From an uncultured Phycicoccus sp. (GTDB lineage Bacteria > Actinomycetota > Actinomycetes > Actinomycetales > Dermatophilaceae): a stretch of 64,000 nt of DNA. Within the stretch, counting starts at the first letter, position 1; the number at the start of each line of letters is the position of its first letter. Made by a program: the position numbers and the translations under genes. The DNA is taken from contig NZ_CANLZR010000001.1 of NCBI RefSeq assembly GCF_947495705.1, forward strand, positions 434,001 to 498,000, given 5' to 3'. This document shows, one piece after another, positions 1 through 64,000 of this stretch. The notes under the pieces were generated by a model that did not search any database, was not told the origin of the DNA, and worked only from the letters and a program-made list of their open reading frames with translations.

Positions 1-2
1 CC

Positions 3-1034
3 CCGGCGGTGTCCGTACCGCTCCGGGCGGGCGAGCGTTTCCGGACGCTGCGGCTGCCCACCGCCTACACCCCCGACGCGCCGACCCCGTCGGGCACCGA
101 CGACTACCGCTGCTTCCTCCTCGACCCGCGGCTCACGACGGACCAGCTGGTCAGCGGCGTCGACATCCGCCCCGGCAACCCGGACCTCGTCCACCACGTC
201 ATCGTCTCGGAGGTGCGGCCCGACGAGATCCGGACCGCCGAGCGGCTCGACGCCGCCGACCCGGGGCAGGGCTGGACGTGCTTCGGCGGCAGCGGGGTCC
301 GGTCCGCCGGGGCCGGCCTCGACGACGCCGACTGGGTGGGGGCGTGGGCCCCGGGCGGCGGTGAGCGGGTCATGGCCGAGGACATCGGGATCCCGCTCGT
401 CGCCGGCTCCCGGCTCGTCGTCCAGGTCCACTACAACCTGCTGGGCGGGAGCGGGTCCGACCGCAGCGCCGTGCGGCTCCGCCTGTCCGAGGCGGAGGGC
501 AGCGACAAGGCAGCCCTCGACACGATGCTGCTCCCGGCGCCCGTCGAGCTGCCGTGCCGCAGCAACCGCACCGCGGGCCTGTGTGCCCGGGGGGTCTCCG
601 TCGCCGACGTGTCCCGCAGGTTCGGGGAGCGTCCGGCCCGCGCCGACCTGCTCCATCTGCTGTGCGGCCCGATCGAGCCCGGCCCGGTCCAGAGCTGCAC
701 CCGCAAGGTCCGCGAGGCCGGCACCATCCGCGCGGTCGCGGGCCACATGCACCTGCTCGGGCGGGCCATCACCGTCGACGTCGGCCGCGCCGGCGGCGAG
801 CGTCAGCGCGTCCTGGACATTCCGGTCTGGGACTTCGACGACCAGGGCAGCCGCGCGCTCACGACGCCGGCGCGGATCGAGGCTGGGGACTCCATCACCG
901 TCACCTGCCGCCACGACCAGTCGTTGCGCGACTCCCTCCCGGCCTTCGCGGGCCAGGAGGAGCGCTACGTCGTGTGGGGCGAGGGCACGACCGACGAGAT
1001 GTGTCTCGGCATCGTGTTCCTGACCCGGCCCTGA
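3..1034 (+). CDS. PHM/DBH-like type II copper monooxygenase, 5' end outside window
   Basis: Resembles the copper type II, ascorbate-dependent monooxygenase family (peptidylglycine alpha-hydroxylating and dopamine beta-monooxygenases), which use two copper ions and O2 for hydroxylation. Numbering from the GTG at 9, the expected copper ligands are all present: a His-His pair at 62-63 (VHHVIV), His141 (VQVHYN), the HxH pair 246/248 (GHMHLLG) and Met331 (DEMC). The frame stays open to base 3, so the GTG at 9 is probably internal and an N-terminal export signal or other domain lies upstream of the window. The substrate is unknown; bacterial members are little studied. The next gene is convergent, leaving only 4 bases between the stop codons. 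Confidence 0.8.
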   Translation, partial: PAVSVPLRAGERFRTLRLPTAYTPDAPTPSGTDDYRCFLLDPRLTTDQLVSGVDIRPGNPDLVHHVIVSEVRPDEIRTAERLDAADPGQGWTCFGGSGVRSAGAGLDDADWVGAWAPGGGERVMAEDIGIPLVAGSRLVVQVHYNLLGGSGSDRSAVRLRLSEAEGSDKAALDTMLLPAPVELPCRSNRTAGLCARGVSVADVSRRFGERPARADLLHLLCGPIEPGPVQSCTRKVREAGTIRAVAGHMHLLGRAITVDVGRAGGERQRVLDIPVWDFDDQGSRALTTPARIEAGDSITVTCRHDQSLRDSLPAFAGQEERYVVWGEGTTDEMCLGIVFLTRP

Positions 1035-1038
1035 CGGG

Positions 1039-2133
1039 CTAGGGGGAGAGGAGGTCGACGGCCTCGGCGAGGTCGTCGACGAGGTGGAGGTGCCGGGCCA
1101 TCGGCCGGCCGGCGGCCAGGGCCTGCAGCGCCGGCCAGACCGGCAGGGTCTCGGTCCAGTGCCGCCGCCCCACGAGGACCAGCTGCCGCAGGGGCCGGTC
1201 GGGGCCGCCGTAGTACAGGCCGGTCGCCGCCTGGAAGACCTCCTGGACGGTGCCGGCGGCGCCTTCGAGGACGACGACACCCGCCGTGGCCCGGGTGAGC
1301 AGCCCGTCCTCGCGGATCGCGTTCGAGAAGTACTTCGCGATGCCGTCGCAGAAGACGTTGGGGGGCTCGTGTCCGTAGAACCAGGTCGGGATGCCGATGC
1401 TGCGCACGCCGGCAGCGGCCCGAGCCGTGGCGAGCAGGTCGGCGCGGACGTCCAGGGCCGCCCCGGCCCAGGCCCGGACGTCGCCGAACCCGGGGGTGTC
1501 CCGCAGCCGCCCGAGCGCCATCGCGAGCACGTCGGTGGACGGGCACGAGGCGCCGAGGTTCGCGGCCTCCATCGCACCGGGGCCGCCCCCGGTCGCGACG
1601 ACGAGCCCGGCGCGCGCCAGCGCATGGCCGAGGGCGGCTGCCCGCGCGTACTCCTCCTCGTCCCGCCGCAGGGCGTGGCCGCCCATGACACCGACGACCG
1701 GGGCGCCGGCGAGGACGTCGGTGAGGGCGTCGCTCATCGAGTCGTCGTGGATGGCCCGGAGCAGCGTGACGAACGCGTCGTGCTTGACGGTCGCGTCGCG
1801 CGACCACCGGTAGGCCCGGGCGTCCGGGGTCGACTCGTAGCCGACCTCGCGCAGCCCGGCGTACAGCTCGTCCGGGGAGTAGAGCGTCGCCCGGTACGGG
1901 TCGACGGGGCTGTGCGGGTCGGTGGGGAAGACGATCGCGCCGTGGGTGCGCAGGTGGTCGGCCAGGTGGTCGGGGAGCCGGCCGCCGAGGACGACGAGCC
2001 CCTCGACGTCGTCGCGGCTCAGGAGGCGGGCGGTGCGTCCGGTGAGGTCGAGGTCCTGGAGCCGCAGCCCGCGCAGCGGCGCCCCGGCGTCGAGGGCGGC
2101 GTCGAGGGCGGCCAACGTCTCGATCTCGCGCAC
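1039..2133 (-). CDS. LOG-family (TIGR00730-like) Rossmann-fold protein
   Basis: A 364-residue protein with the LOG/lysine-decarboxylase-like nucleotide-binding fold. GGGPGAME at residues 182-189 is the hallmark phosphate/nucleotide loop. The second motif, normally PGGxGTxxE, appears as EGAAGTVQE at 290-298, keeping the GT and the Glu but losing the PGG. Family members hydrolyse nucleoside 5'-monophosphates (cytokinin-type phosphoribohydrolases, E. coli PpnN). This one has about 130 extra N-terminal residues compared with the minimal LOG core. The GTG start is preceded by a TAGGTT box 6 bases upstream, suggesting a leaderless message. The product name is at family level only; substrate and activity are not shown by sequence. 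Confidence 0.75.
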
Positions 2134-2139
2134 GCCGTG

Positions 2140-2145
2140 AACCTA
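2140..2145 (-). promoter_or_regulatory. -10 box for leaderless LOG-family gene
   Basis: On the minus strand TAGGTT (TANNNT pattern) ends 6 bases before the GTG start at 2133. That places the expected transcription start on or next to the start codon. No clear -35 element is seen. Confidence 0.4.
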
Positions 2146-2192
2146 CCCGCCCGCCGCCCACGTTTCGGGGTCACCCCGGAATGTCAGGCGGG
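2146..2192 (-). terminator. Imperfect hairpin after the polyamine catabolic operon
   Basis: A core stem CGGGG/CCCCG (2166-2170 and 2174-2178, loop TCA) lies inside a wider pairing CCCGCC (2146-2151) with GGCGGG (2187-2192). It sits downstream of the FAD oxidoreductase stop at 2250 and just before the LOG gene, so it may end the minus-strand operon. There is no U-tract, as is common in high-GC actinobacteria. Confidence 0.35.
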
Positions 2193-2249
2193 CAGGGGTT
2201 GCGAAGCCCGGCGTCGCTGACGTTGTCGTGTCGCGGGATGCCGGCGCGC

Positions 2250-3635
2250 TCAGTGGCCGGTGAGGCGCGCGAGCAGCGGCCCGACGCGGCTCGGCCGGCC
2301 GGTCCGCGCCTCCTCGGCGTCGGCGAGCCGCGCGAGCCCCAGCCCGGCGTTGACCCCGAGCCAGCGCAGCGGCTCCGGCTCCCACGACGGCGACCGGTGA
2401 CCGACCCAGGGCAGCGCCGTCAGCGGCGAGGAGCGCCCCAGCACGAGGTCGGTCAGGGTGCGCCCGGCGAGGTTGGTGGCCGCCACCCCGTCGCCGACGT
2501 AGCCTCCGGCTCGCCCGGTGCGCGTGCCCGGGTCCCACGTCACCGACGGGTGCCAGTCGCGGGCGATGCCGAGCGGGCCGCCCCAGGCGTGGGTGAAGCG
2601 CACCCCGTCGAGGGCGGGGAACAGCGCCCGCAGCGTCGAGCGGAGCGCGGCGAACACCCGCTCGTCGTGGTCGAACTCCGGGCGCACCGCCGAGCCGAGG
2701 TGGTACGGCGCGCCCCGCCCCCCGAACGCGAGGCGGTCGTCCGTGGTGCGCTGCCCGTAGATGACCACGTGCCCGTGGTCGGTGAAGACCTCCCGCTGCG
2801 CGAGCCCGATCCGTGCCCAGCGGTCGGCCGGTAGCGGCTCGGTGGCGACCATGAGCGAGAACACCGGGATGACGGCGCGCTCGTGCCCCGGCAGCCGGGG
2901 CGTCCAGCCCTCGGTGGCGAGCACCACCGAGCCGGCCGTGATCCGTCGGCCGTCCTCGAGCACGACGACGCCGTCCCCCGCGCGGGCCACCCGCACCCCC
3001 TCGACGATGCGCGCACCGCGGCGCCGGACGGCGGCGGCCAGCCCGTCGGCGAGGTTGCGAGGGTGGATGCGCGCGCAGTGGGGGTTGACCGTGGCGCCGC
3101 GGGTCCCGTTGCCCTGGAGGCGTTCCCGTGCCGCGGCTGCGCCGAGCCAGACAGTGCCGTCTCCCCACGCGGCGCCGTGCCGCGCGGCCGCCCGCCCGCG
3201 CCGCTCCTGGGCCTCGGTGCGTGCGAGTGCGATGGTGCCGCCCTTGACGAACCCGCTCCCCAGGCTCTCGTCGGCATCGACCCGACCGACCTCGTCGACG
3301 GTGTCGCGCAGGGCCGCGAGGTGGGCGAGGGCGGCGTCGCGGCCGTGGCGTGCCGCGAGCGCGTCGGGCGAGACCGGCCACAGCGCCGACACCCAGCCTC
3401 CGTTGCGGCCGCTGGCTCCGAACCCCACGTGCTCGGCCTCGAGCACGAGCACCTCGAGGTCGGGGCGCTCCCGCAGGAGGTAGTACGCCGTCCAGAGCCC
3501 GGTGAACCCGGCCCCGACGACCGCGACGTCGGCCGCGGCCGGCAGCTCGGCGGAAGGCTCCGCCGGGCCGCCCGTGGCGGCCCGGGTGTCGGACCAGAGC
3601 GGTGCGGTGCCCGTGGCGTCCGGCGGGGCCGGCAT
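2250..3635 (-). CDS. FAD-dependent amine oxidoreductase (DAO/PuuB-like)
   Basis: A 461-residue D-amino-acid-oxidase/GlpO-type flavoprotein. Near the N-terminus it has a dinucleotide-binding GAGFTG at 41-46, then the GASGRNGGW segment (73-81) typical of gamma-glutamylputrescine oxidase and related amine oxidases. A C-terminal glycine-rich GYVGDGVAATN segment completes the FAD fold. The ATG at 3635 lies 2 bases after the stop of the aminotransferase, so the two are cotranscribed under the Lrp-type regulator. Context suggests oxidation of putrescine, a glutamyl- or acyl-polyamine, or a related amine to an aldehyde. No glutamate-polyamine ligase (PuuA) is in the window, so the exact substrate is open. 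Confidence 0.8.
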   Translation of the reverse strand: MPAPPDATGTAPLWSDTRAATGGPAEPSAELPAAADVAVVGAGFTGLWTAYYLLRERPDLEVLVLEAEHVGFGASGRNGGWVSALWPVSPDALAARHGRDAALAHLAALRDTVDEVGRVDADESLGSGFVKGGTIALARTEAQERRGRAAARHGAAWGDGTVWLGAAAARERLQGNGTRGATVNPHCARIHPRNLADGLAAAVRRRGARIVEGVRVARAGDGVVVLEDGRRITAGSVVLATEGWTPRLPGHERAVIPVFSLMVATEPLPADRWARIGLAQREVFTDHGHVVIYGQRTTDDRLAFGGRGAPYHLGSAVRPEFDHDERVFAALRSTLRALFPALDGVRFTHAWGGPLGIARDWHPSVTWDPGTRTGRAGGYVGDGVAATNLAGRTLTDLVLGRSSPLTALPWVGHRSPSWEPEPLRWLGVNAGLGLARLADAEEARTGRPSRVGPLLARLTGH

Positions 3636-3637
3636 CG

Positions 3638-5080
3638 TCAGAGGTGGTTCTCGGCCTCGACGAGCACGCTGCGCAGCCGCCGCTCGATCTCGTCGAACTC
3701 GGCGGGCCCCATGGTGAGGGCCGGCGCGAGCTGGATGACCGGGTCGCCGCGGTCGTCGGCGCGGCAGTACAGCCCCGCCTCGAAGAGTGCCCGCGACAGG
3801 AAGCCGCGCAGCAGCCGCTCGCTCTCGGCGTCGTCGAACGTCTCGCGGGTCTGCTTGTCCTTGACGAGCTCGATCCCGTAGAAGTAGCCGGCGCCGCGGA
3901 CGTCGCCGACGAGCGGCAGGTCGAGCAGCCGGTCGAGGCTGGCCTTGAACGTCGGGGCGTTCTCCTTGACCCGGTCGTTGAGCCCCTCCCGCTCGAAGAC
4001 GTCGAGGTTGGCCATGGCCGCGGCGCACGACACGGGGTGCCCGCCCCAGGTGTACCCGTGCGGGAACGACGTCGTCCCGTGCCGGAACGGCTCGAACAGG
4101 CGGTCGCTGGCGATCATGAGGCCGAGCGGGGCGTACCCGGAGGTGACGCCCTTGGCCGTCGTGATGATGTCGGGCTGGTACCCGAAGTCCTCGCACGCGA
4201 ACATCGACCCGATCCGGCCGAACGCGCAGATCGTCTCGTCCGAGACCAGGAGCACGTCGTACTCGTCGCAGATCTCGCGGACCCGGTCGAAGTACCCGGC
4301 CGGCGGCGGGAAGCAGCCTCCGGAGTTCTGCACGGGCTCGAGGAAGACGGCGGCGACCGAGTCCGGGCCCTCGAACTCGATGGCCTCGGCGATCCGGTCG
4401 GCGGCCCAGCGGCCGAAGGCCTTCTCGTCGTCGCGCAGGTGCTCGGGCGCCCGGTACAGGTTGGTGTTCGGCACCTTGTGCCCGCCCGGGACGAGCGGCT
4501 CGAAGTCGACCTTGGCGGCCGGGATGCCCGTGATGGACAGCGCCCCCTGCGGCGTGCCGTGGTACGCGATGGAGCGGGAGATGACCTTGTGCTTCGTCGG
4601 CTTGCCGGTGAGCTTGAAGTACTGCTTCGCCAGCTTCCAGGCGGTCTCGACCGCCTCGCCGCCACCGGTGGTGAAGAACACCCGGTTGAGGTCGCCCGGG
4701 GCGTGCGCGGCCAGCCGCTCGGCCAGCTCGATCGCCCGGGGGTGCGCGTAGGACCACAGCGGGAAGAACGCTAGCTCGGAGGCCTGCTTGGCCATCGCCT
4801 CGGCGATCTCGGTGCGGCCGTGGCCGACGTTGTTGACGAACAGGCCGGCGAGGCCGTCGATGTACTCGCGACCGCGGTCGTCCCAGATCCGCCACCCCTC
4901 GCCGCGCACGATGACCGGGACGTTCTGGCCGAGCCCGCCGTGCGCGCGGTCCTCGAACACCGAGTGCCGGGTGAAGTGCATCCACAGGTGGTCGCGGGCG
5001 GCGTCGGAGTACGTGGCTCCGCCGGGGGTCCGGGCGTCCGAGGCCGGGGCGTCGAGGTTGGGCTGGCTGGTCGTGGTCAT
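3638..5080 (-). CDS. Class III aminotransferase, probable putrescine/polyamine aminotransferase
   Basis: A 480-residue PLP-dependent fold-type I enzyme. The PLP lysine is Lys310 in TTAKGVTSG and the pyridine-nitrogen aspartate is Asp281 in SDETICAFGR; a glycine-rich TTGGGEAVE lies at 137-144. It belongs to the omega-amino acid:pyruvate/putrescine aminotransferase group, which moves the primary amine of putrescine (or a similar diamine) to a keto acid and yields 4-aminobutyraldehyde. Its start ATG overlaps the stop of the Lrp regulator by 4 bases, and the FAD oxidoreductase follows after 2 bases. The divergent aldehyde dehydrogenase would oxidise the product. Assignment to putrescine rests on neighbourhood; beta-alanine or other omega-amines are possible. 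Confidence 0.85.
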   Translation of the reverse strand: MTTTSQPNLDAPASDARTPGGATYSDAARDHLWMHFTRHSVFEDRAHGGLGQNVPVIVRGEGWRIWDDRGREYIDGLAGLFVNNVGHGRTEIAEAMAKQASELAFFPLWSYAHPRAIELAERLAAHAPGDLNRVFFTTGGGEAVETAWKLAKQYFKLTGKPTKHKVISRSIAYHGTPQGALSITGIPAAKVDFEPLVPGGHKVPNTNLYRAPEHLRDDEKAFGRWAADRIAEAIEFEGPDSVAAVFLEPVQNSGGCFPPPAGYFDRVREICDEYDVLLVSDETICAFGRIGSMFACEDFGYQPDIITTAKGVTSGYAPLGLMIASDRLFEPFRHGTTSFPHGYTWGGHPVSCAAAMANLDVFEREGLNDRVKENAPTFKASLDRLLDLPLVGDVRGAGYFYGIELVKDKQTRETFDDAESERLLRGFLSRALFEAGLYCRADDRGDPVIQLAPALTMGPAEFDEIERRLRSVLVEAENHL

Positions 5081-5559
5081 CGGGTACCCCAGTTGTAGTG
5101 CTGCTTGTTCAGCTTCAGGTAGACGAAGGTCTCGGTGCTCGTGACGCCGGGCAGCAGGCGGATGTTCTTGGTGAGCAGGTGCAGCAGGTGGTCGTCGTCC
5201 TCGCAGACGACCTCGACGAGCAGGTCGAAGGAGCCCGCCGTCGTCACGACGTAGTCGACCTCCTGCATCGCCGAGAGCGCGTCGCCGAGCTCGACGAGGT
5301 CGCCGTCGGCCTTGATGCCGATCATCGCCTGACGCCGGAAGCCCACCTGGAGGGGATCGGTGACGGCGACGATCTGCATGACCTCCGCGTCCAGCAACCG
5401 CTGCACCCGTTGCCGGACGGCGGCCTCGGAGAGGCCCACGGCCTTGGCGATCGCGGCGTAGGACTGGCGGCCGTCGACCTGGAGCAGCTCGATGATCCGC
5501 TTCGCGACGTCGTCGAGGCGGATCTCGGGGGAGCGGTCGCGCGGCTGCCGGGAAGTCAC
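5077..5559 (-). CDS. Lrp/AsnC-family transcriptional regulator
   Basis: A 160-residue regulator with an N-terminal winged helix-turn-helix (about residues 15-62; recognition helix around SEAAVRQRVQRL) and a C-terminal RAM ligand-binding domain (about 70-150). The GTG at 5559 is the only plausible in-frame start; the nearby ATG is out of frame. It is the first gene of the minus-strand operon with the aminotransferase and FAD oxidoreductase, and faces the aldehyde dehydrogenase/potDABC operon across 182 bases. A role as local sensor of a polyamine or amino acid controlling both directions is inferred from this arrangement. A 14-bp perfect palindrome in the shared intergenic region is a candidate site. 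Confidence 0.9.
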   Translation of the reverse strand: MTSRQPRDRSPEIRLDDVAKRIIELLQVDGRQSYAAIAKAVGLSEAAVRQRVQRLLDAEVMQIVAVTDPLQVGFRRQAMIGIKADGDLVELGDALSAMQEVDYVVTTAGSFDLLVEVVCEDDDHLLHLLTKNIRLLPGVTSTETFVYLKLNKQHYNWGTR

Positions 5560-5741
5560 GTGCTCATGGTGGCGACGAAACGCGTTTCGCGCAAGTCACT
5601 CGAAGACGGAATCCGCACAACCGCCCTCCTGCAGCGACGATTATCACTACGATTTGGACACATGGGCTAGTGAATGCGCGGTTCAGGCCCTAGTGTTCGA
5701 CCACAGTCAACGGTCACCCAACGTTCCCGGGAGCATCGTCC
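5560..5741. promoter_or_regulatory. Divergent control region of the polyamine island, with palindrome
   Basis: This spacer separates the two divergent polyamine operons and is less G+C rich than its surroundings (around 5635-5660). It contains the perfect 14-bp palindrome CGAAACGCGTTTCG at 5576-5589, only 17 bases before the regulator start, which suits autoregulation by an Lrp-type dimer. A minus-strand GATAAT around 5637-5642 and a plus-strand TAGTGT at 5691-5696 are possible -10 boxes. None of these assignments is proven by sequence alone. Confidence 0.45.
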
Positions 5742-7187
5742 ATGAGCAGCCCTCGCACCCTGCGCAACTTCGTCGACGGAGCCTTCGCCGACGCCGGCGG
5801 CGACACGACGACCGACGTGGTCAACCCGGCCACGGGCCAGGTCGTCGCCACGGCCCCGGTCAGCGGCGCCGAGGACGTCGACGCCGCGTACGCCGCCGCG
5901 TCGAAGGCGTTCGCGGAGTGGGGCCGGACCACGCCGAGCGAGCGCCAGCAGGCGCTGCTGAAGATCGCGGACGCCATCGAGTCCCGCGCCGAGGAGATCA
6001 TCCGCGTCGAGTCCGAGAACACCGGCAAGATCCACGCGCTCACCGCGAGCGAGGAGATCCCGCCGATGGTCGACCAGCTGCGGTTCTTCGCCGGCGCGGC
6101 CCGGGTGCTCGAGGGCAGGGCTGCGGGGGAGTACATGGCCGGCCACACCTCGTGGGTGCGCCGCGAGCCGATCGGTGTCGTCGGCCAGGTCACCCCGTGG
6201 AACTACCCGCTGCTCATGGCGGTGTGGAAGATCGCCCCGGCGCTGGCCGCCGGCAACACCGTCGTCCTCAAGCCGAGCGACACCACCCCCGAGTCCACCC
6301 TGCTGCTCGCCGAGATCGCCTCCGAGTTCCTCCCGGCCGGCACCCTCAACGTCGTCACCGGGGACCGCGACACCGGCCGGCTCGTCGTCGAGCACCCCAC
6401 CCCCTCGCTCGTCGCCATCACCGGGTCGGTCCGGGCCGGGGCGGAGGTCGCGGCGAGCGCGGCCCCCCAGGTCAAGCGGGTCCACCTCGAGCTCGGCGGC
6501 AAGGCCCCGGTCGTCGTCTTCGACGACGCCGACATCGAGGCCGCCGTCGAGGGCATCGCCGTCGCGGGGTACTTCAACGCCGGGCAGGACTGCACCGCGG
6601 CGACGCGCGTGCTCGCCGCCCCCGGCATCCACGACGACTTCGTCGCGGCGCTCGCGGAGTACGCGAAGGGCTCGGCCCCGGTCGGCCGGCCGGACGACGA
6701 CGACGCCCTCTTCGGGCCGGTCAACAACGCCCAGCAGCTGAGCCGGGTCACGGGGTTCCTCGACCGGCTGCCGGACCACGCCTCGATCGCCGCCGGTGGC
6801 CACCGCGTCACCGACCTCGGCGACGGCTTCTACCTCGAGCCCACCGTCGTCTCCGGCCTCCACCAGGACGACGAGGCCGTCCAGAACGAGATCTTCGGGC
6901 CGGTCATCACCGTCCAGCGTTTCACCGACGAGGACGAGGCCCTGCGCTGGGCCAACGGCGTCGACTACGGCCTCGCGTCGTCTGTCTGGACCAAGGACTT
7001 CGGGCGCGCGATGCGGATGTCGCGCGCGCTCGACTTCGGCTGCGTCTGGATCAACACCCACATCCCGCTCGTCGCCGAGATGCCGCACGGCGGCTACAAG
7101 AAGTCCGGGTACGGCAAGGACCTGTCGATGTACGGGTTCGAGGACTACACCCGGATCAAGCACGTCATGGCGAACATCGAGTCCTGA
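5742..7187 (+). CDS. NAD-dependent aldehyde dehydrogenase, probable 4-aminobutyraldehyde dehydrogenase
   Basis: A 481-residue ALDH-superfamily enzyme of full length. The catalytic cysteine is Cys284 (GQDCTAA), the general base Glu250 (LELGGKAP) and the oxyanion Asn154 (TPWNYP). The closest named groups are gamma-aminobutyraldehyde and betaine-aldehyde dehydrogenases. Beside a polyamine aminotransferase and amine oxidase and upstream of a Pot transporter, oxidation of 4-aminobutyraldehyde to GABA is the likely reaction. The first gene of the plus-strand operon; potD follows 88 bases later. Betaine-aldehyde or 3-aminopropanal activity cannot be excluded. Confidence 0.85.
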
Positions 7188-7275
7188 CCATGAGCCCCCA
7201 CCCACCCGAGCCCCGCACGCTGCCGACCAGCGCCGATACGACCCGTCCGGTCCCTTCCCACTCCAGGAGCCACCG

Positions 7276-8517
7276 ATGACCGACCGTCACCCCCTCGACC
7301 TCACCTCCCCCGCCACGCGGGCCGCGCTCAGCCGCGGCCTCACCACCCGCCGCGCCGTCATGGCCGGCGCGTTCGGGATCGGCGCCTCCCTGAGCCTGGC
7401 CGCCTGCGGCAGCGAGGGCACCGGCGGCGGCACGACCGGCGGCGGGGCGGCCCCCACCGCCAAGGCCGCCCAGGACCTCAGCGACACCGAGAAGGTCGTC
7501 AACTGGTCGAACTGGACCCAGTACATCGACGTCTCCGAGGACGAGAAGTCGCGGCCGTCCCTCGATGCCTTCACGAAGGAGACCGGCATCGAGGTCAACT
7601 ACACCGAGGACTACAACGACAACGACGAGTTCTACGCCAAGGTGCGCCCGCTGCTCGCCGCCGGCGAGGACACCGGTCGCGACGTGTGGTGCAGCACCGA
7701 CTGGATGGTGGCCCGGCTCATCCAGCAGGGCTACGTCCAGGAGCTCGACTACGGCAACATCCCCAACGGGCAGGCCAACCTCGTCGAGTCGCTGAAGGAC
7801 GTCGAGTTCGACCCGGGCCGCAAGTTCTCGCTGCCGTGGCAGAGCGGCTTCGCGGGCATCGCCTACAACCTCGACGCGACCGGCGGCAAGAAGATCGAGT
7901 CGATGACCCAGCTCCTCACCGACCCGGCCCTCAAGGGCAAGGTCACCCTCCTCACCGAGATGCGGGACACCCTCGGCCTCGTCCTGCTCGAGCTGGGCAA
8001 GGACCCCGCGAACTTCACCGACGCCGACTTCGAGGCCGCGATGGACATGCTCCGCAAGGCCAAGGACTCCGGCCAGCTCAAGGGCTTCACCGGCAACGAC
8101 TACACCGACGGGCTCACCAAGGGCGACATCGCGGCCTGCGTGGCCTGGACCGGCGACATCGTCCAGCTGCAGTTCGAGAACGAGGCCGTGCAGTACGCGC
8201 TCCCCGAGGCGGGCTTCACCCTCTGGTCCGACAACTTCGTCATCCCGGCGCTGGCCAAGCACAAGAAGAACGCCGAGACCCTCATCAACTACTACTACCA
8301 GCCGGCCGTCATGGCCGAGGTCGAGGCGTGGGTCAACTACATCCCGCCGGTGCAGGGCACGAGGGAGGAGCTCGAGAAGATCGACGCCGAGCTGGCCGGC
8401 AACGAGCTGATCGTCCCGAGCGACGAGGTGCTCCAGGGCGCCCACGTGTTCCGCGGTCTCACCGCCGAGGAGGAGCAGAAGTACTCCTCCGAGTTCGCGG
8501 ACCTCACCGCCTCCTGA
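7276..8517 (+). CDS. potD: Polyamine ABC transporter substrate-binding lipoprotein (PotD-like)
   Basis: A 413-residue extracytoplasmic binding protein of the spermidine/putrescine PotD/PotF family. The N-terminus has a twin-arginine-like TTRRAVMAG followed by a hydrophobic stretch and lipobox LAAC with Cys44, so it should be exported and lipid-anchored. A low-complexity Gly/Thr linker (about 45-60) leads into the family-typical NWSNWTQYID start. ATG at 7276 is preceded by AGGAG. Its stop overlaps the potA start (TGATG), tying it to the transporter operon. Putrescine versus spermidine preference is not readable from sequence. Confidence 0.9.
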   Translation: MTDRHPLDLTSPATRAALSRGLTTRRAVMAGAFGIGASLSLAACGSEGTGGGTTGGGAAPTAKAAQDLSDTEKVVNWSNWTQYIDVSEDEKSRPSLDAFTKETGIEVNYTEDYNDNDEFYAKVRPLLAAGEDTGRDVWCSTDWMVARLIQQGYVQELDYGNIPNGQANLVESLKDVEFDPGRKFSLPWQSGFAGIAYNLDATGGKKIESMTQLLTDPALKGKVTLLTEMRDTLGLVLLELGKDPANFTDADFEAAMDMLRKAKDSGQLKGFTGNDYTDGLTKGDIAACVAWTGDIVQLQFENEAVQYALPEAGFTLWSDNFVIPALAKHKKNAETLINYYYQPAVMAEVEAWVNYIPPVQGTREELEKIDAELAGNELIVPSDEVLQGAHVFRGLTAEEEQKYSSEFADLTAS

Positions 8518-9626
8518 TGGCCGAGCACGAATCCGGCGACCTGCAGCTCGTCGGGCTGTCGAAGCGCTTCGGCGAGTTCACCGCCGTCCACCCGCTCGAC
8601 CTCACGATCCCGGAGGGCTCGTTCTTCGCGCTGCTCGGCCCGTCGGGCTGCGGGAAGACGACGACGTTGCGGATGGTCGCCGGGCTCGAGGAGCCGACCG
8701 ACGGGCGGATCCTCATCGGCGACACCGACATCACCCACGCCCGCGCCTACCAGCGCAACGTCAACACGGTGTTCCAGTCCTACGCGCTCTTCCCGCACAT
8801 GTCGGTCCTGGACAACGTCGCGTTCGGGCTGCGGCGCAAGAAGGACAAGGACGCCAAGCGCAAGGCGCAGGAGGCCCTCGACCTCGTCCAGCTCGGGCAC
8901 ACCGCCGCCAAGCGCCCGAACCAGCTCTCCGGTGGCATGCAGCAGCGGGTCGCCCTCGCCCGCGCGCTCGTCAACCGCCCCGACGTGCTGCTGCTCGACG
9001 AGCCGCTCGGCGCGCTCGACCTCAAGCTGCGCCGGCAGATGCAGATCGAGCTCAAGCGGATCCAGCAGGAGGTCGGGCTGACGTTCATCCACGTCACCCA
9101 CGACCAGGAGGAGGCCATGACGATGGCCGACCGGATCGCGGTCATGAACGGCGGCCACCTCGAGCAGCTGGCCGACCCCACCACCTTGTACGAGAAGCCG
9201 ACGTCGACGTTCGTCGCCAACTTCCTCGGCCAGTCCAACCTCCTGCGGGCCCGGGTCACCGGGTCGGCCGGCGAGGGCCTGGCCCGTGCCGACGTCCAGG
9301 GCAACGAGGTGGTCATCGACGCCGCGAAGGTGCCCGACGGGCTCACCGACGTGTGGGTCGGGGTGCGCCCCGAGAAGCTGACCCTGGGCGAGAGCGGTGG
9401 GCGCAACCGGCTGCACGGCACGGTCGTCGACGCCTCGTTCACCGGGGTGGCGACCCAGTACCTCGTCCGCACCGCCGCCGGCGCCGACGTCGTCGTCGTC
9501 CAGCAGAACGACGGCTCGGCCCGCGCCGCGGTCAACGAGAACGTGACGCTGTCGTGGGAGCCCGGGCGCGAGTTCGTCCTCGACGCCGCGCAGGACGACC
9601 ACGCGGGCATGGACGAGGTGGCCTGA
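8517..9626 (+). CDS. potA: Polyamine ABC transporter ATP-binding protein
   Basis: A 369-residue ATPase of the PotA/CysA/MalK type. Walker A GPSGCGKTT at 41-49, signature LSGGMQQ at 137-143, Walker B LLLDEP at 158-163, and a C-terminal TOBE-type regulatory domain (about 250-365). It energises import through the PotB/PotC channel. Start ATG shares one base with the potD stop (TGATG), and its own stop overlaps the potB start in the same way, a sign of coupled translation. Confidence 0.95.
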   Translation: MAEHESGDLQLVGLSKRFGEFTAVHPLDLTIPEGSFFALLGPSGCGKTTTLRMVAGLEEPTDGRILIGDTDITHARAYQRNVNTVFQSYALFPHMSVLDNVAFGLRRKKDKDAKRKAQEALDLVQLGHTAAKRPNQLSGGMQQRVALARALVNRPDVLLLDEPLGALDLKLRRQMQIELKRIQQEVGLTFIHVTHDQEEAMTMADRIAVMNGGHLEQLADPTTLYEKPTSTFVANFLGQSNLLRARVTGSAGEGLARADVQGNEVVIDAAKVPDGLTDVWVGVRPEKLTLGESGGRNRLHGTVVDASFTGVATQYLVRTAAGADVVVVQQNDGSARAAVNENVTLSWEPGREFVLDAAQDDHAGMDEVA

Positions 9627-10540
9627 TGGCCGAGGTCGCCCTCGGCACGGGGGGCGCGCCCGCACGGCCGCGCCGGCGACATGTGGGGTGGGTCCCCTAC
9701 GCGCTGCTGGCTCCCGGGCTGCTGTGGCTGCTCGTGTTCTTCGCGGCCCCGATGTTCACCCTCGGCTCGCAGTCCCTCCAGGAGGGCAACGTCTTCGACG
9801 GGTACGTGTTCACCGGCAACGTGTCGGTGTACGCGGACGCGCTGCAGAAGTACTGGCCGCACCTGCTGCGCTCGGTCGGCTACGCCGGCGCGGCGACGGT
9901 CTTCGCGCTGCTGCTGGCCTACCCGCTCGCGTACGTCATCGCCCAGAAGGCCGGGCGGTTCCAGAACCTCATGCTCGTCCTCGTCGTCGCGCCCTTCTTC
10001 ACGAGCTTCCTCATCCGCACCCTCGCGTGGCGCACGATCCTCTCGGACACCGGGCCGGTCACCGAGCTCGCCCAGCGGCTGCACATCACCGACCTGCTCC
10101 AGGCCGCGAACCTCATCAACAACGACACCCTGCTGTCCTCGAAGTTCGCCGTCATCGCGGGGCTCACCTACAACTTCCTCCCGTTCATGATCCTGCCGCT
10201 CTACGCGTCCCTGGACCGCCTCGACCACCGGCTCGTCGAGGCCGCCGAGGACCTGTACGCCTCCCCGTTCCAGGCCTTCCGGCACGTCACCTGGCCGATG
10301 TCGCTGCCGGGCGTCGTCGCCGGGACGCTCCTGACGTTCATCCCCGCCGCCGGCGACTACATCAACTCCCGCCTGCTCGGCAACACCCAGACCATCATGA
10401 TCGGGCAGGTCATCGACACCCAGTTCCTCCGGGTCCTCGACTACCCCCTGGCCGCCGCGCTGTCGTTCGTGCTGCTCCTGCTCATCCTCGCGCTCGTCAC
10501 GACGTACGTGCGCCGGGCCGGCACCGAGGAGCTGGTCTGA
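9626..10540 (+). CDS. potB: Polyamine ABC transporter permease PotB
   Basis: A 304-residue inner-membrane permease with about six predicted transmembrane segments after a short basic N-terminus. The cytoplasmic EAA loop that contacts the ATPase is visible as EAAEDLYASPFQAFRHVTWP (about residues 206-225). The ATG at 9626 overlaps the potA stop (TGATG). It pairs with the following permease to form the channel for putrescine/spermidine import. Confidence 0.92.
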   Translation: MAEVALGTGGAPARPRRRHVGWVPYALLAPGLLWLLVFFAAPMFTLGSQSLQEGNVFDGYVFTGNVSVYADALQKYWPHLLRSVGYAGAATVFALLLAYPLAYVIAQKAGRFQNLMLVLVVAPFFTSFLIRTLAWRTILSDTGPVTELAQRLHITDLLQAANLINNDTLLSSKFAVIAGLTYNFLPFMILPLYASLDRLDHRLVEAAEDLYASPFQAFRHVTWPMSLPGVVAGTLLTFIPAAGDYINSRLLGNTQTIMIGQVIDTQFLRVLDYPLAAALSFVLLLLILALVTTYVRRAGTEELV

Positions 10541-10541
10541 C

Positions 10542-11336
10542 ATGCGCTGGCTCCGACGCCACCTCCTCGTCATCGTGGCGATCCTCGTGCTCGTCTACAT
10601 GCTCATCCCCAACGCGGTCGTCGCCGTGTTCTCGTTCAACAACCCCGTGGGCCGCTACAACTACACGTGGCAGGAGTTCTCCGTCGACGCGTGGACGAAC
10701 CCGTGCGGCGCGCAGGGCATCTGCGACTCCCTCGGCCTGTCCCTGCGGATCGGGCTCGTCGCGTCGCTCACGGCCACGGCGCTGGGGACGATGATCGCGT
10801 TCGCCCTGGGCCGCTACCGGTTCCGCGGCCGGTCCGGCACCAACCTGCTGATCTTCATGCCGATGGCGACCCCGGAGGTCGTCATGGGCTCGAGCCTGCT
10901 CACGCTCTTCCTCATGATCGGCCTGCCCTCGGGCCAGCTCGCGGTGACGATCGCGCACATCATGTTCTGCATCTCGTTCGTCGTCGTCGCGGTCAAGGCC
11001 CGGGTCGCCACCCTCGACCCCCGGCTCGAGGAGGCCGCGGCCGACCTCGGGTCGACGCCGGTGCAGACGTTCCTGCGGGTGACCTTCCCGCTCGCCTTCC
11101 CGGGCATCCTCGCCGGCGCCCTGCTCGCGTTCTCGCTGAGCTTCGACGACTACATCATCACCAACTTCAACGCGAGCCCCAGCTCGATCACCTTCCCCAT
11201 GTACGTGTGGGGCGCCGCCCAACGCGGGGCACCGGTGCAGGTCAACGTCATCGGCACGATGATGTTCCTCATCGCGCTCGTCGTCGTCGTCGCGGGGCAG
11301 CTGCTCACGGCCCGCCGCGACCGGGCCCGGTCCTGA
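10542..11336 (+). CDS. potC: Polyamine ABC transporter permease PotC
   Basis: A 264-residue permease with about six transmembrane segments and an EAA loop (EEAAADLGSTPVQTFLRV, about residues 164-181), the second half of the PotBC channel. The ATG lies one base after the potB stop. Its stop again overlaps the next start as TGATG, extending the coupled chain to the saccharopine-dehydrogenase-like gene. Confidence 0.92.
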   Translation: MRWLRRHLLVIVAILVLVYMLIPNAVVAVFSFNNPVGRYNYTWQEFSVDAWTNPCGAQGICDSLGLSLRIGLVASLTATALGTMIAFALGRYRFRGRSGTNLLIFMPMATPEVVMGSSLLTLFLMIGLPSGQLAVTIAHIMFCISFVVVAVKARVATLDPRLEEAAADLGSTPVQTFLRVTFPLAFPGILAGALLAFSLSFDDYIITNFNASPSSITFPMYVWGAAQRGAPVQVNVIGTMMFLIALVVVVAGQLLTARRDRARS

Positions 11337-12631
11337 TGGGCGGCACCGCGGGCACCGCAGGAGCGATGCGGGTCCTCATGGTCGGCGCCGGCGGGGTCGG
11401 CGACGCCGCTGCCCGGATCGCCGCCGACCGCGACTTCTTCGCGGCGTGGGTCGTCGCCGACCACGACGTCTCGCGTGCGCAGCGGACGGTGGCCGCGGCC
11501 TCGGCCCGCCGCGCGGGGGAGGCCCGGTTCAGCGCCGCACAGGTCGACGCCTCGGACCCGGCGGCGGTCGAGGCCCTCGCCCGCGAGGTCGGGGCGACGC
11601 ACGTCCTCAACGCCGTCGACCCGCGCTTCGTGGTCCCGATCTTCGAGGGCACCCGCGCCGCCGGCGCCGACTACCTCGACATGGCGATGAGCCTGTCGCG
11701 GCGTCACCCGCAGGAGCCGTACGCCAAGGTCGGGGTCAAGCTCGGCGACGAGCAGTTCGCCCGGGCGGGGGAGTGGGAGGCCGACGGTCGCCTCGCCCTC
11801 GTCGGGATCGGGGTCGAGCCGGGGCTGTCGGACGTCTTCGCCCGGTACGCCGCCGACCACCTGTTCGCCGAGATCAACGAGCTCGGCACCCGGGACGGCG
11901 CGAACCTCGTCATCCGCGACGAGCACGGCACCGAGGTGTTCGCGCCCGGGTTCTCGATGTGGACGATCATCGAGGAGTGCCTCAACCCGCCCGTCGTCTG
12001 GGAGAAGGACCGCGCCGGTGAGCCCGACGGCGGCTGGTTCACCCTGCCGCCGTTCAGCGAGCCCGAGGTCTTCGACTTCCCCGAGGGCATCGGCCCCGTC
12101 GAGTGCGTCCACGTCGAGCACGAGGAGGTGCTCCTCATGCCGCGGTGGCTCGACGCGAAGCGGGTCAGCTTCAAGTACGGCCTCGGCGAGGAGATGATCA
12201 CCATCCTGCGCACCCTGCACACCCTCGGCCTGGACCGCACCGACCCGGTGACCGTCGGCGGCGTGCAGGTCAGCCCCCGCGACGTCGTGGCCGCGGTGCT
12301 GCCCGACCCGCTGACCATCGGCCCTCGGATGGAGGGCAAGACGTGCGCCGGGGTGTACGTGACCGGGACGGGCACCGACGGCCGCCCGCGGAGCACGTAC
12401 CTGTACCACGTCGTCGACAACGCCGACACGATGCGCGAGTACGACAGCCAGTGCGTCGTCTGGCAGACCGCGGTCAACCCCGTCATCGCCCTCGAGCTGC
12501 TCGCCGCCGGCACCTGGTCCGGGGTCGGCGTCCTCGGCCCGGAGGCCTTCGACGCCGTCCCCTTCCTCGACCTGCTGGCCGCTCCGAAGCCCCAGGGCTA
12601 CGGCTCGCCCTGGGGCCTCGAGGACCGCTGA
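11336..12631 (+). CDS. Saccharopine dehydrogenase-like (Lys9 family) oxidoreductase in polyamine operon
   Basis: A 431-residue protein starting with a Rossmann motif, VLMVGAGGVGDAAA (about 13-26), and a long catalytic domain with the saccharopine/carboxynorspermidine dehydrogenase layout. Such enzymes reductively couple, or oxidatively cleave, secondary amines using NAD(P). The start overlaps the potC stop, so it is translated with the transporter. An alternative start is ATG 11366 (MRVLMVG). Family knowledge includes carboxy(nor)spermidine dehydrogenase, which acts on diamines; catabolism of spermidine-type secondary amines would also fit. No lysine-pathway genes are nearby. The reaction is not established. 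Confidence 0.75.
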   Translation: MGGTAGTAGAMRVLMVGAGGVGDAAARIAADRDFFAAWVVADHDVSRAQRTVAAASARRAGEARFSAAQVDASDPAAVEALAREVGATHVLNAVDPRFVVPIFEGTRAAGADYLDMAMSLSRRHPQEPYAKVGVKLGDEQFARAGEWEADGRLALVGIGVEPGLSDVFARYAADHLFAEINELGTRDGANLVIRDEHGTEVFAPGFSMWTIIEECLNPPVVWEKDRAGEPDGGWFTLPPFSEPEVFDFPEGIGPVECVHVEHEEVLLMPRWLDAKRVSFKYGLGEEMITILRTLHTLGLDRTDPVTVGGVQVSPRDVVAAVLPDPLTIGPRMEGKTCAGVYVTGTGTDGRPRSTYLYHVVDNADTMREYDSQCVVWQTAVNPVIALELLAAGTWSGVGVLGPEAFDAVPFLDLLAAPKPQGYGSPWGLEDR

Positions 12632-12657
12632 GCCCAGGGGACGGCCCGACTGCGGCC

Positions 12658-12663
12658 TACCCT
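12658..12663 (+). promoter_or_regulatory. Possible -10 box upstream of gabD-like gene
   Basis: TACCCT fits TANNNT and lies 41 bases before the gabD-like start. It could give that gene its own transcript in addition to read-through from the transporter operon. No convincing -35 is visible. Confidence 0.3.
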
Positions 12664-12704
12664 CGACCCAGGCGCACCACCCAGCCCCCGACCCGGAGGA
12701 GCCC

Positions 12705-14165
12705 ATGACCATCACCCAGAAGTCGCTCATCGACGCGGTGCCCACCGGGCTGCTCATCGGCGGCACCTGGCGGGAGGCCAGTGGCGCCGCCCGGTTCGAC
12801 GTGCACGACCCCGCGACCGGCGGCACGCTGACGACGTGCGCCGACGCGACCCCCGAGGACGCGGTCGCGGCGCTCGCCGCCGCCGCCGAGGCGCAGCCCG
12901 CCTGGGCTGCCACCGCCCCGCGGGACCGCGGTGAGATCCTGCGCACGGCGTTCGAGGCCGTCACCGCCCGCGCCGACGAGTTCGCGATGCTCATGACCCT
13001 CGAGATGGGCAAGACCCTCGCGGAGGCTCGCGGCGAGGTGACCTATGGTGCGGAGTTCCTGCGCTGGTTCTCGGAGGAGGCAGTCCGGGTCCGCGGCCAG
13101 TACGCCGTCGCTCCGAACGGCGCCACCCGGCTGCTCACGATGCGCCAGCCCGTGGGGCCGACGCTCATGATCACGCCCTGGAACTTCCCGCTCGCCATGG
13201 GCACCCGCAAGATCGGTCCGGCCGTCGCCGCGGGCTGCACCATGGTCATCAAGCCGGCCGCCGAGACCCCGCTCACCATGCTGCACCTCGCGCAGGTGCT
13301 CCAGGAGTCCGGTCTGCCCGCCGGGGTCCTCAACGTCATCACGACGACCGACAGCGCGGGCGCCTGCGCGCCGGTCATCCGCGACCCCCGGCTGCGCAAG
13401 CTCACCTTCACCGGCTCGACAGCGGTCGGGAAGAAGCTCGTCGAGCAGTCCGCCGAGCAGCTGCTCCGGGTCTCGATGGAGCTCGGGGGCAACGCGCCCT
13501 TCCTCGTCTTCGAGGACGCCGACATCGACGCCGCCGTCGACGGGGCGATGCTCGCGAAGATGCGCAACATCGGTGAGGCGTGCACGGCCGCCAACCGCTT
13601 CTTCGTGCACGAGTCCGTGGCCGAGGAGTTCACCCGCAAGCTGGCGGCGCGGATGGGGGCCCTCACGGTCGGCAAGGGGACCAAGAAGGGCGTCGACGTC
13701 GGCCCGCTCATCACCGACAAGGCCCGCGCCGACGTGCACGCCCTCGTCGAGGACGCCGTGGGCCGCGGCGCCCGGGTGCTCACCGGAGGGGCCGTCGTGC
13801 CGGGACGTGGCCACTTCTACGAGCCGACCGTGCTCGCCGACGTCCCCGACGACGCCCGGTGCCTCACCGAGGAGATCTTCGGCCCCGTCGCCCCCGTCGC
13901 CACCTTCGCCGACGAGGCCGAGGCCGTCGCCCGCGCCAACGCCACCGAGTACGGGCTCGTCGGGTACGTCTACACCCGCGACAACGCCCGGGTCCTGCGG
14001 GTGGCGGAGGCGCTGGAGTTCGGGATGGTCGGCATCAACACCGGCATCGTGTCGAATCCCGCCGCGCCGTTCGGGGGCGTCAAGCACTCCGGTTTCGGGC
14101 GCGAGGGCGGCGCCGAGGGCATCGAGGAGTACCTCGAGGTCAAGTACGTCGGCATCGCCACCTGA
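12705..14165 (+). CDS. gabD: NAD(P)-dependent succinate-semialdehyde dehydrogenase
   Basis: A 486-residue ALDH of the GabD type. Catalytic Cys293 in GEACTAA, base Glu259 in MELGGNAP and Asn160 in TPWNFP are all present. It would oxidise succinate semialdehyde to succinate, the last step of putrescine to GABA to succinate degradation. ATG 12705 has a good GGAGGA site 5 bases upstream. It follows the saccharopine-dehydrogenase-like gene after 73 bases. No GABA transaminase as a separate gene is seen here; the class III aminotransferase at 3638-5080 could serve both steps. Confidence 0.88.
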   Translation: MTITQKSLIDAVPTGLLIGGTWREASGAARFDVHDPATGGTLTTCADATPEDAVAALAAAAEAQPAWAATAPRDRGEILRTAFEAVTARADEFAMLMTLEMGKTLAEARGEVTYGAEFLRWFSEEAVRVRGQYAVAPNGATRLLTMRQPVGPTLMITPWNFPLAMGTRKIGPAVAAGCTMVIKPAAETPLTMLHLAQVLQESGLPAGVLNVITTTDSAGACAPVIRDPRLRKLTFTGSTAVGKKLVEQSAEQLLRVSMELGGNAPFLVFEDADIDAAVDGAMLAKMRNIGEACTAANRFFVHESVAEEFTRKLAARMGALTVGKGTKKGVDVGPLITDKARADVHALVEDAVGRGARVLTGGAVVPGRGHFYEPTVLADVPDDARCLTEEIFGPVAPVATFADEAEAVARANATEYGLVGYVYTRDNARVLRVAEALEFGMVGINTGIVSNPAAPFGGVKHSGFGREGGAEGIEEYLEVKYVGIAT

Positions 14166-14241
14166 TGACGGCCTCATCCGTTGGGACAGGATCCGGGCCA
14201 GGTCGGTGCGCACGGGGCACCGGGGATGGTGGACTGACGCC

Positions 14242-15282
14242 ATGACTGAGTTGCGGAGCCCTCACCGCACCGACCGGCGCCGGTCGGTGCGGACCCTGCT
14301 CGACGAGACCGACGACGCCCTGCGCCACGGCGACCGCCCCGGCGCGGTCGTGTGGCCCACCGGGTTCGACCTGCTGGACTCCACGCTCAACGGCGGCCTG
14401 CGCTCCGGCGAGCTCGTCCTCCTCGGCGGCAGCGAGGGTTCCGGCAAGACGACCCTGGCCGTCCAGATGATCCGCAACGCCGTGAGCAGAGGGCGGCACG
14501 CCGTCATCTTCTCCTTCGAGCACGAGGCGCAGACCGTGGTCCAGCGGCTGCTCGGGCTCGAGGCCGCGTGCGCCGCCGAGGCCTCCGACCAGCCGGTGTC
14601 GTCCGCAGCCAACGTGCACGCGTTCCGCGCCGTCTTCGAGGCCGAGGACCCGCACCGGCACGGTCTGGCCGAGGCGCTCGGCCAGCTCGCGTACGGGCGG
14701 GCGGCGCTCAGCATGATGGACGCGTACGCCGAGCGGCTCCACATCCACGAGTCCAACAGCCAGACCACGGTCGAGGAGATCGCCGACGTCGTCATGGCCA
14801 TCGCCGAGGAGGCCGGCGAGCCGCCGGTCGTCCTCGTCGACTACCTCCAGAAGATCCCGCGGCCCGGGGTGCAGGAGGACGAGGTCAGCCGCATCACCGT
14901 CATCACCGAGAGCCTCAAGGACCTCGCGATGGAGCTCGAGTGCCCGGTCGTCGCGATCTCGGCGGCCGACCGCGAGAGCCTCAGCAGCGGGCACCGGATG
15001 CGCACCCGCGACCTGCGCGGGTCCTCGGCGCTGGCGTACGAGGCGGACGTCGTGCTGATCCTCGCGAGCAAGGACAACATCATTTCGCGCGAGCACCTCG
15101 TGTACGACCTCGGCGCGATCAAGATCTACCGCCGGTGGTCGGTCATCACGGTCGAGAAGAACCGGCACGGGACGGGGTCGATCGAGCTCGAGGTGCAGAA
15201 GAACTTCGAGTACGGCCGTTTCTACCCCACGGTCCGGGTCGTCTCCGAGCGGCTCATCGAGGAGCGCATCTTCACGACGTGA
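14242..15282 (+). CDS. Stand-alone DnaB-like helicase C-terminal domain ATPase
   Basis: A 346-residue RecA-fold protein. Walker A SEGSGKTT at 64-71, Walker B VLVDY at 197-201, and a downstream VEKNRHGTG segment (304-312) that matches the arginine-finger/KNRxGxTG region of replicative DnaB helicases. The N-terminal primase-interacting DnaB domain is absent; only about 30 residues precede the ATPase core. The family name (DnaB C-terminal domain protein) is supported; the role is not. It may act on DNA repair or as a KaiC/RadA-like regulator. The dxr gene follows immediately, possibly with a GTGA overlap at its stop. Confidence 0.8.
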
Positions 15283-15329
15283 CCGGGGCCGGGCAGCGCA
15301 CCGACGAGGCCGCCGGTGACAATGGACCG

Positions 15330-16532
15330 GTGACTCTCCGCACCGTCGCCGTCCTCGGCTCCACCGGCTCGATCGGCACCCAGGCGCTCGAGGTCGTCGC
15401 CGCCCACCCCGACCGCTTCCGCGTCGTCGCGCTCTCGGCCGGCAGCAACGTGCCCCTCCTGGCCGCCCAGGCCGCCGCGACCCGCGCCGAGCTCGTCGTC
15501 GCGGCCGGTGGGCGGGTCGAGGACCTCCGCGACGCCATCACGACCGCGGCGGGTGACCCCACGTACCGGCCGGAGGTCGTGGTCGGCGACGACGCCGCGA
15601 CCACCGCGGCTGGCTGCGGCGCAGACGTCGTCCTCAACGGCATCACCGGCTCGATCGGGCTGCGCCCCACCCTGGCGGCCCTCGCCGCCGGCTCGACCCT
15701 GGCGCTCGCGAACAAGGAGTCGCTCATCGTCGGCGGCCCCCTGGTCAAGGCCGCGGCCGCCCCCGGGCAGATCGTGCCGGTCGACTCCGAGCACAGCGCC
15801 ATCGCGCAGTGCCTGCGCGGCGGCCGGGCCGCCGAGGTCCGGCGCCTCGTCGTCACCGCGAGCGGCGGGCCGTTCCGGGGCCGCTCCCGGGCCTCGCTGG
15901 CCGAGGTCACCCCGGAGCAGGCCCTGGCGCACCCCAACTTCGCGATGGGGCGCGTCATCACGACGAACTCGGCGACGCTCGTCAACAAGGGGCTCGAGGT
16001 CATCGAGGCGCACCTGCTCTTCGACGTCCCCTTCGACCGGATCGAGGTGGTCGTCCACCCGCAGCAGCAGATCCACTCGATGGTCGAGTTCCACGACGGG
16101 TCGACGATCGCCCAGTGCGGCCCGCCACGGATGCTCGTGCCCATCGGCCTGGGGCTGTCCTGGCCCGACCGGCTCGAGGACGTCGACGTCCCGTGCGACT
16201 GGACCCGGGCGCAGTCCTGGGAGTTCCACCCCCTGGACGACGAGGCCTTCCCGGCCGTACGGCTGGCCCGGCAGGTCGGCCAGGCCGGGGGCACCTTCCC
16301 GGCCGTCTACAACGCGGCGAACGAGGTGTGCGTCGACGCCTTCCACGACGGGCTCCTGCCCTTCGTCTCGATCGTCGACACCGTCGAACGCGTCGTCGAG
16401 GCGCACAATGGGAGTGAGATCGACGCGTCGAGCGTCGACTCGGTGCTCACCGCGGACCGGTGGGCCCGGGGCCGTGCCCGTCAGCTCGTCGGGGCCGGAG
16501 CCGTCCAGCAGCACTCGGGAGAGAGTTCGTGA
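15330..16532 (+). CDS. dxr: 1-deoxy-D-xylulose-5-phosphate reductoisomerase
   Basis: A 400-residue DXR (IspC), converting DXP to 2-C-methyl-D-erythritol 4-phosphate with NADPH, the second step of the MEP isoprenoid pathway. Visible motifs: NADPH loop GSTGSIG at 10-16, LANKESL, the metal/substrate segment [21 protein letters not shown] and [12 protein letters not shown]. The chosen GTG at 15330 puts the motif at the usual distance from the N-terminus. An in-frame GTG at 15279 would overlap the previous stop and add 17 residues; neither has a perfect ribosome site. The stop overlaps the M50 protease start (GTGA), a coupled pair. Confidence 0.95.
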
Positions 16533-17893
16533 CCACCCTCGCGTTCGTCGTCGGCGTCGTCTTCATGGCGGTCGGCCTCGCGCTGTCCATCGCCCTCCAC
16601 GAGGTGGGCCACCTCGTGCCGGCCAAGCGGTTCGGGCTGCGGGTGCCGCAGTACATGGTCGGGTTCGGTCCCACCGTGTGGTCCACCCGTCGGGGCGAGA
16701 CCGAGTACGGGCTCAAGGCGATCCCGCTCGGCGGCTACATCCGGATGATCGGGATGTTCCCGCCCCGCCCCGGCGACCCCGCGGGCACCCTGCGCGGCTC
16801 GAGCACCGGGCGGTTCAGCCAGCTCGTCGACGAGGCGCGCGCGGCGAGCCTCGAGGAGCTCCGGCCCGGCGACGAGGACCGGGTCTTCTACAAGCTCTCG
16901 GTCCCCAAGAAGGTCGTCATCATGCTCGGGGGGCCGACGATGAACCTCCTCATCGGCGTCATCCTCCTCACGATCCTCGTCACGTCCCACGGCATCCTCA
17001 CCCCCCAGCCGGGCGCCGTCGTCCAGTCCGTCTCGCAGTGCGTCGTCCCGGCCACCGACGTGACCCAGACGGTCTCCTGCGAGGGCCGGCCCGCGACCCC
17101 CGCGCTGGCCGCGGGGATCCGGCCCGAGGACCGCATCGTGTCGATCGGCGGCGCGCCGGTCGAGGAGCTGACCGACGTCAGCGCCCTCGTCCGCCCGGCC
17201 GCCGGGAACCCCGTCGACATCGTCGTCGAGCGTGCCGGCGAGCGCCTCACACTCACCGCCACCCCGATCCGCAACGTGCTGCCCGTCCTGGACTCCACCG
17301 GCCTGCCCGTCGTGGGGCCCGACGGGGTCGCCCAGACCGTGGAGGCGGGCTTCCTCGGGGTCACGACCCGCCAGGCCGCCGAGACCGTCCGGCAGCCGAT
17401 GAGCGCCGTCCCCGAGATCCTGTGGACCGGGCTGAGCAGGACCGCGGTGGCGCTCGTGCACGTCCCCGAGCGGATGGTGGGGGTGTGGGACGCCGCGTTC
17501 TCGGGCGCCGAACGGCAGGTCGACGGCCCGATGTCCGTCGTCGGGGTCGGCCGGGTCGCCGGCGAGGCCTCCTCGGGGCGCCTCGACAACCTCACCGGCG
17601 GCTCCTTCGCCGACCGGTTCTGGTTCCTCGTCGGCCTCATCGCGACGCTCAACCTCGTGCTCTTCCTGTTCAACCTCATCCCGCTGCTGCCGCTCGACGG
17701 CGGGCACGTCGCGGGCGCCCTCTGGGAGGGCACGAAGCGGCAGTGGGCCAGGCTCCGGGGCCGCCCGGACCCGGGGTTCGTCGACGTCGCGAAGGCGCTG
17801 CCATTGGCGTACTCCGTCGCGATCCTGCTCATCGGGATGTCGGCCCTGCTCATCTACGCCGACGTCGTCAACCCCATCGACCTCGGCGGCTGA
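16529..17893 (+). CDS. M50 site-2 protease (RseP/Rip1 family)
   Basis: A 454-residue intramembrane zinc metalloprotease. The zinc motif HEVGH sits at 24-28 inside the first membrane helix, a PDZ-like domain lies in the middle (about 170-290), and the second metal motif LDGGH is at 389-393 near the last helices. Actinobacterial homologues (Rip1 in Mycobacterium tuberculosis) cleave anti-sigma factors and other membrane proteins. GTG 16529 overlaps the dxr stop and has a GGAGAGAG site; upstream in-frame codons belong to the dxr region. The dxr-protease-ispG order is a known actinobacterial arrangement. Confidence 0.92.
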
Positions 17894-17917
17894 CCGCCGC
17901 CGCGGTCCGGGCGGTCA
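17891..17917. terminator. Hairpin formed by two convergent stop codons
   Basis: TGACCGCC (17891-17898) pairs perfectly with GGCGGTCA (17910-17917) around an 11-base loop. The TGA of the protease gene starts the left arm and the complement of the coiled-coil gene's TGA ends the right arm. It could serve as a compact bidirectional terminator. Confidence 0.5.
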
Positions 17918-18865
17918 CGCGCCGACCAGCTCGTCCCGGCGGGCCCGCAGCTCCTCGACGTGCTCGTGCAGGCCGACGAGCCGCTGCGAGGTCGTGCCCA
18001 GCGCCTCCCGTACAGCGGCCAGGGCCGCGTCGACCCGCGCGGCCGCGTCCTTGATGCGGGAGCGCACCGACCAGTCGGTGACGAGGTTGTCGAACCAGAC
18101 GTCCAGACCCCGGGTGAGGCCGTCGATGCCCAGGTCGGCGCGCAGCCCGGTCAGGGCGCCCGGGTCCCGCAGGGCGCTCGCGAACTCGACGAGGTCGTGC
18201 TGTGCGGCCGCGATGCTGCGGGACGCCTCCTCGGCGTGCTGGTGCTTGACCGACGACGCCAGCATGCCGCCGCCGGCGAAGGTGTCGTAGGTCGACCACG
18301 ACCCGGCCGACGACAGCCGGCGTGCGGCGCTCTCGAGGCTCGCGGCGGCGCGCGCCCCGGCCGCGCGGGCGCGCTCGAGGTCGGCGACCTGGCCCCGGGT
18401 GGCCTCGAGCTCGGCGCACACGGCGTCGAGCTCCGGCGCCAGCGGCGAGCCGGCGGCGCGCAGCGCGTCGGCGTGCGCGGAGACGGCCTGTTCGCGGGCG
18501 GTGGCGGTGTCGCCGAGCACGGCGAGCCGCCGGTCGACCGTCTCGGCGCGGGCCTCGACCGCCTGCAGCCGGGTCAGGGCGGCCCGGGCCGCGTCTCGGG
18601 CCCTGGCCTCCTCGGCCCGCTCGCGGTGCAGGTCCTCGACCCGGCTGCCCCGGAGGGAGGCGACGAGCGAGGTGAGCCCCGGTCCCTCGAGGCGCTCGAC
18701 GTCGCGGGCCTCCTTCTCGTGGGACTCGCGCGCCCCGACGGCCCGCTCGCGCAGCGCCGCCTCCTCCTGGCGGAGCCCGGCGAGCTCGGCGCGCAGCCGC
18801 ACCGCCTCGGCGTGCGCGGTGAGCGCCTCGTCGAGGGCGGTCCGGGTCGGGGGCTGGGTGCTCAT
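17915..18865 (-). CDS. Predicted coiled-coil protein of unknown function
   Basis: A 316-residue protein dominated by Ala/Glu/Arg/Leu heptad-like sequence: long helices at about 8-75, 75-175 and 270-316, with a less repetitive middle (about 178-250, including STYDTFAGGGMLASS). No signal peptide or membrane span is evident. ATG 18865 has an AGAGGA site. The gene lies on the opposite strand between the M50 protease and ispG, splitting the usual co-directional order. Its 34-base spacer to ispG holds back-to-back promoter boxes. No enzymatic motif is recognised. Confidence 0.75.
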   Translation of the reverse strand: MSTQPPTRTALDEALTAHAEAVRLRAELAGLRQEEAALRERAVGARESHEKEARDVERLEGPGLTSLVASLRGSRVEDLHRERAEEARARDAARAALTRLQAVEARAETVDRRLAVLGDTATAREQAVSAHADALRAAGSPLAPELDAVCAELEATRGQVADLERARAAGARAAASLESAARRLSSAGSWSTYDTFAGGGMLASSVKHQHAEEASRSIAAAQHDLVEFASALRDPGALTGLRADLGIDGLTRGLDVWFDNLVTDWSVRSRIKDAAARVDAALAAVREALGTTSQRLVGLHEHVEELRARRDELVGA

Positions 18866-18882
18866 GATCCTCTGAGGAACGG

Positions 18883-18892
18883 ACCGTACCCT
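18883..18892. promoter_or_regulatory. Overlapping divergent -10 boxes (coiled-coil gene / ispG)
   Basis: TACCCT (18887-18892, plus) ends 7 bases before the ispG ATG, predicting a leaderless ispG message. On the minus strand TACGGT (complement of 18883-18888) overlaps it by two bases and would start the coiled-coil transcript with a short leader carrying its AGAGGA site. The two promoters would compete for polymerase. Confidence 0.45.
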
Positions 18893-18899
18893 GGGTTCC

Positions 18900-20060
18900 A
18901 TGTCCGTCTCCCTCGGTATGCCCGCCGCGCCTCCGCCCGTCATCGCCCCGCGCCGCCAGAGCCGCAAGATCCGTGTCGGCAAGGTCGAGGTGGGCGGCGA
19001 CGCACCGGTGTCCGTGCAGTCGATGACGACGACCCCGACGACCGACATCAACGCCACGCTGCAGCAGATCGCCGAGCTCACCGCCTCGGGCTGCGACATC
19101 GTTCGGGTCGCGTGCCCCACCCAGGACGACGCCGACGCGCTGCCCACGATCGCCCGCAAGAGCCAGATCCCCGTCATCGCCGACATCCACTTCCAGCCGA
19201 AGTACGTCTACGCCGCCATCGACGCCGGCTGTGCCGCCGTGCGGGTCAACCCCGGCAACATCCGCCAGTTCGACGACCAGGTCGGCGAGATCGCCCGCCG
19301 GGCCAAGGACGCGGGGGTGTCCATCCGGATCGGGGTCAACGCCGGATCGCTCGACAAGCGGCTCCTCGAGAAGTACGGCAAGCCGACGGCCGAGGCGCTC
19401 GTGGAGTCCGCGGTGTGGGAGGCGAGCCTCTTCGAGGAGCACGACTTCCACGACTTCAAGATCTCGGTCAAGCACAACGACCCCGTCGTCATGGTCCGCG
19501 CCTACCAGATGCTCGCCGAGCGCGGCGACTGGCCGCTCCACCTCGGGGTCACCGAGGCGGGCCCGGCGTTCCAGGGCACGATCAAGTCCGCGACCGCCTT
19601 CGGGGCGCTGCTCAGCCAGGGCATCGGCGACACCATCCGGGTCTCCCTCTCGGCACCGCCGGTCGAGGAGGTCAAGGTCGGCATCCAGATCCTCCAGTCG
19701 CTCAACCTGCGCCCGCGCAAGCTCGAGATCGTGTCGTGCCCGTCGTGCGGGCGCGCGCAGGTCGACGTCTACAAGCTCGCCGACGAGGTCACCGCCGGCC
19801 TCGAGGGGATGACCGTCCCGCTGCGGGTCGCCGTCATGGGCTGCGTCGTGAACGGCCCCGGCGAGGCCCGCGAGGCCGACCTCGGCGTCGCCTCCGGCAA
19901 CGGCAAGGGCCAGATCTTCGTCAAGGGCGAGGTCATCAAGACCGTCCCCGAGAGCCAGATCGTCGAGACGCTCATCGAGGAGGCCATGCGGATCGCCGAG
20001 GAGATGGGCGAGCCGATGGACGAGGAGACCGCAGGCGCCCCCTCGGTCACCGTCGGCTGA
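18900..20060 (+). CDS. ispG: 4-hydroxy-3-methylbut-2-en-1-yl diphosphate synthase (GcpE)
   Basis: A 386-residue IspG, which reduces MEcPP to HMBPP in the penultimate step of the MEP pathway. An N-terminal TIM barrel carries [22 protein letters not shown] and VRVNPGNI. The [4Fe-4S] ligands are Cys280 and Cys283 (SCPSCGR), Cys315 ([10 protein letters not shown]) and Glu322. Length and motifs are those of the short bacterial form. ATG 18900 has no ribosome site but a TACCCT box 7 bases upstream. It works with dxr 2.4 kb upstream. Confidence 0.95.
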
Positions 20061-20081
20061 CCCGCCGACCTCGGCCGGCCC

Positions 20082-20729
20082 TCACGGCGACCAGCCCGGC
20101 TGGTCCCCGGCCGGATGACGGGGATCCGGCGGCGACGGCACCCGGCGGTTGAGGGAGAAGAGCCGCCCCAGCACCGGCATGAGCACGATGTTCAGGCCGT
20201 GCAGGATCCCGATGATCAGGAGGATCCCGCCCACCCTGGCCGCCGAGAAGGTCAGCTGTTCGGCCGTCACGAGGCCGGAGACCTCGTTGCGCCAGTCGCT
20301 CTGGGGGCCGAAGTGCACCCCGAAGAGGATGTACGCGGAGAAGATCAGGTAGTACACGATGTCCGTGAGCACGATGTAGCTCTTGCCGGTGAGCGGGTTG
20401 TCGTGGAAGACGTCTGCGGCGTAGGCCCGGCCGAACCGCTTGATGAACGGTCCGAGCCAGATCGCGATGGCGACGAGGACGAGGGTGACGGCGATCTCGA
20501 GGATCCACCAGGGCATGGCGAGGGCTCCGTTCGTGCGGGGGGTCAGGTGGAGGACGGCGGTCGCTGTCGCGGCCACCACGGTGACCGCGACGGCTGCGGT
20601 CAGGAACCCGGTGCGCCGCCGCCTGCGGTCTGCGTCGATGCTCTCGACGACACGGTCGAACAGGTCCGGCGACGGGGTGGTGGGGGACTGGGTCAGGGCC
20701 TTGGCGATACGGTCCTCGAGCTGGGTCAT
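20082..20729 (-). CDS. Four-TM membrane protein cotranscribed with an ECF sigma factor
   Basis: A 215-residue protein: a hydrophilic N-terminal segment of about 40 residues (DLFDRVVESIDADRRRRR) followed by about four hydrophobic spans (near 43-65, 78-100, 122-146 and 168-192) and a proline-rich tail. Its ATG overlaps the sigma-factor stop by 4 bases, so the two are translated together. Position and topology suggest an anti-sigma or sigma-linked membrane sensor, although no zinc-binding anti-sigma motif (HxxxCxxC) is present. Function is inferred from position only. Confidence 0.7.
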   Translation of the reverse strand: MTQLEDRIAKALTQSPTTPSPDLFDRVVESIDADRRRRRTGFLTAAVAVTVVAATATAVLHLTPRTNGALAMPWWILEIAVTLVLVAIAIWLGPFIKRFGRAYAADVFHDNPLTGKSYIVLTDIVYYLIFSAYILFGVHFGPQSDWRNEVSGLVTAEQLTFSAARVGGILLIIGILHGLNIVLMPVLGRLFSLNRRVPSPPDPRHPAGDQPGWSP

Positions 20730-21259
20730 CGGTCTGCCTCCAAGGTCGCGCCAAGGGAGTCGAGCCCCCGTTGGAGATGGGTCTTCACGGTGTTCGACGA
20801 CAGCCCCAGGGTGGCCGCGATCTCGGCGACGGGCATGTCGTAGTAGTAGCGCAGCGTGACGCAGTCGCGCTGCCGCCGGGGCAGAGCACGCAACGCCTGG
20901 ACGACGGCTGCGCGCTCGGCACGCTCCTCCGCCGTGTCGGCGGCCGACGGGGTGTCCGGTTGTGCCGGGGGCCGGTGCCGCCACGACACGAAGCCGCGCC
21001 GGTTGTGGTCGCGGGCGAGGTTGATGACGATCGAGCGCAGGTAGGCCGCGGCGCGGGCGGGGTCGCGCAACCGGCCGTGATGCCGGGCGAAGCGGATGAA
21101 GGCCTCCTGGACGAGGTCCTCGGCGGCGGTCTTGTCGTCGACGTAGAAGCGGGCGAGGCGCGTGAGGGAGGCCGCCTCGGCGTCGAACACCGCGGCGACG
21201 TCGACCGAACCGCTGTTCGCGACGTCGACCCGACTCAGCCCGGTCGCCACCACCTCCAT
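20726..21259 (-). CDS. ECF (SigE/sigma-70 family) RNA polymerase sigma factor
   Basis: A 177-residue extracytoplasmic-function sigma factor. Region 2 (about 20-90) contains AEDLVQEAFIRFARHHGR and ARAAAYLRSIVINLARDHNRR; region 4 (about 115-170) contains LPRRQRDCVTLRYYYDMPVA and the helix-turn-helix EIAATLGLSSNTVKTHLQRG. ATG 21259 is chosen, with a GTG one codon upstream. It overlaps the following membrane protein gene and faces the SodC-like gene. Control of that neighbour is plausible but not shown. Confidence 0.9.
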   Translation of the reverse strand: MEVVATGLSRVDVANSGSVDVAAVFDAEAASLTRLARFYVDDKTAAEDLVQEAFIRFARHHGRLRDPARAAAYLRSIVINLARDHNRRGFVSWRHRPPAQPDTPSAADTAEERAERAAVVQALRALPRRQRDCVTLRYYYDMPVAEIAATLGLSSNTVKTHLQRGLDSLGATLEADR

Positions 21260-21424
21260 CACTCCGACGGACGTCCGGGGCGGGCGAACGGGTGACACGA
21301 CAACCTGACGAAGATCGGAGCGGCGGCTGTGCATCTCTTGCCCGGCTCGGGTGTCACCCGCGGGGGACGGGTCCCGCGTCTGCCTGGTGTCCGCATCTGC
21401 GCGGGCCTGACCGAAGGGACACCC
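21260..21424. promoter_or_regulatory. Divergent spacer between sigma factor and SodC-like gene, with inverted repeat
   Basis: CGGGTGACAC (21289-21298) and GTGTCACCCG (21351-21360) form a perfect 10-bp inverted repeat separated by 52 bases. This could be two operator half-sites, two copies of a promoter element facing outward, or a hairpin. A GAAGGGA ribosome site precedes the SodC-like ATG. Confidence 0.45.
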
Positions 21425-21961
21425 ATGTCGTACTCCTCCCGCCGTGCACTCGCCGTGCCGGCCATTGTGGCGCTCACCAGCCTCGCCGTGACGATCCCGG
21501 CCTCCGCCGTCGCGGGCGGTCCGGTCGTGCGGGCAGCCGGCCCTCTCTCCGACCTCCAACCCGCCGTCGCAGGGCCCCTGGACGGCGCGGCCGCCGCTGT
21601 GCAGATCGTCGCGTCGGCGCGGGGCTCGCACGCCGTCCTGCGGGTACGGGGGATCGAGGGTGCCGACGGGACGACCTTCGGTGCCCACCTGCACGTCGGT
21701 CCGTGCGTCGCCGGCAACGGCGCGGCAGCGCTCGGCCACTACAACACCGACGTCCTCGCCGGCAGCAGCGAGCCCGAGATCAGCGAGGACACCGAAGTGT
21801 GGTTGGACCTCGAGGTCCACCACGGTGGCGGCACCGCGACGGCATCGGTGCCGTTCGTCCCCGCGCCGGGCACCCGGTCGGTCGTCATCCACGCCCTGCC
21901 CACCGACCACCACACCGGGGCTGCCGGGGCCCGGCTGGCGTGCCTTCCGGTCGTCTGGTGA
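21425..21961 (+). CDS. Secreted Cu/Zn superoxide dismutase-family protein, zinc ligands apparently missing
   Basis: A 178-residue protein with an N-terminal signal peptide (RRALAVPAIVALTSLAVTIPASAVAG, cleavage near residue 30). The SodC core includes GAHLHVGPC (His88, His90, Cys94), GHYN (His105), VVIHALPTD (His156) and ARLACLPV (Cys173), giving four copper ligands and a likely Cys94-Cys173 disulfide. The segment between His105 and residue 131, where the zinc-binding histidines normally lie, has none. Loss of zinc is known for Mycobacterium tuberculosis SodC and fungal Cu-only SODs. Activity is not assured. Confidence 0.75.
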   Translation: MSYSSRRALAVPAIVALTSLAVTIPASAVAGGPVVRAAGPLSDLQPAVAGPLDGAAAAVQIVASARGSHAVLRVRGIEGADGTTFGAHLHVGPCVAGNGAAALGHYNTDVLAGSSEPEISEDTEVWLDLEVHHGGGTATASVPFVPAPGTRSVVIHALPTDHHTGAAGARLACLPVVW

Positions 21962-22569
21962 CCAGGCGGTCAGGCGGTACCCACGGCAGCGGACGCGTTC
22001 TGCGGGTGCTCGGGATCGGCGTCGCCGCCGGCCTCGCGTGGGGCGTCCTGGCCCGTGGCTTCATGCGGCTCCTGGCCACGAACCCGGAGTTCACCTGGGC
22101 CGGCACATTGGGGATCATCGGCACGGCGTCGCTGGTCGGTGGGCTCGTCGCCGTCGTGCGCCTCGCCCGACAGTCGGGGTGGACGCCCTGGTGGCGGCTC
22201 CTCGGGCTGCCCATCGTCCTGCTCTTCGGGGCCGCCGGGATCCTCATGCTCCCGGGCGTCGTCGGGGGCGTCATGCTGCTCGACAGACGCCGCTGGCTCG
22301 CTCTCCCGGGAGCAGCGCTGGTGGCGCTCACCCTGGGGGCGGTCGTCCACGAGCTCGACGGTTCCCTCACCGGGCGCCAGCTGGCCGGGGTCGCCCTCCT
22401 CGGCGGCTGTCTCGCCGTCGAGGGATGGGCTGCCCGCGAGCTCGTCCGGCGGTGGCGTCCGCCGGTCGCGGGGCCGCTCACCGTCTCCGGTGCTCCGGCC
22501 GACCGCGTGGCGACCGGGCCCTCGACGGAGGGAGGCGCCGCGCAGCGGACCACGACGCTCGCGCCCTAG
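21958..22569 (+). CDS. Multi-pass membrane protein of unknown function
   Basis: A 203-residue protein with about five hydrophobic spans, beginning near residues 15-33 and ending near 160, then a hydrophilic tail of about 40 residues. GTG 21958 overlaps the SodC-like stop (GTGA), so it is likely cotranslated. No catalytic or transporter motif is recognised. The linkage to a secreted metalloprotein next to an ECF sigma factor hints at an envelope role, but this is inference. Confidence 0.6.
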   Translation: MTRRSGGTHGSGRVLRVLGIGVAAGLAWGVLARGFMRLLATNPEFTWAGTLGIIGTASLVGGLVAVVRLARQSGWTPWWRLLGLPIVLLFGAAGILMLPGVVGGVMLLDRRRWLALPGAALVALTLGAVVHELDGSLTGRQLAGVALLGGCLAVEGWAARELVRRWRPPVAGPLTVSGAPADRVATGPSTEGGAAQRTTTLAP

Positions 22570-22572
22570 GCT
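22567..22572 (+). promoter_or_regulatory. -10 box for leaderless GNAT gene
   Basis: TAGGCT fits TANNNT and ends 6 bases before the GTG start at 22579, with no ribosome-binding site. This is the geometry of a leaderless transcript. Confidence 0.4.
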
Positions 22573-22578
22573 GGTGTC

Positions 22579-23424
22579 GTGCTCCGCACACGATCCCCGG
22601 TCCGGCCGCTGTCGCTCGACGAGCGCGACGCCGCGCTCGACCTGTGCGCCCGCGACCTGCCGCGGTCGGTGTTCGTGGCGGCCCGCATCCTCGAGGGCGC
22701 GCGCTCCGGCTCGCTGTCCTCGGTCCTCGGCCACCGCGACGAGGGCGCACTGACCGGCCTCGTCTGGGCGAGTGCCAACGTCGTCCCGGTCGGGACCACC
22801 GCCGGGGACCGCGCCGCGTTCGCCGAGCGGCTGCGACGCTGGCGGGGCCGGTGCGCGTCGATCTTCGGGGCGCGCGAGGAGGTCGTCGGTCTCTGGGAGC
22901 ACCTCGAGCCGCAGTGGGGCCCGGCCCGGGCCGTGCGCGCGCACCAGCCTCTGCTCGTCGCCGACCGGCCGCCCTCGGTCCTCGGCATCGAGCCCGACCC
23001 CCGGGTCCGGCCGGCCAGGCCCGACGAGGTCGACCTGGTCCTCCCCGCCGCCGAGCACATGTTCACCGCCGAGATCGGGTACCCGCCGTACACCGGGTCG
23101 AGCCGGGGCTACCGGGCCTCGCTCGCGTCGATCATCGCCCGCGGCCACACCTACGTCGTCGTCGAGGACGGTGAGGTGCTCTTCAAGACCGACATCGGCA
23201 GCCTCGCCCTCGGCTGCGCGCAGCTGCAGGGGGTCTGGGTCGCGCCGCGGCTGCGGGGTCAGGGTCTCGCCGGGCCGATGCTCGCTGCAGTGCTCGAGCA
23301 GGTGATGGCCGGCCCCGCACCGCTGGTCACCCTCTACGTCAACGACTTCAACCACGCGGCACGTGCCACCTACGACCGTCTCGGGTTCACCGCCGCGGGG
23401 GAGTTCACGACCGTCCTGCTCTGA
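22579..23424 (+). CDS. DUF4081-GNAT family N-acetyltransferase
   Basis: A 281-residue protein with an N-terminal DUF4081-like half (about 1-130) and a C-terminal GNAT domain (about 140-281). The acetyl-CoA loop region is VWVAPRLRGQGLAGPML, followed by LYVNDFNHAARATYDRLGF, typical of GNAT C-termini. In Mycobacterium tuberculosis a homologue (Rv2867c) lies directly after dxr-rip1-ispG, and here it lies 2.5 kb after ispG with a sigma factor/SodC module in between. Acceptor substrate unknown. Confidence 0.8.
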   Translation: MLRTRSPVRPLSLDERDAALDLCARDLPRSVFVAARILEGARSGSLSSVLGHRDEGALTGLVWASANVVPVGTTAGDRAAFAERLRRWRGRCASIFGAREEVVGLWEHLEPQWGPARAVRAHQPLLVADRPPSVLGIEPDPRVRPARPDEVDLVLPAAEHMFTAEIGYPPYTGSSRGYRASLASIIARGHTYVVVEDGEVLFKTDIGSLALGCAQLQGVWVAPRLRGQGLAGPMLAAVLEQVMAGPAPLVTLYVNDFNHAARATYDRLGFTAAGEFTTVLL

Positions 23425-23516
23425 CCGGGTGGTTGGATGTCCCATGGCCCCCGCCCTGCCCCGCTCCTGGCACCACGTCGGCCGCGCGCCGCGCGCCGCG
23501 AGTCGCTGACCCGCCC

Positions 23517-24383
23517 GTGTCGACGCTCTCGTGGCAGCCGCTCTCCGACGAGGACCTGCCCGCCCTCGCCCACCTCGCGCAGCGGTGTCTCGACCGGGAC
23601 GGTGGGCTGCCCCAGCTCGCGGGTGAGCCGATGCTGCGCCAGCTGTTCCTGCGAGGGCAGTCCATCGGCGGCCGGGACGAGATCGGCGAGCTCGTCGCGG
23701 CGGCGTCGGTGTTCGTCGACGGGACCGGGCACCGTGCGGCGACCGGGCTGGTCGACCCCTCGGCGCGCCGGCAGGGCCTCGGGGAGCAGCTGGTCCGCTG
23801 GTCCCTCGAGCGGTCGGGTGGCTCGCTGCTGCGTCTCGTGGCCGAGACCACCTCACCGGAGTCCGACGCCCTGGCCGACCACCTCGGGCTGCTGCGCACC
23901 TTCGCCGAACACGTCATGCGGCACCCGCTCGTCGCGATGCCGCGCGTCCCGCGCCCCCCGGGCCTGGTGTCGCTGCCGTGGTCCGAGGACACCGCGGGGC
24001 TGTTCCACATCGCCTACACCCGCTCGTTCGCGTCGAGGCCCGGCTTCCCCGACACCCCGCGCGAGGAGTGGGTCGCGGGCTCGCAGGAGGACGAGGACTT
24101 CCGCCCCGAGCTCTCCCGGGTCGTCCTCGACCGGCAGGGGAGGGTCGCCGGCTTCGTGACGGTCACCGAGAACTGGATCGACCAGGTGGGCGTCGTGCCC
24201 GACTGGCGGGGACGCGGGTTGGGCGCCCACCTCGTCACCCGCTCGCTGCGCGCGCTGCGCAAGGCCGGGTGCGAGGCGGTGTGGCTCGCGGTGAACGTGG
24301 ACAACCCGGCGCACGACCTGTACCTGCGCCTCGGGTTCGAGGACCACGGGCTGCGCGCCCGCTACGAGCAGACTCCGGACTGA
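23517..24383 (+). CDS. Tandem GNAT-domain acetyltransferase (MshD-like layout)
   Basis: A 288-residue protein with two GNAT repeats. The first (about 5-140) has [20 protein letters not shown]; the second (about 150-288) has [20 protein letters not shown] and [17 protein letters not shown]. Double-GNAT proteins include mycothiol synthase MshD, but similarity at this level does not prove that role. GTG 23517 gives the natural start of the first domain; a TTG at 23433 would add 28 low-complexity residues. It follows the other GNAT gene on the same strand and precedes proS. Confidence 0.75.
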
Positions 24384-24463
24384 GCCGGGTGGGCGGCGCG
24401 AGATGCCTGCCCGCGTCGTTATCCTTGCCGGGTTGTCCACCCCCACCCACCAGGAGCCTCCCC

Positions 24464-26230
24464 GTGGCCATGCGCATGTCGTCCCTGTTCCTGCGAACCC
24501 TTCGCGAGGACCCGGCGGACGCTGAGGTGCCGAGCCACCGGCTGCTCGTGCGGGCCGGGTACGTCCGACGGGTGAGCCCCGGCATCTACACCTGGTTGCC
24601 GCTCGGCCTCAAGGTGCTGCGCAAGGTCGAGACCGTCGTCCGCGAGGAGATGGACGCCATCGGCGCCCAGGAGCTGCTCTTCCCGGCCCTGCTCCCTCGC
24701 GAGCCCTACGAGGCGTCCGGCCGCTGGTCCGAGTACGGCCCCAACGTGTTCCGGCTCAAGGACCGCAAGGATGGCGACTACCTGCTCGGGCCGACGCACG
24801 AGGAGATGTTCACCCTCGCCGTCAAGGACATGTACAGCTCGTACAAGGACCTGCCGCTCGCGCTCTACCAGATCCAGACGAAGTACCGCGACGAGGCCCG
24901 GCCGCGGGCCGGGGTGCTGCGCGGCCGCGAGTTCGTCATGAAGGACAGCTACTCCTTCGACCTCGACGAGGCCGGGCTCGACAAGAGCTACCAGCTGCAC
25001 CGCGACGCGTACGTGCGGATCTTCGACCGGCTCGGCTTCCACTACGTCATCGTCGAGGCGATGGCCGGCGCGATGGGCGGGTCGAAGTCCGAGGAGTTCC
25101 TCGCGACGGCCGAGAACGGCGAGGACACCTACGTCCGATGCGGCAACTGCGGGTACGCCGCGAACGTCGAGGCCGTGCGGGTGCCGGCCGCCGAGGCGGT
25201 CGACGCCTCCGGGGTCCCGGCCGCACACGTCGAGGACACCCCCGACACCCCCACCATCGACACCCTCGTCGCGCACCTCGAGGCGGCGTTCCCGCGCACG
25301 GACGGCCGCTCCTGGTCGGCCGCGGACACCCTGAAGAACGTGATCGTCATGCTCGTCCACCCCGACGGTACCCGGGAGCCGCTGGCCATCGGCCTGCCCG
25401 GCGACCGCGAGGTCGACGAGAAGCGCCTCGGGGCGCAGGTCGAGCCCGCCGTCGTCGAGCCGTTCGCCGAGGCCGACTTCGCCGCCCGCCCGACGCTCGC
25501 GAAGGGGTACATCGGCCCCGGGGTCCTCGGCACCGACCGACCCTCGGGCATCCGGTACCTCCTCGACCCCCGCGTCGGCGAGGGCACCGCCTGGGTCACC
25601 GGCGCCGACGAGACCGGGCGGCACGTCCTCGACCTCGTCGCCGGCCGGGACTTCACCGCCGACGGGACCATCGAGGCCGCCGAGGTACGCGACGGTGACG
25701 CCTGCCCGTCGTGCGGTCACGGGCTGGAGTCGGCGCGCGGCATCGAGATGGGTCACGTGTTCCAGCTCGGCACCAAGTACGCCGAGGCCCTGGACCTCAA
25801 GGTGCTCGACGAGAACGGCAAGCTGCGCACGGTCGTCATGGGCTCCTACGGCGTGGGCGTGTCCCGGGCCGTCGGCTGCATCGCCGAGGGCAACCACGAC
25901 GAGCTGGGCCTGGTCTGGCCGCGGGCGCTCGCCCCCGCCGACGTCCACCTCGTCGCGACGGGCAAGTCCGACGAGGTGTTCACCTACGCCGAGGAGCTGA
26001 CCCGCTCGCTCGAGGCACACGGCGTCGAGGTGCTGTTCGACGACCGTCGCCAGGCCAGCCCCGGCGTGAAGTTCAAGGACGCCGAGCTCGTCGGGGTGCC
26101 GACGATCGTCGTCGTCGGGCGGGGGTTGGCCGACGGGACCGTCGAGCTCAAGGACCGCCGCTCCGGGGAGCGCCGCGACGTCCCGGTCGCCGACGCCGTC
26201 GCCGAGATCCTCGCGGAGATCGGCCGCTGA
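24464..26230 (+). CDS. proS: Prolyl-tRNA synthetase (bacterial type with editing insertion)
   Basis: A 588-residue class II synthetase, charging tRNA-Pro. Motif 2 is [10 protein letters not shown] with FVMKDSYSF, motif 3 [14 protein letters not shown] YbaK-type editing (INS) domain lies between motifs 2 and 3 (about 230-400), and a C-terminal anticodon-binding domain covers about 490-588. GTG 24464 has AGGAG seven bases upstream; ATGs at 24470 and 24476 are alternatives. A possible -10 box TATCCT at 24420-24425 would give a 30-40 base leader. The stop overlaps the HAD gene start (TGATG). Confidence 0.95.
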
Positions 26231-26988
26231 TGGGCCGGCCGGTCGAGGCGGTCGTCTTCGACTGGGGCGGGACCCTGACCCCCTGGCACGACGTCGACCT
26301 CCCCGAGCAGTGGCGCGTCTTCGCCCGCGAGGTCCACGGCGTGCCGTTCGCCTCCGACGAGGTCCCGCAGGAGGACCTCGATGCGGCGCACCGGCTGGCC
26401 GAGCGCATCCTCGAGGTCGAGGCCTCGGCCTGGCACCGAGGCCGGACCCAGCACTCCTCGGCGAGCCTCGAGGCCATCCTCGACGAGGCCGGGATCGACC
26501 CCGCGCACGACCGGCACCACCTGGCGCTCGCGGCATACCGGCGGTTCTGGGAGCCGCACACGCACACCGACCCGCAGGTCCGCCCGCTGTGGGCGGGGTT
26601 GCGGGAGCGGGGCATCCGGGTCGGGGTGCTGTCCAACACGATCTGGAGCCGCGCCTACCACCGCGAGATCTTCGAGCGGGACGCCGTGCTCGACCTCATC
26701 GACGCCGACCTGTACAGCAGCGAGCTCGACCACGTGAAGCCGCACCCGGAGGTCTTCCGCGCGGCCTGTCGAGCCGTCGACGTCGAGCCGGAGCGTGCGG
26801 TGTACGTAGGCGACCGTCTGTTCGAGGACGTCCACGGGCCGCAGCAGGTCGGGATGCGCGCCATCTGGATCCCGCACTCGAGCATCCCGGCGGACCAGAC
26901 CGTCGAGGTGCCGGCGGTCCCCGACGCGCGGGCCCACGAGCTGCTCGACGTGCTGACCGTCGTCGACGGCTGGCTGGCCGGCGCGTGA
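26230..26988 (+). CDS. HAD-superfamily hydrolase with DWGGT motif
   Basis: A 252-residue HAD protein: motif I DWGGTL with nucleophile Asp11, motif II LSNT (135-138), motif III Lys170 (KPHPEVF) and motif IV GDRLFED at 194-200, plus a helical cap (about 20-110). The +2 position of motif I is Gly13 rather than the usual Asp general acid of phosphatases; such DxGGT forms occur in several uncharacterised HADs. The ATG overlaps the proS stop (TGATG). A phosphatase or phosphoglycolate/nucleotidase-like role is possible; substrate unknown. Confidence 0.8.
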   Translation: MGRPVEAVVFDWGGTLTPWHDVDLPEQWRVFAREVHGVPFASDEVPQEDLDAAHRLAERILEVEASAWHRGRTQHSSASLEAILDEAGIDPAHDRHHLALAAYRRFWEPHTHTDPQVRPLWAGLRERGIRVGVLSNTIWSRAYHREIFERDAVLDLIDADLYSSELDHVKPHPEVFRAACRAVDVEPERAVYVGDRLFEDVHGPQQVGMRAIWIPHSSIPADQTVEVPAVPDARAHELLDVLTVVDGWLAGA

Positions 26989-27000
26989 CCCGGCCGCGTC

Positions 27001-27780
27001 GTGGCTGACCCCGAGCTCCACGTCCTCGTCCTGCTCGGCCTGGCCGGCTTCCTCGCCGGCTGGGTCGACGCGGTGGTCGGCGGGGGAGGGCTGGTGCAGC
27101 TGCCCGCGCTGCTGCTCGGGATGCCGGGGGCGACCCCGGCGCAGGTGCTGGCGACGAACAAGTTCGGCTCGGTGTGGGGGACCGCGACCGCCTCGGTCAC
27201 GTACTACCGGCGGATCCGGCCCGACCTGCGCACGGCGCTGCCGATGGCGGGGGTGGCGTACGTCGGCGCGGTCGGCGGGGCGCTCATCGGGCTGCACATC
27301 CCGAAGTCGCTCTTCAACCCGATCATCCTCGTGATGCTCGTCGTCGTCGGCGCGTACACGCTGCTCAAGCCGTCCGTGGGTGAGCTGACCCGGCTGCGGT
27401 GGAGCGGCGCCCGGCACACGACCGCGGCGGTGCTCACCGGCTTCGTCATCGGGGTGTACGACGGTGCGCTCGGGCCGGGGACGGGGAGCTTCCTGGTGTT
27501 CGCGCTCGTCGGGCTGCTCGGGTACGCGTTCCTCGAGGCCAGCGCGAAGGCGAAGATCGCCAACCTCGCGACGAACCTCGGGGCGTTGACCGTCTTCGCG
27601 CCGGGGGGTCACGTCGTGTGGACCGTGGGCGCCGTCATGGCGGTGATGAACCTCGCCGGTGGCTACGTCGGGGCGCGGACCGCGGTCGCGCGGGGGAGCC
27701 GCTTCGTGCGGGTCGTGTTCATCGTCGTCGTCACGGCGTTCGTCATCCGCATCGGCGGCGACCTCCTCGGCCTCTGGTGA
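27001..27780 (+). CDS. TauE/SafE (YfcA)-family membrane transporter
   Basis: A 259-residue membrane protein with about eight transmembrane spans and the two family repeats: GFLAGWVDAVVGGGGLVQLP near the N-terminus and GFVIGVYDGALGPGTGSF in the second half. The family is associated with export or import of sulfite, sulfoacetate and other organic anions. GTG 27001 starts the protein, 12 bases after the HAD stop. The gene converges on the DUF559 gene, with a palindromic repeat between them. Confidence 0.85.
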   Translation: MADPELHVLVLLGLAGFLAGWVDAVVGGGGLVQLPALLLGMPGATPAQVLATNKFGSVWGTATASVTYYRRIRPDLRTALPMAGVAYVGAVGGALIGLHIPKSLFNPIILVMLVVVGAYTLLKPSVGELTRLRWSGARHTTAAVLTGFVIGVYDGALGPGTGSFLVFALVGLLGYAFLEASAKAKIANLATNLGALTVFAPGGHVVWTVGAVMAVMNLAGGYVGARTAVARGSRFVRVVFIVVVTAFVIRIGGDLLGLW

Positions 27781-27797
27781 CCCCCGCCGTCCTCTCG

Positions 27798-27847
27798 CGA
27801 ACGTGTGTGAAGACTGGAGCCATAGCGACGGCTTTCACCCACGTTCG
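27798..27847. repeat. 50-bp palindromic repeat, copy 1
   Basis: Arms CGAACGTGTGTGAA (27798-27811) and TTCACCCACGTTCG (27834-27847) pair at 13 of 14 positions around a 22-base loop containing ATAGCG. A second copy in the same orientation lies at 28844-28893, with 43 of 50 bases identical. The right arm contains the stop codon (27835-27837) of the DUF559 gene. It also lies between two convergent genes and could act as their terminator. Confidence 0.85.
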
Positions 27848-28788
27848 GCAGGGGGAGGGGGCGTTGGGCGACCGAGGACCCCGGACCGCACCTGAGCCAT
27901 GAAGGCCGGCTCGTGAACCCGGAGCCCGACCAGGTCGATGCGCAGGACGACGTCACCCGTCAGGGACACCTCGTTCTGCCGCAGGTTGTCATCGGTGACC
28001 GAGAGCCCGACCCGGTGCCCCGCGCCGTCGATCTCGACCACCAGCCGGCTGCCCGCCCAGCGCACATCGAGGTAGATCCGTCCGCGCGCGGTACGACGCA
28101 GGACCTGCCGGTGCGGCGGGGGGATGTCGTAGCGCCGGCAGAGCACGGCGAAGTCGAGCTCCCCGAGCGACTGCGCGCCGTCGGCGACGTCCCGGAGCAC
28201 CTGCCGGACGAATGGCCGCCGACCACGGTTGCGGACAACGCGGAACGTCGACAGGAGCCGGTGCCCCGTCGTGAGGCGCTGCTGCACGGCGAGGCACAGC
28301 ACGAGGGCCGCCTGGCGGTCGCTACGCGCCCACGCTGCCGCGCGCAGGGTCGCAACCTCGGGGGCGGTACGCGGCAGGCCGCAGGACTGGACCTCCCCGG
28401 GGGTCCGGGTGACGCGGTGGATGCGCACGCCGTCGGCCTCGGGGCACTGGGCGTTGCGGGGGACCGAGACGTGGACGACCGGCTCGTGGTAGCCGGTGAG
28501 CCCCACGGCCTGGAGGGAGCTGACGCCGTCGACGAGCGCCACGCCCTCGGCGACCTCCCAGACGGCGCGCCATCGCCGGCCTTCGTCGGACACCCCGCCC
28601 GTGTGCAGCGCGACCGTGTGCGTGCCGAGCCGCTGCCAACGGTCACCGTCGATCTCGCGCCGGATGGCCGAGTGGTCGTAGCCGAGGCCGGCGAGGCGGC
28701 GCATCGTGAGAACGCCCCCGAACTCCTCGGCCGCGGCGGCAGCCGCCCGCCGCAGGAGGCGGCGTGCTGGGCGGTGGACGTCGGGCAT
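27835..28788 (-). CDS. AbiEi-like/DUF559 endonuclease-domain protein
   Basis: A 317-residue protein. The N-terminus (about 15-65) resembles the winged-helix domain found in AbiEi-type antitoxins (LTMRRLAGLGYDHSAIRREI). The C-terminal DUF559 domain has a Vsr/PD-(D/E)XK-like core: Glu210 (LGELDF), Asp241 (YLDVRW), Glu252 and His258 (VEIDGAGH), then DDNLRQNEV. Such proteins are often multicopy in actinobacteria and their function is unknown. The last codons (ERG-stop) are encoded by the palindromic repeat, and another copy of that repeat lies 56 bases upstream of the start. ATG 28788 is preceded by CAGGCT 6 bases upstream, a near-consensus -10. Confidence 0.8.
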   Translation of the reverse strand: MPDVHRPARRLLRRAAAAAAEEFGGVLTMRRLAGLGYDHSAIRREIDGDRWQRLGTHTVALHTGGVSDEGRRWRAVWEVAEGVALVDGVSSLQAVGLTGYHEPVVHVSVPRNAQCPEADGVRIHRVTRTPGEVQSCGLPRTAPEVATLRAAAWARSDRQAALVLCLAVQQRLTTGHRLLSTFRVVRNRGRRPFVRQVLRDVADGAQSLGELDFAVLCRRYDIPPPHRQVLRRTARGRIYLDVRWAGSRLVVEIDGAGHRVGLSVTDDNLRQNEVSLTGDVVLRIDLVGLRVHEPAFMAQVRSGVLGRPTPPPPAERG

Positions 28789-28843
28789 GGACCGAGCCTG
28801 CCGAGATCGCGCCGATCGCCCGCGGATTCATCCACAGGCTGCG

Positions 28844-28893
28844 CGAACGTGGGTGAAGACCGGTCGGATAGCGGCGGCTTTCACCCACGTTCG
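28844..28893. repeat. 50-bp palindromic repeat, copy 2
   Basis: Arms CGAACGTGGGTGAA (28844-28857) and TTCACCCACGTTCG (28880-28893) are perfectly complementary around a 22-base loop with GGATAGCGGCGG. It is in the same orientation as copy 1, 1046 bases away, and lies between the DUF559 start and the amylosucrase stop. Together the copies bracket the endonuclease gene. Confidence 0.88.
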
Positions 28894-28908
28894 GGTGGGG
28901 CGGGGGGG

Positions 28909-30828
28909 TCAGCGGGGTGGGACGGTGAGCCAGAGGGCCGCGTAGGGCGGGAGGTGGACGTCGCCGTCGTCCCCCCACGGCAGCGTCCGCCCCGTGATGG
29001 CGTCGACGGCGTCGGCCAGCCCGAGGGAGTGGACCCGCCAGCCCGGCCAGACCCGGGTCTGCGGTGTCACGTTGTACACGCCGGCAAATCGCCCCAGCGG
29101 GTGGTCGCGCAGGGTGACGAGCACCCCGGTGTCGTCGACCGGCCCGACCGTCGTGGGCACCGACGCGTGCAGGTGCGGCAGCGACGCCCGCGCCCGGCCG
29201 AGCTCGACGAGGTCGCTGAACACCCGACCCGGGACGGTGGAGGTGTCGTGGCGGGCCTCGGCGCGCTGCCAGTCCAATCGTGGCCGGTGGGCCCACCGGT
29301 TGTCGTCCGCATGCCCGGGCTCGCTCGCCCAGTCGGGGTCGTTCGGCTGGCCCAGCTCGTCACCGCTCCAGATGACCGGGATGCCGCCCCAGCCGTAGAC
29401 GACGGCGTGCGCGAGGCGGAGCGCGGCGAGCGCCTCCTCGGTCTCCTCGGGCGTCTCCGCGGCCTCGAGCCCGACGAGCGAGGCGGCGGTGCCGGACGTG
29501 CGCCGGTCGCCGGTGTCCGGGTTGAACTGGAAGGTGAGGCCGCGGGCGGGGGAGCCCCAGAAGTCGCCGACGTACCAGTCGGCGAGGAAGTGCCGGTGCC
29601 CCGGCCCGGTGGACCCGACCGCCTCGGCGTCGTCGTCCATCACCGCCCAACCGATGTCGTCGTGGCAGCGCAGGTAGGTGAGCCAGGTCGCCGTCGGCGG
29701 CTCCGGTGGCAGCGACCCCAGAGCCTGCGCGGCGAGCCGGACGTCACGCGAGGCCAGCATCGACCACACCTGGACCATGAGGCTGTTGTGGTACGCGAGG
29801 TCACTGACCTTGCCGGTGTGCGGCCCCTGCCCGAGGTAGGCGAGGAGCTTGGACGGGGCCACGATCGCCTCGGCCTTGAACGCGACCGCCGGGCACGTGA
29901 TGCGGGTGACGGCGCGCAGCACCTGGGTGATCGCGTGGACCTCCGGCTGGCCCTGGCAGTCGGTGCCCAGGCGCTTCCACATGAACGCGATGGCGTCCAG
30001 GCGCAGCACGTCGACCCCGCGGTTCGCGAGCTCGAGGATGATCTGCACGTACTCCGCGAGCACGTCCGGGTTGCCCCAGTTGACGTCCCACTGCCATTCG
30101 TTGAACGTCGTCCAGACCCAGCCCCGCAGGTTCTCGTCCCAGGTGAAGTTGCCGGGGGCGAAGTCCGGGAAGACCTCGGGGAGGGTGCGCTCGTAGGCGT
30201 CGGGGAGCCGGCGGTCGGCGAACACGTGGAAGTACGACCGGTAGCGGAGCATCCCGCCGCGCGCCCGCACCGCCCAGTCGTGCTCGCGGGCCACGTGGTT
30301 GAGCACGAGGTCGAGGACGAGGCTCATGTCGCGGTCGTGCAGGTCGTCGGCGAGCGCGGCGAGGTCGTCCATCGTCCCGAGGTCCGGACGCACCCGGCGG
30401 TAGTCGACGACCGCGTAGCCGCCGTCGTTGTCGCCCTCCCGGGTCTCGAGCAGGGGCATGAGATGCAGGTACCTGACCCCGAGCTCCTCCAGGTAGGACA
30501 GGTGCGTCGACACGTCCTGCAGGTCGTCGGCGAAGCGCTCGGTGTACGCGGCGTAGCCCACCATCGCGGGGTCCTGGAGCCAGTCCGGGCGCAGCATCCG
30601 CTCGAGGTCGCGACGGTGGAGGCGGTCGGGCCGGCGGGCGAAGGCGCGGGCTGCGTGGGTCACCACCTCGGTCCCGGTCTGGAGGGCCCGGTCCGCTCCG
30701 TAGAGCTCGGTGAGGCCGGCGTGGAGGTCGGGCCACCAGCGGTCGAGCCGGGCGTGGAGCATCTCGGCGCGCTCCGCGCCGAGCCCGAGGTCGGGCAGGG
30801 GCGGGGGCGGGGGCACCGGTGCACTCAC
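28909..30828 (-). CDS. Amylosucrase (GH13 subfamily 4)
   Basis: A 639-residue glucan sucrase that transfers glucose from sucrose to alpha-1,4-glucan. The architecture follows Neisseria amylosucrase: helical N-domain (about 1-90), (beta/alpha)8 barrel and C-terminal beta domain. Catalytic residues: nucleophile Asp278 (VDVLRLDA), acid/base Glu320 (FKAEAI) and the transition-state Asp in RCHDDIGW (about 390). SGTAASLVGLE is the family segment after domain B'. GTG 30828 is chosen; CAGAAT 6 bases upstream could be a leaderless -10. No sucrose transporter or glycogen gene is adjacent. Confidence 0.9.
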   Translation of the reverse strand: MSAPVPPPPPLPDLGLGAERAEMLHARLDRWWPDLHAGLTELYGADRALQTGTEVVTHAARAFARRPDRLHRRDLERMLRPDWLQDPAMVGYAAYTERFADDLQDVSTHLSYLEELGVRYLHLMPLLETREGDNDGGYAVVDYRRVRPDLGTMDDLAALADDLHDRDMSLVLDLVLNHVAREHDWAVRARGGMLRYRSYFHVFADRRLPDAYERTLPEVFPDFAPGNFTWDENLRGWVWTTFNEWQWDVNWGNPDVLAEYVQIILELANRGVDVLRLDAIAFMWKRLGTDCQGQPEVHAITQVLRAVTRITCPAVAFKAEAIVAPSKLLAYLGQGPHTGKVSDLAYHNSLMVQVWSMLASRDVRLAAQALGSLPPEPPTATWLTYLRCHDDIGWAVMDDDAEAVGSTGPGHRHFLADWYVGDFWGSPARGLTFQFNPDTGDRRTSGTAASLVGLEAAETPEETEEALAALRLAHAVVYGWGGIPVIWSGDELGQPNDPDWASEPGHADDNRWAHRPRLDWQRAEARHDTSTVPGRVFSDLVELGRARASLPHLHASVPTTVGPVDDTGVLVTLRDHPLGRFAGVYNVTPQTRVWPGWRVHSLGLADAVDAITGRTLPWGDDGDVHLPPYAALWLTVPPR

Positions 30829-30925
30829 GCCTGCATTCTGTCGGAGACTGCGCACGCGGTTCGACCTCCGGCCACGGTGCGCGCGCCGGCTCATGGTGCA
30901 GACCGACCCCGTGCACAGGGGACGC

Positions 30926-30951
30926 ACAGTCGCCGGGACGACAGTCGCCGG
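30926..30951. repeat. Direct repeat in the amylosucrase/ferric-reductase spacer
   Basis: ACAGTCGCCGG occurs at 30926-30936 and again at 30941-30951, a 15-base period, ending one base before the ATG of the ferric-reductase-like gene. It may be a binding site in the divergent promoter region or a local duplication. Confidence 0.4.
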
Positions 30952-30952
30952 T

Positions 30953-32383
30953 ATGACGACGAGCACGATCGCCCCGGGCGGGTCCACCGCCCCGCCGCCC
31001 GTGGAGATGCGCCGCACCCCTCGCAGGCACGCCCCGCTGCCGCGCTGGTGGCGGGACGCGACCGCGGGGGCCGCCTGGGCGGTCACGCTCGCCGTCGTCG
31101 CGCTCTGGGTCGCCGGTGGGGGGGTGCAGGACCTCGGTTCCTGGGCGGGTGCCCTCACCTCGACGGGCCGGCTCACCGGGCTCGTCGCCTCGGCGCTCCT
31201 CCTCGTCCAGGTGCTGCTCATGGCGCGGGTGCCCTGGGTGGAGCAGGCCTGGGGGCAGGATGAGCTGGCCCGTACCCACCGGCTCGTGGGGTTCACCTCC
31301 TTCACCCTGCTCCTGGCGCACATCGTCCTCATCACCCTGGGCTACGCCGCCTCGTCCACCCGCGGGGTGTGGGGGACGGCGTGGGACCTCGTCGTCACGT
31401 ACCCGGGGATGCTGCTGGCCACCGCGGGGACCGCGGCGCTGGTCATGGTCGTCGTGACCTCGGTGCGCCGGGCGCGCCGGCGGCTGCGCTACGAGTCCTG
31501 GCACCTCATCCACCTGTACGGGTACCTCGGCGCCGGGCTCGTCCTGCCGCACCAGCTGTGGACGGGCGCGGACTTCCTCGACTCCACCACGGCCACCGTC
31601 TTCTGGTGGGGGCTGTGGGCGACCACCGCCGCCGCCGTCCTGGCCTTCCGGGTCGGGCTGCCCGCCTGGCGCTCGCTGCGGTCGCCGATCCGGGTGCTCG
31701 ACGTGCGCCCCGAAGGGCCCGGTGCGACGACCGTGACCGTCGGCGGCCACGGTCTCCGCCACCTGCCCGCTCGAGCGGGCCAGTTCTTCCAGTGGCGCTT
31801 CCTCGACGGCCCCGGCTGGAGCAGGGCGCACCCCTACTCGGTGTCGGCCGCCCCTGACGGCCGGACCCTGCGCCTCACCGCCGAGCACGTGGGCGACGGG
31901 TCCGCCCGCCTCGCGACGCTGCGGCCCGGCACCCGGGTCCTGCTCGAGGGGCCCTACGGCCGGCTCCACGGCGGGGTGCGGACCCGCCGCAAGGTCCTCC
32001 TCATCGGTGCCGGGATCGGCATCACCCCGCTGCGCGCGCTCCTGGAGGACCTGCCCCAGGGTCCCGGGGACGTCACGGTCGTCCACCGGGTCCGCTCCCG
32101 GGACGAGGCGGTGCTGGCCGACGAGCTGCGCGCGCTCGCCGCGGCCCGGGGCGCCCGCTACCTCCAGGTCGAGGGCCACCGGATCGCGGGCCGCGCCTCG
32201 TGGCTCCCGAGCCAGGCCGCGCACCTGTCGGACCGGCAGGCGCTCCTCGACATCGTCCCCGACCTCGCGGACCACGACGTCTTCGTCTGCGGCAACGACG
32301 GCTGGATGGAGGCGATCCGTACCGCCGCGCTGGAGGGCGGGTGCCCACCGGACGCCATCCACCGCGAGCGGTTCGCCTACTGA
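30953..32383 (+). CDS. Ferric-reductase-like transmembrane flavoprotein
   Basis: A 476-residue membrane oxidoreductase. About six transmembrane helices (roughly 36-235) carry candidate haem-ligating histidines (109, 123, 184/187, 200). A ferredoxin-reductase-type cytoplasmic part follows: FAD-binding HPYSVS, the NAD(P) loop IGAGIGITPLRALL and a C-terminal CGNDGW. It would move electrons from NAD(P)H across the membrane. Two genes for a covalent-FMN protein and its FMN transferase follow, suggesting it feeds an extracytoplasmic flavoprotein. ATG 30953 lacks a ribosome site; ATG 30893 is an in-frame alternative. Confidence 0.85.
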   Translation: MTTSTIAPGGSTAPPPVEMRRTPRRHAPLPRWWRDATAGAAWAVTLAVVALWVAGGGVQDLGSWAGALTSTGRLTGLVASALLLVQVLLMARVPWVEQAWGQDELARTHRLVGFTSFTLLLAHIVLITLGYAASSTRGVWGTAWDLVVTYPGMLLATAGTAALVMVVVTSVRRARRRLRYESWHLIHLYGYLGAGLVLPHQLWTGADFLDSTTATVFWWGLWATTAAAVLAFRVGLPAWRSLRSPIRVLDVRPEGPGATTVTVGGHGLRHLPARAGQFFQWRFLDGPGWSRAHPYSVSAAPDGRTLRLTAEHVGDGSARLATLRPGTRVLLEGPYGRLHGGVRTRRKVLLIGAGIGITPLRALLEDLPQGPGDVTVVHRVRSRDEAVLADELRALAAARGARYLQVEGHRIAGRASWLPSQAAHLSDRQALLDIVPDLADHDVFVCGNDGWMEAIRTAALEGGCPPDAIHRERFAY

Positions 32384-32412
32384 CCATGCCCCCATCTCGG
32401 AAGGGACTCCCG

Positions 32413-32904
32413 ATGCGACGCATCACGACCTGGCTGCTCAGCACCCTCTCGGCCCTGGTGCTCCTCCTCAGCTACCACACGTCCACGAGCTCGACCTCCG
32501 CGGCCACCGTCGTCGCGGACGGCGCGGGAGCGGCGAACGGCACCGATCTCGCGTCCGGGGGCACGAGCGGCTCGTCGTCCTCGGACTCGTCGTCGTCCTC
32601 GGACTCGGCGTCGGGCTCCACCGCCTCGGACGGGACCTACACCGGCGACGCCGTCGACACCCGCTACGGCCCCGTCCAGGTCGAGATCACCGTCCAGGAC
32701 GGGAAGATCACGAAGTCCGTGGTGACGCAGGTGCCCTGGAGCGACCGCCGCGACCAGGAGATCAACTCCGCGGCCGTCCCCGTCCTCAACGAGGAGGCCG
32801 TCCAGGCCCAGAGCTCAGAGATCGACATGGTGTCGGGTGCGACCTTCACCTCGGAGGGCTACATCCAGTCGCTGCAGTCCGCGATCGACGAGGCGAACCT
32901 GTGA
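32413..32904 (+). CDS. Exported FMN-binding domain protein (ApbE substrate)
   Basis: A 163-residue protein: signal/anchor helix at 4-20, a Ser/Gly/Asp-rich low-complexity linker (about 45-75), then an FMN-binding domain (about 78-163). The flavinylation motif SGATFTS lies at 141-147, in which Thr146 would carry FMN through a phosphoester bond. ATG 32413 has an AAGGGA site; ATG 32386 is possible. The stop overlaps the apbE start (GTGA). It probably works outside the membrane as an electron carrier for the upstream reductase. Confidence 0.87.
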   Translation: MRRITTWLLSTLSALVLLLSYHTSTSSTSAATVVADGAGAANGTDLASGGTSGSSSSDSSSSSDSASGSTASDGTYTGDAVDTRYGPVQVEITVQDGKITKSVVTQVPWSDRRDQEINSAAVPVLNEEAVQAQSSEIDMVSGATFTSEGYIQSLQSAIDEANL

Positions 32905-33680
32905 TCACCGCCGAGATCCCGGTCGCGCCGGCCGCGCCGTTGCCGCCCGTGCCCGCCCGCCGGGCCTGGGTCGAGCACGTGATGGGGACGGCGGTGAGCG
33001 TGCACATCCGTGCGCTCGAGCCGACCCGGCCCGACATCGAGGCGGGCGTCGCGCGGCTCTTCGCGCACCTGCGCCGGGTCGACGCCGTGCTCTCCACGTG
33101 GCGGGCCGACAGCGACCTCCTGCGGCTGCAGCACGGGGAGGCAGACGCTGTCCATCCCTGGGTCGCCGATGTCGCCGACCTGTGCCTCGAGGCCGAGGAC
33201 CGCACCGACGGGCTGTTCCGGGCCTGGCGGGCCCGTCCGGGCGGCCGCCCGGCCTTCGACCCCACCGGGCTGGTGAAGGGCTGGGCCGTCGCCGGGGCGG
33301 CGGACCACCTCGCCATCGTCCCCGAGGTGTCGTACAGCGTCGGAGCAGGGGGGGACGTCGTCGTCGGCGCCGGTCCAGGGCCCTCGGCCGCGGCCCCGAC
33401 CTGGAGGATCGGCGTCGAGGACCCGTCGCGGGCAGGTCGGGTGGCCGAGGTCGTGACGCTGCGCCGGGGTGCCGTCGCGACGTCCGGGGCCGCCGCCCGG
33501 GGCGGGCACGTCGTGGACCCCCGCACGGGGGCGCCGGTGCGGCGCCCGGGCTCGGTCACCGTCGTCGGGCCGGACCTGCTCTGGGCGGACGTGTGGGCCA
33601 CCGCCGCCTGGGTGGATCCGGACCGGGTCGCCCGGCTCCTCCCGACCCGTGACCCCGCCTACCGGCTGATACGGAAGTGA
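32901..33680 (+). CDS. apbE: FAD:protein FMN transferase
   Basis: A 259-residue ApbE-family enzyme that splits FAD and attaches FMN to a Thr in a [S/D]GATxT motif. Visible segments: MGTAVSV (28-34), STWRADSDL (65-73), the substrate loop AFDPTGLVKGWAV (118-130), VGAGGDV (147-153), HVVDPRTG and ADVWATAAW. It lacks a clear lipoprotein signal, so flavinylation may occur in the cytoplasm before export, or the N-terminus is atypical. GTG 32901 overlaps the stop of its presumed substrate gene. Confidence 0.92.
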   Translation: MITAEIPVAPAAPLPPVPARRAWVEHVMGTAVSVHIRALEPTRPDIEAGVARLFAHLRRVDAVLSTWRADSDLLRLQHGEADAVHPWVADVADLCLEAEDRTDGLFRAWRARPGGRPAFDPTGLVKGWAVAGAADHLAIVPEVSYSVGAGGDVVVGAGPGPSAAAPTWRIGVEDPSRAGRVAEVVTLRRGAVATSGAAARGGHVVDPRTGAPVRRPGSVTVVGPDLLWADVWATAAWVDPDRVARLLPTRDPAYRLIRK

Positions 33681-33846
33681 CGGACGGGACGGCCGGGGCG
33701 GAAGCGGCGGGACCATACCCGCCGGCTTCGCCCCCCACGTCCGCATTCAATGAATTTGTGCAAACCCTGGTGAAATCCTTAACCGGCCTTTACCATCGAA
33801 GTACTCGTCGACCAGCAGGGGGTCGGCCGTGCTTGCAGGGGCACCT
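33681..33846 (+). promoter_or_regulatory. AT-richer promoter region before a secreted protein gene
   Basis: This spacer has an unusually low G+C stretch (about 33740-33800) with the inverted repeat ATTCA-A-TGAAT at 33745-33755. TACCAT at 33791-33796 could be a -10 box with TGGTGA (33768-33773) 17 bases upstream. A GCAGGGG ribosome site precedes the ATG at 33847. Confidence 0.35.
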
Positions 33847-34335
33847 ATGTCTATCTCGCCATCCGATCGGCTCACGAGCCGACGTTCCATCACCACCGCA
33901 GCGGCATGGGCCGTGCCGGTCATCGCTGTCGGGGCCGCGGCTCCGGCGTTCGCCAGCTCACCGGGTGTCGTCCTCACCTTCGCCGGTGAGGGGTGCAAGT
34001 ACCCCGGCCGGTCCGTGGCGGGCAAGGAGTACGGCTACAAGATCGTCTTCACGGTCACCAGCTCCGAGGCCACGACGGTCTCCTTCGAGTCGGTCACCGC
34101 GCCCAACTACCCGGACGCCCAGATCATCGAGGTCGGTCCCGACGACCTCGACTTCTCGACCGTCAGCGTCCCGGCGGGCACCAGCCAGGTCTACGTCATC
34201 ATCGCCGCCGACATCCAGGTGTCCGGCGGGAACTCCGCCAACGGCACCGCGACGTTCACCTACATCACGGGCAACGGCCAGGCCAGCACGGTCACGGGCG
34301 ACGTCACCGGCTTCAACCCCTGCCCGAAGAAGTAG
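33847..34335 (+). CDS. Secreted protein of unknown function with twin-arginine-type signal
   Basis: A 162-residue protein. The signal region has LTSRRSITTAAAWAVP with arginines 12-13 and a likely cleavage after AFA at 37. The mature part (about 125 residues) looks beta-rich with two cysteines (one in GEGCKYPG, one in NPCPKK near the C-terminus) that could form a disulfide. No known domain is recognised. ATG 33847 has a ribosome site; GTG 33829 is an alternative. It is preceded by an AT-richer promoter region and stands alone. Confidence 0.7.
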   Translation: MSISPSDRLTSRRSITTAAAWAVPVIAVGAAAPAFASSPGVVLTFAGEGCKYPGRSVAGKEYGYKIVFTVTSSEATTVSFESVTAPNYPDAQIIEVGPDDLDFSTVSVPAGTSQVYVIIAADIQVSGGNSANGTATFTYITGNGQASTVTGDVTGFNPCPKK

Positions 34336-34370
34336 GCGCGGGCCGGCGGGCGCGCATGGTTCGATGAGCC

Positions 34371-35216
34371 GTGCGCGGCTTCCGGATGGTAGATGTCTTC
34401 TCGCCGCTGCCGTTCCGGGGCAACCCTGTGGCGGTCATCCATGACGCCGACGACCTGACCGACCCGCAGATGGCCGAGGTCGCCCGCTGGACCAACCTGT
34501 CCGAGACGACGTTCCTGTGCGCGCCCACGACCCCGGCAGCCGACTACCGGGTACGGATCTGGACCACCGGCGGCGAGCTGCCCTTCGCCGGCCACCCGAC
34601 CCTCGGCAGCGCGCACGCGTGGCTCGAGGCGGGCGGGATGTCCTCCCGCCCCGACGTCGTCGTGCAGGAGTGCGCCGCGGGGCTGGTCCCCGTCCACCGT
34701 GGCCCGACCCTCGCCTTCGAGGCGCCGCCGCTGCGGCGCTCGGGCCCCGTGGATCCGGCCCTGTCGGCCCGGGTCAGGGACGCCATCGGGCTCGCCGCGG
34801 CCGAGGTCGTCGACATGGCGTGGGTCGACAACGGCCCCGGCTGGGTCGGGGTCCTGCTCCGGGACGCCCGGGCGCTGCTCGACCTGCGGGTCGACCTGTC
34901 TCGTCTCGACGGACTCAGGGTCGGGCTCGCCGCGCCCTGGCACGGTGGGCACCCCGACGGCTGCGACCTCGAGGTCCGGGCGTTCTACTCCGATGAGCGC
35001 GACGCCGCCGAGGACCCCGTCACGGGCAGCCTCAACGCCGGCCTCGCCCAGTGGCTCGTGCCGGCCGGGCACCTGCCGGCGCGCTACACCGCCGCCCAGG
35101 GCGGCTGCGTCGACCGCACCGGCCGGGTGAGCGTGGTGGTGACCGGCGACGGACGCACCCTGGTGGGCGGTGCGACGCGCACCCTGGCCGAGGGGCGGCT
35201 GGCCCTGGCGAACTAG
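34371..35216 (+). CDS. PhzF-family isomerase/epimerase-like protein
   Basis: A 281-residue PhzF-fold protein made of two diaminopimelate-epimerase-like halves. Catalytic Glu45 lies in NLSETTF, followed by PFAGHPTLG (71-79) and, near the C-terminus, EDPVTGSLNAGLAQWL. The family includes phenazine biosynthesis isomerase PhzF, but most members have unknown substrates. No phenazine genes are nearby. GTG 34371 is the start used; ATG 34386 would remove five residues. Confidence 0.85.
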   Translation: MRGFRMVDVFSPLPFRGNPVAVIHDADDLTDPQMAEVARWTNLSETTFLCAPTTPAADYRVRIWTTGGELPFAGHPTLGSAHAWLEAGGMSSRPDVVVQECAAGLVPVHRGPTLAFEAPPLRRSGPVDPALSARVRDAIGLAAAEVVDMAWVDNGPGWVGVLLRDARALLDLRVDLSRLDGLRVGLAAPWHGGHPDGCDLEVRAFYSDERDAAEDPVTGSLNAGLAQWLVPAGHLPARYTAAQGGCVDRTGRVSVVVTGDGRTLVGGATRTLAEGRLALAN

Positions 35217-35755
35217 CCCGGTCGGGCCCTGTCCACGGGCCGACGACGCTGCTAGCCTCGACCCGTTCAGCCGCGGTTCAGCAGGGGACCACGGCGCGAG
35301 CAGCAGGTTGTGAGATGTCACGATCGCCGGGGATCCGGGGTCGGCGGGGACCCCGCTGCACCGCGTGCGCGTCAGACGCGCACCCGCGTTCGTCGGCGCC
35401 CCACCGGGTGCCCGACCGGGCGTCGTCGACCTCGAGCCCTTTCCCGGCTCCGCACGCCGGGTACTCCTCAACGACCCGGCCTGCCCGACGACGCGTCGGG
35501 TGCCAGGTCCCTGCGCTCCCGTCCGGCCCCGCGCCGGAAGGGATGGCAGCACTCTGACCCAGTGGGTGGCGTGCAGGACACGTCGCCCGCTCGGCCCGTC
35601 GGCAGCCGGCCCCCCCGGGGGTCGCGGTCCGGGGGGTCGGTGGACGCCGGGATGGCGGCGGCCTGACGTACGCGTCGGGTTGCCTTCCCTCTGTGCCTCC
35701 CGGCGTCCGCGGGGCCGCCCACGCCGCGTGCGCCGGGCGGCCCCGGGGACCGCCG
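35217..35755. other. 540-bp gap between convergent genes, no supported gene
   Basis: The longest non-coding stretch of the window, between the 3' ends of the PhzF and DUF255 genes. Open frames here have poor third-position GC bias and match nothing recognisable. It is rich in hairpins: GTGCGCGTC-A-GACGCGCAC at 35365-35383 and CCCGACG/CGTCGGG at 35484-35500, besides a terminator-like stem at 35711-35744. A TAGCCT at 35253-35258 might be a -10 box, so an unannotated structured RNA is possible. The text was checked against remembered RNase P, tmRNA, tRNA and SRP RNA motifs without a match. Confidence 0.5.
35711..35744 (-). terminator. Strong hairpin 12 bases after the DUF255 gene
   Basis: GGGGCCGCCC (35711-35720) pairs perfectly with GGGCGGCCCC (35735-35744) around a 14-base loop. 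It lies just beyond the stop (35756) of the minus-strand DUF255 gene. No U-run follows. Confidence 0.55.
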
Positions 35756-37744
<1,989 letters not shown>

Positions 37745-37771
37745 CCGTCCACGGTAGGCGCTCGGGCCGGC

Positions 37772-38669
37772 TCAGTCGTCGAGAGCCTTGTGCAGGGCGA
37801 TGCACCGGGTCACGGCGTCCTCGCCCTCCACGACGCTCGCCCAGCTGAGCTCGATGCCGGCCCGCAGGAGGGTCCAGGCCCGCGCCTCCTCCTCGTCGAT
37901 GCCCGCCGCGTCGGCCACGATGGCGAGCCGGTTCCGCACCGACCAGCGCAGCGCCGCCCCGGTCCCCAGCTCGTCGGCCCGGTTCCGCAGCACCGGCCAC
38001 ACGTCGAAGCCGGGATGACCGGCGACCGGCTTGGGGTCGATGGCTTTCCACCCGCCGGAGGGGTCGAGCAGGACGTTCTCGTAGTGCAGGTCGGTGTGGA
38101 GCAGCATCTCCGGGACGTCGTCGGTCAGCAGCTCGCCGGCGAGGCCCAGGGTGCGGGTGACGATCCGTCGGGGCACCGCCGGCCGGTGCTGCATCCGCTC
38201 GAGGTGCGGTGCGAGGAACTCGGCGATCCGGGGAAGCGGCGGGGGAGCGGGCACGTGCAGCCGCCGGAGCAGCCCCCCCGACGACCGCGCAGGCCTCGTC
38301 GGCCCACACCTGCGTGAGGTCCTCGGTCTCGAGCCGCTCGAGGAGCAGGAGGCCCTCCGAGGGCAGCGCGGCGACGAGCCGCACGGCGCCGTCACCGTTC
38401 CAGGACCGCAGGGCGAGGTGCTCGTGCCGGCCCTCCGGGTGCGGCCAGGTCACCTTGAGTGCCAGGCGTTCGCCACCGCGGCGGACCGGGACGACGGCCG
38501 CCGTCCAGCCGGTGCGGGGCGCACCGTCGACGACGAGGTCCCAGCGGGCGAGGGCGTCGTCGACGAGGCGCGGCACCGTGCCCACCCAGTCCGCGCCGGT
38601 GGGTCCGCCGTCCGCCGGGTACCCCCGGAGCCGGTCGACCCAGGCGCGGGGGAGGGCGAGGTCGCTCAC
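37772..38669 (-). pseudogene. Frameshifted aminoglycoside-phosphotransferase-family (APH(6)-like) gene
   Basis: The gene reads in two frames. The N-terminal part (GTG 38669 to about 38280) ends LTQVWADEACAVV and the C-terminal part continues GGLLRRLHVPAPPP in another frame. The break falls at a run of seven C at 38273-38279; six would restore one open frame of about 298 residues. The C-terminal half keeps the kinase catalytic loop HTDLHYENVLLD and AIDPKPVAGHPGFDVWP, as in streptomycin 6-phosphotransferase and hydroxyurea phosphotransferase relatives. The GTG overlaps the stop of the DUF4439 gene. It may be a real pseudogene, a phase-variable tract or a sequencing error. Confidence 0.75.
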
Positions 38670-39595
38670 GCGAGGCCGGGGAAGGGCGCCAGCGGCAGCC
38701 CCCACCGCCGGGCCTCGACCTCCACGGTCCCCAGCCAGCGGGTGACGGCCGACAGCCCGTCCGCGCCCGCCTCGGCCAGGACCGGGTCCAGCTGGGCGCC
38801 GAGGCCGTCCCGCAGGGTCGACACCGTCTCCCGCGCGAGACGGCGCGCGTCGGCCGCCGACCGGACCGGGAAGGGCAGCGAGTAGCCGAGGGCCGGCGGC
38901 TGCGGGTCCTCGCCGGTGAGCACCTCGGCCCGCAGGGCTCGCAGCCGGTCACGGCTCGTGGTCGCCCGGGTGCGTTGGGTGCCCGAGGACCGGGCCGCGG
39001 CGACCTCGAGCAGGTAGACCGCGCCCGCCAGCGCCGCGGCGACGTCGAGAGCCGGCTCGCCCGGGACGACGGCGACGGGGGTGTCGGGGGCCGTGCCGGC
39101 GAGCAGCCAGGCAGCGGCGTAGCGCTGCGCGTGGACGGCGGCGACCGGCGCCAGCAGCCCGGCCGACACCTCGGCGAACCCCGCGGCGCCGCGTGCCGAC
39201 GCCGCCTCGAGGGCGGCCAGGGCGTCCGCGTCCGGCGCTGCCCCCGTGGGGGTCGCGGCGGGGCCGTCGAGCAGCGCGGCGGGCACCTGCTCGCGCAGGA
39301 GCGTCGTGCGCAGCACCGTGTGCTGGCGGCGGTGCAGCGTCGCGAGGTCGGTCGCGAGCGACCCGGGCAGGGCGGAGGCGAGGTCGGCGAGCCGGCTGCA
39401 CTCGCGGGTCAGTGCGGTGAGCAGGTCCTCGCCCGGCACCGGGGTGCGGGTGGGGAGGAGCGGCAGCGCGGGGGCGTCGTCCTCGAGCCGGATCCCGCAG
39501 CCTCCGAGGGCCAGGACCCCGCCGGCGAACGTCGCCCGGAGGAGGGTCCGACGGCCCGGCGGCGGGCTCGGGTCCGGCGGCATGCCCGGCATCAT
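38666..39595 (-). CDS. DUF4439 ferritin-like lipoprotein
   Basis: A 309-residue protein with a twin-arginine-like signal (GRRTLLRATFAGGVLAL) and a lipobox cysteine Cys33 (LALGGCG). The C-terminal part (about 175-305) is a helical, ferritin-like DUF4439 domain ending in the typical WGLPLAPFPG. Function unknown. It is divergent from rimP, a common placement in actinobacteria. ATG 39595 is used, with a second ATG directly after it. Its stop overlaps the kinase-like gene downstream. Confidence 0.8.
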   Translation of the reverse strand: MMPGMPPDPSPPPGRRTLLRATFAGGVLALGGCGIRLEDDAPALPLLPTRTPVPGEDLLTALTRECSRLADLASALPGSLATDLATLHRRQHTVLRTTLLREQVPAALLDGPAATPTGAAPDADALAALEAASARGAAGFAEVSAGLLAPVAAVHAQRYAAAWLLAGTAPDTPVAVVPGEPALDVAAALAGAVYLLEVAAARSSGTQRTRATTSRDRLRALRAEVLTGEDPQPPALGYSLPFPVRSAADARRLARETVSTLRDGLGAQLDPVLAEAGADGLSAVTRWLGTVEVEARRWGLPLAPFPGLA

Positions 39596-39602
39596 CCCAC
39601 GG

Positions 39603-39632
39603 TGCGACGGGGGCCCCTCGGTGGCTTAGAGT
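39603..39632 (+). promoter_or_regulatory. Candidate promoter of the rimP-nusA-infB operon
   Basis: TAGAGT (39627-39632) is a good -10 box; TGCGAC (39603-39608) 18 bases upstream is a weak -35. A leader of about 50 bases would follow, ending in the GGGAGGA ribosome site at 39674-39680. Confidence 0.4.
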
Positions 39633-39689
39633 GGATCCTCCCGGTGCAGTCGCCGGGACTTGAGAACTTCACAGGGAGGAGCCACCGGC

Positions 39690-40208
39690 ATGGCCACCGC
39701 GGACCGCGTCCTACCCGTCCTCGAGACGGCACTGGCAGGCAGTGGGCTCGTCCTCGAGGACGTCACCGTCACCCCGGCGGGCAAGCGCCGGGTCGTCCGG
39801 GTGCTCCTCGACCGTGAGCTCGCCGAGACCGGGACGGTCACCACCGCCACCGAGCCCCTCTCGCTCGACGAGGTCGCCGACGCGACCCGCCTCGTGGGGG
39901 AGGCCCTCGACGACTCCGACGCCCTCGGCGAGCTGCCCTACACCCTCGAGGTGTCCTCGCCGGGCGTCGGCCGCCCGCTCACCGAGCCGCGGCACTTCCA
40001 GCGCAACGTCGGCCGGCTCGTGACGCTCCACCACGCCGACGTCGAGGTCACCGGCCGGCTCGTCGCCGCCGGCCCCGACGAGGTGGTCCTCGAGATCCCG
40101 GCGACGAAGAAGACCCCCACCCGGACCGAGACGGTCCTGCTCGGGCACATCGACCGCGCGGCCGTGCAGGTCGAGTTCGCCCGCCATGACGAGACGAAGG
40201 ACAGCTGA
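39690..40208 (+). CDS. rimP: Ribosome maturation factor RimP
   Basis: A 172-residue RimP needed for 30S subunit maturation. N-terminal alpha/beta domain with [19 protein letters not shown] and [12 protein letters not shown] (the family signature), then a C-terminal Sm-like beta domain (about 95-172). ATG 39690 follows GGGAGGA at 39674-39680. First gene of the conserved rimP-nusA-ylxR-infB operon. Confidence 0.93.
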
Positions 40209-40209
40209 C

Positions 40210-41274
40210 GTGGACATCGACCTCGCCGCCCTGCGCGCCCTCGAACGGGAGCGGGACATCTCGCTCGACATCATCGTCCCTGCGATCGAGCAGGCCCTCC
40301 TCCTCGCGTACCAGCGCACGGAGGGCCACCACCGCCACGCGCGCGCCGAGCTCGACCGCAAGACGGGGCACGTCGTCATCTGGGCCCGCGAGGAGCACGA
40401 GGTCCCCGCCCCCGAGGGTGAGGTCGACGAGGAGGGCAACCCGGCCCGGCCCACCCGCGAGCTCGGGCCGGAGTTCGACGACACCCCGACGGGGTTCGGA
40501 CGGGTGGCCGCCGCCACCGCCCGGCAGGTCATCGTGCAGCGGATGCGCGACATCGAGGACGACGCGATCCTCGGGGACTTCAAGGGCCGCGAGGGCGACA
40601 TCGTCGCCGGCGTCGTCCAGCAGAGCTCGGACCCCCGCCACGTCCTCGTCGACTTCGGGACCGTCGAAGGGATCCTGCCCGCGGCCGAGCAGGTCCCCGG
40701 CGAGACCTACCCGCACGGGGCCCGGCTGCGCACCTTCGTCGTCTCGGTCAAGCGCGGCCCGCGCGGCCCGCAGATCGGGCTGTCGCGGACCCACCCCAAC
40801 CTCGTCCGCAAGCTCTTCGCCCTCGAGGTGCCCGAGATCGCCGACGGCAGCGTCGAGATCGCGGCCCTGGCGCGCGAGTCCGGGCACCGCACGAAGATGG
40901 CCGTGCACTCCACCGTCCCCGGTCTCAACGCCAAGGGGGCGTGCATCGGTCCGATGGGGGCCCGGGTGCGGGCGGTCATGGCCGAGCTGCAGGGCGAGAA
41001 GATCGACATCGTCGACTACTCCAAGGACCCTGCGGAGTTCATCGCCGCGGCGCTGTCGCCCGCGCGGGTCTCCTCGGTCCAGATCGTCGACCAGCAGCTG
41101 CGCTCCGCCCGGGTCGTCGTCCCCGACTACCAGCTCTCGCTCGCCATCGGCCGGGAGGGCCAGAACGCCCGCCTCGCGGCCAAGCTCACCGGGTGGCGCA
41201 TCGACATCCGCCCCGACACCGAGCCCGTGGTGGCGGCGACGGCGAGCCCCGGCGACACGCCCGAGCCCGCATAG
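40210..41274 (+). CDS. nusA: Transcription termination/antitermination factor NusA
   Basis: A 354-residue NusA: N-terminal RNA-polymerase-binding domain (about 1-125), S1 domain (about 130-200, [19 protein letters not shown]) and two KH domains (about 200-345; [12 protein letters not shown] and [20 protein letters not shown]). The C-terminal acidic repeats of E. coli NusA are absent, as usual in actinobacteria. An insert of about 20 residues rich in Glu/Pro lies near residue 70. GTG 40210 follows the rimP stop by one base with AAGGA upstream. Confidence 0.94.
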
Positions 41275-41282
41275 GCGGTAGA

Positions 41283-41618
41283 GTGGTGCAGACCGACCGG
41301 ACTGGACCCCGGCCGTCGACACCGGTGCGCACCTGCATCGGCTGCCGCCGGACGGATAGCCGGTCGGCCCTCCTGCGAGTGGTTCTCGAGGTGGGGGAGC
41401 ACGGCCCCACGGTCGTCCCCGACCCCGAGCGCCGTCGTCCGGGACGCGGCGCATGGCTGCACCCGGCCGTCTCGTGTCTCGACCTCGCCGTCCGCCGACG
41501 CGGGTTCGGGCGTGCGCTGCGCAGCAGCGTCGCCCCGGACACCTCCGTCGTCGCGGCCGTGGTCGAGGACCTCGCGCAGGGACAACTGTCAGAGAACGAA
41601 GACCGGAAGCGGGTTTAA
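41283..41618 (+). CDS. ylxR: YlxR-family (DUF448) nucleoid/RNA-binding protein
   Basis: A 111-residue small basic protein with the YlxR signature: RTCIGCRR near residue 15 and RRRPGRGAWLHP with CLDLAVRRRGFGRAL. The YlxR/RnpM family has been linked to RNase P and to transcriptional control; the role here is not known. Two adjacent GTG codons (41283, 41286) are candidate starts, and a GTG at 41323 would give a protein starting just before the Cys motif. It keeps its conserved place between nusA and infB. Confidence 0.85.
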   Translation: MVQTDRTGPRPSTPVRTCIGCRRTDSRSALLRVVLEVGEHGPTVVPDPERRRPGRGAWLHPAVSCLDLAVRRRGFGRALRSSVAPDTSVVAAVVEDLAQGQLSENEDRKRV

Positions 41619-41709
41619 CGCGATGAGCACCCGATGAGTACTCAGCGATGAGCACCCCCCAGCTGTAAGACGGTCCGCGCCGCCCGGCACGGACCTGGAC
41701 AGGAGAGAT

Positions 41710-44520
<2,811 letters not shown>

Positions 44521-44531
44521 CCGGGTCGGAC

Positions 44532-44579
44532 GACGAGAACATGCCGTGTGCCCCTCGGGGTGCACGGCATGTTCTCGTC
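44532..44579 (+). terminator. 17-bp perfect stem-loop after infB
   Basis: GACGAGAACATGCCGTG (44532-44548) pairs perfectly with CACGGCATGTTCTCGTC (44563-44579). The 14-base interior can extend the stem through CCCC/GGGG. It starts 11 bases after the infB stop and is followed by TCTCGTCC rather than a U-run. It may terminate or attenuate transcription before rbfA. Confidence 0.75.
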
Positions 44580-44668
44580 TCTCGTCCGGTGGGGCGGCCG
44601 GTGCGGACCGGGGTCGGGCGGCGGCTAGGGTGGACGACGCCCTGAACACATCGAGCGAAGGAGGAGCC

Positions 44669-45124
44669 GTGGCCGACGAAGCACGGGCCCGCAAGGTCGC
44701 CGACCGCATCAAGACGCTGACCGCCGCGAACCTCGAGTCGATCGTCAAGGACCCCGACCTCGGGTTCGTCACGGTCACCGACGTCCGGGTCACCGGCGAC
44801 CTCCAGCACGCCTCGCTCTTCTACACCGTCTTCGGTGACGAGCTGCAGCGCGAGCGCACCGCCCGGCTCCTCGAGCAGCACAAGGGCCGGCTCCGGTCCT
44901 TTGTCGGCAAGGAGCTGGGCATCCGGCTCACCCCGAGCCTGGAGTGGATCGCCGACGCCATCCCCGAGAACGCCGCCCACCTCGAGGACCTCCTCAAGGA
45001 GGCTCGTCAGCGGGACGCCGAGGTGGCCGCCGCCGCGGCCAGCGCCCGGCACGCCGGCGAGGCCGACCCCTACCGCAAGGAGCGCGAGGACGAGGTCGAG
45101 GGCTCGGGTGCCGACCAGCGCTGA
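44669..45124 (+). CDS. rbfA: Ribosome-binding factor A
   Basis: A 151-residue RbfA with the KH-like fold: ARKVADRIKTL at the start, VTVTDVRVTGDLQHASLFYTV, and LRSFVGKELGIRLTPSLEW. A charged Ala/Glu/Arg tail (about 115-151) extends beyond the core. It binds 16S rRNA during 30S maturation. GTG 44669 follows an excellent GAAGGAGGAG. Its end overlaps the truB start by 17 bases. Confidence 0.93.
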   Translation: MADEARARKVADRIKTLTAANLESIVKDPDLGFVTVTDVRVTGDLQHASLFYTVFGDELQRERTARLLEQHKGRLRSFVGKELGIRLTPSLEWIADAIPENAAHLEDLLKEARQRDAEVAAAAASARHAGEADPYRKEREDEVEGSGADQR

Positions 45125-46034
45125 GGCCACCCCGGACGGCGTCCTCGTCGTCGACAAGCCGCAGGACTGGACCAGCCACGACGTCGTCGCCCGGGCCCGC
45201 CGGCTCTGCGCGACCCGCAAGGTCGGCCATGCCGGCACGCTCGACCCGATGGCGACGGGCGTCCTCGTCCTCGGCGTCGGCCGGGCCACCCGGCTGCTGA
45301 CGTTCCTCGTCGGGGCCGACAAGGACTACACGGCGACGGTCCGGCTCGGGCAGTCGACGCTCACCGACGACGCCGAGGGTGAGGTCACCGCCGCCTCCGG
45401 GGCCGCCGGGGTGGACCGCGCGGCCGTGGAGCGGGCCGTCGCCGGGCTGACCGGCGACATCGAGCAGGTGCCCAGCGCGGTCAGCGCCATCAAGGTCAAG
45501 GGGCAGCGGTCCTACCACCGGGTCCGCTCGGGCGAGGCCGTGGACCTGCCGCCCCGCCCCGTCACCGTCGCGCGCTTCGCCGTCGGCGACCTGCGGGAGA
45601 CCGTGGCCGCCGGCACCCCGGTGCTCGACGTCGACATCGAGGTGACCGTCTCGTCGGGCACCTACGTCCGGGCCCTCGCGCGCGACCTCGGGCAGGCCCT
45701 CGGCACCGGGGGGCACCTCACCGCCCTGCGGCGCACCCGCGTCGGCGGGTTCGCGCTCGCGGACGCCCACGTGCTCGCCGACCTCGAGGCGCGGCAGGGC
45801 TCCCCGATGCCCGTCGTCCCGCTCGCCACGGCCGCCCGGGCGGCGTTCCCCGCCCGGGACCTGACCGGCGAGGAGGCCACCGCGCTCGGGTACGGCCAGA
45901 AGGTGCCGTCCGAGCAGCGCGGGCGGCCCGGCCCGGTGGCGGCGTTCGCCCCGGACGGCACGCTCGTCGCGATGCTCGACGAGGCCGGGGCCACAGCGCG
46001 GTCCCTCGTCGTGTTCGCCCCGGCGAGTTCGTAG
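45108..46034 (+). CDS. truB: tRNA pseudouridine(55) synthase
   Basis: A 308-residue TruB forming pseudouridine 55 in the T-loop of tRNAs. The catalytic aspartate is Asp46 in GHAGTLDPMATG, followed by the family segments KDYTATVRLGQST, VPSAVSAIKVKGQRSY and SSGTYVRALARDLG. A C-terminal PUA-like part (about 230-308) is present. GTG 45108 gives the natural start (PDGVLVVDKPQDWTS follows) and overlaps rbfA by 17 bases. Confidence 0.93.
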   Translation: MPTSAEATPDGVLVVDKPQDWTSHDVVARARRLCATRKVGHAGTLDPMATGVLVLGVGRATRLLTFLVGADKDYTATVRLGQSTLTDDAEGEVTAASGAAGVDRAAVERAVAGLTGDIEQVPSAVSAIKVKGQRSYHRVRSGEAVDLPPRPVTVARFAVGDLRETVAAGTPVLDVDIEVTVSSGTYVRALARDLGQALGTGGHLTALRRTRVGGFALADAHVLADLEARQGSPMPVVPLATAARAAFPARDLTGEEATALGYGQKVPSEQRGRPGPVAAFAPDGTLVAMLDEAGATARSLVVFAPASS

Positions 46035-46037
46035 AGT
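46032..46037 (+). promoter_or_regulatory. -10 box for leaderless ribF
   Basis: TAGAGT overlaps the truB stop and ends 7 bases before the GTG at 46045. There is no ribosome site, so a leaderless ribF transcript besides operon read-through is predicted. It also favours 46045 over the upstream GTG 46036 as the start. Confidence 0.4.
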
Positions 46038-46044
46038 GTCCTCC

Positions 46045-47007
46045 GTGCACCGATGGTCCGACCCTGACGCCACGCCCGAGGCCCTGCGCCCCTGCGTGCT
46101 CACCCTCGGCAACTTCGACGGCGTCCACCGTGGTCACAAGGCCGTCCTCGGGTCGCTCGTCGACGCCGGGCAGCGGCTCGGGCTGCCGTCGGTCGCGATC
46201 ACCTTCGATCCGCACCCGGCCCAGGTGCTGAACCCCGACAAGGCTCCCGAGCTGCTCGCGCCGGGCCGCATCCGCGACGAGCTCATCGCGGGCACCGGGG
46301 TCGACGGCCTGCTCGTCCTCGACTTCACCACCGAGTTCGCGCAGCAGAGCCCCGAGGACTTCGTCCGGGACGTCTTCGTCCGCGGCCTCGACGCGCGCTG
46401 CGTCGTCGTCGGGCTCGACACCCGCTTCGGCTACCGCAACTCCGGCGACGTGGCGACCCTCGCCGACCTCGGCGAGCAGTTCGGGTTCGAGGTCATCGCC
46501 CTCGACGACGTCGGTGACGGGGAGCGCTTCTCGTCCACCGTCATCCGGCAGCGCCTCGCCGACGGGGACGTCGCCGACGCGGCCCGCATCCTCGGCCGCC
46601 CGCACCGGGTCCTCGGCACCGTCGTGCACGGCAACCACCGCGGCCGCGGGCTCGGCTACCCGACGGCCAACCTCGCCGCCGACTCCCTCGGGCTCGTCCC
46701 GCAGGAGGGCGTGTACGCGGGCTGGCTCACCCGGGTCGACCTGGCCGACGACGCCCCCGACCGCACGATGCCGGCCGCGATCAGCGTCGGCACCAACCCC
46801 ACGTTCGACACCACCGACCGGCGCACCGTCGAGGCCTACGTCCTCGACCGCGACGACCTCGACCTGTACGACGAGACCGTCCTCGTCGAGTTCGTCGAGC
46901 ACATCCGCCCGACGCTGCGCTTCGACAGCGTCGAGGAGCTGACCGACGCCATGGCCCGGGACGTCGTACGGTGCCGCGAGATCCTCGCCCAGATCGTGCC
47001 CGCCTGA
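46045..47007 (+). CDS. ribF: Bifunctional riboflavin kinase/FAD synthetase
   Basis: A 320-residue RibF making FMN and FAD. The N-terminal adenylyltransferase domain has GNFDGVHRGH at 22-31, FDPHPAQVL and RFSSTVIRQRLADGDV; the C-terminal kinase domain has GYPTANL, GVYAGW and SVGTNPTFD. GTG 46045 matches the usual xHRW start of actinobacterial RibF; GTG 46036 would add three residues. Its product FAD would serve the flavinylation operon at 31-33.7 kb, although the two are not linked genetically. Confidence 0.92.
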   Translation: MHRWSDPDATPEALRPCVLTLGNFDGVHRGHKAVLGSLVDAGQRLGLPSVAITFDPHPAQVLNPDKAPELLAPGRIRDELIAGTGVDGLLVLDFTTEFAQQSPEDFVRDVFVRGLDARCVVVGLDTRFGYRNSGDVATLADLGEQFGFEVIALDDVGDGERFSSTVIRQRLADGDVADAARILGRPHRVLGTVVHGNHRGRGLGYPTANLAADSLGLVPQEGVYAGWLTRVDLADDAPDRTMPAAISVGTNPTFDTTDRRTVEAYVLDRDDLDLYDETVLVEFVEHIRPTLRFDSVEELTDAMARDVVRCREILAQIVPA

Positions 47008-48098
47008 GCGGGTGGGCCCGGCACGACGTCGGGCTCTTCGTCGCCGCCGGGGGAGCCTCGGTCGTGGGCGCGCTGCTCGTCTGGTCGGCGACGGTGCGGA
47101 CGGCCGGTGACGCCTACCTCGTCCGTCACCTCGTCACGGCCGCCGTCGGGCTGGTCGTCGCGCTCCTGGTGAGCCGGGCCGGCCGCGGTCAGGTCTGGGC
47201 GGCCGCCCCGTGGGTGTGGGCCGCGGCCGTCGTCCTGCTCCTGCTCGTGCGGACCCCGCTGGGTGCGACGGTCAACGGGGCGCGCTCCTGGATCCCGCTG
47301 GCCGCCGGCTTCACCCTGCAGCCCGCCGAGCTGGCCAAGGTCGGGCTCGCCCTGGCCCTCGCGGCCTCCCTGGCGGCCGGCCTGGACCGGGCGAGCGACC
47401 CCGGGCCGCGCCGGCTGGCGGTCGCCGCCGTCCTCGTGGGAGTGCCGACGGGGCTCGTGGCGGCGCAGCCCGACCTCGGGACCGCCCTGGTCCTGCTCGC
47501 CCTCGGGTTCGCCGTCGTGCTCGTCGGCGGGGCTCCCAGGCGCTGGGTCCTCGTCTCGGTGGTCGTCGCGGCCGGGGCGGCGGCGGCGGCCTGGACCACC
47601 CCGCTGCTCAGCGACTACCAGCGCGCCCGGCTCACCGCGTTCGCCGACCCGGGAGCGGACCCGCTGGGCGCCGGCTACCAGACCGCGCAGGTGCGGCAGG
47701 CCATCGGCGGGGGCGGGCTGTGGGGGCAGGGGTTCATGGCGGGGCCGCGGACCCAGGGCGGGTTCGTGCCCTTCCAGCTCAACGACTTCGTCTTCTCGGT
47801 CGCGGGGGAGGAGCTGGGCTTCGTCGGGGCGGCGGGGCTCGTCGTGCTGCTCGGGGTCGTCGTGGTCCGGGTGCTCGTCGTCGCGGCCCGGGCCGAGGAC
47901 GCGTTCGGCCGGCTCGTGGGGGTCGGGGTCGCCGCGTGGCTCGCGGTCCAGGTCGTCCAGAACGTCGGGATGAACCTCGGGCTGTTGCCGGTGACGGGCC
48001 TGCCGCTGCCGTTCGTGTCGTACGGGGGCACCTCGATGCTCGTGTCGTGGCTGGCGATCGGGCTCGTCGACGCCACCCAGGACGGCCACCGATCGTGA
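46971..48098 (+). CDS. RodA/FtsW/SpoVE-family (SEDS) peptidoglycan polymerase
   Basis: A 375-residue membrane protein with about ten transmembrane spans and SEDS hallmarks: QPAELAKVGLALALA, a long extracytoplasmic loop containing QNDFVFSVAGEELGF-like sequence (FQLNDFVFSVAGEELGFVG), and the terminal GLLPVTGLPLPFVSYGGTS. It resembles RodA more than FtsW. No class B penicillin-binding protein or MreB gene is adjacent, so it is an orphan copy. The start is uncertain: GTG 46971 overlaps ribF by 37 bases, whereas a CTG at 47004 would make a CTGA overlap. Confidence 0.82.
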   Translation: MPRDPRPDRARLSGWARHDVGLFVAAGGASVVGALLVWSATVRTAGDAYLVRHLVTAAVGLVVALLVSRAGRGQVWAAAPWVWAAAVVLLLLVRTPLGATVNGARSWIPLAAGFTLQPAELAKVGLALALAASLAAGLDRASDPGPRRLAVAAVLVGVPTGLVAAQPDLGTALVLLALGFAVVLVGGAPRRWVLVSVVVAAGAAAAAWTTPLLSDYQRARLTAFADPGADPLGAGYQTAQVRQAIGGGGLWGQGFMAGPRTQGGFVPFQLNDFVFSVAGEELGFVGAAGLVVLLGVVVVRVLVVAARAEDAFGRLVGVGVAAWLAVQVVQNVGMNLGLLPVTGLPLPFVSYGGTSMLVSWLAIGLVDATQDGHRS

Positions 48099-48197
48099 CC
48101 GTGCGGTGACCGTCACGTGAGGCGAGCCTCATTTCCTACGGCCGTGGGGTGTGACAGGATTCCGACACCACGCCACCGAAGCCGAGGACGGTCCACG

Positions 48198-50069
48198 ATG
48201 ACTGGCTCGATCCAGCAGATCCACAGCCCCGCCGACGAGCCTGTCGACCAGGCGATTCTCGAGGGCCGGGCGGCGAGCGTCGCTCACCTGTTCCGTGATC
48301 GGGTGTCGGCCTCGCCGGACCGCACGGCCTTCATGCACGCCGTCGTGTCCGAGTCCGGGGACGAGTGGGTGAACGTCTCGTGGCGCGAGCTCGACGAGGT
48401 CGTCCGCGAGCTGGGCGCCGGCCTCGTCGCCCTCGGCGTCGAGCCCGAGGACCGGGTGGCCATCGCGTCCGGGACCCGCTACGAGTGGGCCGTTGCCGAC
48501 CTCGCCATCATGGTCGCCGGGGCCGCGACGACGACGATCTACCCGACGACGATGGCCGACGACGTCGCCTTCATCCTCAGCGACTCCGCCGCCAAGGTCG
48601 TCTTCGCCGAGAACGCCGAGCAGCTCGCGAAGCTGCGGTCCATCCGCGCCCAGACGCCCGCGGTGACCCGCGTCGTGCTCCTCGAGGGCAACCCGGACCC
48701 CGACGACTGGACCCTGACCCTCGACGAGCTGCGCGCGCTCGGCCGTGAGTACCTCGCCGGCGACCCGCAGGCCATCGACGTGCGGATCGACCACATCCGC
48801 GCCGACCAGCTCGCGACGATCATCTACACCTCGGGCACCACGGGACGTCCGAAGGGGGTGCGCCTGGCGCACAGCTGCTGGACCTACGAGAGCGCCGCGG
48901 TCGAGGCCATCGACATCCTCACCGAGGACGACATCCAGTACCTGTGGCTGCCGCTCGCCCACGTCTTCGGGAAGGTCCTGCTCACCCTGCCGCTCCAGAT
49001 GGGCTTCGCGACGGCGATCGACGGGCGGATCGACAAGATCGTCGACAACCTCGCCGTCGTCCGGCCGACGTTCATGGGCGCGGCGCCGCGCATCTTCGAG
49101 AAGGCCTACGCCCGGGTGTCGATGATGATGGAGGCCGAGGGTGGCCTCAAGCACACGCTGTTCACGGCCGCGAGCGCCACCGGGCGCGAGGTGAGCGAGA
49201 TGCGCGAGCGCGGCGAGAGCCCCAGCGGGCTGCTCGCGGTCAAGCACGCGGTCCTCGACAAGCTCGTCGGGAGCAAGATCCGCGAGCGGTTCGGCGGGAA
49301 CATCCGGTTCTTCATCTCCGGGTCGGCCGCGCTCAACCAGGACGTCGCGCGCTGGTTCGACGGGATGGGCATGCTCATCGCCGAGGGCTACGGCATGACC
49401 GAGACGAGCGCCGCGTCCTTCGTCAACCGGCTCAAGGCCTACCGCTACGGGTCCGTCGGGTGGCCGCTGCCGGGCACCGAGGTGCGGATCGCCGACGACG
49501 GCGAGGTGCTCCTGCGTGGCCCCGGCAACATGGAGGGGTACCACAACAACCCCGAGGCGACGGCCGAGACGATCGACGACGAGGGCTGGCTGCACACCGG
49601 TGACATCGGCGAGGTCGACGACCGCGGCTTCCTGCGGATCACCGACCGCAAGAAGGACCTGTTCAAGACCAGCGGCGGCAAGTACGTGGCGCCGTCGATC
49701 ATCGAGTCGAAGTTCAAGGGCCTGTGCCCGTACGCGAGCCAGCTCGTCGTGCACGGCGCCGACCGTAACTTCGTGTCGGCGCTCATCACCCTCGACCCCG
49801 ACGCGATCGCCGGCTGGGCGGCGCAGAACGGGATGGAGGGCAAGTCCTACACCGAGATCGTCACGTCGGATGCATGCCGGCAGATGGTCCAGGGCTACGT
49901 GGACCAGCTGAACGCCGGGCTGAACCGGTGGGAGACGATCAAGAAGTTCACGATCCTCGAGCACGACCTGACGGTCGAGCAGGGCGAGCTGACCCCGAGC
50001 CTGAAGCTCAAGCGCAAGGTCGTCGCCGACAAGTACCGCGACGTCCTGGACGCGCACTACTCCGGCTGA
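48198..50069 (+). CDS. Long-chain acyl-CoA synthetase (AMP-binding)
   Basis: A 623-residue adenylate-forming enzyme of the FadD15/long-chain type. The ATP loop YTSGTTGRPKG begins at 210; GYGMTETSA, the GWLHTGDIGEVDDRGFLRI hinge and the lysine-bearing tail LTPSLKLKRKVV are all present. It activates fatty acids to acyl-CoA. ATG 48198 has a GAGGAC site. A large palindrome follows its stop. Confidence 0.92.
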   Translation: MTGSIQQIHSPADEPVDQAILEGRAASVAHLFRDRVSASPDRTAFMHAVVSESGDEWVNVSWRELDEVVRELGAGLVALGVEPEDRVAIASGTRYEWAVADLAIMVAGAATTTIYPTTMADDVAFILSDSAAKVVFAENAEQLAKLRSIRAQTPAVTRVVLLEGNPDPDDWTLTLDELRALGREYLAGDPQAIDVRIDHIRADQLATIIYTSGTTGRPKGVRLAHSCWTYESAAVEAIDILTEDDIQYLWLPLAHVFGKVLLTLPLQMGFATAIDGRIDKIVDNLAVVRPTFMGAAPRIFEKAYARVSMMMEAEGGLKHTLFTAASATGREVSEMRERGESPSGLLAVKHAVLDKLVGSKIRERFGGNIRFFISGSAALNQDVARWFDGMGMLIAEGYGMTETSAASFVNRLKAYRYGSVGWPLPGTEVRIADDGEVLLRGPGNMEGYHNNPEATAETIDDEGWLHTGDIGEVDDRGFLRITDRKKDLFKTSGGKYVAPSIIESKFKGLCPYASQLVVHGADRNFVSALITLDPDAIAGWAAQNGMEGKSYTEIVTSDACRQMVQGYVDQLNAGLNRWETIKKFTILEHDLTVEQGELTPSLKLKRKVVADKYRDVLDAHYSG

Positions 50070-50078
50070 CCGCCCTCT

Positions 50079-50102
50079 CCCCACGTTTCATGCCGGCGTC
50101 CG
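50079..50102 (+). repeat. 24-bp dispersed repeat, copy A
   Basis: Begins CCCCACGTTTCATG and ends GGCGTCCG. It matches the complement of 52262-52285 at 23 of 24 positions; the two inverted copies bracket the methyltransferase/reductase pair. Confidence 0.65.
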
Positions 50103-50157
50103 CGTGACACCCCGTTCCGGCGGGGTGTCACGCGGACCGGAGCATGAGATGTCGGGG
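50079..50157. terminator. Large palindrome between convergent genes, bidirectional terminator
   Basis: The core stem of 17 perfect pairs is GTCCGCGTGACACCCCG (50098-50114) with its complement at 50121-50137 and a TTCCGG loop. Imperfect pairing extends outwards (TTTCATGC on the left, GCATGAGA on the right), about 79 bases in all. It separates the convergent acyl-CoA synthetase and methyltransferase genes. The left arm (50079-50102) is a dispersed 24-bp repeat also found at 52262-52285. Confidence 0.7.
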
Positions 50158-50182
50158 TGCTGCTGGGGCTCGGTGTGGCAGG

Positions 50183-50779
50183 TCAGGCCGGGTCGGTGAC
50201 GAGCGGGACGAACCGGTAGCGGCCGTGCTCGGTCACCTCGGCGTCCCGGGGGTCGTCCCGCGGCGGGAGGCCGCGGACCACCCGCCGCATCCGCCCGGCC
50301 ACCGGGACGACGAGCACACCGCCGGGGCGCAGCTGGGCCACGAGGTCCAGCGGCAGCCGGGACGCCATGGCCGAGACGAGGATGCGGTCGAACGGCGCGT
50401 CGTCCGGCGCACCGAGCACACCGGGTGCGGCCGTGCGCACCGACGCCCAGGGCAGGCCCGCATCCGCGACGTTGCTCGCCCCGTCGGCCACGAGCGTCGG
50501 CACCCGCTCGAGACCGAGGACCGAGCCCTCCGGGCCGACGAGGGTGGCGAGCAGGGCCGTCGTCCACCCCGACCCGGAGCCGACGTCGAGGCACCGCTGC
50601 CCCGGGTGCACGTCGAGGAGCTCGAGCATGGCCCGGACGGTGCGTGGCTGACTGTTGGTCTGGCCGAAGCCGATCGAGAGCGGCCCGTCGTAGTAGGCCT
50701 TGGCGCGCATGGCCTCCGGGAGGAAGCGCTCGCGGGGCTGCGCGGCGAACGCCGCGTCGAGGTCCCGGGCCGTGGCCAT
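50183..50779 (-). CDS. Protein-L-isoaspartate O-methyltransferase-like protein
   Basis: A 198-residue SAM-dependent methyltransferase of the PCMT family, which repairs isoaspartyl residues. Segments: AFAAQPRERFLPE, SIGFGQTNSQP (the family's GxGQTISQP-like loop) and the SAM motif LDVGSGSGWTTALLATL from 64. PFDRILVSAMASRLP and LRPGGVLVVPV complete the core. ATG 50779 lies 5 bases after the stop of the flavin reductase gene, so both form one minus-strand unit. Some family members have other roles, so isoaspartate repair is likely but not certain. Confidence 0.85.
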   Translation of the reverse strand: MATARDLDAAFAAQPRERFLPEAMRAKAYYDGPLSIGFGQTNSQPRTVRAMLELLDVHPGQRCLDVGSGSGWTTALLATLVGPEGSVLGLERVPTLVADGASNVADAGLPWASVRTAAPGVLGAPDDAPFDRILVSAMASRLPLDLVAQLRPGGVLVVPVAGRMRRVVRGLPPRDDPRDAEVTEHGRYRFVPLVTDPA

Positions 50780-50784
50780 CGCGG

Positions 50785-52164
50785 TCAGCCGTCCAGGTCC
50801 GCCAGCGCGCTGGACACGGCCCGGTGGAACGTCGGGTAGGCCAGGACCTGCTCGCGCAGGACCATGGTGGGAACGCGGGCGTGGACGGCCGTCGCCAGCA
50901 TCGAGAGGACCTCGCCGCCGGCAGGCCCGACGGACGTCGCGCCGACGAGGTGCCCGGCGGCCCGGTCCTCGACGACCTTGATGACGCCGTCGCCGCCGGG
51001 GCCGTGGATCCAGCCGCGTGAGCTGGACCCCAGGGGCGTCGAGCCGGTGCGCACGTCGACGCCGGCGTCGCGGGCCTGCTCTTCGGTCAGCCCCACGGCG
51101 CCGACCTCGGGGTCGGTGTAGGTGACCCGCGGCACGGCGTGGTAGCTGGCCCACGGGCCGTCGGCGCCGGTGAGGTCGCGCACGGCGATGCCCGCCTGGT
51201 ACATCGACATGTGGGTGAAGGCGCCCTCGCCGGTGATGTCGCCGATGGCCCACAGCTTCTCGCCGGCCCGCATCCGCTCGTCGGTCTCGACCGTCCGGGC
51301 CGCCGGGTCCAGGCCCACGGTGTCGAGCCCGATGTCGGACAGGTTGGGGCGCCGCCCGGCGGCGACGAGGAGGCGGTCGGCGTCGAGCGTGATGTCGGTG
51401 CCCTCGGCGTCGGTCACCGACACGGCGAAGCGACCGTCGGCGTGCTCGACGGCGCCGACCGTCGCCCCGACGAGGACCTGGATGCCGTCGGTGGCGAAGG
51501 ACCGGGCGACGACCTCGGAGGCCTCCGGTTCCTCGAGGGCGAGGAGCCGCGGGGCCATCTCGACGACGCTCACCCGGCTCCCGAAGCGGGCGAACGCCTG
51601 GGCGAGCTCGGCCCCGATCGCGCCGCCGCCCATGACGACGAGCGAGGCGGGGGCCGTCGTGGCCTGCATCGCCTCCCGGTTGGTCCAGAACGGGGTGTCG
51701 GCGAGCCCGTCGACCGGGGGAGCGGCCGGCGCCGTCCCGGTGTTGAGAACGACCCCGACGCTCGCGACGTACCGGGTGCCGCCGACCTCGACGACGCCCG
51801 GGCCGACGAGCCGGCCGTGCCCCCGCACGAACCGGACCCCGGCCTTCTCGAGGCGCTCGACGGCCACCGTGTCGTCCCAGTCGTCGGTGGCCTCGTCCCG
51901 GATCCGGCGGGCGACGACGTCGAACGCCGGGCTCGCCTCGGCGGTGCCGGCGAGGCCGTCGACGCGCCGGGTCTCGGCGAGCGAGTTGGCCGCCCGGATC
52001 ATCATCTTGCTCGGCACGCACCCGTAGTACGGGCACTCGCCGCCGACGAGGCGTTCGTCGATGCCGACGACGCGCATCCCGGCGCCGGCCGCCTCGGTCG
52101 CGACGGACTCACCGCCCGGGCCGAGGCCGAGGACGACGAGGTCTACCTGCTGGGTGTCCGTCAT
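50785..52164 (-). CDS. Class I pyridine nucleotide-disulfide oxidoreductase
   Basis: A 459-residue flavoprotein of the dihydrolipoamide dehydrogenase/mercuric reductase superfamily. FAD loop GLGPGGES at 13-20, redox disulfide Cys44/Cys49 (GGECPYYGCVPSK), NAD loop GGGAIGAELAQAF and AIGDITG. In the C-terminal interface the usual HPTxxE catalytic dyad reads YPTFHRAV, so the His-Glu base of true lipoamide dehydrogenases is missing. Related enzymes with Tyr here include mercuric reductases and SthA. Substrate unknown. It is cotranscribed with the methyltransferase gene. Confidence 0.85.
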   Translation of the reverse strand: MTDTQQVDLVVLGLGPGGESVATEAAGAGMRVVGIDERLVGGECPYYGCVPSKMMIRAANSLAETRRVDGLAGTAEASPAFDVVARRIRDEATDDWDDTVAVERLEKAGVRFVRGHGRLVGPGVVEVGGTRYVASVGVVLNTGTAPAAPPVDGLADTPFWTNREAMQATTAPASLVVMGGGAIGAELAQAFARFGSRVSVVEMAPRLLALEEPEASEVVARSFATDGIQVLVGATVGAVEHADGRFAVSVTDAEGTDITLDADRLLVAAGRRPNLSDIGLDTVGLDPAARTVETDERMRAGEKLWAIGDITGEGAFTHMSMYQAGIAVRDLTGADGPWASYHAVPRVTYTDPEVGAVGLTEEQARDAGVDVRTGSTPLGSSSRGWIHGPGGDGVIKVVEDRAAGHLVGATSVGPAGGEVLSMLATAVHARVPTMVLREQVLAYPTFHRAVSSALADLDG

Positions 52165-52261
52165 GCCTCCACCCAAGCACCGTCCGGGGCCGGCCGACAC
52201 CCCGCGGCCCCGACCTCCCATCCCCGCGTCCGGCGACACGCCGTGCGCAGCCGACGAACAC

Positions 52262-52285
52262 CGGACGCCGGCATGAGACGTGGGG
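52262..52285 (-). repeat. 24-bp dispersed repeat, copy B
   Basis: The complement of this segment differs from copy A (50079-50102) at one base (CGTCTC instead of CGTTTC). It is followed by its own partial hairpin (CCGGACGC pairs with GCGTCCGG at 52226-52233). It lies in the divergent promoter region of the reductase and radical SAM genes. Confidence 0.65.
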
Positions 52286-52300
52286 GAGGAGGTGAGCGGT

Positions 52301-52329
52301 TTGGGACACGTCCCGACCCCACCTACCCT
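52301..52329 (+). promoter_or_regulatory. Promoter of the TIGR03960 radical SAM gene (leaderless)
   Basis: TTGGGA (52301-52306) and TACCCT (52324-52329) have an ideal 17-base spacer. The -10 ends 6 bases before the ATG at 52336, so the transcript should begin at or near the start codon. Confidence 0.6.
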
Positions 52330-52335
52330 GGGGGG

Positions 52336-54318
52336 ATGCCCGGTCAGTCCGTCTTCCCCGCCCTCGAGCCGCTGCTCGAGCAGGTGAGCAAGCCCATCCA
52401 GTACGTCGGGGGCGAGCTGAACTCGACGGTCAAGCCCTGGGACCTCGCCGGGGACCACACCGTCCGCTGGTCCCTCATGTACCCCGACGCCTACGAGGTG
52501 GGGGTGCCGAACCAGGGCGTCATGATCCTGTACGAAGTGCTCAACGAGCGCGACGACGCCCTCGCCGAGCGCACCTACGCGGTGTGGCCCGACCTCGAGG
52601 CGCTGATGCGCGAGCACGGCGTGCCGCAGTTCACCGTCGACGCGCACCGGCCGGTCGGTGACTTCGACGTCCTCGGCCTCTCGTTCTCGACCGAGCTCGG
52701 GTACACGAACATGCTGACCGCGCTCGACCTCGCGGGCATCCCGCTGCACGCGGCCGACCGCGACGACAGCCACCCGGTCGTCGTCGCCGGGGGGCACGCC
52801 GCGTTCAACCCCGAGCCGGTCGCGGACTTCGTCGACTGCGCCGTCGTCGGCGACGGCGAGGAGGCCGTGCTCGCCATCACCGACATCATCGGGGACTGGA
52901 AGCGCGAGGGCCGCCCCGGTGGCCGCCACGAGCTGCTGCTGCGGCTGGCCCGCACCGGTGGGGTCTACGTGCCGCGCTTCTACGACGTCACCTACCTGCC
53001 CGACGGGCGCATCCAGCGCGTCGCGCCGAACACCGCGGGCGTGCCGTGGCGGGTCAGCAAGCACACCGTCATGGACCTCGACGCCTGGCCGTACCCGAAG
53101 CAGCCGCTCGTGCCGCTCGCCGAGTCCGTGCACGAGCGGATGTCGGTCGAGATCTTCCGGGGCTGCACCCGGGGCTGCCGCTTCTGCCAGGCCGGGATGA
53201 TCACCCGGCCGGTCCGCGAGCGCTCCATCACCGGCATCGGCGAGATGGTCGAGCGCGGCCTGGCCGCCACCGGCTTCGAGGAGGTCGGCCTGCTGTCGCT
53301 CAGCTCGGCCGACCACTCCGAGATCGCCGACGTCACCAAGGGGCTCGCCGACCGGTACGAGGGCACCAACACGGGCCTGTCGCTGCCGTCGACGCGCGTC
53401 GACGCCTTCAACATCGACCTCGCGAACGAGCTGACCCGCAACGGCCGCCGCTCCGGGCTGACCTTCGCCCCCGAGGGCGGCTCCGAGCGCATCCGCAAGG
53501 TCATCAACAAGATGGTCAGCGAGGAGGACCTCATCCGCACGGTCTCCGCCGCGTACGGCGCGGGCTGGCGGCAGGTCAAGCTGTACTTCATGTGCGGGCT
53601 CCCGACCGAGACCGACGAGGACGTCCTCCAGATCGCCGAGCTCGCGAAGAAGGTCATCGAGACCGGCCGCGAGGTCAGCGGGCGCCGCGACATCCGGTGC
53701 ACGGTGTCGATCGGCGGCTTCGTGCCCAAGCCGCACACCCCGTTCCAGTGGGCCGCCCAGCTGGGGGCCGAGGAGACCGACGCGCGGCTCGACAAGCTGC
53801 GACAGGCGATCCGGTCCGACCGGCGCTACGGGTCGTCCATCGGGTTCCGGTACCACGACGGCAAGCCGGGCATCGTCGAGGGCCTGCTCAGCCGCGGTGA
53901 CCGGCGCGTCGGCCGGGTCATCGAGGCCGTCTGGCGCGATGGCGGGCGTTTCGACGGCTGGTCCGAGCACTTCTCGTACGAGCGGTGGATGGAGGCCGCC
54001 GGGCGGGTGCTGCCCGAGGTCGGCGTCGACGTCGCCTGGTACACCACCCGCGAGCGCGAGGAGGCCGAGGTCCTGCCGTGGGACCACATCGACTCCGGGC
54101 TCGACAAGGAGTGGCTGTGGCAGGACTGGCTGGACTCCCTCGACGAGACCGAGGTCGAGGACTGCCGCTGGACGCCGTGCTTCGACTGTGGGGTCTGCCC
54201 GCAGATGAACACCGAGATCGAGATCGGGCCCACCGGCAAGACGCTGCTGCCGCTCACCGTGCTCGGCGCGGGGCGCGAGCGGATGGCCGAGGCCGGCGCC
54301 GGTCACACGCACGCCTGA
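52336..54318 (+). CDS. TIGR03960-family B12-binding-domain radical SAM protein
   Basis: A 660-residue protein. A B12-binding-like domain (about 40-190; GLSFSTELGYTN, VAGGHAAFNPEPVADF) precedes a radical SAM core with the CxxxCxxC cluster Cys277, Cys281, Cys284 (RGCTRGCRFCQAG). The C-terminus has further cysteines (TPCFDCGVCPQ) that could bind a second cluster. The reaction is unknown. Its usual partner, TIGR03936/DUF2344, normally directly downstream or fused, is here 6.4 kb away at 60682. Confidence 0.88.
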   Translation: MPGQSVFPALEPLLEQVSKPIQYVGGELNSTVKPWDLAGDHTVRWSLMYPDAYEVGVPNQGVMILYEVLNERDDALAERTYAVWPDLEALMREHGVPQFTVDAHRPVGDFDVLGLSFSTELGYTNMLTALDLAGIPLHAADRDDSHPVVVAGGHAAFNPEPVADFVDCAVVGDGEEAVLAITDIIGDWKREGRPGGRHELLLRLARTGGVYVPRFYDVTYLPDGRIQRVAPNTAGVPWRVSKHTVMDLDAWPYPKQPLVPLAESVHERMSVEIFRGCTRGCRFCQAGMITRPVRERSITGIGEMVERGLAATGFEEVGLLSLSSADHSEIADVTKGLADRYEGTNTGLSLPSTRVDAFNIDLANELTRNGRRSGLTFAPEGGSERIRKVINKMVSEEDLIRTVSAAYGAGWRQVKLYFMCGLPTETDEDVLQIAELAKKVIETGREVSGRRDIRCTVSIGGFVPKPHTPFQWAAQLGAEETDARLDKLRQAIRSDRRYGSSIGFRYHDGKPGIVEGLLSRGDRRVGRVIEAVWRDGGRFDGWSEHFSYERWMEAAGRVLPEVGVDVAWYTTREREEAEVLPWDHIDSGLDKEWLWQDWLDSLDETEVEDCRWTPCFDCGVCPQMNTEIEIGPTGKTLLPLTVLGAGRERMAEAGAGHTHA

Positions 54319-54322
54319 CAGG

Positions 54323-55282
54323 ATGATCGGCGTGGACGACCGGCCGCGCCCCGCCACGCAGATCACGCTGCGCTTCCTCGCCGCGCCCACCGACGCCGGG
54401 CACTCCGGCTCGGTCTCCGCAGGTCGGGTGCTCGAGTGGATCGACAAGGCCGGCTACGCCGCGGCCGCCGGGTGGAGCGGGACGTACTGCGTCACCGCCT
54501 ACGTCGGCAACGTCCGGTTCACCCGGCCCGTCGAGGTGGGCGAGCTCGTCGAGGTCACGGCGACGGTGGTCCACACGGGGCGGACCTCGATGCACATCAC
54601 CGTCGACGTCGCCTCGGGACAGCCCCGCACCCGCGCACTGGAACCTGCGACGCGCTGCCTCATCGTCTTCGTCGCGGTCGACGAGGACGGCCGCTCGACG
54701 CCGGTTCCGGACCTCGTCCCCGCGACGCTGGGGGAGGAGCTGCAGCAGCGCTGGGCGATGCGCCGGGCCGAGCTGCGGGCGGAGGTCGAGGCGGCGATGG
54801 CCCGCCAGGTGTACTCCGAGGAGGGCACGGCGCCGCGGGTGACGATGCGCTTCCTCGCCGCGCCGACCGACGTCAACTGGGGCGGCAAGGTGCACGGCGG
54901 GGTCGTGATGCGGTGGATCGACGAGGCCGCCCACGTCCTCGCGACCCGCTGGAGCGGCAACGCGAACAACGTCGCGATCTTCACCGGCGGCGTGCGCTTC
55001 TACCGGCCCCTGCGCATCGGCCACCTCGTCGAGGTCGAGGCCCGGCTGCTGCACACCGGCCGAACCTCGATGCACATCGGGGTCCACGTCCGCTCCGGCG
55101 ACCCCGCCGAGGGCGCGGACGCCCTGGAGCTGACCACGTACTGCCGCACCGTGTTCGTCGGCATCGACGAGCGCCGGCGCGCGGTGCCGACCCCCACCTG
55201 GACCCCGATCAGCGACGAGGACCGAGCGCTCGACGCCCACGCCCTGGAGCTCGTCGCCATCCGCGACCGCTTCGGGGACTGA
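54323..55282 (+). CDS. Tandem hotdog-domain acyl-CoA thioesterase
   Basis: A 319-residue protein with two hotdog domains (about 12-130 and 162-285). Each repeat contains TLRFLAAPTD or TMRFLAAPTD, then GRVLEWIDKAGY or GGVVMRWIDEAAH, and VHTGRTSMHI or LHTGRTSMHI. Family members hydrolyse acyl-CoA. The ATG is 4 bases after the radical SAM stop, suggesting cotranscription. Only the second repeat has the G-G-x-V-M-x-x-I-D-E-A active-site pattern in full, so the first half may be structural. Confidence 0.88.
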   Translation: MIGVDDRPRPATQITLRFLAAPTDAGHSGSVSAGRVLEWIDKAGYAAAAGWSGTYCVTAYVGNVRFTRPVEVGELVEVTATVVHTGRTSMHITVDVASGQPRTRALEPATRCLIVFVAVDEDGRSTPVPDLVPATLGEELQQRWAMRRAELRAEVEAAMARQVYSEEGTAPRVTMRFLAAPTDVNWGGKVHGGVVMRWIDEAAHVLATRWSGNANNVAIFTGGVRFYRPLRIGHLVEVEARLLHTGRTSMHIGVHVRSGDPAEGADALELTTYCRTVFVGIDERRRAVPTPTWTPISDEDRALDAHALELVAIRDRFGD

Positions 55283-55300
55283 CCGACGGGCGGCCGCGCG

Positions 55301-56056
55301 TCACGGCGCGTCGAGCACTCCCAGTGCGGACGACACCGAGTCGGCGGCGGCACGCATCGGGCGCAGGGCAGCCGTCATCTGCTCGGGGCCGAACCTCGCC
55401 ACCGGGCCGGTGACCGAGAGCGCCGCGGCGAGCCCGCTCGGCCCCCAGATCGGCACCGAGACGGTGGCCACGTGCGCGAGGGTCTCCTCCGACGCCATGG
55501 CGTATCCGGTGGCCCCGGTGGCTCGGACCTCCTCGAGAAAGGTCTCGAGCGGCAGGGGGTGCGCCGGCTGCAGGTGCCGCGCGCGGCGGTCCGAGAGGAG
55601 ATCACGCACCTCCGACTCGTCGAGCACCGAGAGCAGCACCCGGCTGGGGGCCCCACTCCACAGGGGCAGGGGGACGCCGACGTCGAACACGGCGCGCAGC
55701 CGTGAGCGTGACTCCACCTGGTCCACGTGCAGCAGTTCGTCGACGGCTCGGACCGAGAGGCCCACCGTCTCGTCCAGCTCGTCCCGCAGGGCCACCATGT
55801 GTGGGAGTGCGGCCGCACGGACGTCGAGGCGGCGCTGGTAGGCGGTGCCGAGGGCGAGCGTGCGCGGTCCGAGCCGGTAGAGCCGCGACGCCGGGTCGCG
55901 CTGGGCGAGGTCGACCTCGACGAGGTCGGCGAGCAGGCGCTGGACCGTGCTCTTCGGCAGGCCGATGCGACCGGCGAGGTCCCGGATTGAGGAGCCGTCG
56001 GCGTCCACCCGCAGGGCATCGAGGACCTGGACGGCGCGGCGCAGGGCCTCACTCAT
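55301..56056 (-). CDS. IclR-family transcriptional regulator
   Basis: A 251-residue regulator: N-terminal winged helix (about 1-65, IRDLAGRIGLPKSTVQRLLADL) and C-terminal effector-binding IclR domain (about 75-245). It is divergent from the MHS transporter gene across 108 bases that contain a 7-bp inverted repeat, so it most likely controls the transporter/sulfatase pair. The effector is unknown. Confidence 0.9.
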   Translation of the reverse strand: MSEALRRAVQVLDALRVDADGSSIRDLAGRIGLPKSTVQRLLADLVEVDLAQRDPASRLYRLGPRTLALGTAYQRRLDVRAAALPHMVALRDELDETVGLSVRAVDELLHVDQVESRSRLRAVFDVGVPLPLWSGAPSRVLLSVLDESEVRDLLSDRRARHLQPAHPLPLETFLEEVRATGATGYAMASEETLAHVATVSVPIWGPSGLAAALSVTGPVARFGPEQMTAALRPMRAAADSVSSALGVLDAP

Positions 56057-56118
56057 CGACGGCCTCTTGACGGGTGGTGCCGGTCCGTTCCATGATGTGT
56101 CCCGCGCAGCGACATTGA

Positions 56119-56137
56119 TGTCCCATGCAGTGGGACA
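56119..56137. promoter_or_regulatory. Inverted repeat, candidate IclR operator
   Basis: TGTCCCA (56119-56125) and TGGGACA (56131-56137) form a perfect inverted repeat with a 5-base centre. GATGTGTCCC and GATGTCCC also recur just upstream. It lies 28 bases before the MFS start. Confidence 0.5.
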
Positions 56138-56164
56138 CTACCCGACACGACCCAGGAGCACAAC

Positions 56165-57511
56165 GTGGTGCGGAACCGAAAAGAGGGCGCCCCCGCGTCC
56201 ATCCGGCAGATCGCGTCGGCGAGCCTCGTCGGCACCGTCGTCGAGTGGTACGACTTCTTCCTCTACGGGACCATGGCGGCGCTGGTCTTCAACGCCCAGT
56301 TCTTCCCCACGTTCGACCCGCTCGTCGGCACCCTCATCGCCTTCGCCACCTTCGCCGCCGGCTTCGTCACCCGGCCCATCGGCGCGATCGTCTTCGGCCA
56401 CCTCGGCGACCGGGTCGGACGCAAGCCGATGCTCGTGGTGACGATGATGATCATGGGCGGCGCCACCTTCCTCATGGGGCTCCTGCCCAACTACGAGCAG
56501 ATCGGGGTCGCCGCGCCGATCATGCTGCTCATCCTGCGCATGCTCCAGGGCATCGGCCTCGGCGGGGAGTGGGGAGGCGCCATCCTGCTGTGCGCCGAGC
56601 ACGCCCCGCACGGGCGCCGCGGCTGGTACTCGAGCTGGCCGCAGCTCGGCGTCCCGCTCGGGCTGCTGCTGTCGGTCCTCGCCGTCAACGCCGTCGGGCT
56701 CCTCGGTGACGAGGCGCTCGCCTCCGGCGGCTGGCGGATCCCGTTCCTCGCGAGCATCGTCCTGGTCGGGCTCGGGCTCTTCATCCGGCTGCGAATCAGC
56801 GAGCCGCCCGCGTTCGCCAAGCTCCGGGAGACGGGCAACCGCTCGAAGATCCCCATGGTCGAGGTGCTCCGCCGGCACCCCGGGCAGGTCATCCGCGGGA
56901 TGGGGGCTCGGATGAGCGAGAGCGTCACGTTCAACGTCTACAACGCCTTCCTCGTCACCTACACCGTCGAGGTCCTCATGCTCGACAAGAGCATCGTCCT
57001 CAACGCTCTTCTCGTCGCCTCGGTCGTCGGCTTCTTCGCGATCCTCGGGGCCGGGCGGCTCACCGACCGCGTCGGGCGCCGGCCGGTCTTCGCAGCCGGA
57101 GCGGCGCTCGCCCTTGTCTCGGCGGTCCCGATCTTCCTCATGGTCGACACCAGGAACCCGCTGCTCATCACGCTCGCCGTCGTCATCGGCTGGGGCATCG
57201 CCGCCTGCGGGATGTTCGGCGCCGAGGGCGTCCTGTTCGCCGAGCTGTTCCCCACCCGGGTGCGGTACAGCGGCATGTCGTTCGTCTACCAGATCGGAGT
57301 GCTCCCCAGCGGAGCGATCGCGCCCCTCGTCGCGACCTCGCTCATCGCGGGGTTCCACGGCTCGTGGACGGTGGCGCTGTACGTCATGGTCATGGCGGTC
57401 ATCTCGCTCGTCGCCCTCGCCTTCATCGCCGAGACCAAGGACCGGGCCATCGACACCCCGGACCTCGAGCCCGGGCAGGCGACGCGGGCGGAGTCGGGCG
57501 TCCATGTCTGA
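56165..57511 (+). CDS. MFS transporter, metabolite:H+ symporter (MHS) family
   Basis: A 448-residue transporter with 12 predicted membrane spans. GTVVEWYDFFLYG near the N-terminus and GHLGDRVGRKPMLV after the second helix are the MHS signatures; RLTDRVGRRPVF marks the second half. Known MHS members carry citrate, alpha-ketoglutarate, shikimate or betaine/proline. GTG 56165 has an AGGAG site. The sulfatase follows with little or no gap, so it may import a sulfated or amino compound. Confidence 0.9.
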   Translation: MVRNRKEGAPASIRQIASASLVGTVVEWYDFFLYGTMAALVFNAQFFPTFDPLVGTLIAFATFAAGFVTRPIGAIVFGHLGDRVGRKPMLVVTMMIMGGATFLMGLLPNYEQIGVAAPIMLLILRMLQGIGLGGEWGGAILLCAEHAPHGRRGWYSSWPQLGVPLGLLLSVLAVNAVGLLGDEALASGGWRIPFLASIVLVGLGLFIRLRISEPPAFAKLRETGNRSKIPMVEVLRRHPGQVIRGMGARMSESVTFNVYNAFLVTYTVEVLMLDKSIVLNALLVASVVGFFAILGAGRLTDRVGRRPVFAAGAALALVSAVPIFLMVDTRNPLLITLAVVIGWGIAACGMFGAEGVLFAELFPTRVRYSGMSFVYQIGVLPSGAIAPLVATSLIAGFHGSWTVALYVMVMAVISLVALAFIAETKDRAIDTPDLEPGQATRAESGVHV

Positions 57512-57542
57512 GCCGCCCACCCCCGCGCCCCCGGAGAGAACC

Positions 57543-59138
57543 GTGACCGGCCAGCCCGACATCCTGCTCGTCCTCGTCGACGACATGGGCTTCTCCGACA
57601 TCGGCTGCTTCGGCGGCGAGATCAGCACCCCGACCCTGGACCGGCTGGGCCGCGACGGCGTGCGGTTCACCCAGTTCTACAACTCGCCGCGGTGCAGCCC
57701 GTCGCGGGCCTCGCTACTCACCGGGCTGCACCCGCACCAGGTGGGCGTGGGCATCCTCAACTTCGACGACACCCCGGACGGTTATCCCGGGAACCTGTCC
57801 GAGGACTGCGTGACGGTCGCGGAGTGCCTGCGCGACGCCGGCTATGCGACCCACCTGAGCGGCAAGTGGCACCTGGCCTCGGACATGGAGACCCCGAACC
57901 CGGCCTGGCCGACCCGTCGCGGCTTCGACCACGTGTACGGCACCCTCGAGGGCGCAGGCAGCTTCTACAACCCCCGCACGCTGCACCGGGGCGAGGATGA
58001 CATCGCCGCCGAGGCGGCCGCGTCCGGGTACTACTACACCGACGCCATCAGCGAGGAGGCCTGCGGGTTCGTCGACGAGCACGTCGCGCAGCGCGCCGAC
58101 CAGCCTTTCTTCTGCTACCTCGCCTACACCGCCCCCCACTGGCCGCTGCACGCGCACGAGGACGACGTCGCCGCCTACCGCGGACGCTTCGACGCCGGAT
58201 GGGACGAGCTGCGGCAGCACCGGCTGGGGCGGCTCGTCGACGAGGGCATCCTGCGCGCGGACTGGCCGCTCACCGACCGGGACCCGCGGGTCCCCGCCTG
58301 GGCCGATGCCGCCGACCACGAGTGGGAGGCCCGCCGGATGGAGGTGTACGCAGCGCAGGTGACAGCGATGGACCGCGGCCTGGGCCAGGTGCTCGACCGG
58401 CTCGAGGCGGCCGGGCGGCTCGAGAACACCATCGTCGTCTTCCTCTCCGACAACGGTGGCTGCGCCGAGGAGCTGGACCGCGCCTTCGTCGAGGCCTTCG
58501 TCCCCCTCGCCGACACGACCAAGGACGGACGGGAGGTCGTCGCCGGGAACGTGCCGGGCGTCATGCCCGGTGACGAGGCGACCTACGCCTCCTACGGGCG
58601 GGCGTGGGCCAACCTGTCGAACACTCCCTTCCGCGAGTACAAGCACTGGGTCCACGAAGGGGGGATCGCGACCCCGTTGCTCGTCCACTGGCCGGCCGGG
58701 GTGCAGGCGCCCGGACGCCTCGAGCACCAGCCCCTCCAGCTCGTCGACGTCCTGCCGAGCCTGCTCGAGGCCGCGGGCGCCCGGTACCCGCAGCAGCGCC
58801 AGGGGCGCCCGATCCCGCCCGCCGAGGGGCGGTCCTTCCTGCCGACGGTCCGCAGCGGCGAGCCGGTACCGGAGCGTCCGTTGTTCTGGGAGCACGAGGG
58901 CAACGCCGGGGTGCGCCAGGGACGGTGGAAGCTCGTCCGCAAGTGGGGCGGGCCGTGGGAGCTGTACGACATGGCCGTCGACCGCACCGAGCTGGACGAC
59001 CGCGCGGGCGGCGACCCGGAGCGGGTGGCGGCCATGGCTGCCGAGTACGAGTCCTGGGCGGCGCGGTGTGGTGTCATCCCACGCCAGGTGGTCCTCGACC
59101 TGTACGCGCGTCGCGGGGCGGGCCTGCCGCCGGAGTGA
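57543..59138 (+). CDS. Type I sulfatase (arylsulfatase family)
   Basis: A 531-residue sulfatase. The formylglycine motif CSPSR begins at Cys51 of this start and is followed by ASLLTG; metal ligands include Asp13-Asp14 (VDDMG) and the downstream SDNGG. GKWHL and APHWPLH are active-site segments. It needs conversion of Cys51 to formylglycine by FGE, which is not in the window. GTG 57543 follows GGAGAG; ATG 57504 (13 more residues, overlapping the transporter stop) is possible. No signal peptide is apparent, suggesting a cytoplasmic enzyme acting on an imported sulfate ester. Confidence 0.88.
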   Translation: MTGQPDILLVLVDDMGFSDIGCFGGEISTPTLDRLGRDGVRFTQFYNSPRCSPSRASLLTGLHPHQVGVGILNFDDTPDGYPGNLSEDCVTVAECLRDAGYATHLSGKWHLASDMETPNPAWPTRRGFDHVYGTLEGAGSFYNPRTLHRGEDDIAAEAAASGYYYTDAISEEACGFVDEHVAQRADQPFFCYLAYTAPHWPLHAHEDDVAAYRGRFDAGWDELRQHRLGRLVDEGILRADWPLTDRDPRVPAWADAADHEWEARRMEVYAAQVTAMDRGLGQVLDRLEAAGRLENTIVVFLSDNGGCAEELDRAFVEAFVPLADTTKDGREVVAGNVPGVMPGDEATYASYGRAWANLSNTPFREYKHWVHEGGIATPLLVHWPAGVQAPGRLEHQPLQLVDVLPSLLEAAGARYPQQRQGRPIPPAEGRSFLPTVRSGEPVPERPLFWEHEGNAGVRQGRWKLVRKWGGPWELYDMAVDRTELDDRAGGDPERVAAMAAEYESWAARCGVIPRQVVLDLYARRGAGLPPE

Positions 59139-59146
59139 CCCCCGGC

Positions 59147-60514
59147 TCAGCCGTACAACGCGCCGACGACCTCACGGAACGCCGCGGTGTGCCGGTCGAC
59201 GTCCTCGCGGGTCGTGTCGGGGCACATGAGCGCCATGTTGTGGAAGGGCGTCATGAGGATGCCGCGGTTGCACATCGCGAGGTGCATGTAGGCGTCGATG
59301 TCGTCGTCGTGCGCCGCGGCCGACTCCTCGCCGGAGCGCGGCGCGGGACGGACGAACCGGTACTCGGAGCGGGCGCCGAGCCGGCTCACCGACCACGGGA
59401 CGTCGAGCTCGTCGAGGACGGCCTGCACCCCCGCGGTGAACGCCTCCGAGAGGTCGAGCATGTGCGTGAAGGCCTCCTCGGTGAGGACCTCCCCGAGGGT
59501 GGCCCGCATCGCCGCCGTCGAGAGCGCGTTGCCCGCCAGGGTGCCGCCGACCCCGCCGACGTCGATGATGTCGGCCTCCCCGGAGTCGGTGTGCCGTGTC
59601 ACCGCCGCGGCGACCTCCTCGGAGATCCCGTAGGCGCCGCAGGGGATGCCGCCCCCGATCGACTTGCCGATGACGAACACGTCCGGCTCGAGCCCCCAGG
59701 CCCGGGTCGCCCCGCCCCACCCGGCGGAGAACGTGTGGGTCTCGTCGATCATGAGCAGCGCGCCGTACCGGGTCGCGAGCTCGCGCAGGCCGTCGAGGAA
59801 ACCGGGCTCGGGCAGGACGATGCCGATGTTCGTCAGAGCCGGCTCGGTGAGGATCGCGGCCACGTCGCCGTGCGCGAGCTCGCGCTCGACCGAGGCGAGG
59901 TCGTTCCACGTCGCGGCCCGGGTCGTGAGGTCCAGCGGCACGGGGGGCGCGACGTTGCCCGGTCGGCTCTGGGCCTTGCCGTCGGGGCCGGGCAGCGCGA
60001 AGGCCTCGTCGACCGAGCCGTGGTAGCAGTAGCCGAAGACGAGCACCTTCGGCTTGCCGGTGGCGAGCCGCGCCAGCCGGATGGCCCACCGGTTCGCGTC
60101 GGTGGCCGTCAGCGTGAAGCTCCACAGCGGCATCCCGAAGCGGCGGGTCAGCTCCTCGCCGACCCACTGCGCGTCCTCGCTCGGGAGCATCGTCGTGACC
60201 CCGCCGAGCTCACCCATCCGGCGGACGACCGCTGCGGTCGTCGCCGCGGGGGAGTGGCCGGCCATCGCCCCGGTGTCGCCGAGGGCGAAGTCGATGTAGG
60301 TCTGCCCGTCCACATCGGTGATCTGGTTGCCGTGCGCCCGGTCCAGGTACAGCGGGAAGCCGCCGCTCCACTTGTTCATCCAGGTCATCGGGACCCGGCC
60401 GAAGAGGTTGGTGCCGGCCGCGAACAGGTGCTGGCTGCGCGGGTGGAGGGAGGTGTACGTCTCCTGCTCGGCGGCGAGGAGCCGCGCGAGGCGGGCGCGG
60501 TCGGTGTCGGTCAT
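59147..60514 (-). CDS. Class III aminotransferase (glutamate-1-semialdehyde-aminomutase-like)
   Basis: A 455-residue fold-type I PLP enzyme. PLP lysine Lys284 (VIGKSIGGG) and Asp257 (MIDETHTF) are present, with a YHGSVDEA motif at 164-171. It resembles GSA-aminomutase-like transaminases but lies far from haem genes. It converges on the sulfatase with only 8 bases between stop codons. It may deaminate the desulfated product or have an unrelated role; the substrate is unknown. Confidence 0.85.
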   Translation of the reverse strand: MTDTDRARLARLLAAEQETYTSLHPRSQHLFAAGTNLFGRVPMTWMNKWSGGFPLYLDRAHGNQITDVDGQTYIDFALGDTGAMAGHSPAATTAAVVRRMGELGGVTTMLPSEDAQWVGEELTRRFGMPLWSFTLTATDANRWAIRLARLATGKPKVLVFGYCYHGSVDEAFALPGPDGKAQSRPGNVAPPVPLDLTTRAATWNDLASVERELAHGDVAAILTEPALTNIGIVLPEPGFLDGLRELATRYGALLMIDETHTFSAGWGGATRAWGLEPDVFVIGKSIGGGIPCGAYGISEEVAAAVTRHTDSGEADIIDVGGVGGTLAGNALSTAAMRATLGEVLTEEAFTHMLDLSEAFTAGVQAVLDELDVPWSVSRLGARSEYRFVRPAPRSGEESAAAHDDDIDAYMHLAMCNRGILMTPFHNMALMCPDTTREDVDRHTAAFREVVGALYG

Positions 60515-60563
60515 GCGCGCAGCCTAGTGCGACGGATGCCGTCCCCTCCACGAACCACTGCCA

Positions 60564-60606
60564 CTCGATCCGTGGTCCCGATGCAGCCGGGGCGCTCGAT
60601 CCGTGG
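60564..60606. repeat. 12-bp direct repeat in the TIGR03936 upstream region
   Basis: CTCGATCCGTGG occurs at 60564-60575 and 60595-60606, a period of 31 bases or about three helical turns, between two divergently oriented genes. It may be a regulator site. Confidence 0.4.
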
Positions 60607-60669
60607 CCGGGGGACAAAGGCCCCGCCCGGCCGCGACCCGCTGATTCGGCCGCGGGGTGCCCGTCCTCC

Positions 60670-60675
60670 TACGCT
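60670..60675 (+). promoter_or_regulatory. -10 box for leaderless TIGR03936 gene
   Basis: TACGCT ends 6 bases before the ATG at 60682 and there is no ribosome-binding site, again the geometry of a leaderless transcript. Confidence 0.4.
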
Positions 60676-60681
60676 GGCGCC

Positions 60682-61440
60682 ATGGCCCGTCAGCGCACCC
60701 CCGAGGGACCCCCGCCGCCCCCCGCGGTGCAGAAGCTGCGGATCCGGTACGCCAAGCGCGGCCGGCTCCGGTTCTCCTCGACCCGGGACTTCTCGCGGGC
60801 GCTCGAGCGGGCGCTGCGCCGGGCCGGGGTGCCGATGGCGTTCTCCGCCGGGTTCCACCCGCACCCGCTCATCTCCTACGCCAACGCCGCACCCACGGGC
60901 ACGGCGAGCGAGGCGGAGTACTTCGAGATCCGGGTCACCGAGCGGGTCGACCCCGACGCGGTGCGGGAGGCCCTGGACGAGGCGCTGCCCGAGGGCCTCG
61001 ACGTCGTCGACGTCGTCGAGGCCGGGCCGGGGTCACTCGCCGACCGGCTCGAGGCCAGTGAGTGGCACATCGTGATGCGCGGGGCCGACCCCGACGAGGT
61101 GCGCAGCGCCGTCGCCGGCTACCTCGCCACCGAGCGGGCCGAGACGACGCGGACGTTCAAGAGCGGGCCCCGCACGTTCGACACGCGCGAAGCCGTGTGT
61201 GAGATGGCGGTGTCCGGGGTCGACGCCGACGGGTATGCGATACTGCGGATGGTCGTACGGCACACCACACCGTCCGTACGCCCCGATGACATCCTGACCG
61301 CACTGCACGCAGTCACAGGCTTCACGACGCCGGTCCCGCCCCTGGTGACCCGGCTCGCACAGGGCCCACTGCTGGATGCAGGTGCCGGGGTGGCCGATCC
61401 GTTGGCCGCCGACCGGGAGGCCGTCGGCCCCGGAAGGTGA
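60682..61440 (+). CDS. TIGR03936-family (DUF2344) radical-SAM-linked protein
   Basis: A 252-residue protein of the family usually encoded next to, or fused with, TIGR03960 radical SAM proteins and just upstream of RNase E/G. The hallmark start is LRIRYAKRGRLRFSSTRDFSRALERALRR, followed by FSAGFHPHPLISYA. Function unknown; a joint RNA-modification role with the radical SAM protein has been considered. Here it is followed by the RNase E/G gene as usual. Confidence 0.87.
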   Translation: MARQRTPEGPPPPPAVQKLRIRYAKRGRLRFSSTRDFSRALERALRRAGVPMAFSAGFHPHPLISYANAAPTGTASEAEYFEIRVTERVDPDAVREALDEALPEGLDVVDVVEAGPGSLADRLEASEWHIVMRGADPDEVRSAVAGYLATERAETTRTFKSGPRTFDTREAVCEMAVSGVDADGYAILRMVVRHTTPSVRPDDILTALHAVTGFTTPVPPLVTRLAQGPLLDAGAGVADPLAADREAVGPGR

Positions 61441-61588
61441 CGCGCCGCCCGCGCGAGCCGCTCCGAGGCAGCAGCTGACTTCCGTGTGGGTCACCGCCCA
61501 CACGATCCGATCGCACCGCGGTCGACGTGGACCCGCCCCAGGCGGAGCCGGTGTGGACGCCGACGCGCGGCTGCCGAAAGGGGCCGAC

Positions 61589-64000
61589 ATGGCTTCCGAG
61601 AACGACACGCCCACCGCTGAGGCCACCGCCCCCGCCACGTTGCCGATGGACGGCTCGCCCGCCGACGGTGACGACTCCGGCGGTGCGGCTCCGCGCAAGC
61701 GGGCGACCCGCAAGCGGGCGACGAAGAAGGCGGCAGCCCCTGCGGTCGACGCCCCTGCCGACGGCCCTGCCGACGCCGCCGACGCGGCCCCCGCGAAGAA
61801 GGCCGGTCGCAGCCGGAAGAAGGCCGCGGCCCCCGTGGACGCTGCCGAGGCGCCGGCCGAGGCCGTCGCCGCGGAGGACAAGCCCGCGAAGAAGACCACC
61901 CGCCGGAAGAAGGCGGCCGCCGCCGACGTCGCACCCGAGGCCCCGGCCGAGGAGCCCGCCGACGCCGAGGCCGAGGAGGAGGGGCAGTCCGCCCCCGCCC
62001 CCGCCGCCGCGGCCGGTCCGGGCCTCGGCCTCCTGTTCCAGGCACCCGAGCCGGTCGCCGTGCCGCGTCGGCGCCGGGCGACCTCGCCCGCGGGCGCGCC
62101 CGTCGACCCCCCGGCCGGGCAGGCCACGGAGCGGACCGAGCGCGCCGAGCGTGACGAGCGCACCGAGCGCACTGACGACGAGGCCCCCGCCGCCACCGAC
62201 GCCCCCTCGCGCGGGGCCGGCCCCGAGGACGACGGCGACTCCGCGGACGGCGAGGGCGGCTCGCGTCGCCGTCGCCGGGGTGGCCGCGGCCGCCGCGGCC
62301 GGGGCAAGGGCGAGGACGACTCCGAGACCACCGACACCGCCGACGACAAGCCCGCCTCCGGTCGCGAGCGAGGCCGTCGCCGGTCGGGCAAGGACTCCAC
62401 CGACACCGGGCCGGATGCCGACCAGGACTCCGGCTCCGACGACTCCGACGACGAGTCGCCGTCCAGCCGTCGTCGCCGCCGCCGTCGCCGCGGGTCCTCC
62501 GGTGGCGACAGCGACGACCCGCCCGGCACCGTCACCCGGGTGCGGACGCCGCGCGCCGAGCGGGACGAGCCGACCGCCGTCAAGGGGTCGACCCGGCTCG
62601 AGGCCAAGAAGCAGCGTCGCCGCGAGGGGCGCGAGGCCGGCCGTCGCCGCACGATCATCACCGAGGCCGAGTTCCTGGCCCGCCGTGAGAGCGTCGAGCG
62701 CACGATGGTCGTGCGCGCGCGTGACGGCCGCACCCAGATCGGGGTCCTCGAGGACAACGTCCTCGTCGAGCACTACGTCTCGCGCGAGACGACGGCGTCG
62801 ATGGCCGGCAACGTCTACCTCGGCCGGGTTCAGAACGTCCTGCCGTCGATGGAGGCCGCGTTCGTCGACATCGGCAAGGGACGCAACGCCGTCCTCTACG
62901 CCGGTGAGGTCAACTGGGACGCCGCGGGCCTCGAGGTCAACCAGGCCAAGCGCATCGAGAACGCGCTGTCCTCCGGCGACACCGTGCTCGTCCAGGTCAC
63001 CAAGGACCCGATCGGCCACAAGGGTGCCCGCCTCACCTCGCAGATCTCGCTGCCCGGGCGGTACGTCGTGTACGTGCCCGAGGGCTCGATGACCGGCATC
63101 TCGCGCAAGCTGCCCGACACCGAGCGGGCCCGGCTCAAGGCGATCCTCAAGGAGGTCGTCCCCGAGGGCGCGGGCGTCATCGTCCGCACCGCCGCCGAGG
63201 GCGCCTCCGAGGCCGAGCTCACCGCCGACGTCGAGCGACTCACCAAGCAGTGGGAGCGCATCCAGAAGAAGGCGGAGTCGGCGAAGCAGAAGAAGTCCGG
63301 CAGCGGCGGCGCCCCGGCGCTGCTCCACGGCGAGCCCGACCTCACGATCCGCGTCATCCGCGACGTCTTCACCGAGGACTTCGCCTCGCTCGTCGTCTCG
63401 GGTGAGAAGGCGTGGTCGGAGGTCAGCGAGTACGTCGAGGACGTGGCGCCGGACCTCGCGAAGCGGGTCACCCGCTGGACGTCCGAGGACGACGTCTTCG
63501 CCGCGCACCGCATCGACGAGCAGATCGCCAAGGCGATGGACCGCAAGGTGTGGCTGCCCTCGGGTGGCTCGCTCGTCATCGACCGCACCGAGGCGATGAC
63601 CGTCGTCGACGTCAACACCGGCAAGTTCGTCGGCTCCGGGGGCAACCTCGAGGAGACGGTGACGAAGAACAACCTCGAGGCCGCCGAGGAGATCGTGCGC
63701 CAGCTCCGGCTGCGCGACATCGGCGGCATCATCGTCATCGACTTCATCGACATGGTCCTGGAGTCCAACCGCGACCTCGTCGTGCGGCGCCTGCTCGAGT
63801 GCCTCGGCCGGGACCGCACCAAGCACCAGGTCGCCGAGGTCACCTCGCTCGGGCTCGTCCAGATGACCCGCAAGCGGGTCGGGTCGGGCCTCATCGAGGT
63901 GTTCTCCGAGCCGTGCGAGCACTGCAACGGCAGCGGCATCGTCGTCCACACCGAGCCGATCGAGCGCGGCAACGGATCGGGCGACTCCGGGTCGAGCCGG
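61589..64000 (+). CDS. rne: Ribonuclease E/G, 3' end outside window
   Basis: At least 804 codons, open to the end of the window. The first 350 residues are disordered, with Ala/Lys blocks, basic RRRRRG runs, acidic repeats and ERTERAERDERTERTD, resembling actinobacterial RNase E N-termini. The catalytic part includes an S1 domain (GNVYLGRVQNVLPSMEAAF), the DNase-I-like site with Asp674 (DVNTG) and Asp718 (VIDFIDM), and the zinc-link CEHC at 776-779. ATG 61589 has GAAAGGGG upstream. It initiates mRNA decay and rRNA/tRNA processing. Confidence 0.92.
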   Translation, partial: MASENDTPTAEATAPATLPMDGSPADGDDSGGAAPRKRATRKRATKKAAAPAVDAPADGPADAADAAPAKKAGRSRKKAAAPVDAAEAPAEAVAAEDKPAKKTTRRKKAAAADVAPEAPAEEPADAEAEEEGQSAPAPAAAAGPGLGLLFQAPEPVAVPRRRRATSPAGAPVDPPAGQATERTERAERDERTERTDDEAPAATDAPSRGAGPEDDGDSADGEGGSRRRRRGGRGRRGRGKGEDDSETTDTADDKPASGRERGRRRSGKDSTDTGPDADQDSGSDDSDDESPSSRRRRRRRRGSSGGDSDDPPGTVTRVRTPRAERDEPTAVKGSTRLEAKKQRRREGREAGRRRTIITEAEFLARRESVERTMVVRARDGRTQIGVLEDNVLVEHYVSRETTASMAGNVYLGRVQNVLPSMEAAFVDIGKGRNAVLYAGEVNWDAAGLEVNQAKRIENALSSGDTVLVQVTKDPIGHKGARLTSQISLPGRYVVYVPEGSMTGISRKLPDTERARLKAILKEVVPEGAGVIVRTAAEGASEAELTADVERLTKQWERIQKKAESAKQKKSGSGGAPALLHGEPDLTIRVIRDVFTEDFASLVVSGEKAWSEVSEYVEDVAPDLAKRVTRWTSEDDVFAAHRIDEQIAKAMDRKVWLPSGGSLVIDRTEAMTVVDVNTGKFVGSGGNLEETVTKNNLEAAEEIVRQLRLRDIGGIIVIDFIDMVLESNRDLVVRRLLECLGRDRTKHQVAEVTSLGLVQMTRKRVGSGLIEVFSEPCEHCNGSGIVVHTEPIERGNGSGDSGSSR

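Follow-up and report, generated by a model that had tools for sequence, protein, structure and literature searches.

A Proposed REP/REPIN-RAYT-Like Pairing of Palindromes With an AbiEi- and Vsr-Like Enzyme in Actinomycetes

Genes for an enzyme with AbiEi-like and DUF559-like halves were specifically associated with flanking palindromes of 40–60 bases across the Actinomycetes, and enzyme and palindrome had diversified together. Within one genus, two palindrome families were dispersed and palindromes were gained and lost at orthologous sites; the inner stem was paired with no RNA signature, and a candidate active site was conserved in the enzyme. The palindrome–enzyme pair appears to work like REP/REPIN-RAYT, yet is not a member of that group. 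Overall, the probable best explanation is a pair that resembles REP/REPIN-RAYT but contains an unrelated enzyme, whose front is AbiEi-type and DNA-binding and whose back is Vsr/PD-(D/E)XK-like. Judged from sequence comparison, the enzyme very probably recognizes its cognate palindrome, and it appears reasonably likely that the enzyme also drives the spread of the palindrome.

The Window Locus

The window (the whole stretch of 64,000 nucleotides that was analyzed) contained an enzyme gene of 317 aa at 27835..28788 on the minus strand, with an AbiEi-like front and a DUF559/Vsr-like back. As the earlier note had described, two 50-bp palindromes bracketed this gene; they were identical at 43 of 50 positions and neither was assigned a strand. 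Copy 1 (27798..27847) was located between the 3′ ends of the TauE gene and the enzyme gene and was the source of the last three codons and the TGA stop of the latter, confirming that one palindrome copy encodes the stop codon. Copy 2 (28844..28893) was located 55 bp before the predicted enzyme start and 15 bp past the end of the amylase gene. The conserved neighbors, given as context only, were a TauE/SafE gene on the left (27001..27780, plus strand) and an alpha-amylase family gene on the right (28909..30816, minus strand; start from the script's gene caller). Gene calls came from a simple codon-usage script, not from annotation. The arm motif of the palindromes occurred four times in the window vs. 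0.32 times expected by chance. A search for known RNA families at bases 26000–30000 returned two sub-threshold matches, neither of them on the palindromes.

Flanking Palindromes Across Actinomycetes

Relatives of the enzyme were found in 63 of 118 sampled Actinomycetes genomes, with several relatives in many genomes. The flank test covered the window, its own copy L205, 34 early loci, and 69 later loci. The early loci were 16 from the search for relatives in named genomes and 18 stretches from the genus; the later loci were 29 from the 118-genome sampling and 40 fetched besides. The test started from 85 relatives and 774 other genes; after the exclusion of genes shorter than 300 bases, flanks shorter than 200 bases, and N runs, 79 relatives and 536 other genes remained.

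A repeat shared between the upstream and downstream flanks (score ≥20) was found for 49 of the 79 relatives vs. 7 of the 536 other genes, and several of the control-gene matches were copies of the same palindromes around neighboring genes. When the upstream flank of one relative was paired with the downstream flank of another, the same test gave 2 of 79. Deduplication removed three loci (L205, L188, and L189) and left 46 of 76 relatives with a flank repeat (46 of 62 among the full-length genes). Because the pattern was first noticed in the first 34 loci, the later loci (L206–L274) were also scored apart: 22 of 47 relatives, and 22 of 36 full-length ones, had a flank repeat vs. 4 of 240 other genes. 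Restricting the test to genes whose two flanking gaps both measured 60 bp or more gave 30 of 47 relatives vs. 5 of 126 others. The share of relatives with a flank repeat dropped with distance, namely 26/30, 9/18, 9/18, and 2/10 in falling score bins. Most of the 34 early loci contained a repeated palindrome on both sides, with a sequence that differed among clades; the palindrome was weak or absent at at least four of them: L054, L056, L191 (contig end), and L201 (gene fragment). The clustering of palindromes at DUF559-like genes that the earlier note had raised was thus found across the Actinomycetes.

No plasmid-borne relative was matched at E ≤ 1e-5 among 72,556 plasmid records, a set that may omit records near the genome of the window, and a plasmid-borne module was rejected. 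One of 50,697 phage records contained a relative, an unannotated fecal scaffold (MT837139.1), and a phage module was rejected as well. The relative on this fecal "phage" scaffold (L275, 3688–4563) had 50% identity and its own flanking palindromes (GGTGATGCAG..).

Co-Diversification of Enzyme and Palindrome

Palindrome-arm similarity was correlated with protein identity among the 48 proteins with a detected repeat (Mantel rho 0.31, a statistic that ignores kinship; 0 of 300 permutations were as high). This correlation was about equal for all three protein parts. The 48 flanking elements formed 12 to 28 clusters, depending on the threshold. An enzyme tree was built from 46 relatives of at least 270 aa and at least 200 bits, with the truncated TauE-locus gene call of G011 left out. 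Supported clades in this tree included the TauE-locus enzymes (GAACGTGTGTGAA), the genus enzymes with TCGAGGTGAA, and the Janibacter enzymes with GGTGGAGGT, and palindrome sequence tracked the clades. The clade-2 enzyme of G003 was flanked by a variant, TCGAGGTAT. Judged by eye and uncounted, some distant palindrome families seemed to have a CTATCG/CATAG-like core at their apex.

Palindrome Families Within the Genus

Palindrome 1, scored as a 48-bp pattern, had eight copies in the genome of the window. The genus falls in the Dermatophilaceae/Intrasporangiaceae group. Nine of its 12 genomes contained palindrome 1, at 0 to 30 copies per genome and 110 strict copies altogether: 8 to 30 copies in eight genomes and one copy in G003; for G009 and G004, the individual copies are those among the matches listed. 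In 135 genomes outside the genus, the 48-bp pattern had no match. The enzyme of palindrome 1 was present in 8 of the 12 genomes, the exception being G002, which contained palindrome 1 without the enzyme. Palindrome 2 (TCGAGGTGAA) was found in G003 (14 copies), G005 (20), G011 (5), G009 (17), and G004 (1); these were exactly the 5 of 12 genomes with a clade-2 enzyme, and the other seven were free of it. A third pattern, based on the G008 enzyme, had a single copy in all 12 genomes, next to the gene of that enzyme; dispersal was therefore shown for two families. Across the 12 genomes, palindrome 2 co-occurred with its enzyme clade without exception and palindrome 1 with a single one. Together with the clustering at these genes and the clade-matched palindromes, this genome co-occurrence strongly supported the REP/RAYT-like link that the earlier note had offered as inference.

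The outer 13 bases of palindrome 1 were near invariant, and the inner 22–24 bases formed two main types that were both still paired. Among 87 distinct 48-mers, inner-stem pairs 14–20 were Watson-Crick in 78–95% vs. 47–57% with the 3′ letters shuffled, a contrast that lay largely between the two inner types; in the same set, the near-apical pairs 22 and 24 were paired no more often than in the shuffles. In 60 oriented tandem copies, the mismatches at pairs 1–21 were G.U 16, A.C 17, and other 37, and over all 24 pairs G.U and A.C numbered 27 and 25. As G.U was about equal to A.C, the pairing was not kept specifically as RNA.

Copies of palindrome 1 with at most four arm mismatches were placed relative to genes in seven of the nine genomes (all except G002 and G004). 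Of 102 placed copies, 82 lay no more than 40 nt downstream of a stop codon, vs. 22% for random intergenic placement, and the stop codon was inside the arm in 10. By gene setting, 63 copies were tandem, 31 convergent, and 8 divergent; one further copy was inside a called gene. For palindrome 2, 15 of 23 arrays in 20 fetched stretches were within 60 bp after a stop codon. These arrays (L304–L323) contained up to four copies.

Placement mostly 10–30 nt after stop codons, and between convergent genes in the case of 31 copies, would be expected of ordinary factor-independent terminators that are kept as RNA hairpins and flank the enzyme gene by chance. This explanation is very improbable: it leaves unexplained the match between palindrome and enzyme clade, the control rate of 7/536, and the genome-level co-occurrence, the palindromes have no RNA-wobble excess, and their outer arms are near invariant in sequence, beyond what pairing alone would ask. 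An ordinary terminator family was rejected on the clade-matched sequence and the wobble counts. The picture that the earlier note had set against its own proposal (palindromes at random sites, ordinary terminators, and orthologues free of palindromes) was not what the data revealed. Exact half-sites numbered 22 in the window's own genome, and 18 of them made nine palindromes; a DNA-uptake-sequence reading was rejected on this pairing.

Gain and Loss at Orthologous Sites

At one conserved 3′ end, G006, G007, and G009 carried palindrome 1 and the other nine of the 12 genomes did not. Six genomes shared the convergent neighbor at this site; the filled gaps measured 66 and 71 bp (G006 and G009) and the empty gaps 20, 21, 24, and 41 bp. 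At a second 3′ end, G006 and G007 carried palindrome 1; the nine other genomes that matched over the gene did not (G002 was without a full match), and the downstream gene often differed in the palindrome-free genomes. G003 and G009 contained a different palindrome family at this second 3′ end. Upstream of the L084-homologous gene in these two genomes (L292 and L293), three to four tandem palindrome-like repeats (GTGCA..ATCGACGAAAG..) were seen where G006 and G007 contained palindrome 1. At another site, palindrome 1 was present in G009 and G006, two palindrome-2-like copies were present in G011, and the site was empty in G000. Inner-stem types also differed between orthologous sites. A further palindrome family (GAGTGGCCAGGACAC..) was seen in G006 (L087:3737–3876) where G000, G009, and G011 carry palindrome 1.

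The presence and absence of palindromes at the same 3′ ends, and the occurrence of different families at one site, indicate insertion and not conversion alone. This bears on the proposal that the palindromes are guardian or addiction marks that the nuclease uses, for example in cutting cruciforms, protecting the chromosome, or punishing loss of the flanking gene, with spread by gene conversion or otherwise. The swapping of inner-stem types between orthologous sites is as gene conversion would produce, and the largely fixed position of the enzyme gene at one genus locus and the lack of a match at E ≤ 1e-5 in the plasmid records fit this proposal too. It is nevertheless unlikely, as presence and absence at the same 3′ ends and the presence of different families at one site need insertion, and a palindrome that is spread by its enzyme is preferred.

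The Enzyme Locus

In the eight genus genomes that carried it, the enzyme gene was at a single TauE/amylase locus, with a palindrome on each side, some of them degenerate. In G004 no TauE gene was found and the contig ended within the enzyme gene, so that one side only was visible. The enzyme gene faced TauE in the window, G006, and G007 and faced away in G003, G009, G010, and G011. These orientations matched two sister clades of the enzyme tree (G011 was not in the tree), and one inversion therefore suffices to explain them. No enzyme gene was found at the TauE/amylase locus in G001, G005, and G002, and G008 had neither the enzyme gene nor the amylase gene there.

The earlier note had read the 1.1-kb palindrome-gene-palindrome block as a mobile unit. 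If the block were a classical mobile unit that ended in the palindromes, its presence in 8 of 12 genus genomes (with a single side visible in G004), its absence from the others, and the occurrence of both gene orientations would be accounted for. With the same TauE/amylase locus in all eight genomes and a single inversion sufficing, the block looks fixed rather than hopping; gene-free palindromes are scattered, and the 110 strict copies in 12 genomes far outnumber the blocks. A mobile block is thus highly improbable, and this part of the earlier note was not supported.

At the enzyme-free TauE/amylase junction of G002 (L183:420–500), a deletion scar with half a palindrome arm was seen, and the amylase frame there was without its usual stop and read on. 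The enzyme-free junction of G005 (L174, approximately 1375–1480) contained an unrelated long palindrome (CTGCCGGAACCTTCG..).

Enzyme Domains and Candidate Active Site

The N-terminal half of the window enzyme matched AbiEi. A predicted winged-helix and AbiEi domain spanned residues 8–195 (28204..28767, minus strand) and is the likely DNA-reading part. Residues 196–300 (27889..28203, minus strand) formed a predicted Vsr/PD-(D/E)XK-like nuclease part, to which several lines pointed, each weak alone. The DUF559/Vsr-like family profile scored 14.3 bits against the window enzyme, below the curated cut-off of 20.6 bits; among 16 aligned relatives, 7 matched it at E ≤ 0.1, with a best value of 6.1e-4. 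Candidate active-site residues were E210, D241, E252, and D254 (28027..28161, minus strand). Conservation was scored solely in the 48 relatives for which a flanking repeat was detected at score ≥18: E210, D241, E252, D267, and W51 were present in 48 of 48 and D254 in 41 of 48. The putative acidic active site is thus conserved as in DUF559/Vsr-like PD-(D/E)XK nucleases.

The N-terminal fold is like that of the AbiE type IV toxin-antitoxin system (AbiEi antitoxin, Rv2827c). According to PMC7319586, the AbiEi and Rv2827c promoters contain 23-bp inverted repeats to which these proteins bind, and the AbiEi site consists of two such repeats 3 bp apart, 49 bp altogether, approximately the size of the window palindrome. 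This precedent, the AbiEi fold, and the palindrome copy upstream of the enzyme gene would suit an AbiEi-type autoregulator, with palindromes as operators, a nuclease part that is vestigial or otherwise used, and dispersed copies as titration or regulatory sites. Such an autoregulator is improbable. A second copy is downstream of the gene, the candidate active-site residues are invariant in the palindrome-flanked relatives, and, with 82 of 102 copies within 40 nt after stop codons and 8 of 102 divergent, most dispersed copies are not promoter sites. The window enzyme differs from AbiEi in its added C-terminal nuclease-like domain, and no adjacent AbiEii nucleotidyltransferase toxin was found at the window locus, where the neighbors were TauE and amylase.

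The homing endonuclease I-Bth0305I and PvuRts1I/AbaSI are Vsr-like nucleases. Unlike them, the window enzyme is coupled to a palindrome family, and no intron or modified-base role was seen for it.

Comparison With REP/REPIN-RAYT Systems

In the preferred REP/REPIN-RAYT-like reading, the AbiEi-like N-terminal half would bind the arms of the cognate palindrome as inverted half-sites and the C-terminal Vsr/PD-(D/E)XK-like domain would nick or cut DNA at the palindrome. The palindrome would be a non-autonomous repeat that the enzyme spreads through the chromosome, for example via repair of breaks or copying across the fold-back hairpin. Most new copies would fall directly downstream of stop codons, a position of least harm in which the palindrome may serve as a terminator. 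The gene for the enzyme would itself be largely confined to a single locus and have a palindrome to either side, much as RAYT transposase genes have REPs.

If so, the Actinobacteria would contain a large, unrecognized analogue of REPIN-RAYT in which each dispersed palindrome is recognized and copied by its own restriction-type, AbiEi- and Vsr-like nuclease in place of an HUH transposase, and many enzyme–palindrome specificities would have diverged together; this seems somewhat more probable than not. Among the matches listed, no published link between this nuclease family and palindromes was found. The reading provides a candidate function for an actinobacterial family that is large, often multicopy, and intermediate between the DUF559 and AbiEi-like annotations, and the clusters of flanking elements offer many natural enzyme–palindrome pairs for recognition testing. 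It suggests more than one origin of bacterial palindrome dispersal, with unrelated enzymes, and if true the spread of short palindromes becomes directly testable outside HUH systems.

The RAYT features compared here are those given in PMC8049555, PMC3733652, and PMC8266576; in PMC8049555, RAYTs are described as single-copy genes that are inherited vertically and have not been seen on plasmids. As in REP/REPIN-RAYT systems so described, short palindromes with conserved ends and a variable middle are dispersed between genes, the cognate enzyme gene is flanked by palindrome copies (49/79 relatives; 46/62 full-length), and enzyme and palindrome diverge together. The enzyme is chromosomal and largely fixed, like a RAYT in these sources, and one family, palindrome 2, occurs in short-period arrays, mostly of 63–64 bp, as REP/REPIN elements do in the same texts. 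Many genomes have several enzyme relatives, unlike the RAYTs of these sources, and the lack of a plasmid match is as for RAYTs. The palindromes are unlike REPs in their near-perfect fold-back symmetry over approximately 50 bp. The enzyme is not an HUH/Y1 transposase and is unrelated by sequence and fold matches.

None of the 12 genus genomes matched the Y1_Tnp domain (PF01797), for which 5 of 14 control genomes gave a match, and a RAYT as mobilizer was rejected. Because the enzyme is unrelated and the Y1 domain was found in none of the 12 genomes, the pair is not placed within REP/REPIN-RAYT. A GTAG or CGTC tag was absent from the conserved flank columns of palindrome 1, the only family scored. 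The conserved flank columns of palindrome 1 were C/G, with C.G at position 0 in 51 of 60 copies.
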